A stretch of 64,000 nt of DNA, from NCBI RefSeq assembly GCF_011039075.1, contig NZ_JAAKEG010000007.1:1-64000 (forward strand), in the 5' to 3' direction. The DNA is from Adlercreutzia sp. ZJ304. Its GTDB lineage: Bacteria > Actinomycetota > Coriobacteriia > Coriobacteriales > Eggerthellaceae. Position 1 is the first letter of the stretch, and the number at the start of each line of letters is the position of its first letter. Positions 1 through 64,000 of the stretch are shown in pieces. Below the pieces are notes generated by a model. That model had not been told where the DNA came from and ran no database searches. It saw only the letters and a list, made by a program, of their open reading frames with translations. The position numbers and the translations under genes are program-made.

Positions 1-518
1 TTCAGCTGTGCCCAAAGATATACACAAGACAGTATTAGATATATACCCAATACTATGATGTCCCACATTAGCGGACTTGCAAGATTTGAGTATGCAAATA
101 GCTCCCAAAGGCGCGCAGGTTGTCCCAAATCTACTACTACAAATCCAATAGCAGCTATGGTACATGCAATAGAAGAAAATACTGCGATTTTGCTAATTGC
201 TCCAAAACCTTGTATTCCAAATGCCTTAGGTACAGAAGATATGATTAGACCTCCTGCACTAAGACCTACAAAAAACATGAACATAGTAATGTATAAGCCC
301 CAGCTATCAAGGTTTCTCATGGATGTTTGCACCATGCCACCTGTAAGCTGTATACCCCACAGCACAATTCCTGCTACAGCAAGTATTGCACACACCAAAA
401 TTCCTATATTTACACCCTTGTTGTTAAACAATGCACCCTTAGGCTTTGCTTGTTTTTGTTCGCCTGATGTGGGCGATTTGACATTGGCGGCAGTAGCCGC
501 AGAAGTTGTCTCAGTCAT
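1..518 (-). CDS. NrfD/PsrC-type membrane subunit (partial, runs off the left edge)
   Basis: Quinone-interacting integral membrane subunit of a molybdoenzyme complex. The ATG at 518 follows AAGGGGATAAATT, a good ribosome site. The reading frame stays open to base 1, so about 172 N-terminal residues are present and the C-terminus is missing. After a hydrophilic leader of about 30 residues, hydrophobic helices appear, including GILVCAILAVAGIVLWGIQL and the stretch GLYITMFMFFVGLSAGGL, which has the small-residue pattern of NrfD family helices, then VVVDLGQPARLWELF, a family hallmark. It is third in an operon after the molybdoenzyme and the four-cluster ferredoxin, which is the PsrABC/DmsABC-like order. 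It likely passes electrons between menaquinol and the ferredoxin subunit. The substrate cannot be told from this subunit. Confidence 0.9.
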   Translation of the reverse strand, partial: MTETTSAATAANVKSPTSGEQKQAKPKGALFNNKGVNIGILVCAILAVAGIVLWGIQLTGGMVQTSMRNLDSWGLYITMFMFFVGLSAGGLIISSVPKAFGIQGFGAISKIAVFSSIACTIAAIGFVVVDLGQPARLWELFAYSNLASPLMWDIIVLGIYLILSCVYLWAQL

Positions 519-539
519 AATTTATCCCCTTACCTGCAG

Positions 540-1160
540 TTATTCGAGATAGTAGGTGGAAGGTTTTGTACCACGATCAGGTAACAGTTGTTTATATGCA
601 CGCGTAGATATTAATTTTGATACTTCCGAATTGGGATCGTCTAAATCACCATAAAAGCGCGCATTGCCCGGGCAGAGAACCATACAAGCAGGTTTTTCTC
701 CCCTAGCAAGTCTCTGGTAGCAGAATGTGCATTTCTCAACTACGTGCTTTTGGTGTTTAGGTATATCAATATCACCCGTTGCAAAATCCAACGCATATTT
801 TGGTTCTTCCCAATTGAAGCTACGCACACCTGTGTATGGGCAAGCGCTTATACACATACGACACCCGATGCACTTGTCGTAATCTTGTCGCACAACACCA
901 GTTTCTTCGTCTCTGTAAGTTGCTCCTACTGGGCACACCTTAACGCAAGCTGGGTTCTCGCAATGCTGACAAGTAATGGTTATGGGTTGAATATAGTTAT
1001 TGGGATAAGTTCCCCCCGGCGAATCAAGCACTTCAGAACCCTGCGTTAGTGTACGATTCCACCACACACCTTGCGGAACGTTATTAGCAGCTTTACATGC
1101 AACCTCACATGTATGACAGCCTATACATCTTTTTAAGTCTATGACCATTCCGTATTTCAT
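540..1160 (-). CDS. Four-cluster 4Fe-4S ferredoxin subunit (DmsB/PsrB-like)
   Basis: Electron-transfer subunit joining the membrane anchor to the molybdoenzyme. Four cysteine groups are visible: CIGCHTCEVAC near residue 13, CQHCENPACVKVCP, CIGCRMCISACPYTG, and CTFCYQRLARGEKPACMVLCP, the normal set for four [4Fe-4S] clusters. About 206 residues, usual for DmsB/PsrB. An upstream in-frame TTG at 1169 exists, but GAGGGGG lies 10 nt before the ATG at 1160 and only 1 nt before that TTG, so the ATG is preferred. The gene follows the catalytic subunit by 5 nt and precedes the NrfD subunit by about 21 nt, so the three are co-transcribed. It has no export signal of its own and would travel with the Tat-exported partner, as in related complexes. 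Confidence 0.93.
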   Translation of the reverse strand: MKYGMVIDLKRCIGCHTCEVACKAANNVPQGVWWNRTLTQGSEVLDSPGGTYPNNYIQPITITCQHCENPACVKVCPVGATYRDEETGVVRQDYDKCIGCRMCISACPYTGVRSFNWEEPKYALDFATGDIDIPKHQKHVVEKCTFCYQRLARGEKPACMVLCPGNARFYGDLDDPNSEVSKLISTRAYKQLLPDRGTKPSTYYLE

Positions 1161-1165
1161 ATCTC

Positions 1166-3649
1166 TCAAGCCCCCTCATATTTCTCTACTTCGCATAAAG
1201 CATCGAAGTAATAATTGTTATAGAACGCCGGGTGAACATGATTTGATGTAAGGTCTGAACTGCATCCTTTTACATGTTCGAAAGCTTGAAATCCTTTTGG
1301 ATATACAACCATTCCTGCTCTTATACCGTTATTGATTTCAGCACGAGCTACCATTTCGCCTCGGTCGTTATACGCGCGAACCATGTCGCCAGTTTTTATG
1401 TCACGCGCCGCAGCATCTTGAGGACTTAATCTTATAGTGGCTTCTGGTCTAAGTTCACGCATCCAATCGCAACTATAGAATTGCGTATGAGTGCGGAATC
1501 TGTTTCGTATAGACGTAAATATAAGAGGATATTTCGCAAACAGAGGATTTTCTTCCCAAGCTTCCATAGGAGGCTCAAAATGAGGCAGATGCTCTAGACT
1601 TTCATCAAACACATCGCCATCGTCTGCACCTTCCCACGCAATAGATCTACTAACATCTTCAAGATAGAATTCAAACTTACCAGTAGGAGTCGTGTATTTA
1701 CCGCCTGCACCTTGTATCTCTAAACCACCCTCTGCTGTAACAAATACTTTTTCTTTACGCAGACGATCCATTGTGAACCCATACATCTGAGCTAATTTGT
1801 TATCAAAATGGTCATCAAGGAATTCTGCAGCAGTCCACGGCATATCAAAGCCCATGCCTTTTGCTAAAAGCTGCGCAATTTCGTAGTCGGGCTTACTCTC
1901 GTACAGCGGCTCAATTGCTTTCTCTTGTATGTTTATGAATGGAGTCTGGTTGCCCATTACGATATCTTCATATTCAAACCATCCGGCAGTTGGAAGAACA
2001 TAGTCAGCATGCCGCGCAGTATCTGTCATTTCATGATCGGCAACTACAACCAAATCCATACCGTTATACATACGCAACGTGTCTAAACGATTTGTTATAT
2101 TCGCCAATGCATTACTTTTAGCCAGCAAGAAGCTGTGCATATCAACCGGAACGTCTCCAAGTTTCTTTGTATCAAATACTTTAGTTAACTTAACGTTTGG
2201 AATAGAAGGACCGGGCGTTACACCTTTGACTGTTGCAATTTTAGGATTATTTACCGCGTAAGACAATTGGCACGGTATAGTGCCGCTCATGCCGGCACCT
2301 TTTTTGCCATAATTGCCCGTAATGGCAAACAGTGCGAGTGCGGCATGATAACCCTTATGTCCGCCTGCATAGTGGTCAACGCCGAAACCACACCATAGTG
2401 TAGTTGGACCCATGTTAGCAACACGATCGGCTATTTCCACTATAGTATCAGCCGGAATGTCGCAAACTGTTTCCGCCTTTTCTGGCGTCCATTCCTGCAC
2501 TGTATCAACGAGAAGTTGATATGCTGGAGACACTTTAAACCCATTTATGTCATATGTGCCTTCAATAGCAGGATTTACTGATTGACCCGCAACAGATTGC
2601 GTCTGAGAATCGGCATCCCATACAACAATTGGATCTATCATTGTGGGCTTGCCTGTAGTGGTGCTTATAGGGCCCTCTGTGGGCGCTACACCCAAATCGC
2701 TCATGCGCAAGTACTTACCATTTTCTTTCACAAGGTATGGTGCCACGGTATTTTTAATTAAGAAATCTCTGTCTATCCAATCATTATCAGCGCATACTTT
2801 TATTAAAGATAAGAAAAACGCAGTATCGGTACCGGGCTTAATAGGAACAAATTGATCGCATTTAGAAGAAGTGATGCTGTAAACAGGATCAACATGAATG
2901 AGTTTTGCTCCTCTGTCGTGCGCCTCCATAACGAATTTAAAATCTACAACATTTGCCTCAGCTGGATTACATCCCCAAAGCAACACGGTTTTTGCATCCA
3001 TATCATTTATATGAGTGTTACCTGCTAGATATGGGGTCATGCCGACCACTTTAACCGACATGCCCAGTCCGGCTCCGTCAAAATTTCCATTAGTTGTTGA
3101 CGCACCCGTTAATCTTGCAAGGTAGTTATAGCCGCCATAGCCTATTTTTCCTTGGCTGCCCGTACCCTGAGAGATTACTATACAGTTTTTCCCATATTTT
3201 TCTTGCAGTTCTTTCCATTTGGAAGTTATATCATCTATGGCTTCCTCCCAGCTGATACGCTCCCAAACCCCTTCGCCACGCGCCGTACCCGCCACACGTC
3301 GCATAGGATATTTCACGCGCTCAGAGTTATAAACACGCTGCGGGTGACTTATTCCTTTCGAGCATATCCTGTTGTATTCAGGAATAGGGAATTCAGCCAT
3401 ATCGACGTTTGCAATATTACCATCACGCTTTCTTATTTTAAGTCTGCATCCGCCCATACAATTACCGCGACATTGACCGAAGTAAATTTCTTCATCAACT
3501 GCAGCATTGTTTTGCTTAGTTTCCGCGAAAGCCTGTAGCGTGTTTGTAGCTGACGCACCCACAACTGCCGCCATGCCGGCTGTTACCGCTGTGGTTTTTA
3601 GAAAGCTACGTCGAGTTAGACCTGTCTTGCCTTGAATCGTGTCCGACAT
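1166..3649 (-). CDS. Tat-exported molybdopterin oxidoreductase, DMSO reductase family (catalytic subunit)
   Basis: Large bis-molybdopterin enzyme, about 827 residues. The N-terminus carries a twin-arginine signal, LTRRSFLKTTAVTAGM, followed by a hydrophobic stretch and an AFA-type cleavage site, so it works outside the membrane. The 4Fe-4S site is CRGNCMGGC with a fourth Cys in RICSKGISHP. The family landmarks GYGGYNYLARL, VLLWGCNPAEA, HVDPVYS and a C-terminal cofactor domain (LSPQDAAARDIKTGDMV) are present. The ATG at 3649 is chosen because GAGAGGAG lies 5 nt upstream; a start at 3664 lies within that site. It heads an operon with a ferredoxin and an NrfD subunit. Candidate substrates are S- or N-oxides, sulfur compounds or other small oxidants; sequence alone does not settle this. 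Confidence 0.92.
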   Translation of the reverse strand: MSDTIQGKTGLTRRSFLKTTAVTAGMAAVVGASATNTLQAFAETKQNNAAVDEEIYFGQCRGNCMGGCRLKIRKRDGNIANVDMAEFPIPEYNRICSKGISHPQRVYNSERVKYPMRRVAGTARGEGVWERISWEEAIDDITSKWKELQEKYGKNCIVISQGTGSQGKIGYGGYNYLARLTGASTTNGNFDGAGLGMSVKVVGMTPYLAGNTHINDMDAKTVLLWGCNPAEANVVDFKFVMEAHDRGAKLIHVDPVYSITSSKCDQFVPIKPGTDTAFFLSLIKVCADNDWIDRDFLIKNTVAPYLVKENGKYLRMSDLGVAPTEGPISTTTGKPTMIDPIVVWDADSQTQSVAGQSVNPAIEGTYDINGFKVSPAYQLLVDTVQEWTPEKAETVCDIPADTIVEIADRVANMGPTTLWCGFGVDHYAGGHKGYHAALALFAITGNYGKKGAGMSGTIPCQLSYAVNNPKIATVKGVTPGPSIPNVKLTKVFDTKKLGDVPVDMHSFLLAKSNALANITNRLDTLRMYNGMDLVVVADHEMTDTARHADYVLPTAGWFEYEDIVMGNQTPFINIQEKAIEPLYESKPDYEIAQLLAKGMGFDMPWTAAEFLDDHFDNKLAQMYGFTMDRLRKEKVFVTAEGGLEIQGAGGKYTTPTGKFEFYLEDVSRSIAWEGADDGDVFDESLEHLPHFEPPMEAWEENPLFAKYPLIFTSIRNRFRTHTQFYSCDWMRELRPEATIRLSPQDAAARDIKTGDMVRAYNDRGEMVARAEINNGIRAGMVVYPKGFQAFEHVKGCSSDLTSNHVHPAFYNNYYFDALCEVEKYEGA

Positions 3650-3686
3650 GTTTTCTCCTCTCATTCTTACTTATAAGAATGCTCTA

Positions 3687-3754
3687 GGAAATCTTGCAGG
3701 CACCCGCACAACAATTCCCTATATGTTTGTCTACAGGGTATCTGCGGGATTTCC
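3687..3754 (-). promoter_or_regulatory. Structured leader upstream of the molybdoenzyme operon
   Basis: Three nested stems can be drawn on the minus-strand RNA: GGAAAT (3749-3754) with ATTTCC (3687-3692), CCCGCA (3743-3748) with TGCGGG (3703-3708), and CCCT (3735-3738) with AGGG (3717-3720). A further hairpin, CATTCTTA-TAAGAATG (3662-3681), ends just before the ribosome site. No known riboswitch class was recognised. Confidence 0.4.
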
Positions 3755-3778
3755 TTAAAATGAGAATCGGCCGATTAT

Positions 3779-3816
3779 TTGATTGTCATATTATCACAAT
3801 GTATTGCGACAATCAA
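3779..3816. promoter_or_regulatory. Inverted repeat, possible operator
   Basis: TTGATTGTC (3779-3787) and GACAATCAA (3808-3816) are perfect 9-bp arms with a 20-bp gap. It lies upstream of the molybdoenzyme operon, beyond its structured leader, and downstream of the GntR gene, which ends at 3895. A GATAAT-like -10 on the minus strand lies inside it. A transcription factor site is plausible; the binding protein is unknown. Confidence 0.4.
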
Positions 3817-3894
3817 TCGTTATTTGATGACAAATTGATATTTTTATTGCTGAATTGCCATAAAGGTCGTTCGCAAACTTCTTGGTACGAAAAA

Positions 3895-4347
3895 CTACGC
3901 TGAATTCCTATGGTCCATACGGCTGCGCACCATAGATAAAATAGCATCATCACTCATACCGGCATTCGAGCCGGCACGAATCATCTCATCTACCAGCGAG
4001 GTTAGCGAATCATCTATCGCAACTATTTCTTTACCCTCTATTTCGGCTACAAAAGTGCCGCGACCTTTCCGTGTAGATATATAGCCCTCGCGCTCTAAGT
4101 CCATATAAGCCCGATTCACAGTGTTGTAGCTTATATCCAGATTAACTGCCAACGCGCGCACCGTGGGCAATCTGTCTCCCGCTTTGTATTCCCCCGAAGC
4201 AATAAGATACGCTAGGCGATTTCTAACCTGCATCCAAACTGGTAGTCCGCTTTCGTAGTTTATCTCTAGCGTTTCAATTCCACCCATTGAAGTTTTTTCC
4301 AAAAGAGCATCCCAGTTGTTGTCAATTTTTGCCTTTTTCAAACCCAT
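3895..4347 (-). CDS. GntR-family regulator (YtrA-like)
   Basis: Short one-domain repressor-type protein of about 150 residues. The winged-helix region runs from about residue 30 to 105 (QVRNRLAYLIASGEYKAGD, LPTVRALAVNLDISYNTVNR, AYMDLEREGYISTRKGRGTF), followed by a short tail of about 45 residues instead of a large ligand domain, as in the YtrA subfamily. It is the last gene of a three-gene minus-strand run with the SPFH protein and the NrfD-like protein, 24 nt after the former. YtrA-type regulators usually control their own operon, so it may regulate these membrane genes. The ATG at 4347 has AGGGG only 1 nt upstream; an internal ATG before GGIETLEINYESG is possible. Confidence 0.85.
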   Translation of the reverse strand: MGLKKAKIDNNWDALLEKTSMGGIETLEINYESGLPVWMQVRNRLAYLIASGEYKAGDRLPTVRALAVNLDISYNTVNRAYMDLEREGYISTRKGRGTFVAEIEGKEIVAIDDSLTSLVDEMIRAGSNAGMSDDAILSMVRSRMDHRNSA

Positions 4348-4371
4348 TCCCCTATGCCTAAATTAATCGTT

Positions 4372-5334
4372 CTAACTATTTAAGCCCTGTATTAATTGAT
4401 CCATAGCAGATTCAGCTGTTTCACTTGTCCCAGACAACGAGCTAGGCAGCGTAACTACAGCGCTGTTAGACCCCTTTACAGTATCGTATTGCAGCAGTAA
4501 CGTGCGCAGACGCAAAGCGGCATCCGGATCATTATAGACCGATGCTGCATCTTTAAGAATTTCAGCTATGTCAACTTCTGCACCCACCACAGCCATACGC
4601 GCGCTTTTCATACGATCAGCCTGCGCCTCAAGTGACATAACTTCCTGAAGTTCATCTGGCAAAACTATATCGCGCACCCTAACCGATATAATATCTACGC
4701 CCCAATTAGACACCTCTTTTTCTATTGCTTCTTTTATCTCTATGTCTAGCTGGTCGCGCCGCAGCGCCACTTCCGCCACACCCGAGCGCCCAATAGCCTC
4801 GCGCATCGCCGTTTGCGCCAGAAAAACTACAGCACTGTAGTAATCTTCTACCTCGATACAAGCCTTTTCAGCATCCCAGACAACCCAATAAAGCACCGCA
4901 TCTATGTTTATAGGAACAAGATCGGCTGTAAGCGTTTTCTCAGCTGAAAATGGTGTTGCCACTATTCTGTGATCTATACGAATTGTGCCGTGCTCTATAA
5001 CCGGAATGGTGAAATAAAGCCCGGGTCCGGCTATTCTGTTAAATTCCCCAAACCGCAAAACTACAACCTTTTCCCACTGAAGTGCAATATGAAAAGACGA
5101 AACCATAAATAGACCGGCAATCAACATGCATATTATGGTGCCAACCCCCACATAGCCTAAGCCAAACCAAGATATCGCCCATACCAAAACACACGCAACA
5201 ACAAATAAAGTAATGCTGAAAATTATTGCGCCATTTCGCGATGAACGCTTGGGTAAATACCCCGGTGTTTTACGGAACGCCCGAGTATCTGCATCGGCTC
5301 GATCGGCTTTATCGCTTTTCCGAAAGATGCTCAT
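4372..5334 (-). CDS. SPFH/band 7 (stomatin/slipin-like) membrane protein
   Basis: About 320 residues. A basic N-terminal tail is followed by two close hydrophobic segments (about 35-58 and 62-80). The band 7 domain then begins with ALQWEKVVVLRFGEFNRI and AGPGLYFTIPVIEHG and contains the DHRIVATPF and VNWGVDIISVRVRDI-type stretches typical of slipins. Such proteins form oligomeric scaffolds at the inner membrane face and are usually linked to membrane microdomains or partner proteases; no NfeD partner gene is adjacent here. Its ATG overlaps the stop of the NrfD-like gene by 4 nt (ATGA), so the two are translationally coupled. That pairing with an NrfD-like anchor is unusual and may mean a scaffold for a respiratory complex (inference). 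Confidence 0.88.
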   Translation of the reverse strand: MSIFRKSDKADRADADTRAFRKTPGYLPKRSSRNGAIIFSITLFVVACVLVWAISWFGLGYVGVGTIICMLIAGLFMVSSFHIALQWEKVVVLRFGEFNRIAGPGLYFTIPVIEHGTIRIDHRIVATPFSAEKTLTADLVPINIDAVLYWVVWDAEKACIEVEDYYSAVVFLAQTAMREAIGRSGVAEVALRRDQLDIEIKEAIEKEVSNWGVDIISVRVRDIVLPDELQEVMSLEAQADRMKSARMAVVGAEVDIAEILKDAASVYNDPDAALRLRTLLLQYDTVKGSNSAVVTLPSSLSGTSETAESAMDQLIQGLNS

Positions 5335-6356
5335 ACAAGCTCCCTTCCTGAAAGTTGTACGTTATACGTAAATGACAGAACTGCTAAATCCGGTTCAGCC
5401 GCATCAGATTTGACCGGAAGATTGAAAGCTTTGGATATATTCTGAGTAATGTCGTACATGCCAGCCTGCACAAAACACACACGCAACGCTAAAGCGCCAG
5501 TAAGCGCAAAAAGCACCACCCATAACACAAGCGCACTAGATAAACTTTTAACAATAATAATTTCCATAACAACAGGACCCACTAACCCGCATAAAAATAC
5601 TCCTGCCCAAAAAATCCACGCTAAATCGCCAATCAACAAGGCATCGGTAGAGGTAACAGATGCAGACATGCTTTTCGCTATAAACAGATACGCAATAATG
5701 GACACAGTCTCTAGCATCACAACTATCATATCGGTTCTGCAAAGCCACACTACTACCCGATATTTTCGAGCGCTATCTCTGGTATTCACAAAAACACTAC
5801 CTAAAAGCACCAATGCAACACCGCTAGAAATAGAAGACAGCAAAAACACAACGGGCAATAGCGGATTCATCCAGAATACAATTGAGGGCATATTTTGAAG
5901 CAGCATTCCGGTATACACAGCTGCCACAATACCGGATACGCAGCCAACGATAGACAGCACCAAAGTACCCGCGCCGGCAATGTTCTCCCAGCCCAAAAGC
6001 CGCCATGCGCTGTTGATTGCAGCACAAACAAGCGCAATGGCAATAGCATAAGCGCCAACGCTCATAATAGATGGTGCAGGGGTAATGAATATATTAATGA
6101 TGCGATCTAGTCTTCCCAAGTCGAACACTAAACAAAGAACGGCAAACACTATGGTAATAAAGCATATCGGCCACGCTAACTTCAGAATACCTTCGAGGCA
6201 ATTTTCATCTGTAAAACTGTCGGGAGAAAATGAACTTTGGTTTTGTGCGTGTGCCACATGTCGCAAATTAACAATCTCTAAAATGCAGAGAACTACAAGA
6301 GAACCGGCTCCGGCTCCTCCAAGAAAAAGATAAAGTATGGTCAGTTCGTTTAGCAC
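5331..6356 (-). CDS. Orphan NrfD/DmsC-like integral membrane protein
   Basis: About 341 residues and roughly nine hydrophobic helices. The N-terminus NELTILYLFLGGAGAGSLVV has the NrfD hallmark of a glycine/alanine-rich first helix, and FDLGRLDRIINIF matches the D-L-G-R motif of the family. The start is taken as GTG at 6356, because AAAGGAAG sits 7 nt upstream; an ATG at 6398 would add 14 non-hydrophobic residues and include that site. No molybdoenzyme or ferredoxin gene is in its operon; instead it is coupled to the SPFH gene and a GntR regulator. It may serve one of the molybdoenzymes nearby, or act as a quinone-linked module with an unlinked partner. Confidence 0.8.
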   Translation of the reverse strand: MLNELTILYLFLGGAGAGSLVVLCILEIVNLRHVAHAQNQSSFSPDSFTDENCLEGILKLAWPICFITIVFAVLCLVFDLGRLDRIINIFITPAPSIMSVGAYAIAIALVCAAINSAWRLLGWENIAGAGTLVLSIVGCVSGIVAAVYTGMLLQNMPSIVFWMNPLLPVVFLLSSISSGVALVLLGSVFVNTRDSARKYRVVVWLCRTDMIVVMLETVSIIAYLFIAKSMSASVTSTDALLIGDLAWIFWAGVFLCGLVGPVVMEIIIVKSLSSALVLWVVLFALTGALALRVCFVQAGMYDITQNISKAFNLPVKSDAAEPDLAVLSFTYNVQLSGRELV

Positions 6357-6475
6357 TGCACAACTTCCTTTTGCAGCGTGCAATATTACTATACGCATCT
6401 ACTTGCAATTCTATCACCTATGACGCAATAAAATGCGACATTAAGTTTTCTCAACACCCTATTTCAAACGCAGAG

Positions 6476-6540
6476 CCTTAGAGGAGGTAGTGCGGAGTGA
6501 AGGCTGGCAGCTTCTGAACGCAGCATCACCTCATCTAAGG
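6476..6540. repeat. Long imperfect inverted repeat (stem-loop)
   Basis: Bases 6476-6493 and 6523-6540 are imperfect inverted copies (CCTTAGAGGAGGTAGTGC against GCATCACCTCATCTAAGG) with a 29-nt loop. It lies between the carrier terminator and the NrfD-like gene. No coding role seen. Confidence 0.45.
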
Positions 6541-6554
6541 CGCACAATTCACAC

Positions 6555-6578
6555 AAAAGGCGCTCCCGAAGGAGCGCC
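6555..6578 (-). terminator. Rho-independent terminator of the arginine operon
   Basis: On the minus strand, GGCGCTCC-TTCG-GGAGCGCC is followed by TTTTG. It is an 8-bp stem with a stable UUCG tetraloop, about 32 nt after the carrier stop codon. Confidence 0.85.
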
Positions 6579-6609
6579 GAAACGAGGACTTTCCTTTGCT
6601 GAGCAAAGA

Positions 6610-8232
6610 TTAGCTTATAGCTGGTCCGGGTATAATCATCATAGCTACCGTAAGTATAACTAGACAGACCACACCAAGTATCAAGAACAGCTTCCAGCCA
6701 AACTTCAACCATGTGGTGTACTCAATCTTAGCCAATGCTAAGCCGCCCATAATAGCGCCCGATGTAGGTGTGAACAGGTTCACAAGACCATTGCCGGCAC
6801 TGAAGATCATCGTCATAACATCTGGCGAGAATCCAAGCCCATTCGCCAAACCGCCCATAATGGGGATAGACACAGTTGCCATGCCGGAAGAAGACGGAAT
6901 CAGGAACGACAAAACCACATAGAGCAAGAACGATAGCGGTGCGAAAATCAGCGCCGATAGTCCCGCCAAAGCTGCTGCCGCATTGGTAAGAATCCACATA
7001 TCCAGACCAGTCTCGCCCATAAGCACCGTGATAGAACGAGCCAAAGCGATGATAAGAACAACACTCATCATGTCGGCAGCACCACTGATAAACGTCTTAA
7101 CGAAACGGCTTTCAGATACGCCACCTATAACACCAATGATAAGAGCCATGATTAGGAACCATGTTGAAGCTTCATCAAAGTACCACTGTCCCAGCGGAAG
7201 ACCAGTTAGGAACGAAGACCAAGCAGGTGTAACTTCTTCTTCAGATGTAGCTGTAGCCTCTACATCGCCCTCAAGTGTCAGTGCAGTACCTGTGGCTTCA
7301 TCATACACACTAGTTATTTCTTCAGCATCTACAGGCGCTACAACTTCTTCATAAGTTGCGCCCTCAACAAACGCATTTACGCCCAAGTCTTCCCAAGGAA
7401 TGAAGCTAACTATCATAACTACAAACGTCAAAGCAAATACGATAAGCGACCATTTCTGGCGACCAGTCATCTTAGGAGCAGGCTTCTCATCGTCAGAAGC
7501 AGCCTCAACCTCAGATTCGACCATGCCCCATTCGTTCATCATATCTTCCTGCTCTTGCAGAGAAAGAATAGTAGAACCCTTATCAGCCTTTACTTTTTTA
7601 GCGTAACGCATAACAAATACAATGGAGATAGCAAGTGTAGACAACCAAAGCACAACACCTAGCCCCATTACTACTACCTGATCGGGCACTATGCCCATGC
7701 TGTTTAGCGCATCGTTGGCAACACCTACTGCAAACGGATTAACCGTAGAACCCAAAACACCACAACCAGCACCTAGGAGAACAACTGCCGCACCAGTAAT
7801 GCTGTCGAATCCAGCAGCAACCATCGTGGCTGCTAGCAGTAGATAAAATGGCACTGTTTCTTCGCACATGCCATATGTAGTGCCACCAACAGAGAAGATA
7901 AACATCAGGATAGGAATAAGAATAAGTTCGTTGCCCTTAAGCTTATGCACAAGTGCTGCGATGCCCGCATCCAATGCGCCTGTCTCGGTAATTATTCCGA
8001 GGAAGCCGCCCAGGATGAGGACGAACAGACAAACACCAATTGCATCTTGGAAGCCAAGTACGGGAGCAGTAACTATATTAGCAAGAGTTGCGCCTTCCAC
8101 ACCTTCTACCCCGAGTGCGCCCATAATCATGGTTATGACCGCAAGAACAACGAGGATAATTAGCAAAATTGTAAAAGCGGAAATAGCTGCACGCTTCTTC
8201 TTTTGCTTCGTGCCAGTATTCTCAGCTGACAT
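6610..8232 (-). CDS. YfcC-family carrier, probable arginine/ornithine antiporter
   Basis: About 540 residues and roughly 12-13 membrane helices. It has the YfcC/C4-dicarboxylate-carrier-like features GFLGIITETGALDAGIA, FSVGGTTYGMCEETVPF and a C-terminal LIPSSSGMATVSIPIMGGLA re-entrant-like segment. As the last gene of the arc operon it most likely exchanges external arginine for internal ornithine, which is inferred from context since YfcC proteins move several substrates. An unusual acidic, Thr/Glu-rich loop (about residues 290-350, with EEVVAPVDAEEITSVYDEAT) sits between helices. A clear AAAGG lies 7 nt before the ATG. A perfect 20-bp palindrome separates it from arcC. Confidence 0.85.
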   Translation of the reverse strand: MSAENTGTKQKKKRAAISAFTILLIILVVLAVITMIMGALGVEGVEGATLANIVTAPVLGFQDAIGVCLFVLILGGFLGIITETGALDAGIAALVHKLKGNELILIPILMFIFSVGGTTYGMCEETVPFYLLLAATMVAAGFDSITGAAVVLLGAGCGVLGSTVNPFAVGVANDALNSMGIVPDQVVVMGLGVVLWLSTLAISIVFVMRYAKKVKADKGSTILSLQEQEDMMNEWGMVESEVEAASDDEKPAPKMTGRQKWSLIVFALTFVVMIVSFIPWEDLGVNAFVEGATYEEVVAPVDAEEITSVYDEATGTALTLEGDVEATATSEEEVTPAWSSFLTGLPLGQWYFDEASTWFLIMALIIGVIGGVSESRFVKTFISGAADMMSVVLIIALARSITVLMGETGLDMWILTNAAAALAGLSALIFAPLSFLLYVVLSFLIPSSSGMATVSIPIMGGLANGLGFSPDVMTMIFSAGNGLVNLFTPTSGAIMGGLALAKIEYTTWLKFGWKLFLILGVVCLVILTVAMMIIPGPAIS

Positions 8233-8250
8233 GATCTTACCTTTCTACTA

Positions 8251-8270
8251 GACTCGGATATATCCGAGTC
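8251..8270. repeat. Perfect palindrome between arcC and the carrier gene
   Basis: GACTCGGATA followed directly by TATCCGAGTC; as RNA an 8-bp stem with a UAUA loop and no U-run. It lies 14 nt after arcC and 18 nt before the carrier start. It probably stabilises or partly terminates the operon message (inference). Confidence 0.55.
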
Positions 8271-8284
8271 GCAGGGTATACACC

Positions 8285-9241
8285 CTACCCCACCGTTATG
8301 GTGGTGCCCGTCTCGCCGCGTAAGCCCTCGGCTGCTTTTTCAAGAGACGTAATCAGTGCAGTACCCTTTGGATGTTCAGTTAGATACTCTATACATGCCT
8401 GCACCTTTGGAAGCATCGAACCTGGAGCAAATTGTCCTTCCTCGATATAAGAGCGCGCTTCCGAAACGCTCATGTGGTCAATATCTTGTTGATTTGGCTT
8501 GCCAAAATTAATGGCAACCTTTTCAACTGCCGTCAGAATAACGAGCATGTCTGCGTTAAAACCAGCTGCCAGCTTCGCACTGGTGCGGTCTTTGTCTATA
8601 ACAGCAGGAACGCCGTGATATGAATCGTCATATTCGAACACGGGAACGCCACCGCCACCCGCTGCTATAACCACATATCCGTCATCCATTAGGTCTTTGA
8701 TAGCGTCTATCTCTACAATGCGTTGCGGCTTTGGACTCGCAACCATCATTCTCCAACCACGACCCGCATCTTCGGCATATGTAGCGCCCGTTTCCTCTGC
8801 GCGCTGCTTTGCCTCTTCTTCGGTGAAAAATGGTCCGACTGGTTTAGTTGGATGCTGAAAAGCCGGGTCTTCTGGGTATACAACCGTTTGCGTCATAACG
8901 CATGCAGTAGAGCGAAGGATAGACCTGCGCTTCAATTCTCCCAAAAGCGCTTGGGAAAGCTGATAGCCAATGTAGCCTTGGCTCATAGCTCCGCACTCTG
9001 GAAACGGCATCTCCGGAATAGAGGAATCGCTTGTACTGGCTTCCGAAAACGCATTCGATATCATACCGACCTGCGGTCCATTGCCATGCGATACTACAAC
9101 ATTTATGCCTTCAGCTATCATATCTGCAATATGAACTGCGGTTTCTTCAACCAACTGAAGCTGTTCCTCGGGAGTGTTTCCCAGTGCATTACCGCCGAGC
9201 GCAATAACTACGCTTTTGCCATCGCCTTTTGCGTATGCCAA
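8285..9241 (-). CDS. arcC: Carbamate kinase
   Basis: Makes ATP from carbamoyl phosphate and ADP, the last step of the arginine deiminase pathway, in the cytoplasm. Diagnostic segments are VVIALGGNALG near the start, VVSHGNGPQVGM, QTVVYPEDPAFQHPTKPVGP, GGGGVPVF and VIDKDRTSAKLA, all standard for this amino-acid-kinase family. The start is taken as TTG at 9241, giving about 318 residues, near the usual 310. It has AAGGAAGGGG just upstream, and the longer frame to 9289 would start inside the argF terminator hairpin, so it is rejected. A GTG at 9250 is another possibility. Third gene of the arc operon. Confidence 0.95.
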   Translation of the reverse strand: MAYAKGDGKSVVIALGGNALGNTPEEQLQLVEETAVHIADMIAEGINVVVSHGNGPQVGMISNAFSEASTSDSSIPEMPFPECGAMSQGYIGYQLSQALLGELKRRSILRSTACVMTQTVVYPEDPAFQHPTKPVGPFFTEEEAKQRAEETGATYAEDAGRGWRMMVASPKPQRIVEIDAIKDLMDDGYVVIAAGGGGVPVFEYDDSYHGVPAVIDKDRTSAKLAAGFNADMLVILTAVEKVAINFGKPNQQDIDHMSVSEARSYIEEGQFAPGSMLPKVQACIEYLTEHPKGTALITSLEKAAEGLRGETGTTITVG

Positions 9242-9277
9242 CTGTATCACCCCTTCCTTTGTTGTGTTGGACAGAAC

Positions 9278-9313
9278 AAAGAGCCGCAAGACAACGCAAC
9301 CCTACGGCTCTTT
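9278..9313 (-). terminator. Hairpin between argF and arcC
   Basis: AAAGAGCCG (9278-9286) and CGGCTCTTT (9305-9313) form a perfect 9-bp stem, followed on the minus strand by a short G/T-rich tail (GTTCTG). It starts 6 nt after the argF stop. Probably a partial terminator setting the arcC dose, or an mRNA-processing hairpin. Confidence 0.6.
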
Positions 9314-9319
9314 CATTAA

Positions 9320-10315
9320 CTAGCGCATAGTTGCGTACATAACCGCCTTAATGCTGTGCATACGGTTTTCGGCTTCGTCAAACACTTTCGAACGACTAGA
9401 TTCAAATACCTCGTCGGCAACTTCCATTTCGGTAACGCCAAACTTCTCAGCGATATCAGCGCCGATTGTGGTGTTCGTGTCGTGGAAAGACGGTAAGCAA
9501 TGCATAAATATTGCATCCTCATCAGCCGTATCCATTATTTCTGTGGTTACACGATAAGGCTCTAGTTCTTTAATGCGCTTTGCCCAAAGCTCTTCGGGCT
9601 CGCCCATAGATACCCAAATGTCGGTATAGATAACCTTAGCGCCGCTAGCAGCCTCTTTGGGATCTTCTGTAAAGTGAACAGAGCCGCCCGTTTCCTTGCA
9701 AATTTCTTTGCAGGTATCTATTAGGCTAGCCTCGGGCTTCAAATCATCGGGACCACAACCGACGAAATGCATACCAAGTTTAGCGCACGTAACCATCAGT
9801 GAATTGCCCATATTGTTGCGGCAATCGCCAAAGAAGACAAACTTCAAACCCTTCAATCCCATTGGGAAGTTTTCTTCAATAGTCATCATGTCTGCAATCA
9901 TCTGCGTTGGATGGAATTTGTCGGTAAGACCATTCCAAACCGGAACGCCCGCAACACTAGCCAATTCCTCTACAAGCTCTTGGCTAAATCCGCGATATTC
10001 AATACCGTCGTAGAAGCGTCCAAGTACACGCCCGGTATCTTCAATAGACTCTTTTTTACCCATCTGAGAAGAGCCGGGATCTAGATAGGTTACACCCATA
10101 CCTAAATCGTAGCCCGCAACCTCAAACGAGCAGCGTGTGCGAGTAGAAGTCTTCTCAAACAGAAGTACAATATTTTTGCCCTCAAGGTAGCGATGCGGAA
10201 CGCCAGCCATCTTCAGGCTTTTAAACTCGCGTGAAAGCTTGATAAGGTAACGAATTTCATCTGGAGTAAAGTCGAGCAATTTCAAAAAGCTACGGCCACT
10301 AAGATTAACTGGCAT
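9320..10315 (-). CDS. arcB: Ornithine carbamoyltransferase (catabolic role by context)
   Basis: Converts citrulline and phosphate to ornithine and carbamoyl phosphate in the arginine deiminase pathway. The carbamoyl-phosphate site STRTR (in FEKTSTRTRCSFE), HPTQMIADMMT, the DIWVSMGE ornithine-side loop and the catalytic HCLPSFHD are all visible. The start is the ATG at 10315, with AGGAAAGGA upstream, giving 331 residues, the family's usual length; a longer frame reaching 10366 is not needed. It lies between arcA and arcC. No other arginine-biosynthesis gene is in the window, which supports a catabolic rather than anabolic role. Confidence 0.96.
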   Translation of the reverse strand: MPVNLSGRSFLKLLDFTPDEIRYLIKLSREFKSLKMAGVPHRYLEGKNIVLLFEKTSTRTRCSFEVAGYDLGMGVTYLDPGSSQMGKKESIEDTGRVLGRFYDGIEYRGFSQELVEELASVAGVPVWNGLTDKFHPTQMIADMMTIEENFPMGLKGLKFVFFGDCRNNMGNSLMVTCAKLGMHFVGCGPDDLKPEASLIDTCKEICKETGGSVHFTEDPKEAASGAKVIYTDIWVSMGEPEELWAKRIKELEPYRVTTEIMDTADEDAIFMHCLPSFHDTNTTIGADIAEKFGVTEMEVADEVFESSRSKVFDEAENRMHSIKAVMYATMR

Positions 10316-10419
10316 GTTAGTTCCTTTCCTAAAGGGTCTATTGACCCGATCAATACTGCGCCTCAACTAGTTTTCTACTAATCAGCACGGCACTACTTTC
10401 CAACTTCAAATAACGAATT

Positions 10420-10452
10420 GTTGCAGCTGTGTATAGGCATCGCAGCTGCAAC
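10420..10452 (-). terminator. Hairpin downstream of arcA
   Basis: GTTGCAGCTGTG (10420-10431) pairs with CGCAGCTGCAAC (10441-10452), a 12-bp stem with one wobble. It begins 8 nt after the arcA stop. There is no long U-run, so an intra-operon attenuator or message-stabilising element is as likely as a full terminator. Confidence 0.5.
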
Positions 10453-10459
10453 TAATTTA

Positions 10460-11683
10460 CTACTGATCTTCGCGCCAGATAGGCATGCTCATGCAGCGCG
10501 GACCACCACGACCACGTGACAGTTCAGCAGACGGCATCTCTAAAACGTTAATGCCTTCTTTACGCAGCACTTCGTTGGTAACGTTGTTGCGCTGATAAAC
10601 CACAACAGTACCCGGGCGCACGCATAAGGTGTTGCTGCCATCGTTCCACTGTTCACGCTCGGCAGCAATGCGATCGCCACCGCCGCATGGGATTAGCTTC
10701 ACTTTCTCGCCAACATACTCGGTAAGTACCTCTTCGAGAGTTTCATTGCGCTCGCGCACATGAATGCCGCCTTCACCATCAGGCTTAATTTCGAATACGG
10801 TCAGCGGACCCATAATGCCCGGATGAATGGTGAATTTGTCGTAGTCAATCTGAGTAAATACCGTATCAAGGTGCATAAACGCACGAGAGTTCGGAATATT
10901 GAATGCCAGAATTGTCTCTACAGGAGAAGTGTCTGAGTAGAAAATATTCTTCGCAATCTGATCAATAGCGTCGGGCTCGGTGCGCTGCGAAATACCAATA
11001 GCTAAGGTATTTTCGTTAATATTCAGTATGTCGCCGCCTTCAATGTGGAACGTATAATCGCGCTCATAGTATTGCGGCACGCTCTGATAATCTTTGTGGT
11101 ACTTGAAAATGTAATCGCCGTAGATAGTTTCCCTATTGCGGGTTTGCGAATACATACGATTAATAGATACGCCATTACCTATCATGGCAAATGGGTCGCG
11201 CGTGAAATAAAGATTTGGCATTGGCGCACATACCAATTTAGATGTGTCACTTACAAGATCTACCAGCGAATCGCTTTTATCGGTATGAAGTTCTTGCAGG
11301 TTAACACCCGCCATAGTTTTTTGCACCAAATCTTTATTAGCAGGATAGCTGTCGTTGATGTAATCATAAATGATCTTCTGATAACGCTCAGTGCGAATAC
11401 CTGCTTCAAAAATCCATTGCTTCAGGAATTTCTCGCGAAGTTCAGGATACTGATCTAGAACTTCAGCCATCAAATCTTCAAGATAAACTACCTCTACGCC
11501 TTCATCGCGAAGTATTTTCGCAAAGGCATCGTGCTCAGCCTGCGCCACCTCTAGAAATGGGATGTCGTCAAAGAGCAATTCCTCCAACGTATTCGGAGTA
11601 AGGTTCAAAAGCTCATCTCCGGGACGGTGAAGTAGAACCTTCTTCAGCGGCATGATCTCGCTTCTAACGTTCACGCCTGACAT
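10460..11683 (-). CDS. arcA: Arginine deiminase
   Basis: Hydrolyses arginine to citrulline and ammonia, the first step of the pathway; cytoplasmic. The 407 residues match the family length. FTRDPFAMIGNG, the HIEGGDIL loop, FMHLDTVFTQID and the C-terminal catalytic Cys (about residue 397, in RGGPRCMSMPIW) are all present, so the active site looks intact. GAGGTGG sits 4 nt before the ATG. It is the first gene of the arcA-arcB-arcC-carrier operon and is divergent from a PucR-like regulator, whose ATG is about 220 bp away, so the shared intergenic region probably holds the control sites. Confidence 0.97.
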   Translation of the reverse strand: MSGVNVRSEIMPLKKVLLHRPGDELLNLTPNTLEELLFDDIPFLEVAQAEHDAFAKILRDEGVEVVYLEDLMAEVLDQYPELREKFLKQWIFEAGIRTERYQKIIYDYINDSYPANKDLVQKTMAGVNLQELHTDKSDSLVDLVSDTSKLVCAPMPNLYFTRDPFAMIGNGVSINRMYSQTRNRETIYGDYIFKYHKDYQSVPQYYERDYTFHIEGGDILNINENTLAIGISQRTEPDAIDQIAKNIFYSDTSPVETILAFNIPNSRAFMHLDTVFTQIDYDKFTIHPGIMGPLTVFEIKPDGEGGIHVRERNETLEEVLTEYVGEKVKLIPCGGGDRIAAEREQWNDGSNTLCVRPGTVVVYQRNNVTNEVLRKEGINVLEMPSAELSRGRGGPRCMSMPIWREDQ

Positions 11684-11904
11684 GGTACCACCTCTTCTTT
11701 CTGGGATCGGTACTGATGATTTTGCGCCCGTTTAGACGCTATAACTATGCTTCAATTGTAGAAATCACTGGTTCTAATTACTATGTGTAAAGTAGCCATA
11801 TTTTCTTAAATTTTATGGTTATAATTAACATAAAATATTGGATTTTTAACGCGAAATAGCAAAGCGCGATACGAATAGGTAACGGTTTGGGGAGGCGCTT
11901 CATC

Positions 11905-13461
11905 ATGATGTTTCCGCTTGATATTATTGTTGGACTTTGTGAGCGTTCCAGCATTGCAGTACTAAAGCAACCGAAGCACCCCAATTCGCAATTTGGCTGG
12001 ATTTCCGCCATTCCGGATACAGAAAGCATCAGTTCAAAAACTGTAGGCAATACAGTATATGTTGTAGAAAATGTATCGTTTGCGCCCAAGAATGCAACAT
12101 GCGTAATAACACGCCCCGACCCCGATAAATCAAAATGGGACCAAAATTCCGACCACATTTTCATCAGTACCGACTTACCACCCATTACTGTGGCGGACAT
12201 CCTTCAACGCAGATTGGTAAATATAATTCAATGGAATGACAAAATGGCACAAATGTTAGAGGACGGCTGCATAAACCAAGATCTTCTAAAAGCTAGCGAA
12301 AGCGTGCTTAAATGCTATGTAGGTCTATCGGATTCCACCTTTTCGCACATTGCCCATACTCCCAATTTGCACCCACTAGATAAACACAGCCAATATTTTG
12401 TAGAACATGGATGTTACAGCCAAAAAACGGTTGACCAAATAAGACAAAGCGGACTTATGCATAAGTGGAATTCACAAGACTTCACAATAGCAAACAACGA
12501 TGAAAGCATATTGGACGGTTTTCCGTATGCCAGCCATGTTATAAAGCGCCATGGGCGCTACGCTGCACACTTAATAATGGTTTCCCCAACTCGCATAACA
12601 CCGCACTACATATTTCTATTCAATCTTCTTGCGAAAAAAGTTGAGGTATGCCTTTCGCGCTATTGGCGACTGGAAAACCCGCTTGAGCAACGATATACAT
12701 ATTTCCTAAAAGAAGTTTTAAGCGGCAACACATACGACAAAGCCGGTCTGGAAGAGCGCGCGCGTATGCACGGACTTCCCACAACTGGGCTATTCGAGAT
12801 ATGTGTCGCAAATAGTGCTTGGAAAACAATGCCAACCGAATATTTTGCAAGGCTTATACTTACAGAAATCCCCGAATGTAAAGTAGCTGTAAACGAAGAA
12901 AAAATCGTCGTGCTAATTTGCGCCGATTCAAATAAGCCGCAAAATTTAATTGACACCGAAAAGGCGCTTTGCAATCTGGCGCAGCGCATGGATGTAGAAA
13001 TTGGCGTATCTGACAGGTTCACGCATTTAAGTAAAGCCGATTTTGCGCTGGAAAAGGCGCGCATTGCACTAAATTATGGACACAGATATTCACAGCGCTA
13101 TATAGCATTTGAAGGTCAAGATACTGAAACAACAACAATGTATCGGTTCTATAGATACTTCCCATACTTCGCCACAGATCCTTTTGCGCATTCGGAAAAG
13201 TTTATCGCAAAGTTAATTGTCAGAGATAATCCTATAGCAGGCTTGCGCACAACCGACAAAACACGCGGCACCAACGATTACGAAATATTGCGTGTATACC
13301 TGCGCAGCGAAGGGCATATAAATATGGTGTGTGAAATTATGCACATGCATCGAAATACAGTTATGTACAGACTTAGCAAAATTAAGCAAGCTATCGGAGA
13401 AGACTTAGACAACGGCGATGTGCGTATGTATCTGCGAATACTTTATTTATTGTCCGATTGA
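11905..13461 (+). CDS. PucR-like transcriptional regulator, candidate regulator of the arginine operon
   Basis: About 518 residues. The last 70 carry the PucR C-terminal helix-turn-helix: LRVYLRSEGHINMVCEIMHM followed by HRNTVMYRLSKIKQAIG and a short leucine-rich end. The middle (about 250-400) resembles the GGDEF-like region of CdaR/PucR proteins (FEICVANSAW, AQRMDVEIGVSDRFTHLSKA, DFALEKARIAL). The N-terminal third was not recognised and may be the sensor. The ATG at 11905 (or 11908) is chosen because GGGGAGG lies 9 nt upstream; a TTG at 11887 precedes that site. Divergent from arcA, so it likely senses arginine or a related metabolite (inference). It overlaps the convergent K+ channel gene by 19 bp. 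Confidence 0.82.
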   Translation: MMFPLDIIVGLCERSSIAVLKQPKHPNSQFGWISAIPDTESISSKTVGNTVYVVENVSFAPKNATCVITRPDPDKSKWDQNSDHIFISTDLPPITVADILQRRLVNIIQWNDKMAQMLEDGCINQDLLKASESVLKCYVGLSDSTFSHIAHTPNLHPLDKHSQYFVEHGCYSQKTVDQIRQSGLMHKWNSQDFTIANNDESILDGFPYASHVIKRHGRYAAHLIMVSPTRITPHYIFLFNLLAKKVEVCLSRYWRLENPLEQRYTYFLKEVLSGNTYDKAGLEERARMHGLPTTGLFEICVANSAWKTMPTEYFARLILTEIPECKVAVNEEKIVVLICADSNKPQNLIDTEKALCNLAQRMDVEIGVSDRFTHLSKADFALEKARIALNYGHRYSQRYIAFEGQDTETTTMYRFYRYFPYFATDPFAHSEKFIAKLIVRDNPIAGLRTTDKTRGTNDYEILRVYLRSEGHINMVCEIMHMHRNTVMYRLSKIKQAIGEDLDNGDVRMYLRILYLLSD

Positions 13462-14345
13462 TTGCCAACATCATTTTCATCATCCGATGAACTGTCGTGC
13501 TTTTTACCACGCCTATTCACATTCTGAAATTCGGCAACAAAACCAGCTGAGAATATACCTCCGGGTATAGCTACCAGCGCCACCGATAAAAACATAATGA
13601 CAGAACCAATAGCACGCCCAAGCGGCGTTACAGGAGCAATATCACCATATCCTGTAGCAGTTATAGTAGTAACCGCCCAATAGACACCCGAAAGTAAATC
13701 GCTAAATTTGTCAGGCTGTACCGGATGCTCTATTTCATACATAACCACACTGGTGACAATTATCAACAAAGCAAGCACAAGAAAAGCCGCTATTATTTCA
13801 TGGCGACGTTTCTCTAATACGCGCCCTATAGTGCGAAGACCCCGCATATATCTGGATATCTTCACCAAACGAACCAAACGTACAATGTTTACAATTGTGC
13901 GCAGCGCAGGTGTCATAGGAATAAACCATGCTAATACGCTAGGGAAAAATGACAGCAAATCTATTATCCCCAGTGGCGAACATATATAGTGAAGGCGCGC
14001 TTTTGCCTTAGAGTTGTCCTCGAACACAATGTCGGCTACCCAAATACGAGCCAGATATTCCGCAAAGAAACATAACGTAGAGAAAGTATAAAACGCCGAA
14101 ATGGCACTAGATGTAAAAGAGTCTAGTCCAGACTGCGTAGATATAAACACCACTACGGCATTTAGCACTATTAATATGAACAGCGCACACCCAATAACTT
14201 TGCCTACAGCATTCGCGCACATAACACTTTCTAGCGCATAATATGTTTGGCGCTTTAAGTTTGAAACGCGGGCAAGCTTTGAACGACGCGTTTGTTTTTT
14301 CGTTTGCGCATCTTGGCTGTTTTGGTTGTCTTGCTCATCGGGCAT
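13443..14345 (-). CDS. Voltage-gated-like potassium channel
   Basis: About 300 residues with six hydrophobic helices (S1-S6). The fourth is arginine-rich, with IVRLVRLVKISRYMRGLRT, like a voltage sensor. The pore loop reads TTITATGYGDIAPVTPLG, containing the K+ selectivity filter TATGYGD. Both tails are hydrophilic; the N-terminus is rich in Gln/Asn/Asp and the C-terminus in Lys/Asp/Ser. It has no RCK/TrkA_N domain. It probably conducts K+ across the cytoplasmic membrane. It has its own start and is convergent with the PucR-like gene, so it is not part of the arginine operon. Confidence 0.92.
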   Translation of the reverse strand: MPDEQDNQNSQDAQTKKQTRRSKLARVSNLKRQTYYALESVMCANAVGKVIGCALFILIVLNAVVVFISTQSGLDSFTSSAISAFYTFSTLCFFAEYLARIWVADIVFEDNSKAKARLHYICSPLGIIDLLSFFPSVLAWFIPMTPALRTIVNIVRLVRLVKISRYMRGLRTIGRVLEKRRHEIIAAFLVLALLIIVTSVVMYEIEHPVQPDKFSDLLSGVYWAVTTITATGYGDIAPVTPLGRAIGSVIMFLSVALVAIPGGIFSAGFVAEFQNVNRRGKKHDSSSDDENDVGNQSDNK

Positions 14346-14535
14346 TCGCGAAACCCTTCCATCCTAGATAACATGCATTATATTAGTTGAAAGAGCTAAG
14401 CAAAATCATGTGAAGGGTATTACATACGCCGAGGAGGAATTCTAAAAGACATTTTTACTAAAGCAAAAGAGCAGCATTTTACAATAACGATATACTGATT
14501 TATGAATAATTGCTATACATACAAAGGAGCTCTCC

Positions 14536-15390
14536 ATGCATGCCGAGCAGCATAGTCTTATTACCGCGCAAGATTGGAACAATGCATGGAAAGCATCTTG
14601 GGCAAATCGCGCAGAACCACATGGGTCAACTTATTGGAATACGCGCGCCAAGACATTCGGAGGAAAAGATTCGCCCGGTTCATACACTGGTCAATTTTTA
14701 GAGCTTGCAGAAATATTGCCAGAAGAATCGGTGTTCGATATGGGATGCGGCACGGGCAACTTATCTGTACCTTTAGGCACCGCAGGTCATAATGTACTTG
14801 CAGCAGATTTCTCATCTGTAATGCTAAATCGCCTTAATGAAAACTTGCAAAAACACGATATAGCATGCGTAAAAACAACATTGCTGTCATGGGAAGACAA
14901 TTGGCAAGAATGTGGAATACTGCCAGAAAGCTACGATGTATGCGTGGCATCTCGCTCTATTGCCACATCCGATCTTGCAGATTCACTTGCCAAACTTACC
15001 ACCATTGCCAAGCGGCGTGTTTGCGTAACATTGGCACATGGTGCATCCCCTCGAATAGATGACAAACTTCTTCGCGATATGGGAATTGAAGTACCACCCA
15101 ATTACGATTTTGTCTACGCCATCGCCATACTTAAAGCACAGGGGTTTATTCCTGAACTTAGATATATACCCACCGAGCGCCGTGACTATTTTACGGACAA
15201 AGAAGAGGCTGTCGAAAAATACTCCGAGATGATTACAACTGCCGTCGGCAACAATTCACCCAAGCTTCCAGATGCATTAGAACGCTTGCCTAAATGGCTT
15301 GATCAAAATTTAGAAAGTCAAGACGGCATGCTTACATTAAAACATCCGCGGCAAGTGCCTTGGGCATTTATCTCTTGGAATAAGTTCTAA
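14536..15390 (+). CDS. Class I SAM-dependent methyltransferase
   Basis: About 284 residues with a Rossmann methyltransferase fold. Motif I is VFDMGCGTGNLSVPLG (about residues 73-88), then the acidic strand-end VLAADFSSVMLNRL. A later CVTLAHGASPRID segment is the region after motif III. The N-terminal WNNAWKASWANRAEPHGSTY resembles small-molecule methyltransferases of anaerobes. The substrate is unknown. AAAGGAG lies 6 nt before the ATG. It is followed 30 bp on by ogt on the same strand. The sequence gives no hint of metal-corrinoid or tRNA specificity. Confidence 0.85.
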   Translation: MHAEQHSLITAQDWNNAWKASWANRAEPHGSTYWNTRAKTFGGKDSPGSYTGQFLELAEILPEESVFDMGCGTGNLSVPLGTAGHNVLAADFSSVMLNRLNENLQKHDIACVKTTLLSWEDNWQECGILPESYDVCVASRSIATSDLADSLAKLTTIAKRRVCVTLAHGASPRIDDKLLRDMGIEVPPNYDFVYAIAILKAQGFIPELRYIPTERRDYFTDKEEAVEKYSEMITTAVGNNSPKLPDALERLPKWLDQNLESQDGMLTLKHPRQVPWAFISWNKF

Positions 15391-15420
15391 ACAAAAGCAA
15401 AGCATTCTGATGGGGGTAAA

Positions 15421-15975
15421 ATGGTTGAATTTCAAATATATGAAAGCGTCTATAAGAGCGAAATGCTTGGCGATATAACTGTAGCCAGCGATGGCAAAAA
15501 TATAGTTGGACTATGGCTTTCAGGACAAAAGTATTTTGAAGCAACCATAGAAGGCACCACAAAGTCTGGCGACGAATTGCCCGTTATAAAAAAGACGAAG
15601 AAATGGCTGGACAGCTATTTCGCTGGCGAAAATCCACCTATAAGCGACTTACCCCTAGCTCCTAATGGTAGTACTTTTCGCAAGCGCGTATGGAAAAAAC
15701 TTTGCGCCATTGCGTATGGGCAAACCCGCACTTACGGTGATATTGCCGCCGAATTGGCGCGCGAAGATGGCAAAACACGAATGTCAGCACAGGCGGTAGG
15801 CGGCGCTGTTGGGCATAACCCCATATCTATAATAATTCCCTGCCACCGTGTAGTAGGAGCAAACGGCAATCTTACCGGTTATGCCGGCGGAATAGATAAA
15901 AAGATATACCTATTAAAACACGAAGGCGCCTACACTCAAAACATGTTTGCGCCAAAAACTGGTACTGCTCTGTAA
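15421..15975 (+). CDS. ogt: Methylated-DNA--[protein]-cysteine S-methyltransferase
   Basis: Repairs O6-alkylguanine by moving the alkyl group to its own cysteine. The active-site motif PCHRV (C about 141) lies in SIIIPCHRVVGANGNLTGYAGG, and the helix-turn-helix-like FRKRVWKKLCAIAYGQTRTYG precedes it. About 184 residues, the size of stand-alone Ogt proteins; no Ada metal-binding domain. A GGGGG-type ribosome site (TGGGGGTAAAATG) precedes the ATG. It is probably co-transcribed with the methyltransferase upstream and the DUF554 gene downstream, both about 25-30 bp away. Confidence 0.95.
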   Translation: MVEFQIYESVYKSEMLGDITVASDGKNIVGLWLSGQKYFEATIEGTTKSGDELPVIKKTKKWLDSYFAGENPPISDLPLAPNGSTFRKRVWKKLCAIAYGQTRTYGDIAAELAREDGKTRMSAQAVGGAVGHNPISIIIPCHRVVGANGNLTGYAGGIDKKIYLLKHEGAYTQNMFAPKTGTAL

Positions 15976-15999
15976 ACCTCGAAAGCGATAGAAAGCAAA

Positions 16000-16713
16000 A
16001 TGATAGGAACAATAGCCAACACGATTGCAATTATTATAGGGTCAATCATAGGCAGCGCCGCCAAACGTGGATTAGGGCAGCGCTATCAAGACATATTATT
16101 TGCAGCCATGGGCTTGGCAGCAGTAGGCATAGGCATTAATGCGGTTGTAGTAGGTATGGCAGATAGCATATATCCGGTACTGTTTATCGCAAGTCTAGCT
16201 ATTGGAGGCGTTATAGGAACTGGGCTAGATATATCTGGGCGGTTCGACAAACTTGTGTCAAAGCATTCAAAACAAGACAGTGAAGGGAAAAACCTATCGC
16301 AAGGTCTTTCAACTGCCATAATGCTATTTTGCTTCGGTACGCTTTCCATATTGGGTCCAATAAATAGCGCACTATACGGCGACGAAACCTACCTATTCAC
16401 TAATGCTACGCTAGATTTTGTAACATCTATGGTGCTTGCATCGTCATTTGGAATAGGCATTGCGCTTGCCGCAGTCGTTCTATTTTGCTGGCAAGGAGCC
16501 ATTTTTCTATTAGCCAATCAATTAGCACCACTACTTACTTCGCAGCTTATGTGCGAGATAACAATCGTTGGCGGCTTTCTCATATTGGCATCAGGATTAG
16601 GAATTTTGAAAATAAAAGATATTCCCACAATGAATTTACTGCCCGCTTTATTCGTACCGCCAATCTGGTTTGCGGCAATTTCGCTAGCGTCAAATTTTGG
16701 GCTTACTTTTTAA
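16000..16713 (+). CDS. DUF554 family membrane protein
   Basis: About 237 residues with six or seven membrane helices. The N-terminus IGTIANTIAIIIGSIIGSAA and the GLAAVGIGINAV, GVIGTGLDISGRFDKLV and FCFGTLSILGPINSALYGDE segments are typical of DUF554 (YdfK-like) proteins. Function unknown for the family; transport is a guess. It follows ogt by 24 bp on the same strand. The region after it (16714-16977) holds a short palindrome GCTGCGCAGC and a TTTTTT run near 16792, possibly a weak terminator, but the pieces do not form a convincing hairpin. Confidence 0.88.
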   Translation: MIGTIANTIAIIIGSIIGSAAKRGLGQRYQDILFAAMGLAAVGIGINAVVVGMADSIYPVLFIASLAIGGVIGTGLDISGRFDKLVSKHSKQDSEGKNLSQGLSTAIMLFCFGTLSILGPINSALYGDETYLFTNATLDFVTSMVLASSFGIGIALAAVVLFCWQGAIFLLANQLAPLLTSQLMCEITIVGGFLILASGLGILKIKDIPTMNLLPALFVPPIWFAAISLASNFGLTF

Positions 16714-16977
16714 GGGCACATATCGGATGCATAAAATCGAAGAAGAATTATGTTCTGAAGCTGCGCAGCCTTCGCTCCACCCTCCTTCGGTTTTTTGATG
16801 CAATATATATCAGGATACAGCAACTTAACAATTCTCTGAACTGGGCTTTGCAACCAGTGGGCGCATTAAATCACTTAAAAAGATGCCAAAAGTTTATGGC
16901 GCGCCACCAATGTATAAACTAATGTAGTCGCATCGGCAGCCGAATAAACTGAAACACCGAAGCAAGAAAGGCAACAA

Positions 16978-17994
16978 ATGAGTTTTCGCGACAATCTATT
17001 ACACTTACGCGCATCGCACAATATGACACAAGAGCAGCTGGCTATGATATTAGGGGTAAGCCGCCAATCGGTTACGAAGTGGGAGTCGGAGCGATCGTAT
17101 CCAGAAATGGACAAACTGTTAAAGCTATGCCAAACATTCGACTGCACACTAGACGATCTAGTTCAGGGTGACTTAACCAACCAGCAGCCTAACGCAGCTT
17201 GCAAAGTAACCACCAACACACCACCCGCAGATGTATTCGGCTACGACGAACACATGCGCAAATTCGCAAATAAAATAGCGGGCGGGGTACTATCAGTAGT
17301 ATTGGGGTGCGCTATATCTATTATTTTCTTCAGCGCAGGCGATCCAAGCACAGCAAGTCTGTTTTCACTTCCTGAAAATACAGCCGCAGCAATAGGAACC
17401 ATTTGCGTACTTATAGGCGTGGCGATCGGCTTGATACTATTCATTCCAGCCGGAATGGAACATTCCCAATTTGTACGCGAACATCCATATATTGAAGATT
17501 TCTACACCAGCGAACAAAAAACCAGTGCACGCACAGCATTTTATTGGCAGCTTATTGGTGGTATCGCCATCATTTTTGCAGGTATTTGCATAATATTACT
17601 TTTTTCCGACTCTCCATATGAAGATAGTATAGGAACGGTGTCGATGGTTGCCTGCGTAGCCATAGGTGCAGCACTTATCGTGCGCGGCAGCATAAACCTT
17701 AGCCGCATCAATCTGTCCAACTACAATTTAGCCGCAGGCGAAATACTAGAAGCCCACGAAATAAATGAGTCAAATATTCCGCAAGAGCAGAAAGAAGAAC
17801 TACTTGCTGTAAAGCGTACAGACAAACGTATTGGCGCTATCTGTGGAACAATAATGATGGTAGCCACCATAGTCGGACTAGTTATGCTGTTTGTGCCTGA
17901 ATATTCCACACCATTTTTCTGGCTAGCATGGCCTATCGGCGGCTTGCTGTGCGGAATATCATCCGTGCTAATAAAAGGATTCAGTAACAACTAA
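16978..17994 (+). CDS. XRE-family regulator with membrane helices
   Basis: Residues about 5-60 form a Cro/CI-type helix-turn-helix: LRASHNMTQEQLAMILGV, SRQSVTKWESERSYPEMDKL, LKLCQTFDCTLDDLVQGD. The rest (about residues 90-335) is mostly membrane helices, roughly six, including GVLSVVLGCAISIIFFS, AIGTICVLIGVAIGLILF and a C-terminal FFWLAWPIGGLLCGISSVL. This is the membrane-anchored XRE type seen in Firmicutes and Actinobacteria. It may sense membrane stress or regulate neighbouring genes (inference). The ATG follows AAAGG with 7 nt spacing. The next gene on the same strand is the arylamine N-acetyltransferase, 57 bp on. Confidence 0.85.
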   Translation: MSFRDNLLHLRASHNMTQEQLAMILGVSRQSVTKWESERSYPEMDKLLKLCQTFDCTLDDLVQGDLTNQQPNAACKVTTNTPPADVFGYDEHMRKFANKIAGGVLSVVLGCAISIIFFSAGDPSTASLFSLPENTAAAIGTICVLIGVAIGLILFIPAGMEHSQFVREHPYIEDFYTSEQKTSARTAFYWQLIGGIAIIFAGICIILLFSDSPYEDSIGTVSMVACVAIGAALIVRGSINLSRINLSNYNLAAGEILEAHEINESNIPQEQKEELLAVKRTDKRIGAICGTIMMVATIVGLVMLFVPEYSTPFFWLAWPIGGLLCGISSVLIKGFSNN

Positions 17995-18051
17995 TAAGCT
18001 GCATGTTTGCTATGCTATAGCCCATGTGTTCAAGCAACCGAAGGAGTATAA

Positions 18052-18846
18052 ATGTTGGACGCTAAGCAAATACGCGCCTATTTAGATAGATTAGAAATAA
18101 GCGCTATGCCAACGCCAACAAAAGAGAACTTAGACGCTCTTGTCTATGCGCATCAAACACATATCCCATTTGAAACTATAGGTGTTCACCGCAGCAAAGA
18201 TGCACCCAATCTTTCCCTAAATTCGCTATTTAATAAGATTATTTGCGAACATAAAGGTGGATACTGCTTTGAATTAAACAAATTTTTTGAAGCGCTGCTT
18301 GTATCGCTTGGCTATAATGCACGCCCTGCGCTTTGCCGATCAGTGCGCGGGCGAGAAGTGCGCATGCCAATAAACCACCGCGGCATTATTGTTGCATTTA
18401 ACGATACATCGTGCTTTGTCGATGTGGGTTTCGGCGGACCTATGCCAGCAGAATCGCTACCACTTACTCCCGATGTAGAGCAAAATGTACGCGGCGAAAT
18501 ATTTATTGTAGAAAACGATAGCAACTCTTGGCTAAAAATTGACCGAATCACTAAAGCGAAAGCCGATTTGCACGATGACGGAACCCCAGCGCGCCGTCAA
18601 ACAGAACTAGAGCTTTGCACAGCGCATGTAGAGGATATAGATTTCAATGCGCTGAATTTGATGTGCTCGCAATCTGGCACTCTATTTCGCGACTACGAGA
18701 TTGTAAATTTACGCACCAATAATGGCTATAAAGGATACAGAGACGGCGTGTTAACCATTCGCGAAAACGGCAATAAAACTGTTTTGGAAATTAGCGACAC
18801 CGACAAAACAGATGCGCTGCATGAACATTTCGGGTTGGTGTATTGA
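18052..18846 (+). CDS. nat: Arylamine N-acetyltransferase
   Basis: Transfers acetyl from acetyl-CoA to aromatic amines or hydrazines. The catalytic triad is visible: C72 in HKGGYCFELN (family motif RGGXCFE), H108 in MPINHRGIIV and D123 in CFVDVGFGG. Total 264 residues, near the family's 255-290. The C-terminus is standard. The natural substrate is unknown; a detoxification role fits a gut- or host-associated anaerobe. AAGGAG lies 7 nt before the ATG. The stop codon overlaps the start of the U32 peptidase gene (TGATG), so the two are translationally coupled. Confidence 0.95.
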   Translation: MLDAKQIRAYLDRLEISAMPTPTKENLDALVYAHQTHIPFETIGVHRSKDAPNLSLNSLFNKIICEHKGGYCFELNKFFEALLVSLGYNARPALCRSVRGREVRMPINHRGIIVAFNDTSCFVDVGFGGPMPAESLPLTPDVEQNVRGEIFIVENDSNSWLKIDRITKAKADLHDDGTPARRQTELELCTAHVEDIDFNALNLMCSQSGTLFRDYEIVNLRTNNGYKGYRDGVLTIRENGNKTVLEISDTDKTDALHEHFGLVY

Positions 18847-20090
18847 TGGAACTTTTAGCACCAGCAGGAGGAATGGAACAACTGCAAGCCGCAATAGCAT
18901 TTGGAGCCGACGCAGTATATCTAGCAACCGACCGCTTCGGCATGCGCGCTCGTGCCGACAATTTCAACATAGAAGAATTGGCGCACGCTGTTACTTTTGC
19001 TCATTCGCGCAACGTAAAGATACACGTAGCCTGCAATGTTCTTATGATGCCCAACGACACAGCACAGTTGCCGTCGTATTTCGAAGAAGTGCAAGCAACC
19101 GGTGCCGATGCCCTAATAATAGGCGACATTGGCGCCTTCGCTATTGCGCGCGAATATGCTCCCAAAATGGAACTTCACGTGTCCACGCAGGCTAGCGTGG
19201 CTAACGCCGAAGCTGCAAAAGTATGGCACAGCTTAGGAGCGGCACGCGTAGTTTGTGCCCGCGAAATGTCGCTGTCCGACATAGCGCGCATGCGGCAAGA
19301 AACGCCGCCTAGCTTAAAAATAGAAGCTTTCGCACACGGGGCTATGTGCATGGCGGTATCCGGTCGCTGCCTTATAAGTTCTTACTTAACCGGACGCAGC
19401 GGCAATCGCGGAAATTGTTCGCAATCGTGTAGATGGAACTACACACTTGAAGAGGAAAAGCGCCCGGGCGAGCATTTTCCTATAGAGCAAACCGACCGCG
19501 GCACGCTAATAATGAACGCTAAAGACCTGAATATGCTGGCACACCTTGACGCACTAGCCGAAGCGGGCGTAGATTCTATAAAAATAGAGGGACGCAACAA
19601 AAAGGCATTCTATGTTGCTACTGTTGTTGGCGCGTATCGCAGAGTGCTAAACGGCGAACCTGCCGAAAATGTGTACAGCGAGCTTCTAACCATTTCACAT
19701 CGCCCCTACAATACCGGGTTTTATTTTGGAGAAGCTGAGCAAGAATGCGTGGAGGAAGGCTACACGAAACAGACCGTTCATGTAGCCGACGTAATAGACT
19801 GCAGCACACACGCAGGCGCGTATCTCATAACCGCGCGATGCCGCAATCGCTTTTCCGAGCGCGACACAGTGGAAGTTTTAGCGCCAAATTCCCCCGCAAA
19901 TACCCTGCAAATAAAAAACCTGTGCTGGATTCCAGAGAACGGAGTGTCCACACCAGTTCCAACAGCAAACAGATCGTGCAATATTTATACTTTCGAGGCG
20001 ATGCAAGCTATACAGCCCGGCTCGTTTTTACGCATGCGTACTGAAAACTTCTTTAGCGAAGTCTGTACAGAAAACGCATCGCAATCCTAA
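18846..20090 (+). CDS. U32-family peptidase/hydroxylase-like protein
   Basis: About 414 residues. The N-terminus MELLAPAGGMEQLQAAIAFGADAVY is the classic U32 start (given here only as the key run LLAPAGG and FGADAVYL), and the family signature SGNRGNCSQSCRWNY with AHGAMCMAVSGRCLIS is present, including the conserved cysteines. U32 members include collagenase-like proteases and the RlhA/TrhP RNA hydroxylases; the Cys-rich motif fits either, so no exact role is given. ATG at 18846 overlaps the nat stop by one base. Confidence 0.9.
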   Translation: MELLAPAGGMEQLQAAIAFGADAVYLATDRFGMRARADNFNIEELAHAVTFAHSRNVKIHVACNVLMMPNDTAQLPSYFEEVQATGADALIIGDIGAFAIAREYAPKMELHVSTQASVANAEAAKVWHSLGAARVVCAREMSLSDIARMRQETPPSLKIEAFAHGAMCMAVSGRCLISSYLTGRSGNRGNCSQSCRWNYTLEEEKRPGEHFPIEQTDRGTLIMNAKDLNMLAHLDALAEAGVDSIKIEGRNKKAFYVATVVGAYRRVLNGEPAENVYSELLTISHRPYNTGFYFGEAEQECVEEGYTKQTVHVADVIDCSTHAGAYLITARCRNRFSERDTVEVLAPNSPANTLQIKNLCWIPENGVSTPVPTANRSCNIYTFEAMQAIQPGSFLRMRTENFFSEVCTENASQS

Positions 20091-20114
20091 CTTCGCCGCA
20101 TTTATAAGCCGAAT

Positions 20115-21584
20115 CTAACATTGTTGCATACGGCGGAGACGGCGCATCTCCCATACGATAAATATGGCAACCGTAAAAATTGCCAAAAAGTCAGATATAG
20201 GCGCAGCGAAATAAAGCGCATCTAGCCCGTCAAACTGCGGTGCCATAATCGGCAGCAAGTTAGGCATAATGAACAGCAGCGGCACAAGGAACAATATCTG
20301 GCGTGTAAGCGTAAGAAATATAGACTTAGCAGGCTGCCCTGTTGCCTGAAAATAATTCGAACCCACAATCTGAAAGCCCACAAACGGCAACATTAAGAAC
20401 TGCACCTTCAAAGCAAACGCCGTAAACTCTACAAGAGCCGCATCCTGTATACCAAACGCATTGGCTATAGCGTTCGGGAACGCTGTTATAACAATCCATT
20501 CAATCAGGCTAAATGCAGTTGCCACAGCAATCCCCAGCCAAAGAGTCTTTCTAACACGATCAATTTTCTTCGCGCCGTAATTGAAGCCAAGCAGCGGCTG
20601 AATTGCTATAGCTATACCAATAAGCGGCATAACTGAAAACATACCGATACGATTTATAACGCCAATAGAAGCAAGCGCATTCACCGTGCCAATGTCGCTT
20701 AGAGCGCCATATTTCACCAGCTGGAAATTCAGCACAAAATTCACAACAGCCATACCAGCTTGCACAGCAAAGCTAGGAAAACCATACGCCAATATGGTTC
20801 CCACTACACGCCATATTGGTGTCATACAACTAAGGCGTATACGAAGCGCCACATCTTTAGTGCAGAAAAAATACGCAAGCACTGCCGCCGCCGAACAAGC
20901 CTGTCCAGCAAGTGTGGCAAACGCGCTACCAGCCACGCCCCATCCGTTCACTATAACGAACCAGTAGTTAAACCCTGTAGCTGCAAAAAGACCTACAACC
21001 ATAGTGCCTAGCGCAATATTAGGAGAGCCGCACGTGCGAATAAAATTATTTACACCCATACCAATACTTTGCAGCACAAATCCAAAGCAAAGTATCTGAA
21101 TAAACGTATGAGCATACGGACGCACTTCATCCGTCGCGCTAGATGCTGTTAAAAGCGCATCCATCAATGAAGGCACAGCAGCAGCCGCAGCCACCACCAC
21201 CCACAGCACAATGCTTAGAGTAATAACGTTGCCAAGCGCACGTTCTGCCTCGTCGCGCTTGCCCTGCCCCAACTTCAGCGCCGCCAACGCATTGCCGCCA
21301 TTGCCAATAAGCATAGCAAGCGCCATAAACACAATCATTATGGGATTAGCCACAGTTACCGCCGACAAGCCAATCTCGCCTACCGCATGCCCCAAAAATA
21401 TAGAGTCTATCAGGTTGTACGACCCATTAACCAACATGCCCACAACAGAAGGTATGGCAAATTCCGCGATAAGCTTTGGGATAGACTCTGTACCCATACG
21501 GGTAACACGTTCTGCCCGCTTATCAACTGGAAACTGCTCTTTATTGCGCTTTTCTGCCTCTGTACTGCGAGCCTCTTGTGTCAT
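20115..21584 (-). CDS. MATE-family efflux transporter
   Basis: About 489 residues with twelve hydrophobic helices in two similar halves. The N-terminal half contains PSVVGMLVNGSYNLIDSIFLGH and GLSAVTVANPIMIVFMALA, and the middle IGMGVNNFIRTCGSPNIALG, both characteristic of MATE/NorM-DinF proteins; the second half repeats this pattern with FFVG-type helices (QIVGSNYFQATGQPAKS). These pump cationic drugs or other organics out using Na+ or H+. It has a long charged N-terminal tail of about 30 residues. It lies just upstream of the MFS-CBS gene's 3' end, 20 bp away, and is probably co-transcribed. Confidence 0.93.
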   Translation of the reverse strand: MTQEARSTEAEKRNKEQFPVDKRAERVTRMGTESIPKLIAEFAIPSVVGMLVNGSYNLIDSIFLGHAVGEIGLSAVTVANPIMIVFMALAMLIGNGGNALAALKLGQGKRDEAERALGNVITLSIVLWVVVAAAAAVPSLMDALLTASSATDEVRPYAHTFIQILCFGFVLQSIGMGVNNFIRTCGSPNIALGTMVVGLFAATGFNYWFVIVNGWGVAGSAFATLAGQACSAAAVLAYFFCTKDVALRIRLSCMTPIWRVVGTILAYGFPSFAVQAGMAVVNFVLNFQLVKYGALSDIGTVNALASIGVINRIGMFSVMPLIGIAIAIQPLLGFNYGAKKIDRVRKTLWLGIAVATAFSLIEWIVITAFPNAIANAFGIQDAALVEFTAFALKVQFLMLPFVGFQIVGSNYFQATGQPAKSIFLTLTRQILFLVPLLFIMPNLLPIMAPQFDGLDALYFAAPISDFLAIFTVAIFIVWEMRRLRRMQQC

Positions 21585-21604
21585 GCCCTCACACTCTATC
21601 CAAT

Positions 21605-23569
21605 CTATCCTAAATCTTCTATAACCTCAGAAATTGAACGCACTATGTTGCGACGGCTAATAGTACCAACCAGTCGCCCGTCTTTCACTACTGGCACTTT
21701 CTTTATACGGCGTTCGGCTAAAACTCGGCAAACTTCATCAATTGGCGTATCTTCTTCCACCGATATAACACGTTTCGTAGCTATATCTGCCGCTTTAAGT
21801 TCCAACAGATCGAACAAACGCTGCTTCATAGCTTCGCTGTCTATGAAGCGATACAAATTCATAGAAGTATCGAAGAAAGATATTTCGTTTTTGCCCAGAT
21901 ACGAAGCTATATCTCCATCGGATATAAATCCTGCCAAATCGCCTGCAGCGTTTACCAGCGGAAGCCCGCTAGTATCATTTGCAGCCATGGTGCGTATTAC
22001 ATCACGCATTGCAGCGTCTTCTAACGCAAATACAGGATTGCAAGTCATAGCATCTTTAGCGCATATCTCAGAATAGGGATCGTCTGCCTGCGTAACAACA
22101 CTACCAGCAGCAACCGCACCATCCGCCTGCGCGCGCAAGCTGTCTGAAATACGCTGCGCATCGCTGCCGGCAACCGCCTTTTTATCTTTCTTTACATCGC
22201 GCACAAAGAACAGAATTACAAGTACTGCCACCACCATAAGCGCACATGTTGTACTAAACGCTAAATGATTACCGACGTATGCCTGCTCTAGGGGAGAAGC
22301 CTCTGGCACCATATAAGGTGCCAACGCAGAAATAGACACCAGCACCGCTGTTCCTAGCGATGCCGCCACCTGATTCAAAGTATTCGACAACCCTTGCGCA
22401 TGCTGTATAACACTATTGTCTAGCGAATTCACACCCCACGTATTCAATGGTGTCATAGTAAACTGAAGCCCCATTGTAAGTACGGTATATGCCAGCGCTA
22501 TGAATACAAAATCGGTATCGATACCAAGAAGCACCAGCCCGATTCCGCCTAGCAACGCAACAATAGCGCCGGGAATAACTACGCGCCGCACACCAAAGCG
22601 ATCGAACAGGCGCCCAGCAAGCAACCCCATGAAAGCGCCAATAACCGCACCCGGCAGCATAGCAACACCCGACATAGTAGCCGAATAACCACGCACACCC
22701 TGAATATACAGCGGCGTAATAACACCTGTACCCATTAGCGCCGCTTGCACGATAACAATAATTATTACTGCAGTAGCGTATTTACGCGTTTTTAATATGT
22801 CCACTTTCAACATAGGAGATGGCAGTGTTAGCTGACGACGCACATATAGCGCCAGCACAACCAAACCGACCACAATAAGCGCGGCGGTTACGAACAAATT
22901 CTGGCTAGATGAAAATGTGGAAAGCCCATAAAGCAAACACACCAAACCAACCGTAGACAAAACGACTGACAGTTTATCGAATGTAGTGCGCTTAAAGTCG
23001 CCGTAATTACGCAATACGAATATCGACAGAATTATAACCACCACAGATAGCGCTGTGGTTATAGCAAACAGCGCACGCCAACCAACTGTATCAACTAAAA
23101 GACCCGCAAGAGAAGGACCAATAGCCGGCGCAAAACCTATGATAAGCCCTATAACGCCCATTGCGGTACCGCGTTTTTCACGCGGGAATACAAGAAGTAT
23201 TACTGTAAATACCATTGGCATAGACATGCCCGTGCACACCGCTTGCAAAACACGCCCTAGCAACAATACATAGAAGTTTGGTGCTAATGTTGCTGCCAAA
23301 CTGCCTATCGCAAATATTACGAATGCACTTATAAATAATTGCCGCGTACTAAAACGCCCTATGAGATACGCCGAAAGCGGGATAATTACAGCCTCTACCA
23401 GCGAGTATCCACTGGTCAGCCATTGCACCGTAGTTGCATCTACTCCCAAATCAGCCATAATGGCAGGCAATGCGGGCGACAATAACGTCTGATTTAATAC
23501 TGCTAAAAGAGTGCCCGCCAAAAGCACTCCAACCATAACCATATTTCTGCGATCTACACCTAATGCCAT
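21605..23569 (-). CDS. MFS transporter (DHA2/EmrB type) fused to two CBS domains
   Basis: About 654 residues. Residues 1-470 form a 14-helix drug-exporter-like MFS module: VLNQTLLSPALPAIMADLGV, the motif-A-like LGRVLQAVCTG, MGVIGLIIGFAPAIGPSLAG and FDRFGVRRVV. After a linker of about 60 residues come two CBS domains (about residues 515-570 and 595-650), visible as CNPVFALEDAAMRDVIRTM, GLPLVNAAGDLAGFISDGDI and VISVEEDTPIDEV, RIKKVPVVKDGRLVGTISRR. CBS pairs bind adenosyl ligands, so transport may be gated by energy state (inference). The ATG at 23569 is preferred to a TTG at 23587. The 3' end lies 20 bp from the MATE gene. Confidence 0.88.
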   Translation of the reverse strand: MALGVDRRNMVMVGVLLAGTLLAVLNQTLLSPALPAIMADLGVDATTVQWLTSGYSLVEAVIIPLSAYLIGRFSTRQLFISAFVIFAIGSLAATLAPNFYVLLLGRVLQAVCTGMSMPMVFTVILLVFPREKRGTAMGVIGLIIGFAPAIGPSLAGLLVDTVGWRALFAITTALSVVVIILSIFVLRNYGDFKRTTFDKLSVVLSTVGLVCLLYGLSTFSSSQNLFVTAALIVVGLVVLALYVRRQLTLPSPMLKVDILKTRKYATAVIIIVIVQAALMGTGVITPLYIQGVRGYSATMSGVAMLPGAVIGAFMGLLAGRLFDRFGVRRVVIPGAIVALLGGIGLVLLGIDTDFVFIALAYTVLTMGLQFTMTPLNTWGVNSLDNSVIQHAQGLSNTLNQVAASLGTAVLVSISALAPYMVPEASPLEQAYVGNHLAFSTTCALMVVAVLVILFFVRDVKKDKKAVAGSDAQRISDSLRAQADGAVAAGSVVTQADDPYSEICAKDAMTCNPVFALEDAAMRDVIRTMAANDTSGLPLVNAAGDLAGFISDGDIASYLGKNEISFFDTSMNLYRFIDSEAMKQRLFDLLELKAADIATKRVISVEEDTPIDEVCRVLAERRIKKVPVVKDGRLVGTISRRNIVRSISEVIEDLG

Positions 23570-23708
23570 GCGAAAAACAACTCCCAAATACTTTATCTTT
23601 AATTTTTTGCGTGATGTTTTAGTATATTCGTATATTTAAACGCAGCTAAAGAAAACCACAATTGACGCAAAATTCAAGCCACACGGTAACTTCTAGGTAA
23701 ATTCCGGG

Positions 23709-23860
23709 AAAATGGTCAAAACTTCCGACTTTCCATGGTTGAACTGCCCCATGGTTGCCCTGAATTGTGGAGAACACTGGGCAAACAGTGTTCAATGATG
23801 CTTCGGCGGGCGCTATTAGGTGTGTCTGAGTGTGGAAAGCTGGAAGTTTTGACCATTTTT
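23709..23860. repeat. MITE-like element, copy 1 (terminal inverted repeats)
   Basis: The left end (23709-23735) and right end (23833-23860) are near-perfect inverted copies of AAAATGGTCAAAACTTCCG...CTTTCCA (27 nt, two adjacent mismatches). A core at 23761-23792, TGAATTGTGGAGAACACTGG, is shared with copy 2 at 43655-43817 but in the opposite orientation. No obvious target duplication and no open reading frame longer than a shadow. Fills most of the pckA-MFS gap (23570-23917), which otherwise shows nothing. Confidence 0.7.
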
Positions 23861-23889
23861 TCTCTAAAATTAACCTCGCGTCTTTGCGG

Positions 23890-23917
23890 TACGGGAATTC
23901 TTGCCGTCAATCCCGTA
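23890..23917 (-). terminator. Weak hairpin after pckA
   Basis: TACGGGA (23890-23896) pairs with TCCCGTA (23911-23917) directly after the pckA stop codon. No U-run follows, so a terminator role is uncertain. Confidence 0.3.
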
Positions 23918-25480
23918 TCATGCGGGTCCAGCTTGCTGTATCTCTTTCGGAACGTGGCTATACTTCTTAGCAAAATTGTCACGAAACATACCAGCCAACT
24001 TCACGGCTTGCAAATCGTATTCCGCACGGCTAGCCCACGACTGCACCGGATCTAACATGTAGGACGGACAACCCGGACAACTACTTGGCACCATAAATCC
24101 GAAGTGAGCATCCCGCACATAGTCCACATTATCAAGTTGCCCATCTAAAGCAGCGTTCACCATAGCACGTGTGTATTTCAACGGCATTCGCTCGCCGCGC
24201 CCATTCCATCCCGAATTGACCAAATATACATCGGCGCGGGCATTGCGAACCTTTTCCTTTAACATTAGCGCATAGCGAAGTGGATCTAGCGGCAAGAAAG
24301 GCTCTCCGAAGCAAGTAGAAAACGTGGGCACCGGTTCGCTGACACCAACTTCAGTTCCCGCTACCTTCGATGTATAACCGCTAAGAAAATAATACATTGC
24401 CTGATTTAGATTGAGTTTCGCAATGGGTGGCAGCACTCCAAAAGCATCGGCTGTCAAGAATATAACCGTACTGGGTACGCGTCCCTTGCCATCAGCTTGT
24501 ATATTTGAAATATAACTTACAGGATATCCCACGCGCGTATTCTCGGTTATGCTGCTGTCGGCAAAATCAAGCTGTCGCGTCTTGGGATTTACCACCACAT
24601 TTTCTACCAACGCACCAAAGCGAATTGCATTATAAATATCGGGCTCGTGCTGTTCGCTAAGGTCGATGCATTTTGCATAACAACCACCTTCGAAATTAAA
24701 CACCATATCATCAGCCCAACCGTGTTCATCGTCGCCTATCAAACGCCGCATCCGATCGGTAGAAAGCGTAGTTTTGCCCGTACCAGACAATCCGAAAAAG
24801 ACTGCAGTAGAGCCATCTTGCGCCATATTGGCAGAACAATGCATGGGCAACACACCCTGACTGGGTAACACGTAATTCATTATCGAAAATACCGTCTTTT
24901 TTATCTCGCCTGAATAACGCGTGCCAGCAATTACTACTTTCCTGTTAATATAATCTATCATTACGGCTGCATCGCTTCGCGTGCCATCGCGCTTCGGATC
25001 GCACTTGAAACTTGGCGCTACCAAAAATGTGTAATCAGGCTGAAAACCAACCAACATTTTATCGCTAGGGCGGCGCAACAACTGATTGGCAAACAACGCC
25101 TGCGAAGCCAACTCGCCAACTATACGAAACCGTTTTGCATAATCGGGCGGCACGCCAGCATACCCATCAAACACATAGATATCACCGTCTGAAAGATGAG
25201 CCGCCACACGGCTATAAAGCGCATCAAAAACTTCCTGAGAAATTGCTACATTAACCGCACCCCACGCTATTTCATCATGCACTTCAGAAGAATCAACAAT
25301 AAATTTATCTTTAGCAGAACGCCCTGTGCGCAAAGCCGTGTTCACAACTAAAGCACCGGTTTCAGAAAGCACGCCTTCACCATTGCGCAGCGCATGTTCC
25401 ACCAAATCTGCCACAGCTAAATTGCGATACACATTTTGTGTGGGTTGAACGCCTGTTTCTTCCAAAGCACGCAGACTCAT
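23918..25480 (-). CDS. pckA: Phosphoenolpyruvate carboxykinase (ATP-type)
   Basis: Interconverts oxaloacetate plus ATP with phosphoenolpyruvate, CO2 and ADP; in fermenting anaerobes it often runs towards oxaloacetate. The ATP-binding P-loop is FFGLSGTGKTTLS, preceded by SQGVLPMHCSAN; RYSGEIKKTVFSIMNY and the kinase-2-like DDEHGWADDMVFNFEGGCY are present. About 520 residues, the size of the ATP-dependent class rather than the larger GTP class. AAGGAGAG lies just upstream of the ATG. It stands alone, divergent from the DUF364 gene. Confidence 0.97.
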   Translation of the reverse strand: MSLRALEETGVQPTQNVYRNLAVADLVEHALRNGEGVLSETGALVVNTALRTGRSAKDKFIVDSSEVHDEIAWGAVNVAISQEVFDALYSRVAAHLSDGDIYVFDGYAGVPPDYAKRFRIVGELASQALFANQLLRRPSDKMLVGFQPDYTFLVAPSFKCDPKRDGTRSDAAVMIDYINRKVVIAGTRYSGEIKKTVFSIMNYVLPSQGVLPMHCSANMAQDGSTAVFFGLSGTGKTTLSTDRMRRLIGDDEHGWADDMVFNFEGGCYAKCIDLSEQHEPDIYNAIRFGALVENVVVNPKTRQLDFADSSITENTRVGYPVSYISNIQADGKGRVPSTVIFLTADAFGVLPPIAKLNLNQAMYYFLSGYTSKVAGTEVGVSEPVPTFSTCFGEPFLPLDPLRYALMLKEKVRNARADVYLVNSGWNGRGERMPLKYTRAMVNAALDGQLDNVDYVRDAHFGFMVPSSCPGCPSYMLDPVQSWASRAEYDLQAVKLAGMFRDNFAKKYSHVPKEIQQAGPA

Positions 25481-25614
25481 GTCTCTCCTTTTGTTTGACT
25501 ACATGGATTGTAGCGGAAAGATGCGCTCTTTAACCAGCTGTACGCCTATACTATATTCATGCAAGTATAAAGCAAACTAGACTAGCTCATTAAATTCTAA
25601 GCGAAAGGCAAAAC

Positions 25615-26391
25615 ATGACTTGGACGATTTACGATCAATTAATTGATGGAGTTCCAGAAGATGTAAAGGTAATAGATTATTGCCTCGGAAAAAACTGGAG
25701 CTATGTAGAAGCTGAAAGCGCAATGGGAGTTTCTTTTACCTGTAGCGGCGGCGCTAAACCCACCGACAATCGCGATTTTCGCCAACTGCCTTTGCGCGAA
25801 ATGGCAAAGCTTTCCAAATCGTGGTGTTTTGAAGAAGCCACATTAGGAATTGCCGCCCTGAATGCTTGGTATGGACAAAAGCATCTTATAGACAAGATGG
25901 GCGCCACTTATGACAAGCCCATCGAATTGCCGGATGGATCTATTCACAAAATTGACGCTTTCGAAATTATGCGTCCACGCATCGAACAAACCGAAAATGC
26001 CGAAGTTGTTGTTGTCGGGCATTTTCCCCACGTAGATCGCATATTGGAATACGCAAACCTAACCGTATTAGAGCGCAACTGCCGAAGTGAGCTAGATACC
26101 CCTGATCCGGCGTGCGAATACGTACTTCCAAATGCCAATTTTGCATTCATAACAGGGGTTACACTAGAAAATAAAACCTGTCCACGCCTGCTAGAGTTGG
26201 CTTGCAACGCCCACGTAACAATGGTTGGACCCTCAGTAGTTATGTCGCAGGCACTTATGGATGCAGGTGTTAACATGTTAGCTGGCAGTATTGTTTTAGA
26301 CCCCGAACGCGCGCGACAATCCGTGAAATCGGGCGGCGCAATGTCGTTTGGCGGAGCCTTGCAGATGGTTAGCGCAGAAAAGCTCCAATAG
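25615..26391 (+). CDS. DUF364/DUF4213 family protein
   Basis: About 258 residues. An N-terminal half typical of DUF4213 (YCLGKNWSYVEAESAMGVSF, GIAALNAWYGQ) is followed by a Rossmann-like DUF364 half with VVVVGHFPHVDR, NANFAFITGVTLENKTCP, and VTMVGPSVVMSQALMDAGVN. Family members are often called putative heavy-metal chelation or anaerobic-metabolism proteins, but no reaction has been assigned, so none is claimed here. AAAGG is 9 nt before the ATG. It precedes the response-regulator gene by 48 bp and may be in its transcript. Confidence 0.82.
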   Translation: MTWTIYDQLIDGVPEDVKVIDYCLGKNWSYVEAESAMGVSFTCSGGAKPTDNRDFRQLPLREMAKLSKSWCFEEATLGIAALNAWYGQKHLIDKMGATYDKPIELPDGSIHKIDAFEIMRPRIEQTENAEVVVVGHFPHVDRILEYANLTVLERNCRSELDTPDPACEYVLPNANFAFITGVTLENKTCPRLLELACNAHVTMVGPSVVMSQALMDAGVNMLAGSIVLDPERARQSVKSGGAMSFGGALQMVSAEKLQ

Positions 26392-26439
26392 CACCTACAA
26401 TACACCTTTGCGCTTTCAAAACACTGAAAGGAAGCAGTT

Positions 26440-27111
26440 ATGCAGGTACTTTTAGTTGAAGACGACAATGCAATAGTGCATGCACTAACCGATATTCTGT
26501 CCGCTGAAGGTCTGTCTACTGTATCCGAAAGCACTCAATCAGCAGCATTGGCGCAACTTGAATCGCAGCACTTCGACATAGCGCTGCTAGATGTTACGCT
26601 TGCCGAGGGAAACGGCTTTGCAGTATGTGCTGCAGCGCGCAAGACAGCGCCTTCTATGCCTATCATCTTCCTTACAGCATCAGATGATGAATACTCAACC
26701 GTTGCCGGCTTAGACATGGGTGCTGTTGACTACATTTCAAAACCGTTTCGCGCACGCGAACTGGTATCGCGCATCAAAGCAGCACTTCGCCAAGCAAATC
26801 CAGCCGAGCGAATACTTAGTGCAGGCGATATACAACTTGATGCCACATCGGCTCAGGTAATGAAAGCCGGACAGGAACTTTTTCTATCCGCATTAGAATA
26901 TCGACTTCTGCTCTATTTTTTGCAGCACAAAACCCGGCTAATCACGCGCGAAAACCTAAAGGATGCCATTTGGGATAGCGCAGGCGAATACGTATCAGAT
27001 AACGCAATAAACGTATACATAAAGCGCCTGCGCGAAAAAATTGAAACCGACCCAACAGAGCCGCAAATAATAACAACGGTACGCGGCATGGGATATAAAG
27101 TGGGTAAATAA
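26440..27111 (+). CDS. OmpR-family response regulator
   Basis: About 223 residues. Receiver domain: acidic pair D8/D9, phosphate-accepting D51 (in IALLDVTLAEG), T79 and K101 (YISKPF). The C-terminal winged helix has the OmpR ending DNAINVYIKRLREKI, TTVRGMGYKVGK. GAAAGGAAGC precedes the ATG. The stop codon is directly followed by the GTG start of the sensor kinase gene. With the kinase it likely controls the ABC exporter that starts 113 bp after the kinase gene. Confidence 0.96.
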   Translation: MQVLLVEDDNAIVHALTDILSAEGLSTVSESTQSAALAQLESQHFDIALLDVTLAEGNGFAVCAAARKTAPSMPIIFLTASDDEYSTVAGLDMGAVDYISKPFRARELVSRIKAALRQANPAERILSAGDIQLDATSAQVMKAGQELFLSALEYRLLLYFLQHKTRLITRENLKDAIWDSAGEYVSDNAINVYIKRLREKIETDPTEPQIITTVRGMGYKVGK

Positions 27112-28110
27112 GTGGGTTCCTACTCTACACTACTAAAACAAAGCATTGCTCTGGCGATAGTAATAGCGCTAATAACTTGCTTGGCTCCACCTAATGCAAT
27201 GCTTTGGTGTGCAGGAGTAGGCATTGCCGCACTGGCTTTCTTCATAGCAATATCTCTTTGGCGGCACCGACAAATTATGCGTCTCTCAACCAGCATTGAC
27301 GAAATACTGCATAGCGGGCATCGTGTGAAACTTGCTGAATGCCGCGAAGGCGATGTAGCTATCCTATCCAACGAGCTAGAAAAAATGGTAGCGTGCTTAT
27401 CGCGCACAACCGAGCAGTTGCAGCAAGAGAGAAATGCATTAGCCAACTCATTGGCAGACATATCGCATCAAATACGAACACCGCTAACGGCAGTAGAGTT
27501 AATGCTTCCAGATATAGAACGTATAGACAACCCAGAACAGCGCAAACGCGCAGTTCGCGACTTAGAAGAAATGCTAGAGCGTATAGCATGGCTTGTAACC
27601 ACTCTGCTAAAAATTGCGAAAGTGGACGCAGGTTCTATACAGGCACGCACAAGTCATATAAAAGTGGCAGATATTATCAAACGCGCTATAGCTCCACTGG
27701 AAATTTCTTTCGACATTCGAGACATTACCTTAAAAATAGACATCGAAGACAACGCGGCTTTTACAGGGGACGCACTTTGGACAGCCGAAGCTATAGAAAA
27801 CATCCTGAAAAACTGCATGGAACACACACCGGCAGGTGGCGAAGTTCGCATTCAAGCATCTGAAAACACGCTGGCAACTACTATAACCATAAGCGATTCG
27901 GGATGCGGAATAGCACCTGAAGACCTACCGCATATATTTGAGCGTTTCTATCGCGGCGAGAGCGATTCGATTTCTTCCTCAGAAGGCTTCGGCATAGGAC
28001 TGGCCTTGGCTCGAGCCCTAATATCTGTCCAAGGCGGCATGCTACGAGCCGACAATTCACCCGAAGGCGGCGCACTTTTCCAAATAGCTTTTCCAAAATT
28101 GATAGTGTAG
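27112..28110 (+). CDS. Short sensor histidine kinase with two membrane helices
   Basis: About 332 residues, GTG start directly after the regulator's stop. Two N-terminal helices (about 8-26 and 30-50) with hardly any outside loop, then HAMP-like linker. H-box ADISHQIRTPLTAVEL with H119, N-box ILKNCMEHTPAGGEV, G-boxes DSGCGIAPEDLPHIFERFYR and GFGIGLALARALI. The near-absence of an external domain is the intramembrane-sensing layout, in which the neighbouring ABC permease often does the sensing. That fits the exporter next door, though it has not been shown for this exact family. Confidence 0.95.
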   Translation: MGSYSTLLKQSIALAIVIALITCLAPPNAMLWCAGVGIAALAFFIAISLWRHRQIMRLSTSIDEILHSGHRVKLAECREGDVAILSNELEKMVACLSRTTEQLQQERNALANSLADISHQIRTPLTAVELMLPDIERIDNPEQRKRAVRDLEEMLERIAWLVTTLLKIAKVDAGSIQARTSHIKVADIIKRAIAPLEISFDIRDITLKIDIEDNAAFTGDALWTAEAIENILKNCMEHTPAGGEVRIQASENTLATTITISDSGCGIAPEDLPHIFERFYRGESDSISSSEGFGIGLALARALISVQGGMLRADNSPEGGALFQIAFPKLIV

Positions 28111-28223
28111 CCCCAGCGACTACACGACTAAATAACTATTTTGTAATTTATAAGTCATTTAAGCGCAAGATACGCGACGCATAATTTTCTACAAGCCAAA
28201 AACGCAGTAGAAAGGCAGATAAA

Positions 28224-28907
28224 ATGGATATATTAACTGTCGATCATCTAACGAAAACATACGGAGAAAATGAAGCCGCAACACACGCGCTAAATGACGT
28301 TAGCTTTTCAGTGGCAGAAGGCGAATTTGTCGCCATAGTGGGCTCTTCGGGGTCGGGCAAATCTACCCTGTTGCATTTAATTGGAGGCGTAGACAGACCA
28401 ACATCGGGAAACGTATCTGTAAACGGCATAGATGTTTACAGTTCAACCGACGAGCAGCTAGCCGTATTTCGTCGCCGGGAAGTTGGGCTGGTTTATCAAT
28501 TTTACAACTTGGTTCCAGTGTTAAATGTAGTTGAAAATATGACATTACCTGTAGCTTTAGATGGGCGCGCAGTAAACGTGCAGCGCCTTAGCGTATTGCT
28601 AAGCAAGCTAGGGCTGCGCGGACGCGAGGGGCACTTGCCCAGCCAACTATCGGGCGGACAACAACAGCGCGTAGCAATAGGTCGTGCCCTCATGAATGCG
28701 CCGTCAATTGTGCTGGCTGATGAACCTACGGGCAATCTAGACACGAAAAACAGCCGCGAAATTATGCAGCTACTTCGCGATTCAAACAAAGAAATGGGTC
28801 AAACGATGCTGGTTATTACCCACGACGAAGAAATAGCTCTTAGCGCCGATCGGATAATAGCCATAGAAGATGGACGCATAGTGCGCGACGAGAGGATACG
28901 TCGATGA
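28224..28907 (+). CDS. ABC transporter ATPase (LolD/MacB type)
   Basis: About 227 residues. Walker [10 protein letters not shown] (40-48), Q-loop [16 protein letters not shown], signature LSGGQQQR, Walker [12 protein letters not shown], and H-loop VITHDEE. It provides energy for the FtsX-type permease encoded next, whose ATG overlaps its stop by 4 nt. AAAGGC is before the ATG. The gap of 113 bp from the kinase gene may hold its own promoter, a likely target of the response regulator. Confidence 0.96.
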
Positions 28908-31816
28908 ACGCCATGGGCAGATTCACGCTTAAATCGCTGCGCGCAAACAAGGTTCGCACCGCAGTAACAGTAGCAGGCGTAGCTCTCGCGGCTGCACTTC
29001 TAATAGCCGTACTAACTTCGCTTACCACACTGAACGACTATCTTTATCACGCCGAAGAAGCTACGTCGGGCAACTGGATGGCGATGTCAAAACTAGACGA
29101 TACAGATAATCCCACACAACAGCTAAACGAAGCTAAGGAAGCGGGCAAAATTGACGATTACGCCGTGTTGCAAGATGTAGGCTTCGGACAACTTAGCAAC
29201 AAGCAACGCAATGTATTTGGATACTATTTCCCCATCGTTAACATTTCAGAAAATGCAGACACGCTGTGCGGTATACATGTGGCGGAAGGTCGCATGCCAG
29301 AAAATGAAAATGAAATTATCGTTATAGATACATGGAAAAAGCGCGAAGGTATAAAAATTGGCGATACGCTTGAAATGCCTGTTGGTCAGCGCATGGCAGT
29401 ACTGGCAGACAACGCAAGCACATCCACCGCAGAACAGCCTAACAAAAGCGATGCAAACAGCAATAGTGCCAATATAAAAGAAGGCGATATTTTAGATTCC
29501 TCAATAGAATACCTAGACGCAAGCAAAGATGGCGGCACCTTCAACGAAACACTTACCAACATACAAGAGCGCAAATTTAGTGTTGTAGGTTTTTGTGACT
29601 ATATTCCATACTCTCTATACTCTATATCTTACGACATCGGCATAGCGGCTTTCACCGCAAACGACCCAAATGCCAACGGCGCGGCTTTTGGCTATATAAC
29701 AATGAGCGGAATGTCGAACACAGGGCAGATTGAACAGCGCGCCGAAGAAGTTTTTTCAAACTCGCAAGACATAACGCTGCATTCCAGCATGTTGCGTTAC
29801 ATGTGGATACGCGGAGATGGCGCAATCTGGAACACCTTCTTCGGCATAGTCGCCGTACTTGCATCCGTTATTATCGTGGCATGCGTTTCGCTTATCTATA
29901 ACGCGTTTGCAATTTCTGTTGCAGAACGCATGGGACAGTTTGGTTTGCTTTCTTCTATAGGGGCATCACGTAAACAGCTGCGCCGCTCCGTTATGTTAGA
30001 AGCGCTTTTAGTGGCTATTGTAGGCATACCACTTGGCTTACTAATTGGCATAGGAGGATGCGCGGTTACATTCGCTGCGCTAGAGCCTTATCTTATTGTT
30101 GCAATTGGCGGCAAAGTGCCTTATGTCATATCTGTATCACCATGGGCTGTAGTTTTAGCTGCCTGCCTTACATTTGCAACAGTAATACTGTCGGTATTTA
30201 TACCCACTTGGCGCGTTGGGCGCGTAAGCGCCATAGATGCACTACACAGCACAAATGAAAGACGTGTATCAAAACGCGGACGCAAAAAATCAGCAAAGCG
30301 CACCGATCTTGGCAGTTTATGGAAAAAGCGCAGAATTACAAGCCGTATATTCGGAATAGGCGGCACGCTGGCACATATCAACAATAAGCGCGGAACATCT
30401 AAAGGTAAAACTGCAGCGATATCTCTTGCTTTGGCAATAGTATTATTAATGACGGCAGGATCGCTGAATACCTTTATAGGCTATCTAGTTAAAGCAGCCG
30501 ATGAAACCGTCAAATACGATGTAGGAATAGGCGCACAGCTCGAACCAGATGCAAGTCTAGATATAAATTCACAAATTCAAATATACGAAGACGCATACAA
30601 TTCAATGTGCCAAGATGCCAACGCGCAGCCTCAAGGTTGGTTGCTAAGCAACTTAATACCTATCGTGTTTCCTGAAAACTTAGCAGGCGACAGCTTCCGC
30701 AATACAAACGACAGCTCAGCCTCTACACCCACAAATGGAGGAAAACTAGCAGATGGTTCATATGGCGCACTTGTCTATCTTATGTATATCGACGACAACA
30801 CCTTTAACGCATTTGCTGAAAAAATAGGAGCTAGCCACGCCGAATTCTATAACCCAGACCATCCAAAAGCCATTGCCACAAAAAGCATATACGACAACAA
30901 TGGCACCACTTACCAGCTAAACGAGATATTCAAGCAATCTGGAAATGTGCAGGTTATAACTGGCGGCGACTATAAAGGCACACCCGTTTCAGGATTTGGA
31001 AGCGAATATTCCACTAACACCGAAACTGGCGAAGCAGCTTTTACCTTTGTGCCAAGCATTAAAGGCGAAAACGACACTACCACAACTGTACCGATGGATG
31101 ACGTGAAGGTTCAAACAGAATCGCTAGACATTGCATATCTGGCAGATGAAATGCCCGACATTGTCGGCATGACAGGAACACCCCGTTTAATAGTTCCTAT
31201 GTCGCTTGCACAAACGCATTCGTTCGGCACCACTTCTCCATCGTTTTCCGCAGCGTTTAACGCAAAAGACAACAAACATGAAGAATTGGCTGAATCGCTT
31301 ACAAATATAGCTAAAAACCAACTTAATTCAGCATCCGGCGAAAAGCTAGCTTGGTTTACGGTTAACGACTACCTGATTCAGCAAGACAATGCGCACATGA
31401 TGGCTACAATAGTAAATGTATTCTGCCTGTTATTCACCAGCATACTTACACTTATTGCTGTAGCAAACGTTTTCAACACCGTAACAAACAGCTTAATATT
31501 GCGCAGGCGCGAATTTGCAGTCATGCGCTCTATCGGGCTATCCGACAAACAATTCCGCACAATGATAATGAACGAATGTGTAAGCTTCGGTGTAAAGGGG
31601 CTAATTCCCGGCATGTTGTTATCCGCTGTTGTGTCGTATTTGCTGTTCAGCATGGTTACACAATCTATGTCAGGGCTTGCATTTAACTTCCCGTGGACAT
31701 ACGCCGCCATAGCCATTGCAATAACAACCCTAGCTATGGGCGTATCTGCTGCATTTGGAATGCATCGCTGCAAAGCCAACAATGTAGTTGAAGCACTGAG
31801 AATGGATAATATCTGA
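28904..31816 (+). CDS. FtsX-like ABC transporter permease, two FtsX domains
   Basis: About 970 residues. The first membrane helix (residues 14-38, VRTAVTVAGVALAAALLIAV) is followed by a large external domain. FtsX domain 1 (about 310-450) contains VEIGLSSIGASRKQL-like segments (FGLLSSIGASRKQLRRSVM). A helix near 500-530 starts a second external domain of about 290 residues, and FtsX domain 2 ends the protein with VFNTVTNSLILRRREF and AVMRSIGLSDKQF. Probably exports, or confers resistance to, an envelope-active peptide, together with the ATPase and two-component system (inference from context). Terminator-like hairpin at 31835-31874. Confidence 0.93.
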   Translation: MNAMGRFTLKSLRANKVRTAVTVAGVALAAALLIAVLTSLTTLNDYLYHAEEATSGNWMAMSKLDDTDNPTQQLNEAKEAGKIDDYAVLQDVGFGQLSNKQRNVFGYYFPIVNISENADTLCGIHVAEGRMPENENEIIVIDTWKKREGIKIGDTLEMPVGQRMAVLADNASTSTAEQPNKSDANSNSANIKEGDILDSSIEYLDASKDGGTFNETLTNIQERKFSVVGFCDYIPYSLYSISYDIGIAAFTANDPNANGAAFGYITMSGMSNTGQIEQRAEEVFSNSQDITLHSSMLRYMWIRGDGAIWNTFFGIVAVLASVIIVACVSLIYNAFAISVAERMGQFGLLSSIGASRKQLRRSVMLEALLVAIVGIPLGLLIGIGGCAVTFAALEPYLIVAIGGKVPYVISVSPWAVVLAACLTFATVILSVFIPTWRVGRVSAIDALHSTNERRVSKRGRKKSAKRTDLGSLWKKRRITSRIFGIGGTLAHINNKRGTSKGKTAAISLALAIVLLMTAGSLNTFIGYLVKAADETVKYDVGIGAQLEPDASLDINSQIQIYEDAYNSMCQDANAQPQGWLLSNLIPIVFPENLAGDSFRNTNDSSASTPTNGGKLADGSYGALVYLMYIDDNTFNAFAEKIGASHAEFYNPDHPKAIATKSIYDNNGTTYQLNEIFKQSGNVQVITGGDYKGTPVSGFGSEYSTNTETGEAAFTFVPSIKGENDTTTTVPMDDVKVQTESLDIAYLADEMPDIVGMTGTPRLIVPMSLAQTHSFGTTSPSFSAAFNAKDNKHEELAESLTNIAKNQLNSASGEKLAWFTVNDYLIQQDNAHMMATIVNVFCLLFTSILTLIAVANVFNTVTNSLILRRREFAVMRSIGLSDKQFRTMIMNECVSFGVKGLIPGMLLSAVVSYLLFSMVTQSMSGLAFNFPWTYAAIAIAITTLAMGVSAAFGMHRCKANNVVEALRMDNI

Positions 31817-31834
31817 TTGCGCCAATAGCGAAGC

Positions 31835-31874
31835 AAGGTATGCGGCGCTATATCTAAAAGCTGCCGCATACCTT
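31835..31874 (+). terminator. Hairpin after the ABC permease gene
   Basis: AAGGTATGCGGC (31835-31846) pairs perfectly with GCCGCATACCTT (31863-31874), a 12-bp stem with a 16-nt loop, beginning 18 nt after the stop. An AU-rich ATATATAG follows. Confidence 0.65.
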
Positions 31875-31887
31875 ATATATAGCTGCC

Positions 31888-31926
31888 CCTTTCGTGGTAC
31901 ACTTCATTTGAAAACGCCACGAAAGG
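31888..31926 (+). promoter_or_regulatory. Inverted repeat at the WYL regulator start
   Basis: CCTTTCGTGG (31888-31897) and CCACGAAAGG (31917-31926) are perfect inverted arms with a 19-bp gap. The right arm contains the AAAGG ribosome site used by the ATG at 31933. As DNA it could be an autoregulatory operator, and as RNA it would hide the ribosome site. Confidence 0.5.
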
Positions 31927-31932
31927 CAGGGC

Positions 31933-32913
31933 ATGACCGCAAACAATAAATCGAAATTGAAGCTGCTTTACATCATGCAAATGCTTCAAAATGAAACTGA
32001 CGAACAACATGGCATTTCTATGGCGCACATTATCGAGAACCTGAATGAACTTGGAATATATGCCGAGCGTAAAAGCGTTTATCGCGACATAAATGTACTT
32101 CGCGAATTCGGTATGGATATAAAAATTTACAAGCGCAAACCCGTAGAATATGCGATAGCGCAGCGCAGCTTCGAATTACCGGAATTAATGCTGCTAGTAG
32201 ATGCCGTTGAGTCGAGCAAATTTTTAACCGTGCGCCAAAGCCGCGCGCTTACTACAAATATCAAACTTCTAGCCAGCAATTCGCAACGTAAGCAACTAGA
32301 TCGGCAGATACACGTAGCCGGACGCATTAAGAATAAAAGCGATGGCGTTTTTGAATACATTGACACTATTCACAAAGCACTACGCGATCGCAAAAAGATA
32401 TCGTTTGTGTACTGCAAATATGGAGTAGATGGCAAAAAGCATCCCACACACGATGGCAAGCCGCACATAGTAACGCCAGTTAAGGTTGTATACGCCGATG
32501 GTTTCTACTACCTTACCACGTGGAATGACAAGCACGAAAACTTTACGGAATTCCGCATAGACCGTATGGAGCGCTTAAAAGTGTCGGACGAGCACGCCGC
32601 CAGCAACAACGCCATAAGCAACCATATGTTCGACGAAACCGCACATGAATACTTTGGGCGCTTCGATGGTGAAGGTGTAATAGCCACGTTACACGTGCAG
32701 GGCGATAAGGTGGAAATACTGATGGATCGCTTTGGCGAACATGCGCGTATATCCCCTATAGGCGAAAATGAAGCACAAGCGCTTGTGCGCATTCGAAAAA
32801 GCGAACAGTTCTTTGGATGGATAGCCAGTATGGGTGGTGCGGTTACAATAGACAAACCAAAAAGCCTACTGCAAGAATACAAAGACTATCTAAGAAGACT
32901 TCTAGAAAACTAG
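31933..32913 (+). CDS. WYL-domain transcriptional regulator
   Basis: About 326 residues. Residues 8-65 form a DeoR-like/HTH_11 winged helix (MAHIIENLNELGIYAERKSV, YRDINVLREFGMDI). The WYL domain (about 145-240) contains DRKKISFVYCKYG and the diagnostic GFYYLTTWNDKHENFTEFRI, and the C-terminal WCX-like region ends FFGWIASMGGAVTIDKP. WYL regulators bind nucleic-acid-like or other ligands; the target is not known. An inverted repeat covers its ribosome site. It is convergent with pth. Confidence 0.9.
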   Translation: MTANNKSKLKLLYIMQMLQNETDEQHGISMAHIIENLNELGIYAERKSVYRDINVLREFGMDIKIYKRKPVEYAIAQRSFELPELMLLVDAVESSKFLTVRQSRALTTNIKLLASNSQRKQLDRQIHVAGRIKNKSDGVFEYIDTIHKALRDRKKISFVYCKYGVDGKKHPTHDGKPHIVTPVKVVYADGFYYLTTWNDKHENFTEFRIDRMERLKVSDEHAASNNAISNHMFDETAHEYFGRFDGEGVIATLHVQGDKVEILMDRFGEHARISPIGENEAQALVRIRKSEQFFGWIASMGGAVTIDKPKSLLQEYKDYLRRLLEN

Positions 32914-32922
32914 ACCAAAGAA

Positions 32923-32944
32923 CGGGCAACAAAAACGTTGCCCG
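32923..32944. terminator. Hairpin between convergent WYL and pth genes
   Basis: CGGGCAAC-AAAAAC-GTTGCCCG, an 8-bp stem, 9 nt after the WYL stop and 3 nt before the pth stop. It probably ends both transcripts; U-runs are weak on either side. Confidence 0.6.
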
Positions 32945-32947
32945 CAC

Positions 32948-33505
32948 TTAGTTAAATTTAGATTGAGTATCAGCTAAGCCATGATCGATAAGATAAGGTA
33001 GTGCTTGTGCGCCTAATGCGCATCCTTGCTGAAATTCTATAGCAGCATCCGCCTTAGGACGGCTTAATACCCAATCGATTACAGGCATTCGTCCGGGAGG
33101 TCTACCAATTCCTATACGCACGCGATACCAATCGCGCGTGCATAGTTTTTCCGCAATAGAACGCAAGCCGTTATGCCCTGCCAAACCACCACCAAATTTC
33201 ACCCGAATAGCGCTAGGGGCTATATCTAAATCGTCGTGAACTACTATGAGGTGATCGGGTGCAATACCGTACTTCTTCATTAACTGCGATACAGGTCCAC
33301 CCGATGTGTTCATAAAACTTTGCGGCTTAGCTAATATCAGTTCAAAGCCGGAATATTTTACATGCGCCGTCTCCGAACCGCATTCGTTTTTCCAATAGTT
33401 AGCACCTAATTCCTCTGCCAGCAAATCGATAGTGTCAAATCCTGCATTGTGCCTAGTATGTGCATAATCCGACCCGGGATTGCCAAGCCCCGCCAATAAA
33501 TACAT
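32948..33505 (-). CDS. pth: Peptidyl-tRNA hydrolase
   Basis: Frees peptides from dropped-off peptidyl-tRNA. The start MYLLAGLGNPG is the family's classic N-terminus and gives 185 residues, the usual length. HTRHNAGFDTID carries the catalytic His, and NTSGGPVSQLMKKYG and HDDLDIAPSAIRVKFGGGLAGHNGLRSI are conserved. A longer reading frame to 33592 is rejected because it would overlap prs by 86 bp and has no family residues. The ATG follows the prs stop by 1 nt, so translation is likely coupled. Third gene of glmU-prs-pth. Confidence 0.97.
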   Translation of the reverse strand: MYLLAGLGNPGSDYAHTRHNAGFDTIDLLAEELGANYWKNECGSETAHVKYSGFELILAKPQSFMNTSGGPVSQLMKKYGIAPDHLIVVHDDLDIAPSAIRVKFGGGLAGHNGLRSIAEKLCTRDWYRVRIGIGRPPGRMPVIDWVLSRPKADAAIEFQQGCALGAQALPYLIDHGLADTQSKFN

Positions 33506-33506
33506 A

Positions 33507-34478
33507 TCAGAGTGCAAAATCTGGGTCGAACAAATCTGACACGCTGCCATTTTCGTAAACATTCGATATAGCGCGGGCAAACAGTGGCGCAACGCTAACT
33601 ATCTTTATTTTGCCGCTCTGTTTTTCTAGCGGCACAGGAATAGTGTCGCATGCCACAACTTCCTCAACATCTGCATTTTCTAAACGCTCGTATGCCGGAC
33701 CGCTAAACACGGGATGCGTACAGCAGATATAAACCTGTTCAGCGCCTTTAGATTTCAATGTATCGGCTGCAGCAGCTATAGTGCCACCTGTGTCTATCAT
33801 GTCGTCGTTGATAATACATATCTTGCCTTTAACATCGCCAATTAGGGCAGTTATTTCGGCTTTGTTGTGCCCCGGACGCCCTTTATGCATTATCGCCAAA
33901 TCGGCTTCTAGCATGTCGGAGAGTTTCTTAGCAGCTTTTGCGCGACCAACATCGGGCGAAACTACACATATCTTATCTTGTGGGAAATTCTTTGCCCGGA
34001 AATAATCAGCCAAAATGGGAAGCGCCGTTAAGTGATCTACAGGCATGTCAAAGAAACCCTGTATCTGACCTTGGTGAAGATCGATTGTCATAACACGATT
34101 TACCCCAGCTGTGGTTATCAAATTCGCAACCAATTTCGCAGTAATAGGCTCGCGCGCCGCAGCTTTGCGATCTTGCCGGGCGTACCCATAATGCGTAATT
34201 ACGGCAGTTATTGTGCGCGCCGATGCACGTTTGGCAGCATCCGCCATTATGAGAAGTTCCATCAACGCATCGTTTACGTGTTCTCCTGCAACCGACTGAA
34301 TAAGAAACACATCGGCTCCGCGCACGCTCTCTAAATAGCGAGCGTATATTTCGCCATTTGCGAATTTTTCCAGCTTAACGTTGCCTAAACTAACACCTAA
34401 ATGATTCGCTATTTTCTCGGCTAATTCAGGTGCAACCGACCCCGAAAATAGCGCCATGAATTTCTTCATCTCGGTCAT
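33507..34478 (-). CDS. prs: Ribose-phosphate pyrophosphokinase
   Basis: Makes phosphoribosyl pyrophosphate from ribose 5-phosphate and ATP. About 323 residues. The N-terminal FSGSVAPELAEKIANHLG, QSVAGEHVNDALMELLIM, HYGYARQDRKAAAREPITAK, the metal-binding DLHQGQIQGFFDMPVDHL and the PRPP loop NDDMIDTGGTI are visible. GGAGCTTAC is before the ATG. Located between glmU and pth, a common arrangement. Confidence 0.97.
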   Translation of the reverse strand: MTEMKKFMALFSGSVAPELAEKIANHLGVSLGNVKLEKFANGEIYARYLESVRGADVFLIQSVAGEHVNDALMELLIMADAAKRASARTITAVITHYGYARQDRKAAAREPITAKLVANLITTAGVNRVMTIDLHQGQIQGFFDMPVDHLTALPILADYFRAKNFPQDKICVVSPDVGRAKAAKKLSDMLEADLAIMHKGRPGHNKAEITALIGDVKGKICIINDDMIDTGGTIAAAADTLKSKGAEQVYICCTHPVFSGPAYERLENADVEEVVACDTIPVPLEKQSGKIKIVSVAPLFARAISNVYENGSVSDLFDPDFAL

Positions 34479-34581
34479 GTAAGCTCCTTCGTCTTTTTAG
34501 GCATCTACATAAGCTGCAGCAAAATTATACTTGCTCTGCATAATTGTAACGACACAACAGCAATAAGCTAGAGTGTTTTGT

Positions 34582-35946
34582 CTACTTCTTGGCATGTTTA
34601 CAAGCCCAGTCTTCTATGATGCGCTCACGCGCACGCGCAACAGCTAGTGCTGAATCGGGCACATCTTTTGTTATTACCGAGCCGGCGCCTACAACCACAT
34701 TAGATCCAATATTTACAGGTGCCACCATCATAGTGTCAGATCCTATAAATGAATTATCACCTATGGTTGTGGGATGTTTATGGGCACCGTCGTAATTGCA
34801 AGTTATACTACCGGCTCCTATGTTTACTCCCGAACCCATAACAGTGTCGCCTATATAGGAAAGATGCGGCACTTTAGAAGATGGTCCTATGGTTGACTTC
34901 TTTATTTCCACATGAGTGCCAGCCTTCGCGTTTTCCATAAGGTGAGCACCGGGACGCAAATAAGCGCGCGGACCACACGTAGCACCGTCATCTATACGTG
35001 CCTCTATGGCAACCGTTTCATCTATTACACAGCCGCATCCCACAATCGTATCGGTCAGACGGCAATTGGGACCTATTGTGCAATCTTGCCCTATTTCGGT
35101 ATTGCCCATCAACATTACGCCGGGCAAAAGTTCTACATCAGCGGAAATTTTTACATCCGGACCAATCCACACCATGTCAGGAGCCATCATAGTAACTCCA
35201 TTCTGCATATGAGCGGTGTTGATACGGCGCTGCATAGCGCGCGATGCCTCCGAAAGCTGAACTCTGGAATTTACGCCCATGCATTCTTCGGAATCTTCAG
35301 CCAAAACAGCAATGACGCGCTTACCAGCATTGCGCAATATAGCCAACACATCTGTCAGATAGTACTCACCAGCAGCATTGTCATTCCCAACTTGGTGCAA
35401 AGCATCAAACAGCAATTTGCAATCGAAGCAATAAAAGCCTGAATTGCATTCACATATTGCAGCCTCTTCATCACTTGCATCTTTTTGTTCTACTATGCGC
35501 TCCACTTCGCCAGCAGGCGTTCTAACTATGCGCCCATAGCCAAACGGATTTGACATTTTCATGCTAAGCACCGCACAGGCTGCCTTTTCTTTTTCGCGCG
35601 CAGACACCAACTGCTCTAGCGTACTTGCGCTAATCATGGGGCAATCGCCCGACAGCACCAACACTGACCCATCAAAATCAGCCAAAGCTGCCTGTGCACA
35701 CATAACAGCATCGCCTGTTCCAAGACGCTGCGGCTGCTCTACGGCAATTGTGCCATCCACCAAAGGCTTGACCACATCGCTACCGTGACCAACAATGCTT
35801 ACAATCGGATTTGCCCCAGCACTACGCGCCGCTTCCACAACCCATTGCACAAGTGGTCTTCCCAATATCTCATGCGCAACTTTAGGTTTTTTTGATTTCA
35901 TGCGCGTGCCTTCGCCTGCACAAAGAATAATAGCCGCAGTCTGCAT
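34582..35946 (-). CDS. glmU: Bifunctional UDP-N-acetylglucosamine pyrophosphorylase / glucosamine-1-phosphate N-acetyltransferase
   Basis: Makes UDP-GlcNAc for cell-wall precursors. The N-terminal half carries AAIILCAGEGTRMKSKKPKV and GRPLVQWVVEAA (nucleotidyltransferase); the second half is a left-handed beta-helix (hexapeptide repeats), with AGTHVEIKKSTIG, YIGDTVMGSGVNIGAG and NYDGAHKHPT. The start is the ATG at 35946 with GGGGAGGCGG upstream, giving 454 residues. A TTG-extended frame to 35964 lies over that site. First gene of glmU-prs-pth, 103 bp before prs. Confidence 0.97.
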   Translation of the reverse strand: MQTAAIILCAGEGTRMKSKKPKVAHEILGRPLVQWVVEAARSAGANPIVSIVGHGSDVVKPLVDGTIAVEQPQRLGTGDAVMCAQAALADFDGSVLVLSGDCPMISASTLEQLVSAREKEKAACAVLSMKMSNPFGYGRIVRTPAGEVERIVEQKDASDEEAAICECNSGFYCFDCKLLFDALHQVGNDNAAGEYYLTDVLAILRNAGKRVIAVLAEDSEECMGVNSRVQLSEASRAMQRRINTAHMQNGVTMMAPDMVWIGPDVKISADVELLPGVMLMGNTEIGQDCTIGPNCRLTDTIVGCGCVIDETVAIEARIDDGATCGPRAYLRPGAHLMENAKAGTHVEIKKSTIGPSSKVPHLSYIGDTVMGSGVNIGAGSITCNYDGAHKHPTTIGDNSFIGSDTMMVAPVNIGSNVVVGAGSVITKDVPDSALAVARARERIIEDWACKHAKK

Positions 35947-36080
35947 AAACCGCCTCCCCAGCATGTCGAACCGAATTCAGTAAGAGTGTATATCCTTTTT
36001 GACTGATTATGCGCGAGCATTGGTATACTCGGCACATATAAGTCGCGTGATGCGACACACACGATTAACCGGAGGGAATG

Positions 36081-37775
36081 ATGGAAGGCTTCGAATTGAT
36101 ATCGACCGGCGCATGGTCGATAATTCCACCGCTTCTGGCGTTGGGATTGGCGCTTATCACGAAGGAAGTGTATTCATCGCTTACCGTGGGCGTCTTTGTG
36201 GGAATGATCATCTACCAGTTCACCCTGAATGGGGCAGGCGGTGAACAGCTTATCGCATCGTTTACCATGGTGCCGCAGATGATGGCTGAGCAAATTGCCG
36301 GCAATGGAGCGCTGTTGCTGTTCCTTGCCTTGCTGGGAGCGCTAACGGTAGTCATAGCCGTATCTGGCGGCTCCCGCGCCTATGCCGAATGGGTTTCGCA
36401 GCACATCAAAAATGCACGTATGGCATCTATTCTTACGGCGATATTGGGCATCATTATTTTCGTTGACGACTATTTCAACTGCCTAACTGTGGGTGCCGTT
36501 ATGCGCCCCGTCACCGACCGTTTCCGTATCAGCCATGAGAAACTTGCGTGGATTATTGACTCCACAGCAGCTCCGGTTTGCATTATTGCGCCGGTATCCT
36601 CGTGGGCAGTAGCAGTGGGTGGATATTTGGGCGAAGGCGGATTTAACACTTTCGTTGCGTCTATTCCCTACAACCTTTACGCGCTGCTAACTATATTCTT
36701 TGTTTTCTTCATGCTTGCCATCAATGCCGATTTCGGTCCGATGCGCGCAGCAGAAGCAGCAGCAAGATGCAACGAAACGCCCGCAGAAGATGCCATCGAG
36801 CAAAGAAAGCTAGAGGCGGCTGCTAAAAAGCAAGCCAACTTACTTAAAGTTGCTGCCGGCAACAAGATTCCAAGCGACGATTGCGCAAATCCGAATTTGC
36901 CGCCTAAGGTAACAGAGCGCGCCGATATAGAAGACGCAGCGCATGGCGCAATTGAACAATACAAAGGTCTTAGCATATCGGAAAAGGGTAAAGTTTCCGA
37001 CTTAGTTCTTCCAATTATCGTGCTTATTATCTTCTCAATTCTAGGAATGCTTTACTGTGGCGGTTTCTTCGAAGGGGTAGACTTCGCTACAGCGGTTGGC
37101 GAAAACCCTGTTATGGGTTTATGTATCGGTGTCTGTGTGGCATTGGTATTTGCAGCCGCAATGTTCTTACCGCGCAAACTAACAACGCTTGGTGGCTTCA
37201 TGGATGCTATGTCGGAAGGCGTGCGCTCTATGGTAGGTGCCATTATGATATTAGTTTTAGCGTGGTCGCTTGGTGGAGTGTGCCGTTACTTGTTGGGTAC
37301 TGGCGAATTTGTTTCCAGCTTCTTAAACAATATGGGAGTAGGGCTTGACTTACTACCAGCAATCATATTTGTTGTTGCAGCATTTATCGGTTTTGCAATG
37401 GGAACATCTTGGGGCACGGTAGCTCTTATCCTACCTATAGTTATAGGTGTGTTCGACGCATCCGATCCGCTATTCTTGGTGGCAGTAGGTGCTACGCTTG
37501 CGGGCGCTGTTTATGGCGACCATATCTCGCCTATCTCCGATACAACCATTCTGTCTTCGGCAGGTGCACAGTGTAACCACCTGCGCCATGTAGCAACACA
37601 GATTCCTTACGCAACTACAGTTATGGTTATTTGCTTTATTGGATATATAGTTGCCGGATTCACCAAAAACCCATGGATATCACTTGGTCTAGGTGCAGTT
37701 CTGGTAGTTATAGCAGTTCTTGTGCTTCATAAAATAAGCGAACGTAAAGCACAGGCAGAGCAAGCAGCGGAATAA
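36081..37775 (+). CDS. NhaC-family Na+/H+ antiporter-like protein
   Basis: About 564 residues and 11-12 membrane helices. Features: GAWSIIPPLLALGLALITKEVY, SSLTVGVFVGMI, TAILGIIIFVDDYFNCLTVGAVMRPV, STAAPVCIIAPVSSWAVAVGG, FIGFAMGTSWGTVALILPI and YGDHISPISDTTILSSAGA, all NhaC family hallmarks. A charged cytoplasmic loop of about 90 residues (alanine- and glutamate-rich) lies between helices. Likely exchanges Na+ for H+, though NhaC relatives also move organic acids. The second of two ATGs (36078, 36081) has better spacing from GGAGG. A clear terminator follows. Confidence 0.92.
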   Translation: MEGFELISTGAWSIIPPLLALGLALITKEVYSSLTVGVFVGMIIYQFTLNGAGGEQLIASFTMVPQMMAEQIAGNGALLLFLALLGALTVVIAVSGGSRAYAEWVSQHIKNARMASILTAILGIIIFVDDYFNCLTVGAVMRPVTDRFRISHEKLAWIIDSTAAPVCIIAPVSSWAVAVGGYLGEGGFNTFVASIPYNLYALLTIFFVFFMLAINADFGPMRAAEAAARCNETPAEDAIEQRKLEAAAKKQANLLKVAAGNKIPSDDCANPNLPPKVTERADIEDAAHGAIEQYKGLSISEKGKVSDLVLPIIVLIIFSILGMLYCGGFFEGVDFATAVGENPVMGLCIGVCVALVFAAAMFLPRKLTTLGGFMDAMSEGVRSMVGAIMILVLAWSLGGVCRYLLGTGEFVSSFLNNMGVGLDLLPAIIFVVAAFIGFAMGTSWGTVALILPIVIGVFDASDPLFLVAVGATLAGAVYGDHISPISDTTILSSAGAQCNHLRHVATQIPYATTVMVICFIGYIVAGFTKNPWISLGLGAVLVVIAVLVLHKISERKAQAEQAAE

Positions 37776-37796
37776 CCCTGCGCACAATCTAAACGC

Positions 37797-37831
37797 AAAG
37801 AAGCGGCACACAGCGATGCCGCTTCTTTTTT
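37797..37831 (+). terminator. Rho-independent terminator after the NhaC gene
   Basis: AAAGAAGCGGCA (37797-37808) pairs with TGCCGCTTCTTT (37817-37828), then more T. A 12-bp stem with an 8-nt loop, 22 nt after the stop. Confidence 0.9.
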
Positions 37832-37872
37832 GCTCTAGTAACAGCTATTAACACAAATTGGTAACTCGTAGA

Positions 37873-37885
37873 TTACAAATTGTAA
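37873..37885. promoter_or_regulatory. Short palindrome upstream of the Rrf2 gene
   Basis: TTACAA-A-TTGTAA, with a related ACAAATTG copy about 23 bp upstream. A candidate operator for the Rrf2-like protein; the distance to its start is 125 bp, so this is weak. Confidence 0.3.
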
Positions 37886-38010
37886 ACACCCCAGCACTAG
37901 TCCACTATTTTGACGTAATAGTCTTGTATCTTTTATTAAATTTGCATGCAGGCAATACCGGTCGCGCAGGCAAATACATATAGAAGACCACACCGATCAC
38001 TGGGGTTCAA

Positions 38011-38493
38011 TTGTTTTTAAAAGCATCCATAGACTACGGATTAAGAATGCTTCTCTACCTTGCCAAGCATGATCGGGTCTGCTCTTCCAAAGAGATATCT
38101 GAAAATATGCTTATTCCGCGCGACTATCTAATTCAACTGGCTCAAATAGAGCGCCACGCTGGGCTAATAGAGTCGCGCCCCGGAAAAAATGGCGGTTATA
38201 TTATTTCTAAACCCGCAAACGAAATAACTCTGCTTGAAATTCTTAATGCTATAAATAATGGCGAAGACGAAATGGAAGAACCAAAACACGATATTGCAAG
38301 TGCGCGCCACACTAACGACGAAGTGACGCATATGCTAGATATTGTGACAAGCAGCTATGCAGCATTCCTAGACAGCATCACGCTAGACATGCTATCGAAA
38401 TGCTTCGATGGAACAGTAAATGCCGAAGTATATTTGGCAGATCGCTTAAAAGAGGAAAGCCAGCGTCTTACGCAAAACCTAGCAACTGCATAA
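38011..38493 (+). CDS. Rrf2-family transcriptional regulator
   Basis: About 160 residues. The N-terminal DYGLRMLLYLAKHDRVCSSK, ISENMLIPRDYLIQLAQIER and HAGLIESRPGKNGGYIISK form the Rrf2 winged helix, with the typical GGYxLxK wing (GGYIISKPANEITLLEIL). The iron-sulfur cysteine trio of IscR/NsrR is absent; only one Cys is in the N-terminal domain, so it is probably not cluster-bound. It uses a TTG start with GGGG upstream. It overlaps the NRMT-like gene's 3' end by 26 bp, convergent. The target is unknown; the neighbouring metal carrier is a guess. Confidence 0.88.
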   Translation: MFLKASIDYGLRMLLYLAKHDRVCSSKEISENMLIPRDYLIQLAQIERHAGLIESRPGKNGGYIISKPANEITLLEILNAINNGEDEMEEPKHDIASARHTNDEVTHMLDIVTSSYAAFLDSITLDMLSKCFDGTVNAEVYLADRLKEESQRLTQNLATA

Positions 38494-39706
38494 TAAATAA
38501 AGCTATGGTTAAAGCAGCCACCACAAAAACGGCAGCCCACAACAAAAGCTTTGCCACTTTTCCACTCTTGTAATTCCCCATAATGCGCTTGTCCGCCGAA
38601 ATTAGCGCCATAAACGCTAACAACACAGGCAAAATAACGCCGTTCACAAACTGAGCCGTTAACATCATGCCCATCAAATCCATATTAGGTATAAGCACGA
38701 CCGCTGCCGCAAGCAATACAACTCCGGTAAATATACCTTTAAATGCCGGTGCCTCGCGCCACTCATATGACACTCCGGCTTCCCAACCAAACGCCTCGCA
38801 AATTACGAATGCAGTAGTAAGTGGCAACACACATGCCGCCAAAAACGATGCAGCTACAAGCCCTATAGCAAACAGAGCCTGAGCATATTGACCTGCAAAT
38901 GGAGCTAGCGCCTGCGCAGCATCAGATGCGCTCTCTACAGCAATACCTTGTGGAAATAAAACAGCGCCCGTTGTAACTATGATAAACCAAGCTATAACGC
39001 ATGCCGCAATAGACCCAGAAACTGCATCCACTTTTTGCGAGAACAAATCTTCTGTAGCTAAACCTTTTTCCACCACATTACTCTGCGTAAAGAACATCAT
39101 CCACGGTGCTATGGTGGTGCCTATCATAGCTATAACCAATGACACAAATGCAGGCTGAGCGCTAAATGCTAGCAATACAGTAGAGCGTAGTGCCTCATTC
39201 CAATTAGGACCAGCCATAAACGCTGCCACAATATAAGTTATAAACACCAATGAAAGCACCAAGAAAACTCTTTGCACTCGCTTATACGACCCGCCAGCTA
39301 TAAGCACCCATACAGCCACAGCCGCCACAGGAACGCTAATATACTTCGATACACCAAACATTTCCATGCCCGACGCTATGCCAGCAAATTCCGAAAACGT
39401 AGTAGCAACATTGCCAATAAGCAGCGCACACATTGCTAGCGTGGTAAGTCTTATTCCGAAACGCTCGCGTATAAGCGCTGCGAATCCCTTACCAGTAACA
39501 GCACCCATTTTCGACGCGGTTATCTCTACAAGAATAAGCAGCAAGCACATAATTGGTATAACCCAAAGCGTGCCAAATCCAAACTGAGCACCAGCTGTAG
39601 AGTATGTAGAAATTCCACCGGCATCGTTTCCTGCCATGGCAGTAATAATGCCCGGACCCATGGCTGCAAGCACTAACAGTATTTTGCTGCGACGCTTTTC
39701 AGGCAC
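38468..39706 (-). CDS. NRAMP-related metal carrier, Mg2+-type (NRMT-like)
   Basis: About 412 residues and roughly 11 helices. In classical NRAMP Mn2+/Fe2+ carriers helix 1 reads DPGN and helix 6 reads MPH. Here helix 1 is GNDAGGIS (D28, A29, G30, G31) and helix 6 is TIAPWMMF (A200, P201, W202), so the metal-binding Met is replaced by Ala and the Asn by Gly. The same kind of change marks the NRMT group, of which the Eggerthella lenta protein was shown to carry Mg2+. Prediction: Mg2+ transport. It overlaps the PRC/MgtE_N/CBS gene by 8 bp, as expected for partner genes. Confidence 0.82.
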   Translation of the reverse strand: MPEKRRSKILLVLAAMGPGIITAMAGNDAGGISTYSTAGAQFGFGTLWVIPIMCLLLILVEITASKMGAVTGKGFAALIRERFGIRLTTLAMCALLIGNVATTFSEFAGIASGMEMFGVSKYISVPVAAVAVWVLIAGGSYKRVQRVFLVLSLVFITYIVAAFMAGPNWNEALRSTVLLAFSAQPAFVSLVIAMIGTTIAPWMMFFTQSNVVEKGLATEDLFSQKVDAVSGSIAACVIAWFIIVTTGAVLFPQGIAVESASDAAQALAPFAGQYAQALFAIGLVAASFLAACVLPLTTAFVICEAFGWEAGVSYEWREAPAFKGIFTGVVLLAAAVVLIPNMDLMGMMLTAQFVNGVILPVLLAFMALISADKRIMGNYKSGKVAKLLLWAAVFVVAALTIALFIMQLLGFA

Positions 39707-41060
39707 TTTGCAAACCTATCGTTTGAAATATCTGAATTAAGACTAGCGTATACAAAACCAAACCCAGAATGCCAGCAAGCACATATCCGCCTATGCGTAG
39801 AATATTGCGCTGCTTCTTTTCCGACACTCTATCTTCCTCTATGGCATCCCATGCATCTTCGGTGGTAACTATTCCAAGCATCGCACCGCGCTCGTCCACA
39901 ACAGGCATGGCGGGTATATCGTATTTAAAAATGTCGGCTACAACATCTTCTTCGGTTTCGTCGGGCGGCACACTTATAACATCTGTATACATTATGTTGG
40001 CAAGACGTGCATCGTCTGCAGACAATACAAGTGTACGCATAGACAGTACGCCTACCAGTTTTCCATAGTTATCGGTAACGTATACATAATGCACGGTGGG
40101 GAAATCTTCTGACAAATCGCGCAAAACACCTATTGTTTCACGGACGGTAGAATCGCTTTGCACAGCAACAAACTGGGTAGTCATCATGCCGCCAGCTGTG
40201 CCGTCCTTAAAGCCCAAAAGTCGCCGTATTTCATCGGCATCATCCATACCCATTAAGCGAAGCAGTGTTTCCGCTTTTTCATATGAAAGATCGCGCACAA
40301 TATCGGCAGCATCATCCGGATCCATGTTGCCTATCAGCCGAGCAGCCGTAGCATCGTCTAAGTCATCCAAGAATTCCGCTTGTACTTCATCTTCCATCTC
40401 TGATACAGCTTCGGTACGCGAAGATTCATCTAAGTGCTCAAACACAGCAGCGCGCTGCTGCGGATCAAGCTGCTCTAAAATGTCAGCCACATCCGCCGGA
40501 TGCAATTCGTCTAAGCGCCTATGAGTTACAGAAAGCTGCACTTCCGACAAGTCGCGATCTAGCAAATCCATATAATTCCAAGCAATTATCTGCTCGTCTA
40601 ACTTATGCCGAAATAGCTTTGATATTGCAACCGCAGCGCGTTCTAGCAAAGGATGCAGACCGCGCAATATGCCACGCGCGCCAACTTCCGCACCCAAAAG
40701 ACGCAGCTGCGTGCCCGAAGGAGACAACTTTAGGTCGTTCACGCGAACAACTTTCATGCCCTGCGTATCTACAATTTGCCTATTCATCAAATCGCGCGCT
40801 AAAAGCACTTCTGTAGGTTGTAGATAGCTAAATCGTATATCGGGCGACTCAACGGCTAGCGTAATACCGTCATCGTCAAACTTATCAACATACTTGCGCC
40901 AAGAGATCATAAACGGAACATTGCCCGGTCCCTTAAACGCCAAACTTGTTATTCGGGGAAACATTTCCCCAGTTGAAATAGCGAGATCGGAAACAACCCC
41001 GATCTTCTCTTTGCCGGAATCCACAACAGGCTTTCCCAGCATTCGAGATAAATATAGCAC
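39699..41060 (-). CDS. PRC-barrel / MgtE_N / CBS protein with C-terminal anchor
   Basis: About 453 residues. Two PRC-barrel-like regions at the N-terminus (GKPVVDSGKEKIGVVSDLAI and MKVVRVNDLKLSPSGTQLRLL), then an MgtE_N superhelix (RRLDELHPADVADILEQLDP, QQRAAVFEHLDESSRTEAVSEM), two CBS domains (about 290-345 and 355-410), and one C-terminal helix (ILGLVLYTLVLIQIFQ). It lacks the MgtE channel domain, so it cannot itself conduct Mg2+; it likely senses Mg2+ or nucleotides for the NRMT-like carrier. GTG start with AGGGGAAGG upstream. The leader contains a strong hairpin at 41089-41129. Confidence 0.88.
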   Translation of the reverse strand: MLYLSRMLGKPVVDSGKEKIGVVSDLAISTGEMFPRITSLAFKGPGNVPFMISWRKYVDKFDDDGITLAVESPDIRFSYLQPTEVLLARDLMNRQIVDTQGMKVVRVNDLKLSPSGTQLRLLGAEVGARGILRGLHPLLERAAVAISKLFRHKLDEQIIAWNYMDLLDRDLSEVQLSVTHRRLDELHPADVADILEQLDPQQRAAVFEHLDESSRTEAVSEMEDEVQAEFLDDLDDATAARLIGNMDPDDAADIVRDLSYEKAETLLRLMGMDDADEIRRLLGFKDGTAGGMMTTQFVAVQSDSTVRETIGVLRDLSEDFPTVHYVYVTDNYGKLVGVLSMRTLVLSADDARLANIMYTDVISVPPDETEEDVVADIFKYDIPAMPVVDERGAMLGIVTTEDAWDAIEEDRVSEKKQRNILRIGGYVLAGILGLVLYTLVLIQIFQTIGLQSA

Positions 41061-41088
41061 GGCCTTCCCCTAACTAACCCACGCATGC

Positions 41089-41129
41089 AACCTTTCCGGC
41101 TGCTAAGAGACGCCATGCAGCCGAAGGTT
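41089..41129 (-). promoter_or_regulatory. Leader hairpin of the PRC/NRMT operon
   Basis: On the minus strand AACCTTCGGCTGC (41117-41129) pairs with GCAGCCGGAAAGGTT (41089-41103), a long stem with bulges. It lies between tRNA-Ser and the GTG start, 29 nt before that start. It could be the end of the tRNA transcript or a control element for the metal operon. Confidence 0.4.
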
Positions 41130-41197
41130 ACATACTGTGAGGCTTCTGTTTTCGAACCTTCAAGAATGAACCTTTCACGAATCGGACAAATTAAAGC

Positions 41198-41285
41198 TGG
41201 CGGAGGAAGTAGGATTCGAACCCACGGTACCTCTCGGCACAACAGTTTTCAAGACTGCCGCCTTCAACCACTCGGCCATTCCTCC
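41198..41285 (-). tRNA. tRNA-Ser (UGA)
   Basis: 88 nt on the minus strand. The acceptor stem GGAGGAA/TTCCTCC, discriminator G, encoded CCA, D-arm GGCCGAGTGGTTGAAGG, anticodon loop CTTGAAA with anticodon TGA, long variable arm TTGTGCCGAGAGGTACCG and T-arm GGTTCGAATCC are all visible. This is a class II serine tRNA. Confidence 0.97.
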
Positions 41286-41386
41286 GCTTGTATAAAGCCG
41301 CTTTTTTGCGGTTTGAACAGAATACCACAAACAATGCATTGCTATAAGAATGTATTGTCCAGATACAAAAAATGCAATTTTTTCGC

Positions 41387-41635
41387 TTAAGCCGATATAT
41401 CCGCCGGATCAAACGGAACGCCATCGCGTTCGCAGCGCATCTGATGGCGTCTTTGCATGCAAATAGATGCTATTCCGCCGCCAGGAACCAGATAAGTGCT
41501 TTTATAACCACAGTTTCCATATCCGCTGCAAGAGCGACACTTTATATCATTCAAAGAAAACCCATCTAAAACCGCATCATCTAATATACGAAGGCTGCCT
41601 TTGGGTTTAGGTCTGCCAGTTGGTGCTTCTGTCAT
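41387..41635 (-). CDS. Small Cys-rich hypothetical protein
   Basis: About 82 residues. The middle holds CRSCSGYGNCGY (three cysteines), and the C-terminal half adds C in ASICMQRR and RCERDG, so five in total; a metal or Fe-S site is possible but not proven. The start ATG has GAGGAGATGTT upstream, supporting a real gene. It lies between tRNA-Ser and citrate synthase on the minus strand, with no clear operon partner. No family recognised. Confidence 0.65.
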   Translation of the reverse strand: MTEAPTGRPKPKGSLRILDDAVLDGFSLNDIKCRSCSGYGNCGYKSTYLVPGGGIASICMQRRHQMRCERDGVPFDPADISA

Positions 41636-41729
41636 AACATCTCCTCGTATATTGGCTAATTTCCGGATGCTATTCTAAAAAATTGGCGCATCTTGGTAAA
41701 GTTCAAAACCAATCTAGTTTTATCTGAGT

Positions 41730-43160
41730 TTAGCGCATATCTATAGGCACATATTTTCGCGGCGACACACGTGCGCTGGCATATGCAGGACGAATTATGC
41801 GCTTGCCGCTAACCACTTCTTCAAAACGATGCGCCGCCCACCCAGCCATTCTGGCGCACGCAAAAAGCGGCGTATATAAATCTTCCGGTATTCCCATCAT
41901 TGAATACACGAATCCTGAATACATATCTACATTGGCACAAAGCGTTTTCTCGATGCCGCGACCCTGTGTAATAATTTCCGGCGCCAAACGCTCAATTGTT
42001 TCTAGCAGACGATATTCGGCTTCATATTCGCTACCTTTAGCCAGTTCGCTTGCAAAACGCTTGCATACCACAGCACGTGGGTCGCTAAGTGTGTAAACAG
42101 CGTGTCCTATACCATATATAAGACCGGTATGGTCGTAAGCCTCTTTGTTTACTATGCGCCGCAAATAATCGGCTACAGCACCTTCATCTTCCCAGTTAGA
42201 CACCTCGCGCTTTATTTCTTCGTGCATGGCGCGCACCTTATGATTAGCTCCACCGTGTCTATAGCCTTTTAGTGACCCGATGGCAGCAGAATATGCCGAA
42301 TACGGATCGGTGTCGGCGCTGCTAAGCACACGCGTTGTGAAAGTTGAATTGTTGCCTCCGCCATGTTCGGCATGCAGGCACAGCATTACATCTAGCATAC
42401 GCGCTTCATCTTGCGTGAAGTGACGGTCGGGGCGCAACATGCTAAGAATAGTCTCGGCGCTGGATTGCCCTTTAATAAAACGATGCATAATCATAGATTC
42501 GTGATAGAAGCGCGCGCGCTTGCTGTAGTAAGAAAGCACCATTATGCGTGGCAGGCGGCTAATTAGCGAAAGTGCCGTATGTATTTCATGTTTGGCTGTG
42601 CGCTCTTCGGCGTGCGAATCGTATGCATATAGATGCAAGATTGAACGCGACAGCACATTCATTAAGTTGCGTGGCGCAATTGGCATTATCGTATTCGCCG
42701 TGAAACCGTCGGGCAGTTCGCGCTGTAAATCTATAGCATCAACAAATTTATCGAGATTTTCTTGCGTAGGTAAGTCGCCCATCAAAAGCAAATAGCACAG
42801 CTCTTCGAACGCAAAGCGTTTTGAGGCGTCAACATTGCCTAGCAAGTCGTACAATTCGTATCCGCGAAGACGCAAAGACCCTTCTATGGGAACACGAACG
42901 CCATCCACAATCTCGTAGCCGTTAACTTCCGATATATTGGTAATTCCGGCAATAACGCCAGTACCATCCGAATTGCGAAGCCCGCGCTTAACGTTTTTAT
43001 TTTTGTAAGCGCTAGCAGGAATCTGATTCACCTCTTCAAAAGTGCCGTACAGCCCAACACGACACGTCTCTTCGGGATGAATTTCTATCGTGTCGGCTTC
43101 TCCAACTTTTATGCGGCTGTCGTCATCCGCTATTAGGTTTTCATCTATCTCTATAACCAT
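41730..43160 (-). CDS. gltA: Citrate synthase
   Basis: Condenses acetyl-CoA with oxaloacetate to citrate. About 476 residues. After a 70-residue N-terminal extension the family core appears: RLRGYELYDLLG, MLCLHAEHGGGNNSTFTTRV with the active-site His, GSLKGYRHGGANHKVRAMHE with the second active-site His region, and HTGLIYGIGHAVYTLSDPRA. The last, with FVYSMMGIPEDLYTPLFACARMAGWAAHRFEE, ends the catalytic region. It resembles the longer citrate synthases of anaerobes. AGGAGCGCACA lies before the ATG. No aconitase or isocitrate dehydrogenase gene is nearby, so it may serve glutamate synthesis. Confidence 0.93.
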   Translation of the reverse strand: MVIEIDENLIADDDSRIKVGEADTIEIHPEETCRVGLYGTFEEVNQIPASAYKNKNVKRGLRNSDGTGVIAGITNISEVNGYEIVDGVRVPIEGSLRLRGYELYDLLGNVDASKRFAFEELCYLLLMGDLPTQENLDKFVDAIDLQRELPDGFTANTIMPIAPRNLMNVLSRSILHLYAYDSHAEERTAKHEIHTALSLISRLPRIMVLSYYSKRARFYHESMIMHRFIKGQSSAETILSMLRPDRHFTQDEARMLDVMLCLHAEHGGGNNSTFTTRVLSSADTDPYSAYSAAIGSLKGYRHGGANHKVRAMHEEIKREVSNWEDEGAVADYLRRIVNKEAYDHTGLIYGIGHAVYTLSDPRAVVCKRFASELAKGSEYEAEYRLLETIERLAPEIITQGRGIEKTLCANVDMYSGFVYSMMGIPEDLYTPLFACARMAGWAAHRFEEVVSGKRIIRPAYASARVSPRKYVPIDMR

Positions 43161-43243
43161 TGTGCGCTCCTAAAAATGTTTCGCTCATTCTACTCTTTCA
43201 TTGTGCCTATCACAGTCTTACTAAAATCTTTTACTTAAAACTG

Positions 43244-43272
43244 TTGACACTTCGTTCGCTCTAGTACAAAAT
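43244..43272 (+). promoter_or_regulatory. Promoter of tRNA-Arg
   Basis: A perfect -35 TTGACA (43244-43249) and an AT-rich -10 region TACAAAAT (43265-43272) precede the tRNA by about 20 bp. Confidence 0.65.
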
Positions 43273-43291
43273 ATCATTTGCTGAAAATCGT

Positions 43292-43368
43292 GCGCCATTA
43301 CCTCAGCTGGATAGAGGAGCTGACTACGAATCAGACCGTCGGGGGTTCGAATCCCTCATGGCGCACCA
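43292..43368 (+). tRNA. tRNA-Arg (ACG)
   Basis: 77 nt. Acceptor stem GCGCCAT/ATGGCGC, discriminator A, encoded CCA, D-arm CCTCAGCTGGATAGAGG, anticodon loop CTACGAA (anticodon ACG), T-arm GGGGGTTCGAATCCC. The top anticodon-stem pair (G-A) is mismatched, otherwise normal. Followed by a T-run. Confidence 0.95.
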
Positions 43369-43429
43369 TCTTTTTACTGAAGAAATCCCATGAATTACAA
43401 AGCCGTAGTCCCGTTTTGGAAAGCCTAAA

Positions 43430-43492
43430 TTTTCCTATTATAACCGGAAAAGTTTTGATATACGAATACTTTTCCTAGTATAACCGGAAAAG
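43430..43492. repeat. Two direct repeats, each with inverted ends
   Basis: TTTTCCTATTATAACCGGAA (43430-43449) continuing AAG to 43452, and TTTTCCTAGTATAACCGGAA (43470-43489) continuing to 43492. They differ at one base and are spaced 40 bp start to start; each has TTTTCC and GGAAAA ends. Possibly protein-binding sites. Confidence 0.6.
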
Positions 43493-43654
43493 ATTCCAAC
43501 TGAAAAACTAACAAGCCCTGCAGCTTCAACAACCCATTCGCGGCATATAGGCAGAAAAGTGTGTAAGGCTCAGTCCATCGCAAAGGGGTAAGGAGTGCTA
43601 TTGTGGAACTCTAACCAAACCTGATCGTGTGTTGCCTTCGTCACTTTTTAGGCG

Positions 43655-43817
43655 AAAAATGGTCAAAACTTCCGACTTTCCACAGTCTATAATGCCAAAT
43701 TACGCCAATTACGAATCAAAATAGAATTGGAGAACCCTGTTTGCCCAGTGTCCTCCACAATTCAAGTTAGCTATGTGGCGCTATAACCATGGAAAGTCGG
43801 AAGTTTTGACCATTTTT
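43655..43817. repeat. MITE-like element, copy 2
   Basis: Terminal inverted repeats 43655-43682 and 43790-43817 match those of copy 1 at 23709-23860 and are perfect copies of each other over 28 nt. The core (43733-43764) matches copy 1 in reverse complement at about 90 percent over 32 nt. About 163 bp; no gene inside. Confidence 0.75.
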
Positions 43818-43867
43818 CTTCGTCTTGCTGCCACAGATTGCACATTTTCTAGTAAACACTGCTCACA

Positions 43868-43914
43868 CCTGTTCATAACTGACTTTTTCTTAGAAAAAGT
43901 CAGTTATGAACAGG
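43868..43914. repeat. Perfect 47-bp palindrome
   Basis: Two exact 23-nt arms around one central T: CCTGTTCATAACTGACTTTT at the left, extended by TCT, and its exact reverse complement on the right. It could form a cruciform or a very strong RNA hairpin. The T-run is inside the stem, so it is not a standard terminator. Confidence 0.8.
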
Positions 43915-43997
43915 CATATCAAGTGAGAATTAGGCGCACTTTTTTCCCATTCGCAAAACCATAAGCGCTCTTTGACAAAAATTAGACTTGCATAGAC

Positions 43998-44027
43998 TTG
44001 CAATTTCAAGTCAGATTAATCTAGTAT
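43998..44027 (+). promoter_or_regulatory. Probable promoter of the small RNA
   Basis: TTGCAA (43998-44003), 18-bp spacer, TAGTAT (44022-44027). The inverted repeat GACTTG-CAATTT-CAAGTC (43995-44012) overlaps the -35 and, with the tandem GACTTGCA at 43985, looks like an operator. Confidence 0.5.
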
Positions 44028-44035
44028 ACGTACCT

Positions 44036-44103
44036 GCGACGAGGTCCTGACCGCGGCAATCCGACTAGAGAACCGCAGATAAGCCGATCTCGTCGCTATT
44101 TTT
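44036..44103 (+). ncRNA. Candidate small RNA with its own promoter and terminator
   Basis: A closing stem GCGACGAG (44036-44043) / CTCGTCGC (44089-44096) is followed by TATTTTT, so the 3' end is a terminator. Inside lie an alternative GCGG...CCGC stem and CGGC...GCCG. The expected start of the promoter just upstream is within a few bases of the 5' arm. It does not match the SRP, 6S, tmRNA or RNase P cores I know. The end overlaps the convergent glycosyltransferase stop. Confidence 0.45.
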
Positions 44104-45070
44104 CATATGCTTGGTAAACAGATATTTCCCATTGCTTGCGAGTATTTTTAGCAACTGTATCAAGAACTAATCCAACAGTTAGGGAAAGCGCGCCGCAAAG
44201 CACCAATGCCACAGCCAACAAAGCCGTTGGGAAGCGCTCCACCAAATGCGTAACTGTAAATTCTGCAATAACTGGTATACCAGCAACTAGTCCTAAAATA
44301 ACAAACAGCAGCGCAAGCCATCCAAAGAAAGCCATAGGTTTATAGTCTTTGAATAGCGACGCTATGGCCATCAGCACTTTTGCGCCATCCCCAAATGTTG
44401 ACAACTTCGACTCGCTGCCCTCGGGTCGATCGCGATAATCAATCGGTACGTCCACAATGCGCCAACGCTTATCTACTGCATGAATAGAAAGTTCCGTTTC
44501 TATCTGAAACCCTGAAGATAACACAGGCATCGTTTTTACAAACATACGAGTAAAAGCGCGATACCCCGTCATTACATCCTCAAAAGCATACCCATAAATT
44601 ACCTTTATAAGCCAGCGCACCAAGTCGTTGCCAAACCCATGAAAAGCACGGTCATTCTCTTCGCCATAGCTACCATTTGACAATCTGTCGCCCACAGTCA
44701 TATCGGCTGCACCGCAATAAAGCGGCTCAAGCAACGCAGGAGCCGATTCAGCCGGATAAGTATCGTCTCCGTCTACCATTATGTAATAGTCAGCCTCTAC
44801 ATCGCGAAACATCTGGCGTACTACGTTACCCTTGCCCTGCCTAGGCTCCATGCGCACAATAGCACCATGCTCGCGCGCTATTTCTGCCGTTTTATCGCTT
44901 GAGTTGTTGTCGTAAACATACACATCAGCCAAGGGAAGCGTTTGGCGAAAATCATCAACCACTTTTCCTATGGTTAGTTCCTCGTTGTAGCAAGGTACCA
45001 ACACAGCCACACCCGCACCTTTGCGAATTTCCTCTATGCGCGCATCCGACAAGTTAATTGCTTCAGTCAT
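44096..45070 (-). CDS. Family 2 glycosyltransferase (dolichyl/undecaprenyl-phosphate type)
   Basis: About 324 residues. The catalytic GT-A domain has VAVLVPCYNEELTIGKVVDD and the metal-binding DGDDTYPAE; EDVMTGYRAFTRMFVK is typical of the DPM1-like clade. Two C-terminal membrane helices (about 235-260 and 275-305) anchor it. The start is the ATG at 45070 after GGAAGG. It probably makes a polyprenyl-phosphate sugar for cell-surface glycans. Divergent from another glycosyltransferase. A longer reading frame starting 11 codons earlier is not supported. Confidence 0.88.
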   Translation of the reverse strand: MTEAINLSDARIEEIRKGAGVAVLVPCYNEELTIGKVVDDFRQTLPLADVYVYDNNSSDKTAEIAREHGAIVRMEPRQGKGNVVRQMFRDVEADYYIMVDGDDTYPAESAPALLEPLYCGAADMTVGDRLSNGSYGEENDRAFHGFGNDLVRWLIKVIYGYAFEDVMTGYRAFTRMFVKTMPVLSSGFQIETELSIHAVDKRWRIVDVPIDYRDRPEGSESKLSTFGDGAKVLMAIASLFKDYKPMAFFGWLALLFVILGLVAGIPVIAEFTVTHLVERFPTALLAVALVLCGALSLTVGLVLDTVAKNTRKQWEISVYQAYEK

Positions 45071-45293
45071 AGCAGCCTTCCGTAAGTAATAAGGCATAAA
45101 CAAAATTGCTGTTCAAGCATTTTGATTATAAACCAGAAGCGGATACATTATGGCGCTCACGGTGCTATTCGTCGCCGTAAGCAAGCGCTCCGCAGCAATT
45201 TGTGAAGTAGCGTATAATATGTTTGTTTGTACAGATGCACAGGCGGCACCAGTCTGCTTTTTGATATACACGGAGAAGACGAGAATTTAGTGG

Positions 45294-46313
45294 ATGAAAA
45301 CCGTATCCTTCATAGTACCCTGCTATAACTCCGCCGCATACATGGATGTTTGCATCAAGTCGTTACTTGAATGCGGTAGCGATATTGAGATTATTATTGT
45401 TGACGACGGTTCAACCGACACCACATCTGACGTGGCAGATAAGTGGGCGCACAAGCTGCCTGATATTGTTCACGCTATACACAAACCCAACGGAGGGCAC
45501 GGATCGGCCGTAAATGCAGGGCTAGACGCTGCCAGTGGTCTTTATTTCAAAGTCGTAGATTCAGACGACTGGCTAGATAAAGATGCCATGGCTCCGATAA
45601 TGGACTACATGCGCACGCAGATGCATCGCGAATGCCCAACCGACCTTGTGGTTGCGAATTATGTGTATGAGAAAATTCACGAACATACGCGCAAAGTAAT
45701 GGACCACAGAAACACCTACCCCACCGATCGAGAAATTACATGGCACGAACTGGGGAAATTTTCGCTTTTTCAATACCTACACATGCATGCAGTAATTTAT
45801 CGCACACAGCTTCTGAAAGATATTGGATTGAAGCTGCCTGAACACTGCTTTTATGTAGACAACTTATATGTATATATTCCGCTGCCGCATGTTCGCAGCA
45901 TTCGATATTTCGATTGCGACATGTATCGCTACTACATAGGTCGCGAAGGTCAGAGCGTAGGCGTAGAAGCCATGCTTGAACGAATCGATCAGCACCTAAG
46001 CGTTACTCGCACCATGATCGATTCGGTACATCTACCAGACGACGCACCCGACCCGAAATTGTTCCACTACATGAGCAACCATATGGCAATGATGATCTGC
46101 GTTTGTGCCATATTTTTGCGAATGCGCAACACCGTCGAAGACGATAAAAAGCTAGCTGACATGTGGGATTATCTGCATTTTCACAGCCCGGAATTATTCA
46201 AGCGCGTAAAGCGGCATCCGCTAGTAATAGGTTCGAATATCCCAACAACTATTGGACGCAAAGCCGGAATTTGGGGATATAACATCGGTCGAAAGATGTT
46301 TAATTTCAATTAA
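45294..46313 (+). CDS. Family 2 glycosyltransferase
   Basis: About 339 residues. The N-terminal GT-A half has VSFIVPCYNSAAYMDVCIKS, IEIIIVDDGSTDTTSDVAD, GHGSAVNAGLDAASG and the DxD-like KVVDSDDWLDKDA; no membrane helix. The substrate is unknown. Likely cytoplasmic addition of sugars to a surface polymer. It precedes the flippase-like membrane protein by about 140 bp. No gene-cluster partners such as Wzx/Wzy are seen. Confidence 0.9.
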   Translation: MKTVSFIVPCYNSAAYMDVCIKSLLECGSDIEIIIVDDGSTDTTSDVADKWAHKLPDIVHAIHKPNGGHGSAVNAGLDAASGLYFKVVDSDDWLDKDAMAPIMDYMRTQMHRECPTDLVVANYVYEKIHEHTRKVMDHRNTYPTDREITWHELGKFSLFQYLHMHAVIYRTQLLKDIGLKLPEHCFYVDNLYVYIPLPHVRSIRYFDCDMYRYYIGREGQSVGVEAMLERIDQHLSVTRTMIDSVHLPDDAPDPKLFHYMSNHMAMMICVCAIFLRMRNTVEDDKKLADMWDYLHFHSPELFKRVKRHPLVIGSNIPTTIGRKAGIWGYNIGRKMFNFN

Positions 46314-46453
46314 ATTTTCATATTAGCGTCCAGCTGACCACTTTCATATACCCTGCCTCGATGTTGCAATGTGCATAGTCAACTAATCTGATATCCTTAT
46401 ACAAATGAAAATGCGTTGTACAGTGCAGAATCGATAATACGTAAGGGTAGCTG

Positions 46454-47986
46454 TTGAAGAAGGCACTTCTCATAATAGTCGCTATCCTTGCAGTAACTTT
46501 CTTCATGGGTAATGCCGACATGGTGTTCGACTTTATCGACATTGTAGGTACAGGTGCAACTATTCCACTTATTATCGCTGTAATTTTCATGGTGCTGCGC
46601 CATTTGACACAAGCCGCATCCTACGATGCCGCATTCGATGCTGTAGGCTTCAAAACCGGTTTTTTACACAACGTTATATTAATTTTCAGCCTTGTGTTTA
46701 TAAACACATTCTGCCTTTTCAGCGGTGCCACCGGTCTAGCCTTCATCATAGATGACGCGCATCGCAAGGGCGCAAGCCTTGGAGTAGCTACCGGAGGCGG
46801 GCTGCTCTCGCAGATCGGCTTTTTTGCAGCAGTGTTTGTAATAGCTGTAATAGGCACTATAGTTATGTTTATATCCGATTCGATGAATTACGTTATACTC
46901 ACCGGATTCATCGTTTTGGCCGCAGTATTATTCGGACAAACTGCCTGCTTTATCATAGGTTATTACAAACCAGATGCTCTTTATTGGCTACTTACACGCA
47001 TTGAGAAAATAGGCAATTGGATCCTTCATTTTTTCAAGCGCAGCATGCGTGCAGCATGGGGTACATCTACCGCCGATCAGTTTATTGACGCATCGCGCAT
47101 TCTTGCCCATAACCCTATGGGCGTTGTTATAACTATAGCTTGGGCATCGCTTTCTGCCATATTGAATATGGCGTGCCTTATGGCTATAGGTTTTGCATTC
47201 GACTTCACGCAGATAGCGCCTCTTGTAGCAGCGTTCGCACTAGCCGTGGTTACTATTATGCTATCGCCTACACCGCAAGGCATAGGAGTTACCGAAGCTG
47301 CTATTGCTATTGTTTTGACAGCAGCAGGTTCCACCGCCACCACCGCAGCCGCCATCGCTTTGGTTTATCGCGGCATAATGCTGTGGATACCATTTTTGAT
47401 TGGCGCAGTTCTGCTTTCGCAGTCGGGCTTTTTCAAGAGCAAGAAAACTGCAGCCCCAGATCAGAAGCAAAAAGATTTCGCATGGATAACAGGAACTCTG
47501 CTAGCTTTATTTGGGGCAGTTAACATAGCACTGGCACTGGTTGCACCGGCTTTGGCACCATATGGAATACTAACTCAGTTCGTAGATTTAAGCGGCGTTT
47601 TAGGCGGCTCGTCGCTAATATTTGGCGGCATAGTTTTGTTTGTATGCGCTATAGGTATTATTCGCCGAAGCCGCATAATGTGGGCAGCTAGCATGTTAAC
47701 TTTAAGCGTACTTGCCGGTTTAGAGCTTTACTACAACACTTGGCAAGTTGCTGTTCCTTTAATTGCTTTAGGAGTAGCGCTGTTTATTAAGCGTGATATA
47801 TTCACAAAATCGCCTTTCTGGAGCGAAAGAGCAGAAAGCGAAGGAAAGCAACTATTGGAACCAGATATTGCCGAAGCTGCACAAGATATGGAAGACATGC
47901 CACGTACAGTGTCTTCAATTGAGGAAATGTCAGCCACATTAGACGATTTACATAACCGCTCGAAAAAAATGCAGCGTAAAAAATAA
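46454..47986 (+). CDS. Flippase-like integral membrane protein (UPF0104/LPG synthetase TM type)
   Basis: About 510 residues and about 12 helices. The first eight or nine (to about residue 320) resemble UPF0104/YbhN proteins: FCLFSGATGLAFIIDDAHRK, GLLSQIGFFAAVFVI, TIMLSPTPQGIGVTEAAIAI, AAIALVYRGIMLWIPF. The rest adds three or four helices and a Glu-rich soluble tail of 60 residues. It may flip or modify lipids in the envelope. TTG start with GGGTAG upstream. It follows two glycosyltransferases, which supports an envelope role. Confidence 0.82.
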   Translation: MKKALLIIVAILAVTFFMGNADMVFDFIDIVGTGATIPLIIAVIFMVLRHLTQAASYDAAFDAVGFKTGFLHNVILIFSLVFINTFCLFSGATGLAFIIDDAHRKGASLGVATGGGLLSQIGFFAAVFVIAVIGTIVMFISDSMNYVILTGFIVLAAVLFGQTACFIIGYYKPDALYWLLTRIEKIGNWILHFFKRSMRAAWGTSTADQFIDASRILAHNPMGVVITIAWASLSAILNMACLMAIGFAFDFTQIAPLVAAFALAVVTIMLSPTPQGIGVTEAAIAIVLTAAGSTATTAAAIALVYRGIMLWIPFLIGAVLLSQSGFFKSKKTAAPDQKQKDFAWITGTLLALFGAVNIALALVAPALAPYGILTQFVDLSGVLGGSSLIFGGIVLFVCAIGIIRRSRIMWAASMLTLSVLAGLELYYNTWQVAVPLIALGVALFIKRDIFTKSPFWSERAESEGKQLLEPDIAEAAQDMEDMPRTVSSIEEMSATLDDLHNRSKKMQRKK

Positions 47987-48003
47987 GGAAGCCGCATCAT
48001 AAA

Positions 48004-48038
48004 ATTGGGGGTCTTGCATCAAATACAAGACCCCCAAT
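48004..48038 (-). terminator. Terminator of infC-rpmI-rplT
   Basis: On the minus strand ATTGGGGGTCTTG (48026-48038) pairs with CAAGACCCCCAAT (48004-48016), a 13-bp stem, followed by TTTTA. It starts about 29 nt after the rplT stop and just after the convergent flippase-like gene. Confidence 0.85.
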
Positions 48039-48066
48039 ATAAAAACTAAAAGAATTACCTTATGCC

Positions 48067-48426
48067 TTATGCAGCTACAGCCGTCTTAGCAGCCTCAGCA
48101 ACAGCGGCAAATGCCTTCGGATCGTTCACAGCCATATCAGCCAATACCTTACGATCTAGCTCTATGCCAGCCTTTTTCAGACCATTCATAAACACGGAAT
48201 ATGACATACCATTCAGGCGAGCCGCAGCGTTTATGCGAGTAATCCACAGACGGCGAATATCGCGCTTCTTGTTGCGGCGATCGCGATACATGTACTGCAT
48301 CGAGTGGCGTACTTGCTCTTTCGCTGCCTTATATGAACGCGATTTCGCACCGTAGTATCCGCGTGCCTTCTTTAGTGTCTCGCGACGCTTCTTGCGTGCG
48401 TGAACCGACCTTTTTACACGTGCCAT
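48067..48426 (-). CDS. rplT: 50S ribosomal protein L20
   Basis: 119 residues. N-terminal [18 protein letters not shown] and the [36 protein letters not shown] and [19 protein letters not shown] segments are conserved in L20. It is last in the infC-rpmI-rplT operon, where L20 or IF3 often controls the operon. A GGTAGG-type site precedes the ATG. Confidence 0.98.
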
Positions 48427-48438
48427 GCTATCTACCTC

Positions 48439-48636
48439 CTAGCGAAGACCTAGGTTGCGTGCTACAACCCTGCTATCGGCCTTCGTAACCTCAGTCTCGT
48501 GACGGAAATTGCGCTTACGCTTCTGGCTCTTTTTCGTCAGGATGTGGCTTTTATAAGCCTTAGCGCGCATAATCTTGCCGCTGCCGGTAACACGGAAACG
48601 CTTAGCCGTACCGCGATGAGTTTTCATTTTAGGCAT
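48439..48636 (-). CDS. rpmI: 50S ribosomal protein L35
   Basis: 65 residues starting [20 protein letters not shown], the family's usual N-terminus; a longer frame to 48678 is rejected. AAAGGAG lies 9 nt before the [23 protein letters not shown] is typical of the C-terminal half. It overlaps the infC stop by 8 nt and precedes rplT by 12 nt. Confidence 0.98.
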
Positions 48637-49192
48637 TATCGGCATCTCCTTTCTTCGTATCGTCTTTCTTTTTAGCACTCTGTGGAAGGGGCGCTATTAA
48701 CATGTGCATGTTGCGACCTTCCATCTTGGGTTGATTCTCAATTAATGCAACGTCTTTTAGATCGTCTGCCAGACGCTCAAGGATTGAAAGCCCCTGTTCT
48801 GGATGCGCCATTTCGCGACCGCGGAACATTATGGTTATTTTTACCTTGTTCCCAGCATCCAAGAAACGCAGTACATGCTTTTTCTTGGTAGCATAGTCGC
48901 CCACATCTATTTTCGGGCGGAACTTCATTTCCTTAATTTCGATCTTGCTTTGATTCTTGCGCGCCTGCTTTGCCTTTATGGCTTGATCGTATTTGAACTT
49001 GCCATAATCCATTACGCGGCAAACCGGCGGATCGGCATTTGGAGCTATTTCAACCAAATCAAGCCCAGCCGCATCAGCGATGCTCTGCGCCTGTTCGATG
49101 GGATACACACCCATCTGATTACCATCGAAATCAACCAGCCTGCAAGTATCAAGCGTGATCTGTTCGTTGAGCCGTGGCTCTTGAGCGGCTAT
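48629..49192 (-). CDS. infC: Translation initiation factor IF-3, apparent ATA start
   Basis: Core features are [59 protein letters not shown] and [18 protein letters not shown]. The start is inferred as ATA at 49192: AAGGGGGTGA lies 5 nt upstream, and the product (about 187 residues) then begins at the usual place ([12 protein letters not shown]). A GTG three codons earlier abuts the ribosome site. An ATG at 49231 has no ribosome site. IF3 genes often use a non-AUG start (ATT in E. coli) so IF3 can repress its own translation. The C-terminal tail is charged (Lys/Asp). Confidence 0.93.
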
Positions 49193-49714
49193 CGCGCTCA
49201 CCCCCTTCTTTGCACCTGTGGTGCAATACATATTGGCGCTCTGCGCCCTTGCTGCATTAAAAAACCCGCCTCGCAAACGCAGACGGGTATCGTCAATGAA
49301 AATGAATCGCAAACGCGACACGATATTCAAACGACCCATCGGCTGCCAGCGGCGCCGAACCAGGTGGAAAAGCATACAGCCCTTCACTTGATTAGCAACT
49401 GCAAATTCTATGCCATATATTCAAACACTTCAACCCCCTAGTTGCATAAAAATGCATCGTATTGTCAAAATTGGAAGCAATTAGAAAAATTGAAGCGCTA
49501 AGTCAAAATGCAATTTCTTACGCCTAGTCAAACATACGTTTATCGCAAGTTGTCAGCTTTGGAAGTTCGCGCATTTCGCCATCTTTCGCCTATAGAGTGA
49601 GCAATGTCGTAAACAAAAGCATCTCCAACTGCGTATACGGCGGCGTTTATAGCGCATAGACAATATCCGCACCACATATGCAATCGGAGATGCACGAAGA
49701 GAAAGGTGATAGCT
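49193..49714. other. infC leader and gap before the Asp23 cluster
   Basis: 522 bp without a supported gene. The minus-strand part (49193-49400) is the infC leader with the terminator at 49259-49287 and the repeat GCGTTTGCGA twice. The rest (49400-49714) is AT-rich and holds a small GATGCA-type hairpin and probably the promoter of the next plus-strand cluster; nothing else seen. Confidence 0.5.
49259..49287 (-). terminator. Leader terminator (attenuator) upstream of infC
   Basis: On the minus strand CCCGTCT (49281-49287), 9-nt loop, AGGCGGG (49265-49271), then TTTTTT. It stands 67 nt before the ATA start. Such a terminator before infC suggests control by transcription attenuation, possibly by L20 or IF3. 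Confidence 0.8.
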
Positions 49715-50332
49715 ATGAGGAAATTCACACGCTTTTGCTTGGTGATATTTATCATTGCTGCAATCTTAGGAATAGGCGTGCTTGCAGTCCTTTGGTTCTC
49801 GTGGGAACCTCTGCTTCCTCTAGCATCATGGCTGGCTGGAATGAGCTGGTTTAATATTGCGCTTCTTGTAGTGCTAGGCATTGTTGCTATCGGTCTGATC
49901 GCTCTTCTGATCTGTGCCCTAGCAACGCCAGGAAAAGGATCGAAGCTTTTGCTTAGGCGAGAAGACGGCACCGTTTCCATTACCAAAGAAGCCATCCGCT
50001 CGACCGCCAAATATGTGCTAGAAAGCCACAGTGGCATTGAGACTAAAGACTTAAAAGTAAGTATTCACGGCAAACATAATCCACGCATCTCTATCAGTGC
50101 AAATATCGAGCCGAAAGCCAACTTAAATCTTGCGTCCTTAGGCGAAACGCTACAACAAGAAATAATCTCAAGCGTTAGCACCCTAACGGGATACCCCGTA
50201 GAGAAGGTGGATATCACATTTGCCGGCAATCCTACGAATACGTTGTATACGGAAAACACCTCGATCAACGTGCGAAGGGAGGGCTCTCATGTCGGATACA
50301 AACGTCCAAGTCAAAGCGTCATTGGGGCGTAA
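49715..50332 (+). CDS. amaP: AmaP-like membrane protein of the Asp23/Gls24 cluster
   Basis: About 205 residues. Two N-terminal helices (FTRFCLVIFIIAAILGIGVL and FNIALLVVLGIVAIGLIALL), then a soluble domain with the Asp23-like pattern RREDGTVSITKEAIRSTAKY and LKVSIHGKHNPRISI. In Staphylococcus and relatives AmaP anchors Asp23 at the membrane; this layout fits. The ATG at 49715 is used (AGAAAGG 8 nt upstream) instead of a GTG at 49706. It overlaps the next gene by 44 bp. Confidence 0.85.
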   Translation: MRKFTRFCLVIFIIAAILGIGVLAVLWFSWEPLLPLASWLAGMSWFNIALLVVLGIVAIGLIALLICALATPGKGSKLLLRREDGTVSITKEAIRSTAKYVLESHSGIETKDLKVSIHGKHNPRISISANIEPKANLNLASLGETLQQEIISSVSTLTGYPVEKVDITFAGNPTNTLYTENTSINVRREGSHVGYKRPSQSVIGA

Positions 50333-50717
50333 GGCAAACAACACAACAAAACGCGAGACACCCGAAAAAGACAGCATTGCACCATCTGTTGGGTTTACCA
50401 GCAACGCCCAAGATCGCACAGAACAAGCAAAAGCACCCATATTCAACGCCGACGCAGAAGAAACTGCAAAAAACGATACCGATTTCACAGATCGCCTTCC
50501 CAAAAATGTAAAACCGTATTTTGAGAAGCATGGTCACGCAATCGTTTATGGGTTAATAGGTCTTATTGCCGCCATACTTATTTTGATAATTGGCTTTTGG
50601 CCCGTACTTCTACTGGCAATACTGACAGCAATCGGCATGCTTATAGGACGATATCGCGATGGCAATATGCAGATGAACGCCGCAACGCGCTCACTTGCAA
50701 GTATTTTCCGCAGATGA
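50289..50717 (+). CDS. DUF2273-family small membrane protein
   Basis: About 142 residues: 80 hydrophilic residues, then PYFEKHGHAIVYGLIGLIAA and IGFWPVLLLAILTAIGMLIGR, one or two helices, the pattern of DUF2273, which commonly sits next to Asp23/Gls24 genes. The ATG at 50289 has GGGAGGG upstream and starts inside the amaP-like gene, a 44-bp overlap. A longer reading frame to 50220 is not needed. Function unknown; part of the envelope cluster by context. Confidence 0.82.
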   Translation: MSDTNVQVKASLGRKANNTTKRETPEKDSIAPSVGFTSNAQDRTEQAKAPIFNADAEETAKNDTDFTDRLPKNVKPYFEKHGHAIVYGLIGLIAAILILIIGFWPVLLLAILTAIGMLIGRYRDGNMQMNAATRSLASIFRR

Positions 50718-50759
50718 TCAAGGAATCGGACAGAAATAAACCTAACGAAAGGATTTATC

Positions 50760-51386
50760 ATGATTAACAATTCTAATAACAGCACAAAAAATACGGACAG
50801 CGCCAACAGTAGCACGAACAAAAGCGCAAACAATACAAACAACCTAAACGATAAGAAAACAGAAGCTGGCAAAGACGTTAATATCACCTCGCCCGAAACA
50901 GCCGTAGACAAAATAACCGGTGCCATTAATTCCGTATTGCCAAGCGACGACGAAGAGAAAAAAGAAGACACCGAGCGCAAACCGAAATACACCTTAACAA
51001 TAGATGAAGGCGTAGTGGAAAAAATATCGTCTCTTGCAGCGCAAAATGTTGACGGCATTGTTGACATGAAAGGCAGCGTTTTCTCAATGATCCAAGAGGG
51101 ACTTGGCGGAAACGACGACAAAAAGGGAGCGGATGCCGATATTAGCGATGGCGCAGTAACGGTAGAGCTATCCATCATTCTTGAATACGGCAAATCGGCA
51201 TTAGAAGTGTTCGACAACATAAAAGAAACCGTCACCGACCAAGTAAAAGAGATGACAGGTCTTGAAGTTGCAGAGCTAACAGTTAATGTGGTTGACGTTG
51301 TAGATAAAGCCGAATACGACAAACTCCATGGCAATTCTGACGACGGCGAAAAAGAAAAGCGCACAGCCGTAACTCTTTCAAAATAG
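50760..51386 (+). CDS. Asp23/Gls24 family envelope stress protein
   Basis: About 208 residues. The first 60 are an Asn/Ser/Lys/Thr-rich low-complexity tail. The Asp23 domain follows, with YTLTIDEGVVEKISSLAAQN, VDGIVDMKGSVFSMI, and a C-terminal VELSIILEYGKSALEVFDNI and LEVAELTVNVVDVV. Such proteins sit under the cell membrane and respond to cell-wall or alkaline stress. AAAGGATTTATC is before the ATG. Third gene of the cluster. The low-complexity tail is unlike Asp23 of staphylococci. Confidence 0.9.
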   Translation: MINNSNNSTKNTDSANSSTNKSANNTNNLNDKKTEAGKDVNITSPETAVDKITGAINSVLPSDDEEKKEDTERKPKYTLTIDEGVVEKISSLAAQNVDGIVDMKGSVFSMIQEGLGGNDDKKGADADISDGAVTVELSIILEYGKSALEVFDNIKETVTDQVKEMTGLEVAELTVNVVDVVDKAEYDKLHGNSDDGEKEKRTAVTLSK

Positions 51387-51481
51387 ACGGACAAAGTCTA
51401 TTAATGGCAAAAATGCCAAAGTCGATGCCGACAGACATAACGACGCACAGACAATAAGTCTAAATGCATCAAAGAGCGAAG

Positions 51482-51518
51482 GATAAGGCTTGGATGGTAA
51501 TTCTTTCCAAGCCTTATC
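51482..51518 (+). terminator. Hairpin after the Asp23 gene
   Basis: GATAAGGCTTGGA (51482-51494) pairs with TCCAAGCCTTATC (51506-51518), a 13-bp stem with an 11-nt loop. No U-run, so either a weak terminator or a control site before the ZIP gene. Confidence 0.5.
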
Positions 51519-51588
51519 TATGTTAACAATAAAGTTAGCTTATCTAAATTGCACGTAAAATAAATGAATTAAGCGAAGGGAGGCAGAA

Positions 51589-52383
51589 ATGCTTGACGCA
51601 CTTCTATGGGCAGCTGCGGGAACAGGATTTACTTTTGCCTGTACAACTTTAGGCGCTGCGTCGGTATTTCTGCTACGCGGCAAAAAAGACGGCATAGCTC
51701 AAACGCTGTTTCTAGGATTTGCGGCAGGCGTTATGATAGCGGCTAGTGTGTGGTCGCTTTTAATTCCGGCAATAGAGCGCGCTGAAGAGGCTGGACAAAT
51801 TGGATGGATTCCAGCAGCTGGAGGCTTTGTAATCGGTGTAGCTTTCTTGATGGCACTGCACGCGCTGCTACCCCATCTTAATTTTGGCAAAGAAAACCCA
51901 GAGGGCTTACCAAGCAGCTGGAATAGACCAACGCTGCTTTTTACAGCGGTTACACTCCACAACATTCCAGAGGGTATGTCGGTAGGCTTGCTATTCGCTA
52001 TGGCAGCACAGCCGGGAGCCGACCCCGCTCTTAGCGGCATGGCTATAGCTCTAGCGCTAGGTATAGGCATTCAGAATATTCCAGAAGGTGCAGCGGTGTC
52101 GCTTCCGTTAGCGCAAGAAGGTATAAGCCGCCCTAAAGCATTTGCTTTCGGAGCATTGTCCGGCTTGGCGGAACCGATTTTTGGATGTCTTGTTGTACTG
52201 TTTGCAGGCATCATCGCACCATATATGCCATGGATGCTAGCCTTTTCCGCTGGCGCAATGATGTTTGTAGTTGTAGAGGAATTAATTCCCGAAGCCCATC
52301 TATCTAACAGCAGTAATTGGGGCACTATAGGCGTAATGGCAGGGTTTCTTATTATGATGATTTTGGACGTGGCTTTAGGCTAA
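51589..52383 (+). CDS. ZIP-family metal transporter
   Basis: About 264 residues and eight membrane helices. The two ZIP signatures are HNIPEGMSVG (in VTLHNIPEGMSVGLLFAM) and NIPEGAAVSLPL, with the metal-binding His/Asn/Glu residues intact. It has a VVVEELIPEAHL segment near the end, another family feature. Likely imports Zn2+ or Fe2+. AAGGGAGG lies 7 nt before the ATG. It stands alone after the Asp23 cluster. Confidence 0.95.
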   Translation: MLDALLWAAAGTGFTFACTTLGAASVFLLRGKKDGIAQTLFLGFAAGVMIAASVWSLLIPAIERAEEAGQIGWIPAAGGFVIGVAFLMALHALLPHLNFGKENPEGLPSSWNRPTLLFTAVTLHNIPEGMSVGLLFAMAAQPGADPALSGMAIALALGIGIQNIPEGAAVSLPLAQEGISRPKAFAFGALSGLAEPIFGCLVVLFAGIIAPYMPWMLAFSAGAMMFVVVEELIPEAHLSNSSNWGTIGVMAGFLIMMILDVALG

Positions 52384-52427
52384 ATTCCCAAAACAACACT
52401 AACGCAGCGCAGCCTACATACCACAGC

Positions 52428-53648
52428 CTACATACGCATCTTAGACACAAGCGACATTATAGGTTTTGCTCCGGGAATCTGAAGTCTGCGGCGTACTTTT
52501 TTAAGTTCGTTTGGAATAGCTATGCCTTGCGGACAATGTTTAGCACATTTCCCACACTCTATACAATCGGAAGCATAATGCGGGTTATGACCTAAGGCGC
52601 CAGCACACATAAAGTAACCTATAGCGCCACTTATACGATCGGCAACATACGATGTGTTATAGCTTGCAAAACAACCCGGAATATTAATATCTTTTGGACA
52701 CGGCATGCAATAATTACAGCCCGTGCAGGGAATACGATAGCTTTCACGAAATATTTTCTCGACGCTGCGAAACGTAGCTAATTCAGTTTCAGTTAACATG
52801 TTTGGCGTGGATTCCTTGGCAACACGAACATTGTTTGCAATTTGCTCAGCGCTATTCATGCCAGATAAAACCATGGTTACACCAGACTGATTCCATAACC
52901 AACGAAGCGCCCATGCAACAGACACATCTACACGGCTTGAATCTTTCACAGCCACGCCACTGTGCGCAGCTTCAGCTTCAAGAAATAAATCAGATGCCGC
53001 TTTCGGCAGACCATCTGCAAGTTTGCCACCTAGTAGTGGCTCCATAATAAACACGGGAATGCCGCGCGAGTACGCTTCTTCCAGACCGCTGCGTCCAGCT
53101 TGGTAATTTTCGTCGGCATAATTGTACTGAATTTGACAAAAATCCCAATTATAGGCATCTAATAAAGAAGCAAACTCGTGCTGCGGTCCATGGAACGAAA
53201 AACCGATAGCATTAATTGAACCGTCAGATTTGCGCTTTGTTATCCATTCCTCTATCCCTAAAGCGCAAAGACACTGCCACTGTTCAAGATTAACCACGTT
53301 GTGAATAAGATAATAGTCAATTCTATTCGTTTGAAGGCGTTTCAAAGATGTTTCGAAATAGCGCTCAATATCTGCGGCAGACTTTACGCTAGCATGCGGT
53401 AATTTTGTGGCTATAAACATGCGATCGCGAATATTATTGCGCTTAATTATGGCGCCAAGCGCTTCCTCATTTCCTCGATATAGATAGGCGGTGTCAAAAT
53501 AGTTTATGCCCGCCTCAAGCGCTTGAAGGATAAGCTTTTCAGAAGTTTCAACATTGACAGACCCTAGCGCCGAACTTGGCAGACGCATGCAACCAAAACC
53601 AAGCGCAGATAGTTTATTGCCAGTTTTAGTATCAACGCAATAGCGCAT
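52428..53648 (-). CDS. Aldo/keto reductase with C-terminal 2x4Fe-4S domain
   Basis: About 406 residues. The TIM-barrel AKR part has LSALGFGCMRLPSS, FDTAYLYRGNEEALGAII, KLPHASVKSAADIERYFET and HNVVNLEQWQ, with the Asp-Tyr pair of the family. The last 110 residues contain two cluster motifs, CTGCNYCMPCP and CIECGKCAKHCP, so electrons may come from ferredoxin rather than NAD(P)H. The start ATG at 53648 has GAAGGGCGG upstream; a frame reaching 53684 would add 12 residues before the family start. Substrate unknown. Confidence 0.92.
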   Translation of the reverse strand: MRYCVDTKTGNKLSALGFGCMRLPSSALGSVNVETSEKLILQALEAGINYFDTAYLYRGNEEALGAIIKRNNIRDRMFIATKLPHASVKSAADIERYFETSLKRLQTNRIDYYLIHNVVNLEQWQCLCALGIEEWITKRKSDGSINAIGFSFHGPQHEFASLLDAYNWDFCQIQYNYADENYQAGRSGLEEAYSRGIPVFIMEPLLGGKLADGLPKAASDLFLEAEAAHSGVAVKDSSRVDVSVAWALRWLWNQSGVTMVLSGMNSAEQIANNVRVAKESTPNMLTETELATFRSVEKIFRESYRIPCTGCNYCMPCPKDINIPGCFASYNTSYVADRISGAIGYFMCAGALGHNPHYASDCIECGKCAKHCPQGIAIPNELKKVRRRLQIPGAKPIMSLVSKMRM

Positions 53649-53728
53649 AAACCGCCCTTCAGACCAGAATGTAATTTCTATCATATTAACATGCGCAAAA
53701 ATACAGTTTTCCTTGTGCGCACAAGAAT

Positions 53729-53753
53729 AAAACCGGCATAGATACCGGCTTTA
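53729..53753 (-). terminator. Terminator after the TspO-like gene
   Basis: On the minus strand AAAGCCGGTATCTATGCCGG is a stem formed by AAAGCCGGTAT and ATGCCGGTTTT (with wobble pairs), followed by ATTCTT. It lies 26 nt after the stop. Confidence 0.65.
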
Positions 53754-53779
53754 TTCCTGCTAGATTATGAAGAGCAAGT

Positions 53780-54670
53780 CTATTGCACACGAGATGGTAC
53801 TCGTATTTCACCAACTTTAAAGAAAGTAAGGAAGGCGGCAATTACAGACAGCGCGAATATAATTATTGATGTTGAAATAGACACATTTATTAAATTTACC
53901 CCAACGCCAATAATAGCCCAGAGAAATACAAGAGGAATGGCTATATCATCGTAGCGTTTACGCATTAGAAAACCGGCAGCCAACACAACAGCGACTACAA
54001 TTAAAGTAGATAATTCACCAACAAATGGTGCTAGAGATCCACCAGCTAGCCGCGTTATCACATGCGACGCATTAGCCAAAACAGCAACACTTATCCAACC
54101 AACATAGATAGATATGGGAACCCAACCCAGCACTTTTGCCCAAGTAGACGATAAGTATCGCGCATGAATATCGCGGTATAGAGCAACCAACACACCCCAA
54201 AGAGCAGCAATAACTACAAGAGCCACAATTGTCTGCTGAAAATGAAACAGAACAAGCCAAGCCACATTCAATATACAACTTGCTATAAAAAGACCTGCTG
54301 TTTTTGGTGTGAAATTAGTAACGTCTGCTGCATTGCGGCTTTCTTCGCGTGTGTAATACACCAACCATGCTAGCAATGCCACATAAATAAGACCCCAAAT
54401 AGAAAAAACGTAACCTGCCGGCGTAAACCACGCAAATACAGAGGCTGACACCTCGGCAGATGTAGTGCCACCAAGACGCAACGCCTCAAAAAGTACATTG
54501 CATACCACCATAACCACGTATGCCACCCACATTGCAATAACAGGAGACATAGCGTGACCAGAAACATTCCACGAATTCCTAGAGTTTCGCCTGTTGCTTA
54601 CTGGCTGATTAACGCTACCAAAAGAGAATGCTGGATACATTTTTACACAAGCCGCTCGATCGCTTTTCAT
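53780..54670 (-). CDS. TspO/MBR family (tryptophan-rich) membrane protein
   Basis: About 296 residues. After 40 hydrophilic residues come eight helices. FTPAGYVFSIWGLIYVALLA is the TspO/MBR hallmark with conserved Pro, Gly and Trp, and WVPISIYVGWISVAVLAN continues the Trp-rich pattern. Longer than classic TspO proteins, which have five helices. AGGAGGCG lies just upstream. Ligand unknown; porphyrins or steroids bind to other members. It is not in an obvious operon with the AKR gene. Confidence 0.85.
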   Translation of the reverse strand: MKSDRAACVKMYPAFSFGSVNQPVSNRRNSRNSWNVSGHAMSPVIAMWVAYVVMVVCNVLFEALRLGGTTSAEVSASVFAWFTPAGYVFSIWGLIYVALLAWLVYYTREESRNAADVTNFTPKTAGLFIASCILNVAWLVLFHFQQTIVALVVIAALWGVLVALYRDIHARYLSSTWAKVLGWVPISIYVGWISVAVLANASHVITRLAGGSLAPFVGELSTLIVVAVVLAAGFLMRKRYDDIAIPLVFLWAIIGVGVNLINVSISTSIIIFALSVIAAFLTFFKVGEIRVPSRVQ

Positions 54671-54856
54671 ATGTGTCGCCTCCTTATGTTTATAGCTTCG
54701 CTGCCTATAAGTGTAGAAGCAAAGCTATATGCGCAGGATGCGACAGCATTACAGATTAAGCACAACAAAGTAACGTGCTTGCCAGCAAAAACGACTTAAC
54801 TACTTGCCTAAACAGCTGCGCCGTTACAGGCACAACACAATTAATACTAAACAAAG

Positions 54857-55300
54857 CTATTGCGGTAAATCTACTTGTTCAAAATCGCCGAATAACTCTA
54901 TATACGTTTGCGCCGAAAGCCGCTTTATATAAGATCTGTCAAACGCTTTTTCGTCTCTGGAAATTATGAAATCTACAGGAATGCTTTCGGCACAAGCCCG
55001 AATAATACCATCTTCAAAATTGGGTTCGTTAGACAAAGCAGCTATGCGACATATTGATAGATCTACAGCAACGACCTGAAATAAATCCATAATAGCAACT
55101 ATGAATTTCCTAGCCGAAGGTTCATCTGCATACTTTTCCAAAACGTAGTATACGTTCTTCAAAGATAGCGCTGACACATACCCTTGCACTTCAGAATAAG
55201 CCACTTCATCCATAAGTAAAGTTGCAGCAGCCCAACCCGGGCGCTCTACCATAGCCGCATCAAGTAATATATTTGTATCAATAAAAAGTTTCTTAGACAT
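54857..55300 (-). CDS. PIN-domain toxin (VapC-like)
   Basis: About 147 residues. The PIN fold shows the acidic residues in LFIDTNILLDAA (Asp near residue 8), LSLKNVYYVLEKYA and FIISRDEKAFDRS, the last Asp region. Such enzymes cut RNA, usually held in check by an antitoxin. Its ATG overlaps the antitoxin's stop by 8 nt. A longer frame starting at TTG 55312 is less likely. Likely cytoplasmic. Confidence 0.88.
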   Translation of the reverse strand: MSKKLFIDTNILLDAAMVERPGWAAATLLMDEVAYSEVQGYVSALSLKNVYYVLEKYADEPSARKFIVAIMDLFQVVAVDLSICRIAALSNEPNFEDGIIRACAESIPVDFIISRDEKAFDRSYIKRLSAQTYIELFGDFEQVDLPQ

Positions 55301-55586
55301 ATTTGTTTGCAATTAAGTTCCGAATGTCCCGATCGGACATTTTGCCTATCTCTGGATTGCTAGATAAAGAAGCAAATTCCTTAATAAAAGAAACCGCACG
55401 ACTTTTCTTCTCGTCCATCGTTTTATTATTGGCAATTTGAGGCATACGACCCGTACTCCCAATAGCTTCTAATAAAACAGTACCGCAATACTGCCCATAG
55501 GACAGCCCATATTCTTTACGAGCAATTGCATCGGCATATGCCAACAGATCTGCATCAGCTCTACTTGAAAACGTTTTCGTAGCCAC
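55293..55586 (-). CDS. Antitoxin of the PIN-domain pair
   Basis: About 97 residues, GTG start at 55586 with GAGAGGG upstream; a frame reaching 55625 is not needed. The N-terminal part (ATKTFSSRADADLLAYADAI, ARKEYGLSYGQYCGTVLLEA) looks like a ribbon-helix-helix DNA-binding fold, and the C-terminal half, charged and helical, likely binds the toxin. An 18-bp palindrome just upstream is a good autoregulation site. No family symbol is certain. Confidence 0.82.
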   Translation of the reverse strand: MATKTFSSRADADLLAYADAIARKEYGLSYGQYCGTVLLEAIGSTGRMPQIANNKTMDEKKSRAVSFIKEFASLSSNPEIGKMSDRDIRNLIANKYV

Positions 55587-55616
55587 AACTGCCCTCTCTA
55601 TCGTAAACCTGTACAT

Positions 55617-55641
55617 ATTATACATGTAAACATGTTTACAT
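55617..55641 (-). promoter_or_regulatory. Toxin-antitoxin operator and -10 box
   Basis: The perfect palindrome ATGTAAACATGTTTACAT (55624-55641) directly precedes a TATAAT (minus strand, 55617-55622). This is the usual position for an antitoxin repressor site that blocks its own promoter. Confidence 0.75.
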
Positions 55642-55682
55642 AGCTAGACATTGAACGCACTACACCAACCCAAAAAGCCCCA

Positions 55683-57215
55683 TTAAGACGTAGCTTTTGA
55701 ATTTTTATCATAAAGTGCATTAGCCTTTTTCAGAGTTTCCTTGTTGCTGTATTCTTCTAATCTGTCTATAAGGCTTTGCTGAGAATTAATACCCATTTTC
55801 TGGTAGATATGATAAATGTGCGATTTGGCGGTGGCACCCGATATAACAAGTTTTTTGCTGATGTATTCAGCATTTCTCCCTTTCGCAAGAAGGCGAAATA
55901 CCTCAATTTCTCTTGGAGACAGCTTAGCCGCACTAGTTAAGCCCGCGAACTTCGCATCAAATATTTCATTCGTTCGACTATCTTCTTTAGCGAGTATTTC
56001 TTCTTTGTTTCTATGTGTCAAAAGGTCGTAAAACTGTTTCTTAGATACCGAATCATCAAGTCCGTATATTGCAATAGCACAGACTATTAGCGATGCAATA
56101 ACAATTGATACAAACATTAAGTCTACAAAAGACAAATCGCTGAACAGCCAAATAAAAGCCGACAACAACGAACCTATAAATATTCCAATCCAAACAGGAA
56201 TTTGCATAACAGAAGATCTTTTGAGAGGCTTAATAGAAAATTCTGAATTTAATGTCATTGCGTTACTGAGGCTTATCACCGAGAAATGAGAAAGAGCAAT
56301 ATTTACTAGACAACAGAAAAATAACCGCCATAAATCATCCCCAAAAGGCAAGAAAAGTATCCCTATGACAACAGGCGGGAGCGTCAATCTTTGTATTGTT
56401 GAAATATCAATATCTATATTCCGATTGAACTTATATAAGGCAAAAGGCATTAAAGACCCAATGATTCCTGTCGAGCAACCTATAACAGTAGCTTCAGCCC
56501 CAAGACTGAACAGCGTTGTTGTTGTGTAGCCGAATACAAGCCCATAAGTACCTACAGCTATAGCACCTTGTGTTGTTATGTAATCAACAGTTTCATAGTT
56601 TTCAGATTCATTCACACGATCTTTTGGAAGCATTTTCATTAACGCCATTAATATCAAGAAAGAAATTACTTCTAACAAGGCAATCATAATTACACCAATT
56701 AAAGGAAGCGATATTGTGGCCACCACTATATAAAGACATGTTCCCAAACACGATGCAATTGCTATGACAATTGGTGTGTATCTAGTAGTTACAAGGCTAA
56801 GGTATATAGACCACCACATTAGTAGTGCAGCTTGGCTGACCCCTGCAATACTCCAAGTAACAATACAGGCAGCCATAGGTACTGCCCCCGGAAAGATTGA
56901 ATGTATAGCAGCTATCGTTAATGGAAATATCGAAAACGCAACTCCAATTATGAACACTTTTGAGCGATAGCGATAAATAACTTCACTAAACCGCCAAAAA
57001 ACAAACAGGCTTGCAATTAGACCACCTATCCAACACAAGCGAAGGACTATAACATCTTCTGTGTTGAATCCCTTTGCAAAAGGGGTGTTATACATGAATA
57101 CACATAGAAGATCCCACAGAAAATAACCGGACAATCCGAATGTGGCTGCAAACGCAGCGAAGACACATAGCCGCTGTTTATCAGAGCCCTTGTTAACTAC
57201 ATCACTAAACTGCAT
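55683..57215 (-). CDS. LuxR-type regulator with 12-helix membrane domain
   Basis: About 510 residues. The first 400 contain about 12 helices in MFS-like order (LCVFAAFAATFGLSGYFLWD, GLIASLFVFWRFSEVIYRYR), then a LuxR/GerE helix-turn-helix: LSPREIEVFRLLAKGRNAEY, ISKKLVISGATAKSHIYHIY and QKMGINSQQSLIDRLEEY. This fusion is very common in Eggerthellaceae, where such genes often lie next to inducible molybdoenzyme genes. It is divergent from the 743-aa molybdoenzyme, so it probably controls that locus in response to its substrate (inference). Confidence 0.93.
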   Translation of the reverse strand: MQFSDVVNKGSDKQRLCVFAAFAATFGLSGYFLWDLLCVFMYNTPFAKGFNTEDVIVLRLCWIGGLIASLFVFWRFSEVIYRYRSKVFIIGVAFSIFPLTIAAIHSIFPGAVPMAACIVTWSIAGVSQAALLMWWSIYLSLVTTRYTPIVIAIASCLGTCLYIVVATISLPLIGVIMIALLEVISFLILMALMKMLPKDRVNESENYETVDYITTQGAIAVGTYGLVFGYTTTTLFSLGAEATVIGCSTGIIGSLMPFALYKFNRNIDIDISTIQRLTLPPVVIGILFLPFGDDLWRLFFCCLVNIALSHFSVISLSNAMTLNSEFSIKPLKRSSVMQIPVWIGIFIGSLLSAFIWLFSDLSFVDLMFVSIVIASLIVCAIAIYGLDDSVSKKQFYDLLTHRNKEEILAKEDSRTNEIFDAKFAGLTSAAKLSPREIEVFRLLAKGRNAEYISKKLVISGATAKSHIYHIYQKMGINSQQSLIDRLEEYSNKETLKKANALYDKNSKATS

Positions 57216-57390
57216 AACAAGCCTCCCACCTGCGATTTTCAGTACACGAGTATGAGGTGTTTCTTAAATTCAATATGCCAATATGTTGCGACAAAACACA
57301 GGTTTCCCCTAACTTTCACCTACAGTCGCAATTCGATATTTAGACACTGTCGAAGGGAGTATTAAAAAGTTGGGGTTGGTGGAAAAGTAA

Positions 57391-57457
57391 CCTGTTTGCA
57401 AGCAGATGTCAAGGAAGATGTCTGCTTTAGTCTGCCTGAACGTTCTGCTTAAACAGG
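57391..57457 (+). promoter_or_regulatory. Leader stem-loops before the 743-aa molybdoenzyme gene
   Basis: AGCAGA (57401-57406) can pair with TCTGCT at 57421-57426 or at 57444-57449; in the second case the stem extends to CCTGTTT (57391-57397) with AAACAGG (57451-57457). The two pairings exclude each other. It ends 29 nt before the GTG start. A switch-like leader is possible. Confidence 0.45.
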
Positions 57458-57486
57458 TCCGAACGAGACGTTGATGGAGGAGAAAC

Positions 57487-59718
57487 GTGGGAGAGTCAAA
57501 ATACTTATTCGTTGAACACGAACGTCCTTTCAAGTATGAAGAAGATGGGCTTAACGTGACCCGCGGTAGCGCGTGGTCAGGTCCGGGATGCCACCTAGGT
57601 TGTGGCGTTTTGCTTTACACCGATGCAGAAGGAAAACTAGTTAAAGTAGAAGGCGATCCAGAAAATCCATACAATCAAGGAAGACTATGTCCAAGATGTT
57701 TGGCGCTTCCCGAAGTAACCAATCATGAAGATCGCCTCAAATACCCGATGAAACGCGCCAAGGAAGATAGGGGTCAAAATAAATGGACCCGCATAACATG
57801 GGATGAAGCGTTTGATACGATTGAGCGCGAACTTAAAGACATCAAACAAAAATATGGACCTGAAACTGTATTATTCATGCAGGGAACAGGGCGTGACATC
57901 GCTCCTTATATCACTCGCCTTTGCTGGTCATACGGAAGTCCAAATTTCTCATTGTTTTTAAGTGGAGCCGCCTGCTATGTTCCAAGGGTTATTGGATTAG
58001 CTGGAACATTCGGAGCATTTCTAGTTCCCGACTGTTCTCAGGTACACCCCGACAGATACGATAATCCAGAATACGTTATCCCAGAAGTTATATTCGTATG
58101 GGGAAATAATTGTGTCGTGTCTAATTCCGATGGCTTCTTCGGACATTGGGTGGTTGACCTTATGCAACGTGGAAGCAAGATTGTTGTAATAGATCCTCGA
58201 GTTACATGGCTATCTTCTAGGGCTGCTCTGCATCTTCGCGTTCGCCCGGGTACAGACGCTGCACTTGCTTTAGGCATGTTGAATGTCATTATCAGCGAAG
58301 AGCTGTATGACTACGATTTCGTGGATAAATGGTGCTACGGATTCGACGAATTGGCGCAACGAGTTAAGGAATACCCGGTTGAAAAAGTAGCCGAAATTAC
58401 ATGGATTCCCGAAGAAAAAATAGTGGCTGCTGCCCGCATGCTTGCAACCAGCAAGCCTGCTGCTTTGCAATGGGGTGTAGCTGTAGATATGACAAAAGAG
58501 GCCATACCAGCTGGACAGTCTATTTCTACCCTTTTCGCTATCACGGGTAACATTGAAGTGCCGGGAGGCATGATTGTTCCTCCTGAAATATTGAAATATG
58601 TAGGTGGATGGGGCAAAGATTTGCTCCCTGATGATGCGTACACAAAGCGCATCGGACAGGATAGGTATCCGCTATTCGCCTCTGAAGCACAACCCGATTG
58701 CATTGTTGAACAACTTGAGACGAGCGAGCCCTATAAAATACGTGCCGCATGGATACAAACGTCTAATTTCCTTGCATGCATGGCAGCTGATCCGCAGCGA
58801 CTTTTCAATGCTATGAAAGACTTAGATTTCATAGCATATGTAGACATTTTTATGACACCGACAGCAATGGCTCTTGCCGATATAGTGCTTCCCGCTGCTA
58901 CCTATCCCGAGCGCAACGGCATACGACTTGGAGACGGCGCGCAGCGTGGCGAAACAATTAATAAAGTGACATCAATTGGCGAGTGCAAGTCGGATATGGA
59001 AATTAACTTGGAACTTGGCAGGCGACTAAATCCAGAAGCATGGCCATGGGACACCGTAGAAGAAATGTTCACATTCCTGCTTCAAGATGACACCGGAATG
59101 ACTTTTGAAGAGCTGCAAGAACAAGCCCCAGCATATCCGCCTTTCCAATACAGGCGGCACGAAAAAGGTCTTTTGCGCAAAGACGGTCAACTTGGTTTCA
59201 ATACTGCTACAGGGCGAATAGAACTTTGGTCAACCTTCTACAGCAATGTGGGACTTGACCCACTTCCGTATTTCGAAGAGCCAACACCTGGTCCCGGCTC
59301 TACTCCAGAATTATTAGAAGAATACCCGCTAGTTCTTACTACAGGTGCTAGAAACTGGAGCATGTTCCATTCTGAGCATAGGCAAATTAAACGGATGCGC
59401 GCCCTTCACCCCGATCCAATAGTTGAAGTTAACCCCAAAACGCTGGAAAAGTTTGGAATTGCCGATGGCGGGTATGTTTGGGTAGAAAACCAGTATGGTC
59501 GCGCTAAACGAAAAGTCCGCGCCACAGAAGCGGTAGACGAGCGCATGTGCAGTACCGACCATGCATGGTGGCTCCCCGAAGGCGACCCCGACAAACTCTA
59601 CAGCGTATTCGACCTTAATATCAACAACCTTGTTCAGTGGTCGCCGGGAAAAAGCGGCTTTGGAAGCAATTACAAAACTGCTCTCTGTCGGATCTACCCA
59701 GTTAATGAAAGTGAGTAA
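57487..59718 (+). CDS. Molybdopterin oxidoreductase, DMSO reductase family (743 aa, cytoplasmic type)
   Basis: No Tat or other signal, so probably cytoplasmic. The Fe-S region is GPGCHLGCG (C35, C39) and RLCPRC (C68, C71); the usual first cysteine (C-x2-C) is a glycine, so one ligand may be Cys71 or missing. Cofactor-domain landmarks: VIFVWGNNCVVSNSDG, IVVIDPRVTWLSSRAA, LRVRPGTDAALALGMLN, LFAITGNIEVPGGMI, TTGARNWSMFHSEHRQ. Partner: a 111-aa two-cluster ferredoxin 2 nt downstream. GTG start after GGAGGAGAAAC. It resembles enzymes of gut Coriobacteria that reduce or dehydroxylate organic substrates, but no substrate is assigned. Confidence 0.9.
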   Translation: MGESKYLFVEHERPFKYEEDGLNVTRGSAWSGPGCHLGCGVLLYTDAEGKLVKVEGDPENPYNQGRLCPRCLALPEVTNHEDRLKYPMKRAKEDRGQNKWTRITWDEAFDTIERELKDIKQKYGPETVLFMQGTGRDIAPYITRLCWSYGSPNFSLFLSGAACYVPRVIGLAGTFGAFLVPDCSQVHPDRYDNPEYVIPEVIFVWGNNCVVSNSDGFFGHWVVDLMQRGSKIVVIDPRVTWLSSRAALHLRVRPGTDAALALGMLNVIISEELYDYDFVDKWCYGFDELAQRVKEYPVEKVAEITWIPEEKIVAAARMLATSKPAALQWGVAVDMTKEAIPAGQSISTLFAITGNIEVPGGMIVPPEILKYVGGWGKDLLPDDAYTKRIGQDRYPLFASEAQPDCIVEQLETSEPYKIRAAWIQTSNFLACMAADPQRLFNAMKDLDFIAYVDIFMTPTAMALADIVLPAATYPERNGIRLGDGAQRGETINKVTSIGECKSDMEINLELGRRLNPEAWPWDTVEEMFTFLLQDDTGMTFEELQEQAPAYPPFQYRRHEKGLLRKDGQLGFNTATGRIELWSTFYSNVGLDPLPYFEEPTPGPGSTPELLEEYPLVLTTGARNWSMFHSEHRQIKRMRALHPDPIVEVNPKTLEKFGIADGGYVWVENQYGRAKRKVRATEAVDERMCSTDHAWWLPEGDPDKLYSVFDLNINNLVQWSPGKSGFGSNYKTALCRIYPVNESE

Positions 59719-59720
59719 AC

Positions 59721-60056
59721 ATGGCTAATTTGGGAATGCTTTTAGATTACGAATGGTGTACCGGATGCCATAGCTGCGAAATTGCATGCCAAATGGAGCA
59801 TGGATTTCCGGTGGGTAAGACAGGGATAAGCGTTCATACCATAGGTCCATGGGAAATAGAGCCAGACTCATGGCAGCTAGACAATATTGCAATACCAACA
59901 AAGCAGTGCAACGCATGCGTCGACAGACTTGCCAAAGGAAAACTTGCGGCGTGCGAACACCATTGTCAAGCGAAATGTTTGCATATTGGCGATATGGATG
60001 AGCTGGCAGATTCATTGAAAGAAAAACCTCGTCAAGCACTGTATCACCTGACCTAA
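59721..60056 (+). CDS. Two-cluster ferredoxin subunit of the 743-aa enzyme
   Basis: 111 residues. Cluster 1 motif is CTGCHSCEIAC (C-x2-C-x2-C-x3-C) and the second group is CNACVDRLAKGKLAACEHHC, enough for two [4Fe-4S] clusters with partners shared as in DmsB's first and last groups. The middle two groups of DmsB are missing. The ATG is only 2 nt after the stop of the molybdoenzyme gene, without a separate strong ribosome site, so it is probably translationally coupled. Likely feeds electrons to that enzyme. Confidence 0.88.
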   Translation: MANLGMLLDYEWCTGCHSCEIACQMEHGFPVGKTGISVHTIGPWEIEPDSWQLDNIAIPTKQCNACVDRLAKGKLAACEHHCQAKCLHIGDMDELADSLKEKPRQALYHLT

Positions 60057-60110
60057 ATTGCAAGCATCTAACGCTGACTGACGCTTATTGAAAAGTTAGC
60101 TCGCAATTTT
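60056..60110 (+). terminator. Stem-loop after the ferredoxin gene
   Basis: AATTGC (60056-60061) with GCAATT (60103-60108) and CTAAC with GTTAG further in, then TTTTGAAAA. It starts at the stop codon and looks like a partial terminator. A second 10-bp stem, CATGGATGCC/GGCATCCATG, follows at 60116-60155. Confidence 0.45.
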
Positions 60111-60199
60111 GAAAACATGGATGCCGAAGTCTTGCGTTTCGTTTTGGCATCCATGAATAAATCTGGATTAAGCAGGCATCTACTTGTCTATTTCAAAAG

Positions 60200-60215
60200 C
60201 CTTTCGCTTGAAAGG
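60200..60215 (+). promoter_or_regulatory. Hairpin covering a perfect ribosome site
   Basis: CCTTTC-GCTT-GAAAGG; the right arm includes the first bases of AAAGGAGGTGAT, the ribosome site of the next gene. Opening this stem would free a near-perfect Shine-Dalgarno. RNA control is possible. Confidence 0.4.
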
Positions 60216-60226
60216 AGGTGATACCT

Positions 60227-60460
60227 ATGTGCTTCAGACCCCCGACTTTGGAGAACCAAAAAATCAAATGTCCGAAATGCGGTGTAGAGGTTGATTCGTC
60301 GGCAAATGCCTGCCCTAATTGCGGAGCTACAGCTACTCAAGCTGGTCAGCCCGTAAAAAGTCCTTCTGCGCCTCCCGCGGTTCCAACAGTGCCCGGGGTG
60401 CCGGCTCCCCCAAGTGTTCCAAAGATGCCGGCAACACCGAAGCCACCGAGTGTGGACTAA
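60227..60460 (+). CDS. Small zinc-ribbon, proline-rich protein
   Basis: About 77 residues. MCFRPPTLENQ is followed by CPKCGVEV and CPNCGATA, a four-Cys zinc ribbon, then a tail of about 35 residues rich in Pro, Val and Ala. The ATG at 60227 has AAAGGAGGTGAT, an almost perfect ribosome site, 5 nt upstream, which argues for strong expression. It lies 21 bp before the transhydroxylase-like large subunit, on the same strand. A role as a helper or scaffold for that enzyme is a guess; no family symbol is known to me. Confidence 0.8.
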   Translation: MCFRPPTLENQKIKCPKCGVEVDSSANACPNCGATATQAGQPVKSPSAPPAVPTVPGVPAPPSVPKMPATPKPPSVD

Positions 60461-60481
60461 CTATAGAAGAGAGGAGAAAAG

Positions 60482-63097
60482 ATGGCACAAGATGTTAAAG
60501 GAACGCCCATTGTCAAAGGCCTTGGCTTCAACAGTTTTGGTATTGGAACCAACGCCTGCACCGTGGATATAGACAAAGAAAATGACAAGATTCTTCGCAT
60601 TAGACCTTTCCATTTTGACGAGCATCAAACACCCGAAGAATTAAATGCTTGGAAATTAGAAGCGCGCGGTTCAACTTTCGAACCCGGCTTCAAAACACTA
60701 ATTTCACCATTATCTTTGTGCTATAAGAAACGTGTGTATTCGAAGAACAGGATTCCTTACCCACTAAAGCGTGTTGACTGGGATCCGAACGGTGACAGAA
60801 ACCCCCAAAACCGTGGCACTAGTGGCTACGAGCGTATCAGCTGGGACGAAGCCGCAGAGTTGGTCGCCGCAGAAATCAAGCGTGTGCACGATCTGTATGG
60901 TCCTGCATCGATTCTTTGCGAGCTTGACGGTCATGGCGAAACGAAATTTGTTCATGCGCCGCACGGATGCCAAAGTCGCATGTTTGATCTAATTGGTCGC
61001 TATACGCTTCAAACTAGACAACCCGATAGCTGGGAAGGTTGGTATTGGGGCGCAAAGCATATATGGGGCATGGATCCGCTTGGTCAAAATTCGCTTCAGA
61101 ACAACGTAATTCAGGATATCGCAAGAAATGGCGATGCTGTGCTGTTCTGGGGATGCGATGTAGAAACAACTCCTTTGGGTTGGGGCGGTTATCTGGCAAG
61201 CCGCATTTGCTTCTGGTTTACAGAGCTTGGCATCAAACAGATTCATATATCTCCGGATGTTAACTATACAAACGCCGTCCATGGTGACTATTGGATTCCC
61301 GTAAAACCAAACACGGACGCAGCATTGCAGCTAGCCATAGCTTATACATGGATTATCGAAGGCACTTACGACCAAGAATATCTTGATACCCATGCAATAG
61401 GTTTTGAAAACTTCAAGTATTACGTTCTTGGCGGCGAAGACGGCATTCCGAAGACACCGAAATGGGCAGAGGCGATATGCGGTGTTCCGTCGTATGTCAT
61501 CAAGGCATTTGCAAGATACTGGGCAAAGCACGCCGTCTCCATAGCGCATTGCAACGGTGGCTCTTTCATTCGCTCTTGCTATGCACACGAACCCGCGCGC
61601 TTGGAAGTAGCTCTTCTGGGCATGCAGGCGGTTGGTAAACCCGGCGCAAACCAGTTCAAGTTCATCGAATGGACGCTGTACGGAATGGATACGGTAACCC
61701 CCTTGCCGCCTTCCTCAGAGATTCCAAACTGTAGCCCAGCATATCGCGGCTGGTTCCGCAGCTTCCCCGAAAGCTTCATTCCTAAGACCATGATCCCGCA
61801 GGCAATTATGAATCCACCGGTTACATGGTATGGTCATATTGGTGCCGGATTCCCAAGAGAAGACCAGTTTGAGGGCCCTTACACCTTCCCCTTGGAGGGC
61901 AACGAACGTCTGCACATGATCTGGTCTGACACCCCATGCTGGGAAACTTGCTGGAATGGCGGAAACGAAATGCAAGAAGCTCTTCGCCATGAATCTATCG
62001 AGTTCATAATTGTCCAGCATCCGTGGATGGAAAATGACTGCTTCTTTGCTGACGTTATTCTTCCTACCAATACAAAATTCGAGACAGAAGACATAGGAAC
62101 CGACTCAGATAACGGGCAATGGAATGTTGTTTATTTCGAGCAACAAGCAATTCAGCCCCGACTAGATTCCAAGTCTGACATGGAAGCAGTTGGCGAAGTT
62201 GCCAAAAAGCTTGAAAAATACGGCGGCATTTACGAGAACCTTTACAAGCGCTATATGGGCGGCAAGACCTGCGAAGAGTATATCGAAGCTGGCTTTTTGA
62301 ACACAGGTGCTGCAGAGAAAATGTCTTTTGAGGAATTCAAAGAGAGGCAGTACTACGCATTCCCAACCAAGGAAAATTGGGAAGAGCTGCCGGTGGGTCT
62401 TAGCCAATTCTACAACGACCCCGAAAGATATCCTCTGTCTACTCCGTCGGGCAAACTTGAATACTACTCCACCAGCCTTGCTGAGCAATTCCCAGATGAC
62501 AAAGAGCGCGGTCCAATTCCGAAATGGATTGACGAGGGCGCAGGCCATCAGGAAAGACAATACCTTGCCCGCGGTCGTAAATACCCATTCTTGCTGGTAT
62601 CTAATCATCCAAGGTGGCGCGTACATGCAAATCTTGACGATGTTACGTGGTTCCGCGAAATGGAAGAATACGTAAAAGTAACAGGACCTGACGGCTATAA
62701 GTACGAACCTGTATGGGTTCATCCTCAGGATGCAGGCATGTTGGGGCTAGAAACTGGCGACATTGTAAAGATATACAACGAGCGTGGAGCCGTTATGGGT
62801 GGCGTGCGCGTAACCGAGCGTATTCGTCCCGGCGTTGTTTACCAAGATCACGGATCGCGTGTTGACTCGGCTGTTCTTGGTCGAGGCGGCCTTGATCGTG
62901 GCGGCGCAAATAACCTTATCGCCCCCACACCAACCACTTCCGAACATGCACACGGAGAAGTTACGAGCGGCTTTTTGGTTAATGTTGAAAAGGTTGATGT
63001 ATTCAAACTGGCTGAAGAATATCCAGAAGCATTCAACAGGAAATACGACCCCGACTGCGGTCTGGTAGCCGATGCCCGTATCGTGAAAGGAGAATAA
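60482..63097 (+). CDS. Pyrogallol-phloroglucinol transhydroxylase-like large subunit
   Basis: About 871 residues, close to the Pelobacter acidigallici enzyme's 875. Shared segments: WKLEARGSTFEPGFKTLISP, RIPYPLKR, WDPNGDRNPQNRG, GYERISWDEAAELVAAEI, and PDSWEGWYWGAKHIWG. The D182-S183-W184 run holds the Mo-ligand Ser of that enzyme, and H151 matches its catalytic His. It has no N-terminal Fe-S cysteine motif, as in the known large subunit; the clusters are in the small subunit. It has no signal peptide. Predicted to act on polyhydroxylated aromatic rings; a related substrate is possible. GAGAGGAG precedes the ATG. Confidence 0.9.
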   Translation: MAQDVKGTPIVKGLGFNSFGIGTNACTVDIDKENDKILRIRPFHFDEHQTPEELNAWKLEARGSTFEPGFKTLISPLSLCYKKRVYSKNRIPYPLKRVDWDPNGDRNPQNRGTSGYERISWDEAAELVAAEIKRVHDLYGPASILCELDGHGETKFVHAPHGCQSRMFDLIGRYTLQTRQPDSWEGWYWGAKHIWGMDPLGQNSLQNNVIQDIARNGDAVLFWGCDVETTPLGWGGYLASRICFWFTELGIKQIHISPDVNYTNAVHGDYWIPVKPNTDAALQLAIAYTWIIEGTYDQEYLDTHAIGFENFKYYVLGGEDGIPKTPKWAEAICGVPSYVIKAFARYWAKHAVSIAHCNGGSFIRSCYAHEPARLEVALLGMQAVGKPGANQFKFIEWTLYGMDTVTPLPPSSEIPNCSPAYRGWFRSFPESFIPKTMIPQAIMNPPVTWYGHIGAGFPREDQFEGPYTFPLEGNERLHMIWSDTPCWETCWNGGNEMQEALRHESIEFIIVQHPWMENDCFFADVILPTNTKFETEDIGTDSDNGQWNVVYFEQQAIQPRLDSKSDMEAVGEVAKKLEKYGGIYENLYKRYMGGKTCEEYIEAGFLNTGAAEKMSFEEFKERQYYAFPTKENWEELPVGLSQFYNDPERYPLSTPSGKLEYYSTSLAEQFPDDKERGPIPKWIDEGAGHQERQYLARGRKYPFLLVSNHPRWRVHANLDDVTWFREMEEYVKVTGPDGYKYEPVWVHPQDAGMLGLETGDIVKIYNERGAVMGGVRVTERIRPGVVYQDHGSRVDSAVLGRGGLDRGGANNLIAPTPTTSEHAHGEVTSGFLVNVEKVDVFKLAEEYPEAFNRKYDPDCGLVADARIVKGE

Positions 63098-63099
63098 GC

Positions 63100-63927
63100 A
63101 TGGGAAAGATATTTATATTCGACCATGCTAAATGCAATGGTTGTAGAAATTGCCAGATTGCCTGCAAAGACGAGCATGTAGACAACGACTGGTCGCCTTA
63201 TGCAAAGCCACAACCTGATACGGGTCAGTTTTGGACAAGAATTAACGAGACTGTCTGTGGTCAGGTTCCTAAAGTTAAGGTGTCTTACACGCTAGAGACA
63301 TGCATGCATTGCGACAACGCCCCTTGCATTGCGGCTGCACCAGATGCCGTATATAAGCGCGAAGATGGTCTAGTGATTATTGATCCAGAAAAGTCAAAGG
63401 GTAAGGCAGAAATTGTAGACAGCTGTCCTTACGGCGCTATCTTCTGGAATGAAGAGCTTGATATTCCTCAGAAATGTAGCGGATGCGCACATCTTGTAGA
63501 TGCTGGCGAAGTTCCACACTGTGTGGATGTATGCCCGCATGAGGCAATTCGTTTTGGCGATGAAGAAGATTTCGCTGACGAAATTCTTGCTAGTACATTG
63601 TTGTATCCAGAAAGAGAAGACGACAAACCAAGGGTTTACTATCTCAACCTTCCCAAGCGCTTCCTTGCCGGTGTTGTTGTTGACCCAGAAGCCGATGAAG
63701 TAATTATCGGCGCAAAGGTGACAGCAGAAAACGTAGACACCAACGAAGTCTTTGTTCAAAAGACAGACGACTTTGGTGATTTCTGGTTTACGCAAGTTGA
63801 GAAATCGAACTGGCGCGTTTATGTAGAAAGCGAAGGTTATCTTACGCGCGTAATAGAAGCCAGCACTGTTGAAGAAGACAGGAATGTTGGACCTGTATTT
63901 CTATACAAGTCTGACCTAGCTCAGTAA
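63100..63927 (+). CDS. Transhydroxylase-like small subunit: 3x4Fe-4S plus C-terminal beta domain
   Basis: About 275 residues, the length of the Pelobacter enzyme's small subunit. N-terminal clusters: CNGCRNCQIACKDEH, CMHCDNAPCIAAAP, CPYGAIFWNEE, CSGCAHLVDAGEVPHCVDVCP. KREDGLVIIDPEKSKGKAEI is almost identical in style to that subunit. After residue 190 a transthyretin-/Cna-B-like beta domain (LAGVVVDPEADEVIIGAKVT, GDFWFTQVEKSNWRVYVE) follows, as in the known small subunit. It starts 2 nt after the large subunit stop and ends the operon, followed by a terminator-like hairpin. Confidence 0.92.
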   Translation: MGKIFIFDHAKCNGCRNCQIACKDEHVDNDWSPYAKPQPDTGQFWTRINETVCGQVPKVKVSYTLETCMHCDNAPCIAAAPDAVYKREDGLVIIDPEKSKGKAEIVDSCPYGAIFWNEELDIPQKCSGCAHLVDAGEVPHCVDVCPHEAIRFGDEEDFADEILASTLLYPEREDDKPRVYYLNLPKRFLAGVVVDPEADEVIIGAKVTAENVDTNEVFVQKTDDFGDFWFTQVEKSNWRVYVESEGYLTRVIEASTVEEDRNVGPVFLYKSDLAQ

Positions 63928-63943
63928 TTAACAAACCCAATTT

Positions 63944-63983
63944 TGAACTGTCACTTCTTAAGTTTTCTCGAAGTGACAGTTCA
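63944..63983 (+). terminator. Terminator-like hairpin at the end of the transhydroxylase operon
   Basis: TGAACTGTCACTTC (63944-63957) pairs perfectly with GAAGTGACAGTTCA (63970-63983), a 14-bp stem with a 12-nt loop, starting 16 nt after the stop. The T-run is weak, but position and strength fit a terminator. Confidence 0.7.
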
Positions 63984-64000
63984 TACCAAATCTCATATCT

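Follow-up and report, generated by a model that had tools for sequence, protein, structure and literature searches.

Gene organization at the locus

The window analysed here is a stretch of 64,000 nt from Adlercreutzia sp. ZJ304 (NZ_JAAKEG010000007.1), a bacterium of gut type. Analysis of its open reading frames (ORFs) revealed two overlapping neighbours on the minus strand, at the positions given by an earlier reading made from the sequence only: nrmT, coding for a carrier, and upstream of it a gene coding for what we call the partner; both have a GTG start. The features of the locus are the following.

38468..39706, minus strand: nrmT, NRAMP-related Mg2+ transporter, 412 aa (Pfam Nramp 3.6e-79; phmmer 1e-202 to EleNRMT 7qia)
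39614..39625, minus strand: DAGG ion-site motif in helix 1, residues 28-31, in place of DPGN (sequence)
39107..39118, minus strand: TTIA ion-site motif in helix 6, residues 197-200, followed by PW at 201-202, in place of AxxMPH (sequence)
39699..39706: 8-nt overlap GTGCCTGA, with the partner stop inside the nrmT start (sequence)
39699..41060, minus strand: partner, PRC - MgtE_N - CBS - CBS - one TM helix, 453 aa, putative cytosolic Mg2+ sensor/regulator derived from MgtE (Pfam, phmmer, AlphaFold2, Foldseek)
40863..41060, minus strand: PRC-barrel domain, residues 1-66 (Pfam PF05239 2.5e-10, two stretches)
40203..40505, minus strand: MgtE_N domain, residues 186-286, with E217, D249 and D253 (Pfam 4.3e-27; residue mapping)
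39831..40184, minus strand: CBS pair, residues ~293-410, with D381, D402 and D405 (Pfam CBS 5.2e-16; residue mapping)
39723..39791, minus strand: single TM helix, residues ~424-446, continuous with the plug-helix position (hydropathy, AlphaFold2)

The overlap places the start of nrmT within the stop region of the partner gene, suggesting that translation of the two may be coupled. A purine-rich stretch, AGGGGAAGG, lies directly 5' of the partner's GTG. Further upstream a tRNA-Ser gene (41198-41285) leaves about 140 bases in front of the partner, and from the other side an Rrf2-like ORF (38011-38493) converges on nrmT. No M-box riboswitch was found in the 64-kb window at the gathering threshold.

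The carrier is an NRMT

The carrier matched the Nramp family over its full length (PF01566, profile positions 1-356 of 357, E 3.6e-79). Its nearest solved relative is EleNRMT of Eggerthella lenta (PDB 7qia), to which it is 78% identical over 410 columns, with residues 2-410 aligned (phmmer E 1e-202). The NRMT signature pairs a helix-1 DxxG with a helix-6 TxxA/T (PMC8806188). Helix 1 of the carrier reads NDAGG, with D28 as the aspartate, and D28, G30 and G31 are invariant among 17 Coriobacteriia NRMTs; helix 6 reads TTIAPW, with T197, A200 and W202. The replacements noted earlier are therefore correct: DAGG takes the place of DPGN, and APW that of MPH. W202 and the Asn next to it align with EleNRMT and stand in place of the helix-6b His pair, a loss of the proton path; in EleNRMT itself the same W and N replace the classical NRAMP His pair (PMC8806188).

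EleNRMT carries Mg2+ and Mn2+ but not Ca2+, shows no coupling to H+, and is active alone in proteoliposomes (PMC8806188). The sequence-only reading had placed the carrier in the Mg2+-carrying NRAMP-related group of Eggerthella lenta and had proposed an alignment with a characterised NRMT; that alignment, made with EleNRMT over the 410 columns, keeps DxxG and TxxA and strongly supports the placement, and the carrier is almost certainly an NRMT orthologous to EleNRMT. Since this close orthologue transports Mg2+ and Mn2+, the window's carrier is expected to transport Mg2+.

Domain structure of the partner

Pfam searches of the partner identified the PRC, MgtE_N and CBS domains listed above, in agreement with the claim that the neighbour has the Mg2+-sensing domains of MgtE. 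Beyond the PRC barrel, the secondary structure of the AlphaFold2 model shows a further beta region extending to about residue 125. Residues 171-414 aligned with residues 15-257 of Thermus MgtE, its cytosolic part (phmmer 6e-35), and the AlphaFold2 model (mean pLDDT 86, pTM 0.50) retrieved MgtE cytosolic structures as first-ranking matches in Foldseek (E 4.6e-21). The score against TIGR00400 was 170.6 bits, under the cut-off of 232.75, and a profile search found no match to the PF01769 channel domain in the window's genome, and the partner has none. An intact MgtE was rejected as an identity for the partner, as the channel domain is absent and the pore residues are gone in its relatives.

Hydropathy indicated one C-terminal TM helix (residues ~427-445), and the AlphaFold2 model showed one unbroken helix, 400-452, running from the plug-helix position through the membrane helix. 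The domain content, together with the Mg2+-site residues described below, makes a sensor role of the partner plausible.

Conservation of the Mg2+-site residues

Thermus MgtE closes via the Mg2+ sites Mg2-Mg7 (PMC5882242). Alignment of the partner with TtMgtE revealed that in MgtE_N residues E217, D249 and D253 correspond to E59 (Mg7), D91 (Mg4) and D95 (Mg6), and that in the CBS pair D381, D402 and D405 correspond to D226 (Mg5), D247 (Mg4) and D250 (Mg5). The D91 and D247 positions are conserved in 53/53 one-helix partners, and the other N/CBS site positions are acidic in 47-53 of the 53. In an uncorrected group of 55 the mean acidic fraction was 0.97 at the six site positions versus 0.51 at 48 other acidic positions. 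Conservation is weaker at Mg5 (D226) among five-helix and soluble partners, many of which have Asn there, and some of the five-helix group lack Mg7 (E59).

The plug/CBS residues E258, D259, D214, E216 and E255 serve the membrane part in MgtE. All five were present in 90/90 five-helix partners; most one-helix partners have lost E258 and D214, as expected because the channel helices are gone. From this pattern of residues the partner would bind Mg2+ at its predicted N/CBS clamp.

Descent of the partner from MgtE

Coriobacteriia partners outside the window's family are 600-630 aa long and carry about five hydrophobic helices at the place of the TM helix. In deep Coriobacteriia partner ORFs the PF01769 matches were weak but over the cut-off. 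Profile-profile comparison of the deep Coriobacteriia domain with the TM domain of true MgtE gave 97.6% probability over 169 columns, and the Coriobacteriales TM domain matched the deep Coriobacteriia domain at 99.2%. Compared directly with MgtE, the Coriobacteriales domain gave no significant result, so its homology to MgtE rests on the deep Coriobacteriia intermediate; the control comparison of NRMT with MgtE was not significant either. The AlphaFold2 model of a five-helix partner, L172 (mean pLDDT 78), superposed through its membrane domain on the MgtE TM crystal structures 4u9l (Z 15.6, rmsd 2.3, 141 residues) and 4u9n (Z 15.2, rmsd 4.8, 172 residues).

The pore residues of MgtE are not kept in this fold. 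GGNxGxQ and the Asp of TM5 (Thermus D432) were retained in 0/20 long partners checked, the former being replaced, typically by R..ED.S, and the latter mostly by Met; true MgtE proteins had the TM5 Asp in 15/15 and GGN in 14/15, with one GGS. It could be argued that the partner still conducts ions, the five-helix relatives being MgtE proteins with a modified pore; they keep the fold, and a conserved charged motif peculiar to them (R..E) lies in TM2. Both pore signatures are nevertheless absent from 20/20, a single helix is left in the window's partner, and we regard conduction as hardly credible.

The phylogenetic tree of the N-CBS part showed that all Coriobacteriia partners form one group (support 99). 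Nested among its five-helix forms are the one-helix partners of the window's family, another branch with one helix (L034/L135) and genus g89, whose partners have none. This nesting speaks for an ancestor with five helices that was shortened more than once within Coriobacteriia, and the one helix of the window's partner appears to be the remainder of an MgtE-type membrane domain. The earlier description of the neighbour as having no channel and only one helix consequently needs amendment: the single helix stands, but the missing channel is a derived state, reached from a five-helix MgtE-like ancestor with an already decayed pore.

Pairing of carrier and partner across genomes

Presence was called in 296 Coriobacteriia genomes at E < 1e-40 for NRMT and E < 1e-80 for the partner; 248 genomes had both genes, 2 NRMT only, 5 the partner only and 41 neither (Fisher p ~3e-42, with shared ancestry left uncorrected). 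The partner is therefore kept in 248/250 genomes carrying NRMT, and both NRMT-only genomes proved to be partial matches in fragmented assemblies. It lies upstream of NRMT in 70/70 Coriobacteriia loci with enough flank and in 77/77 loci of a scan of named genomes, two sets that share part of their species. The pairing is far above chance, and the conserved pair that had been put forward as a check across Coriobacteriia is strongly supported.

A natural fusion of carrier and partner was considered as proof of contact between them and dropped, as only separate ORFs were found: no fusion occurred among the fetched Coriobacteriia (long frames around the NRMT matches), and the Actinomycetota ones were separate ORFs.

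In a wider set of loci the presence of a partner follows the carrier type. Among loci with enough flank from Actinomycetota plus Desulfobacterota and Chloroflexota, only four of them non-Actinomycetota, a PRC-type partner accompanied DAxG-type carriers in 30/30 and DPxG-type carriers in 2/10; in 5 of the 30 the companion was PRC-only, without MgtE_N/CBS.

These distributions bear on whether the partner is a relic without function, left over from a lost MgtE and persisting only through its place in the operon. The gradual disappearance of membrane helices does resemble decay, and the carriers function without the partner in published assays; yet the partner is 75-88% identical among the closest Eggerthellaceae, a level comparable to that of the carrier, it is retained with NRMT almost throughout, and its site residues are held where other acidic positions drift. 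A relic is thus very improbable.

The partner is also found apart from NRMT. Four Coriobacteriia genomes have a long partner without NRMT, and no transporter adjoins it in the three with readable neighbours. In genus g89 (G014 and G301, two species) the sensor lies directly downstream of the Mg2+ P-type ATPase MgtA, and G014, the g89 genome searched, yielded no NRMT. Soluble partners occur in Desulfobacterota, Chloroflexota and many Actinomycetota.

Solitary and soluble forms would suit a partner that acts on a non-transport target, as a Mg2+ chaperone on the soluble side, as a factor in transcription or at the ribosome, or in the assembly of the carrier. PRC domains are also found in RimM. 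Chaperone activity was raised by Shin et al. (2014) as an alternative to the feedback regulation that they proposed (PMC4072509). Strict adjacency, co-loss with NRMT, the re-pairing with MgtA and the kept MgtE Mg2+-closure residues point instead to feedback on a transporter, and we consider a non-transport target unlikely, though the most serious competitor of that reading.

Genomic links to Mg2+

M-box aptamers were identified directly upstream of the pair in three deep Coriobacteriia, L170, L172 and L180 (125-130 bits). Among Coriobacteriia true MgtE occurred in 13/46 genomes without NRMT versus 3/250 with NRMT. Within the window's family all 16 NRMT-less genomes tested for CorA have CorA or MgtE, and 16/60 genomes with NRMT have neither. 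Searches of the window's own genome (98% complete) found no CorA, MgtE or MgtA, and NRMT is therefore its sole recognised Mg2+ importer.

These links have to be set against the possibility that the module serves Mn2+ rather than Mg2+, with the partner responding to Mn2+. EleNRMT also carries Mn2+, and the pair of Acidobacterium capsulatum, whose carrier is apparently Mn2+-preferring, rescued Mn2+ uptake but Mg2+ uptake only weakly (PMC4072509). The Mg2+ riboswitches preceding orthologous pairs, the complementarity of the pair to MgtE, the sensor adjoining MgtA and the lack of other recognised Mg2+ importers in the window's genome all speak against Mn2+, which we judge improbable as the main substrate of the module.

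Proposed mechanism

We think it probable, with some reserve, that the locus codes for a Mg2+ uptake module in which a pore-less remnant of MgtE senses cytosolic Mg2+ and acts on NRMT as a feedback subunit. The carrier, of the proton-independent SLC11 type, would bring in Mg2+ (and Mn2+), and the partner, having lost the pore and all but one helix, would have kept the Mg2+-operated N/CBS clamp. At high cytosolic Mg2+ the ion would link MgtE_N to the CBS pair, as it does in MgtE; thus closed and kept at the membrane by its helix, the clamp would slow the neighbouring carrier rather than plug a pore of its own. The PRC domain may be the dock to the carrier. Contact between the two proteins, the direction of regulation and the role of the PRC domain are inferred.

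A broader and more tentative proposal, to which we give less than even credence, is that pore-dead MgtE has become a transferable regulatory subunit gating unrelated folds, NRMT in most lineages and MgtA in one genus, with the channel helices lost repeatedly and independently.

The role of NrmT's MgtE-like companion has been a standing question since 2014. Seeing it as a decayed MgtE with the Mg2+-site residues kept leads to a testable prediction, namely that it is a brake for a carrier without a built-in sensor; if true, this would be a case of a channel turned regulator of unrelated transporters, and it suggests that structural and transport work on NRMT has been done without the regulatory subunit. 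Because NRMT is the only recognised family of Mg2+ importers found in the window's genome, the pair may be essential there.

Comparison with known systems

According to Shin et al. (2014), most nrmT genes adjoin a homologue of the MgtE N-terminal cytoplasmic domain, and nrmT is sometimes under an M-box (PMC4072509). The pairing is thus known since 2014, and the earlier remark that a two-protein Mg2+ carrier with a separate sensor would be new does not hold, as both the pairing and the feedback idea are in that paper. The nrmT genes of Clostridium, including Clostridium acetobutylicum, work without a companion, and co-expression of the A. capsulatum partner gave no better Mg2+ rescue (PMC4072509); that test sought better rescue at low Mg2+, where a brake would not show. 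Described here is the same gene pair, NRMT next to a gene homologous to the cytoplasmic part of MgtE (8-nt overlap; phmmer 6e-35). Their companion was described as an MgtE N-terminal-domain homologue only, whereas the present partner has a PRC barrel at its N-terminus and relatives with a membrane domain of MgtE fold and lost pore, a domain that is down to one helix in the window; the window also lacks the M-box that many, not all, of the Shin pairs have. As far as we found, the partner as a decayed, pore-less MgtE, with its origin, stepwise shortening and re-pairing with MgtA, is apparently undescribed. A literature search for a PRC/CBS partner of a Mg2+ transporter returned nothing beyond Shin et al. 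(2014), which is weak evidence as it covered open-licence papers only.

EleNRMT (Ramanadane et al. 2022, PMC8806188; 7qia) is orthologous to the window's carrier, 78% identical, and shares DxxG/TxxA and the helix-6b W and N for two His. It was studied alone, whereas the window's carrier has a partner gene, and a keyword search of the main text of that paper found no mention of a companion gene.

MgtE (Thermus thermophilus; TIGR00400; PF03448, PF01769) has in common with the partner the N domain, the CBS pair and the Mg4-Mg7 site residues, and with the five-helix relatives also the plug-helix residues and the TM fold. The window's partner differs in having no PF01769 domain, in the added PRC barrel and in being partnered with a separate carrier, and the pore Asp is gone in all relatives checked.

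The MgtA (TIGR01524) of g89 (G014, G301) is a transporter unrelated to NRMT, and the g89 sensor is without a membrane helix; as in the window, however, the same sensor gene adjoins a Mg2+ importer, there directly downstream of it.

Putative sensor genes apart from NRMT

Two loci of genus g89, from two species, carried the Mg2+ P-type ATPase MgtA together with the sensor:
L188:3557-6981, MgtA and sensor locus, genome G014
L228:1-2073, MgtA and sensor locus, genome G301

At both loci the sensor was the same as the NRMT partner and was devoid of a membrane helix; MgtA lay 24-30 bases upstream of its gene. The ATPase of L188 was assigned to MgtA by TIGR01524 with a score above the cut-off, and a search for NRMT in G014 found none.

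Long-type partners were also present in four genomes lacking any NRMT (L189, G199; L190, G270; L191, G145; L192, G008), and no transporter gene adjoined them where the neighbours were readable. G145 and G008 encoded MgtA elsewhere.

Neighbourhood of nrmT and its relatives

In the window, the nrmT 3' end was overlapped by 26 bases by a convergent ORF, upstream of which lies an antiporter-like gene:
36078-37775, +, 565-aa membrane protein resembling, by eye, NhaC-type Na+/H+ antiporters
38011-38493, convergent with nrmT, Rrf2-like regulator ORF identified by eye

Two NRMT relatives had lost the helix-1 metal-binding Asp (GNGASG and GIGASG, respectively) and retained the five-helix partner upstream, and two carriers with helix-1 DPAG had a shortened neighbour of about 300 aa, in which the CBS pair seems to be incomplete:
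L233:2974-4218, NRMT relative, Asp lost
L246:2959-4221, NRMT relative, Asp lost
L249:4233-5123, shortened PRC/MgtE_N-like neighbour
L250:2072-2989, shortened PRC/MgtE_N-like neighbour

Some actinomycetotal NRMTs (L231, L234, L235, L241, L243) were accompanied by a PRC-only protein of about 200 aa without MgtE_N or CBS, and L237 and L238 carried the long partner upstream plus a PRC-only protein downstream of NRMT. PRC may be the docking part.
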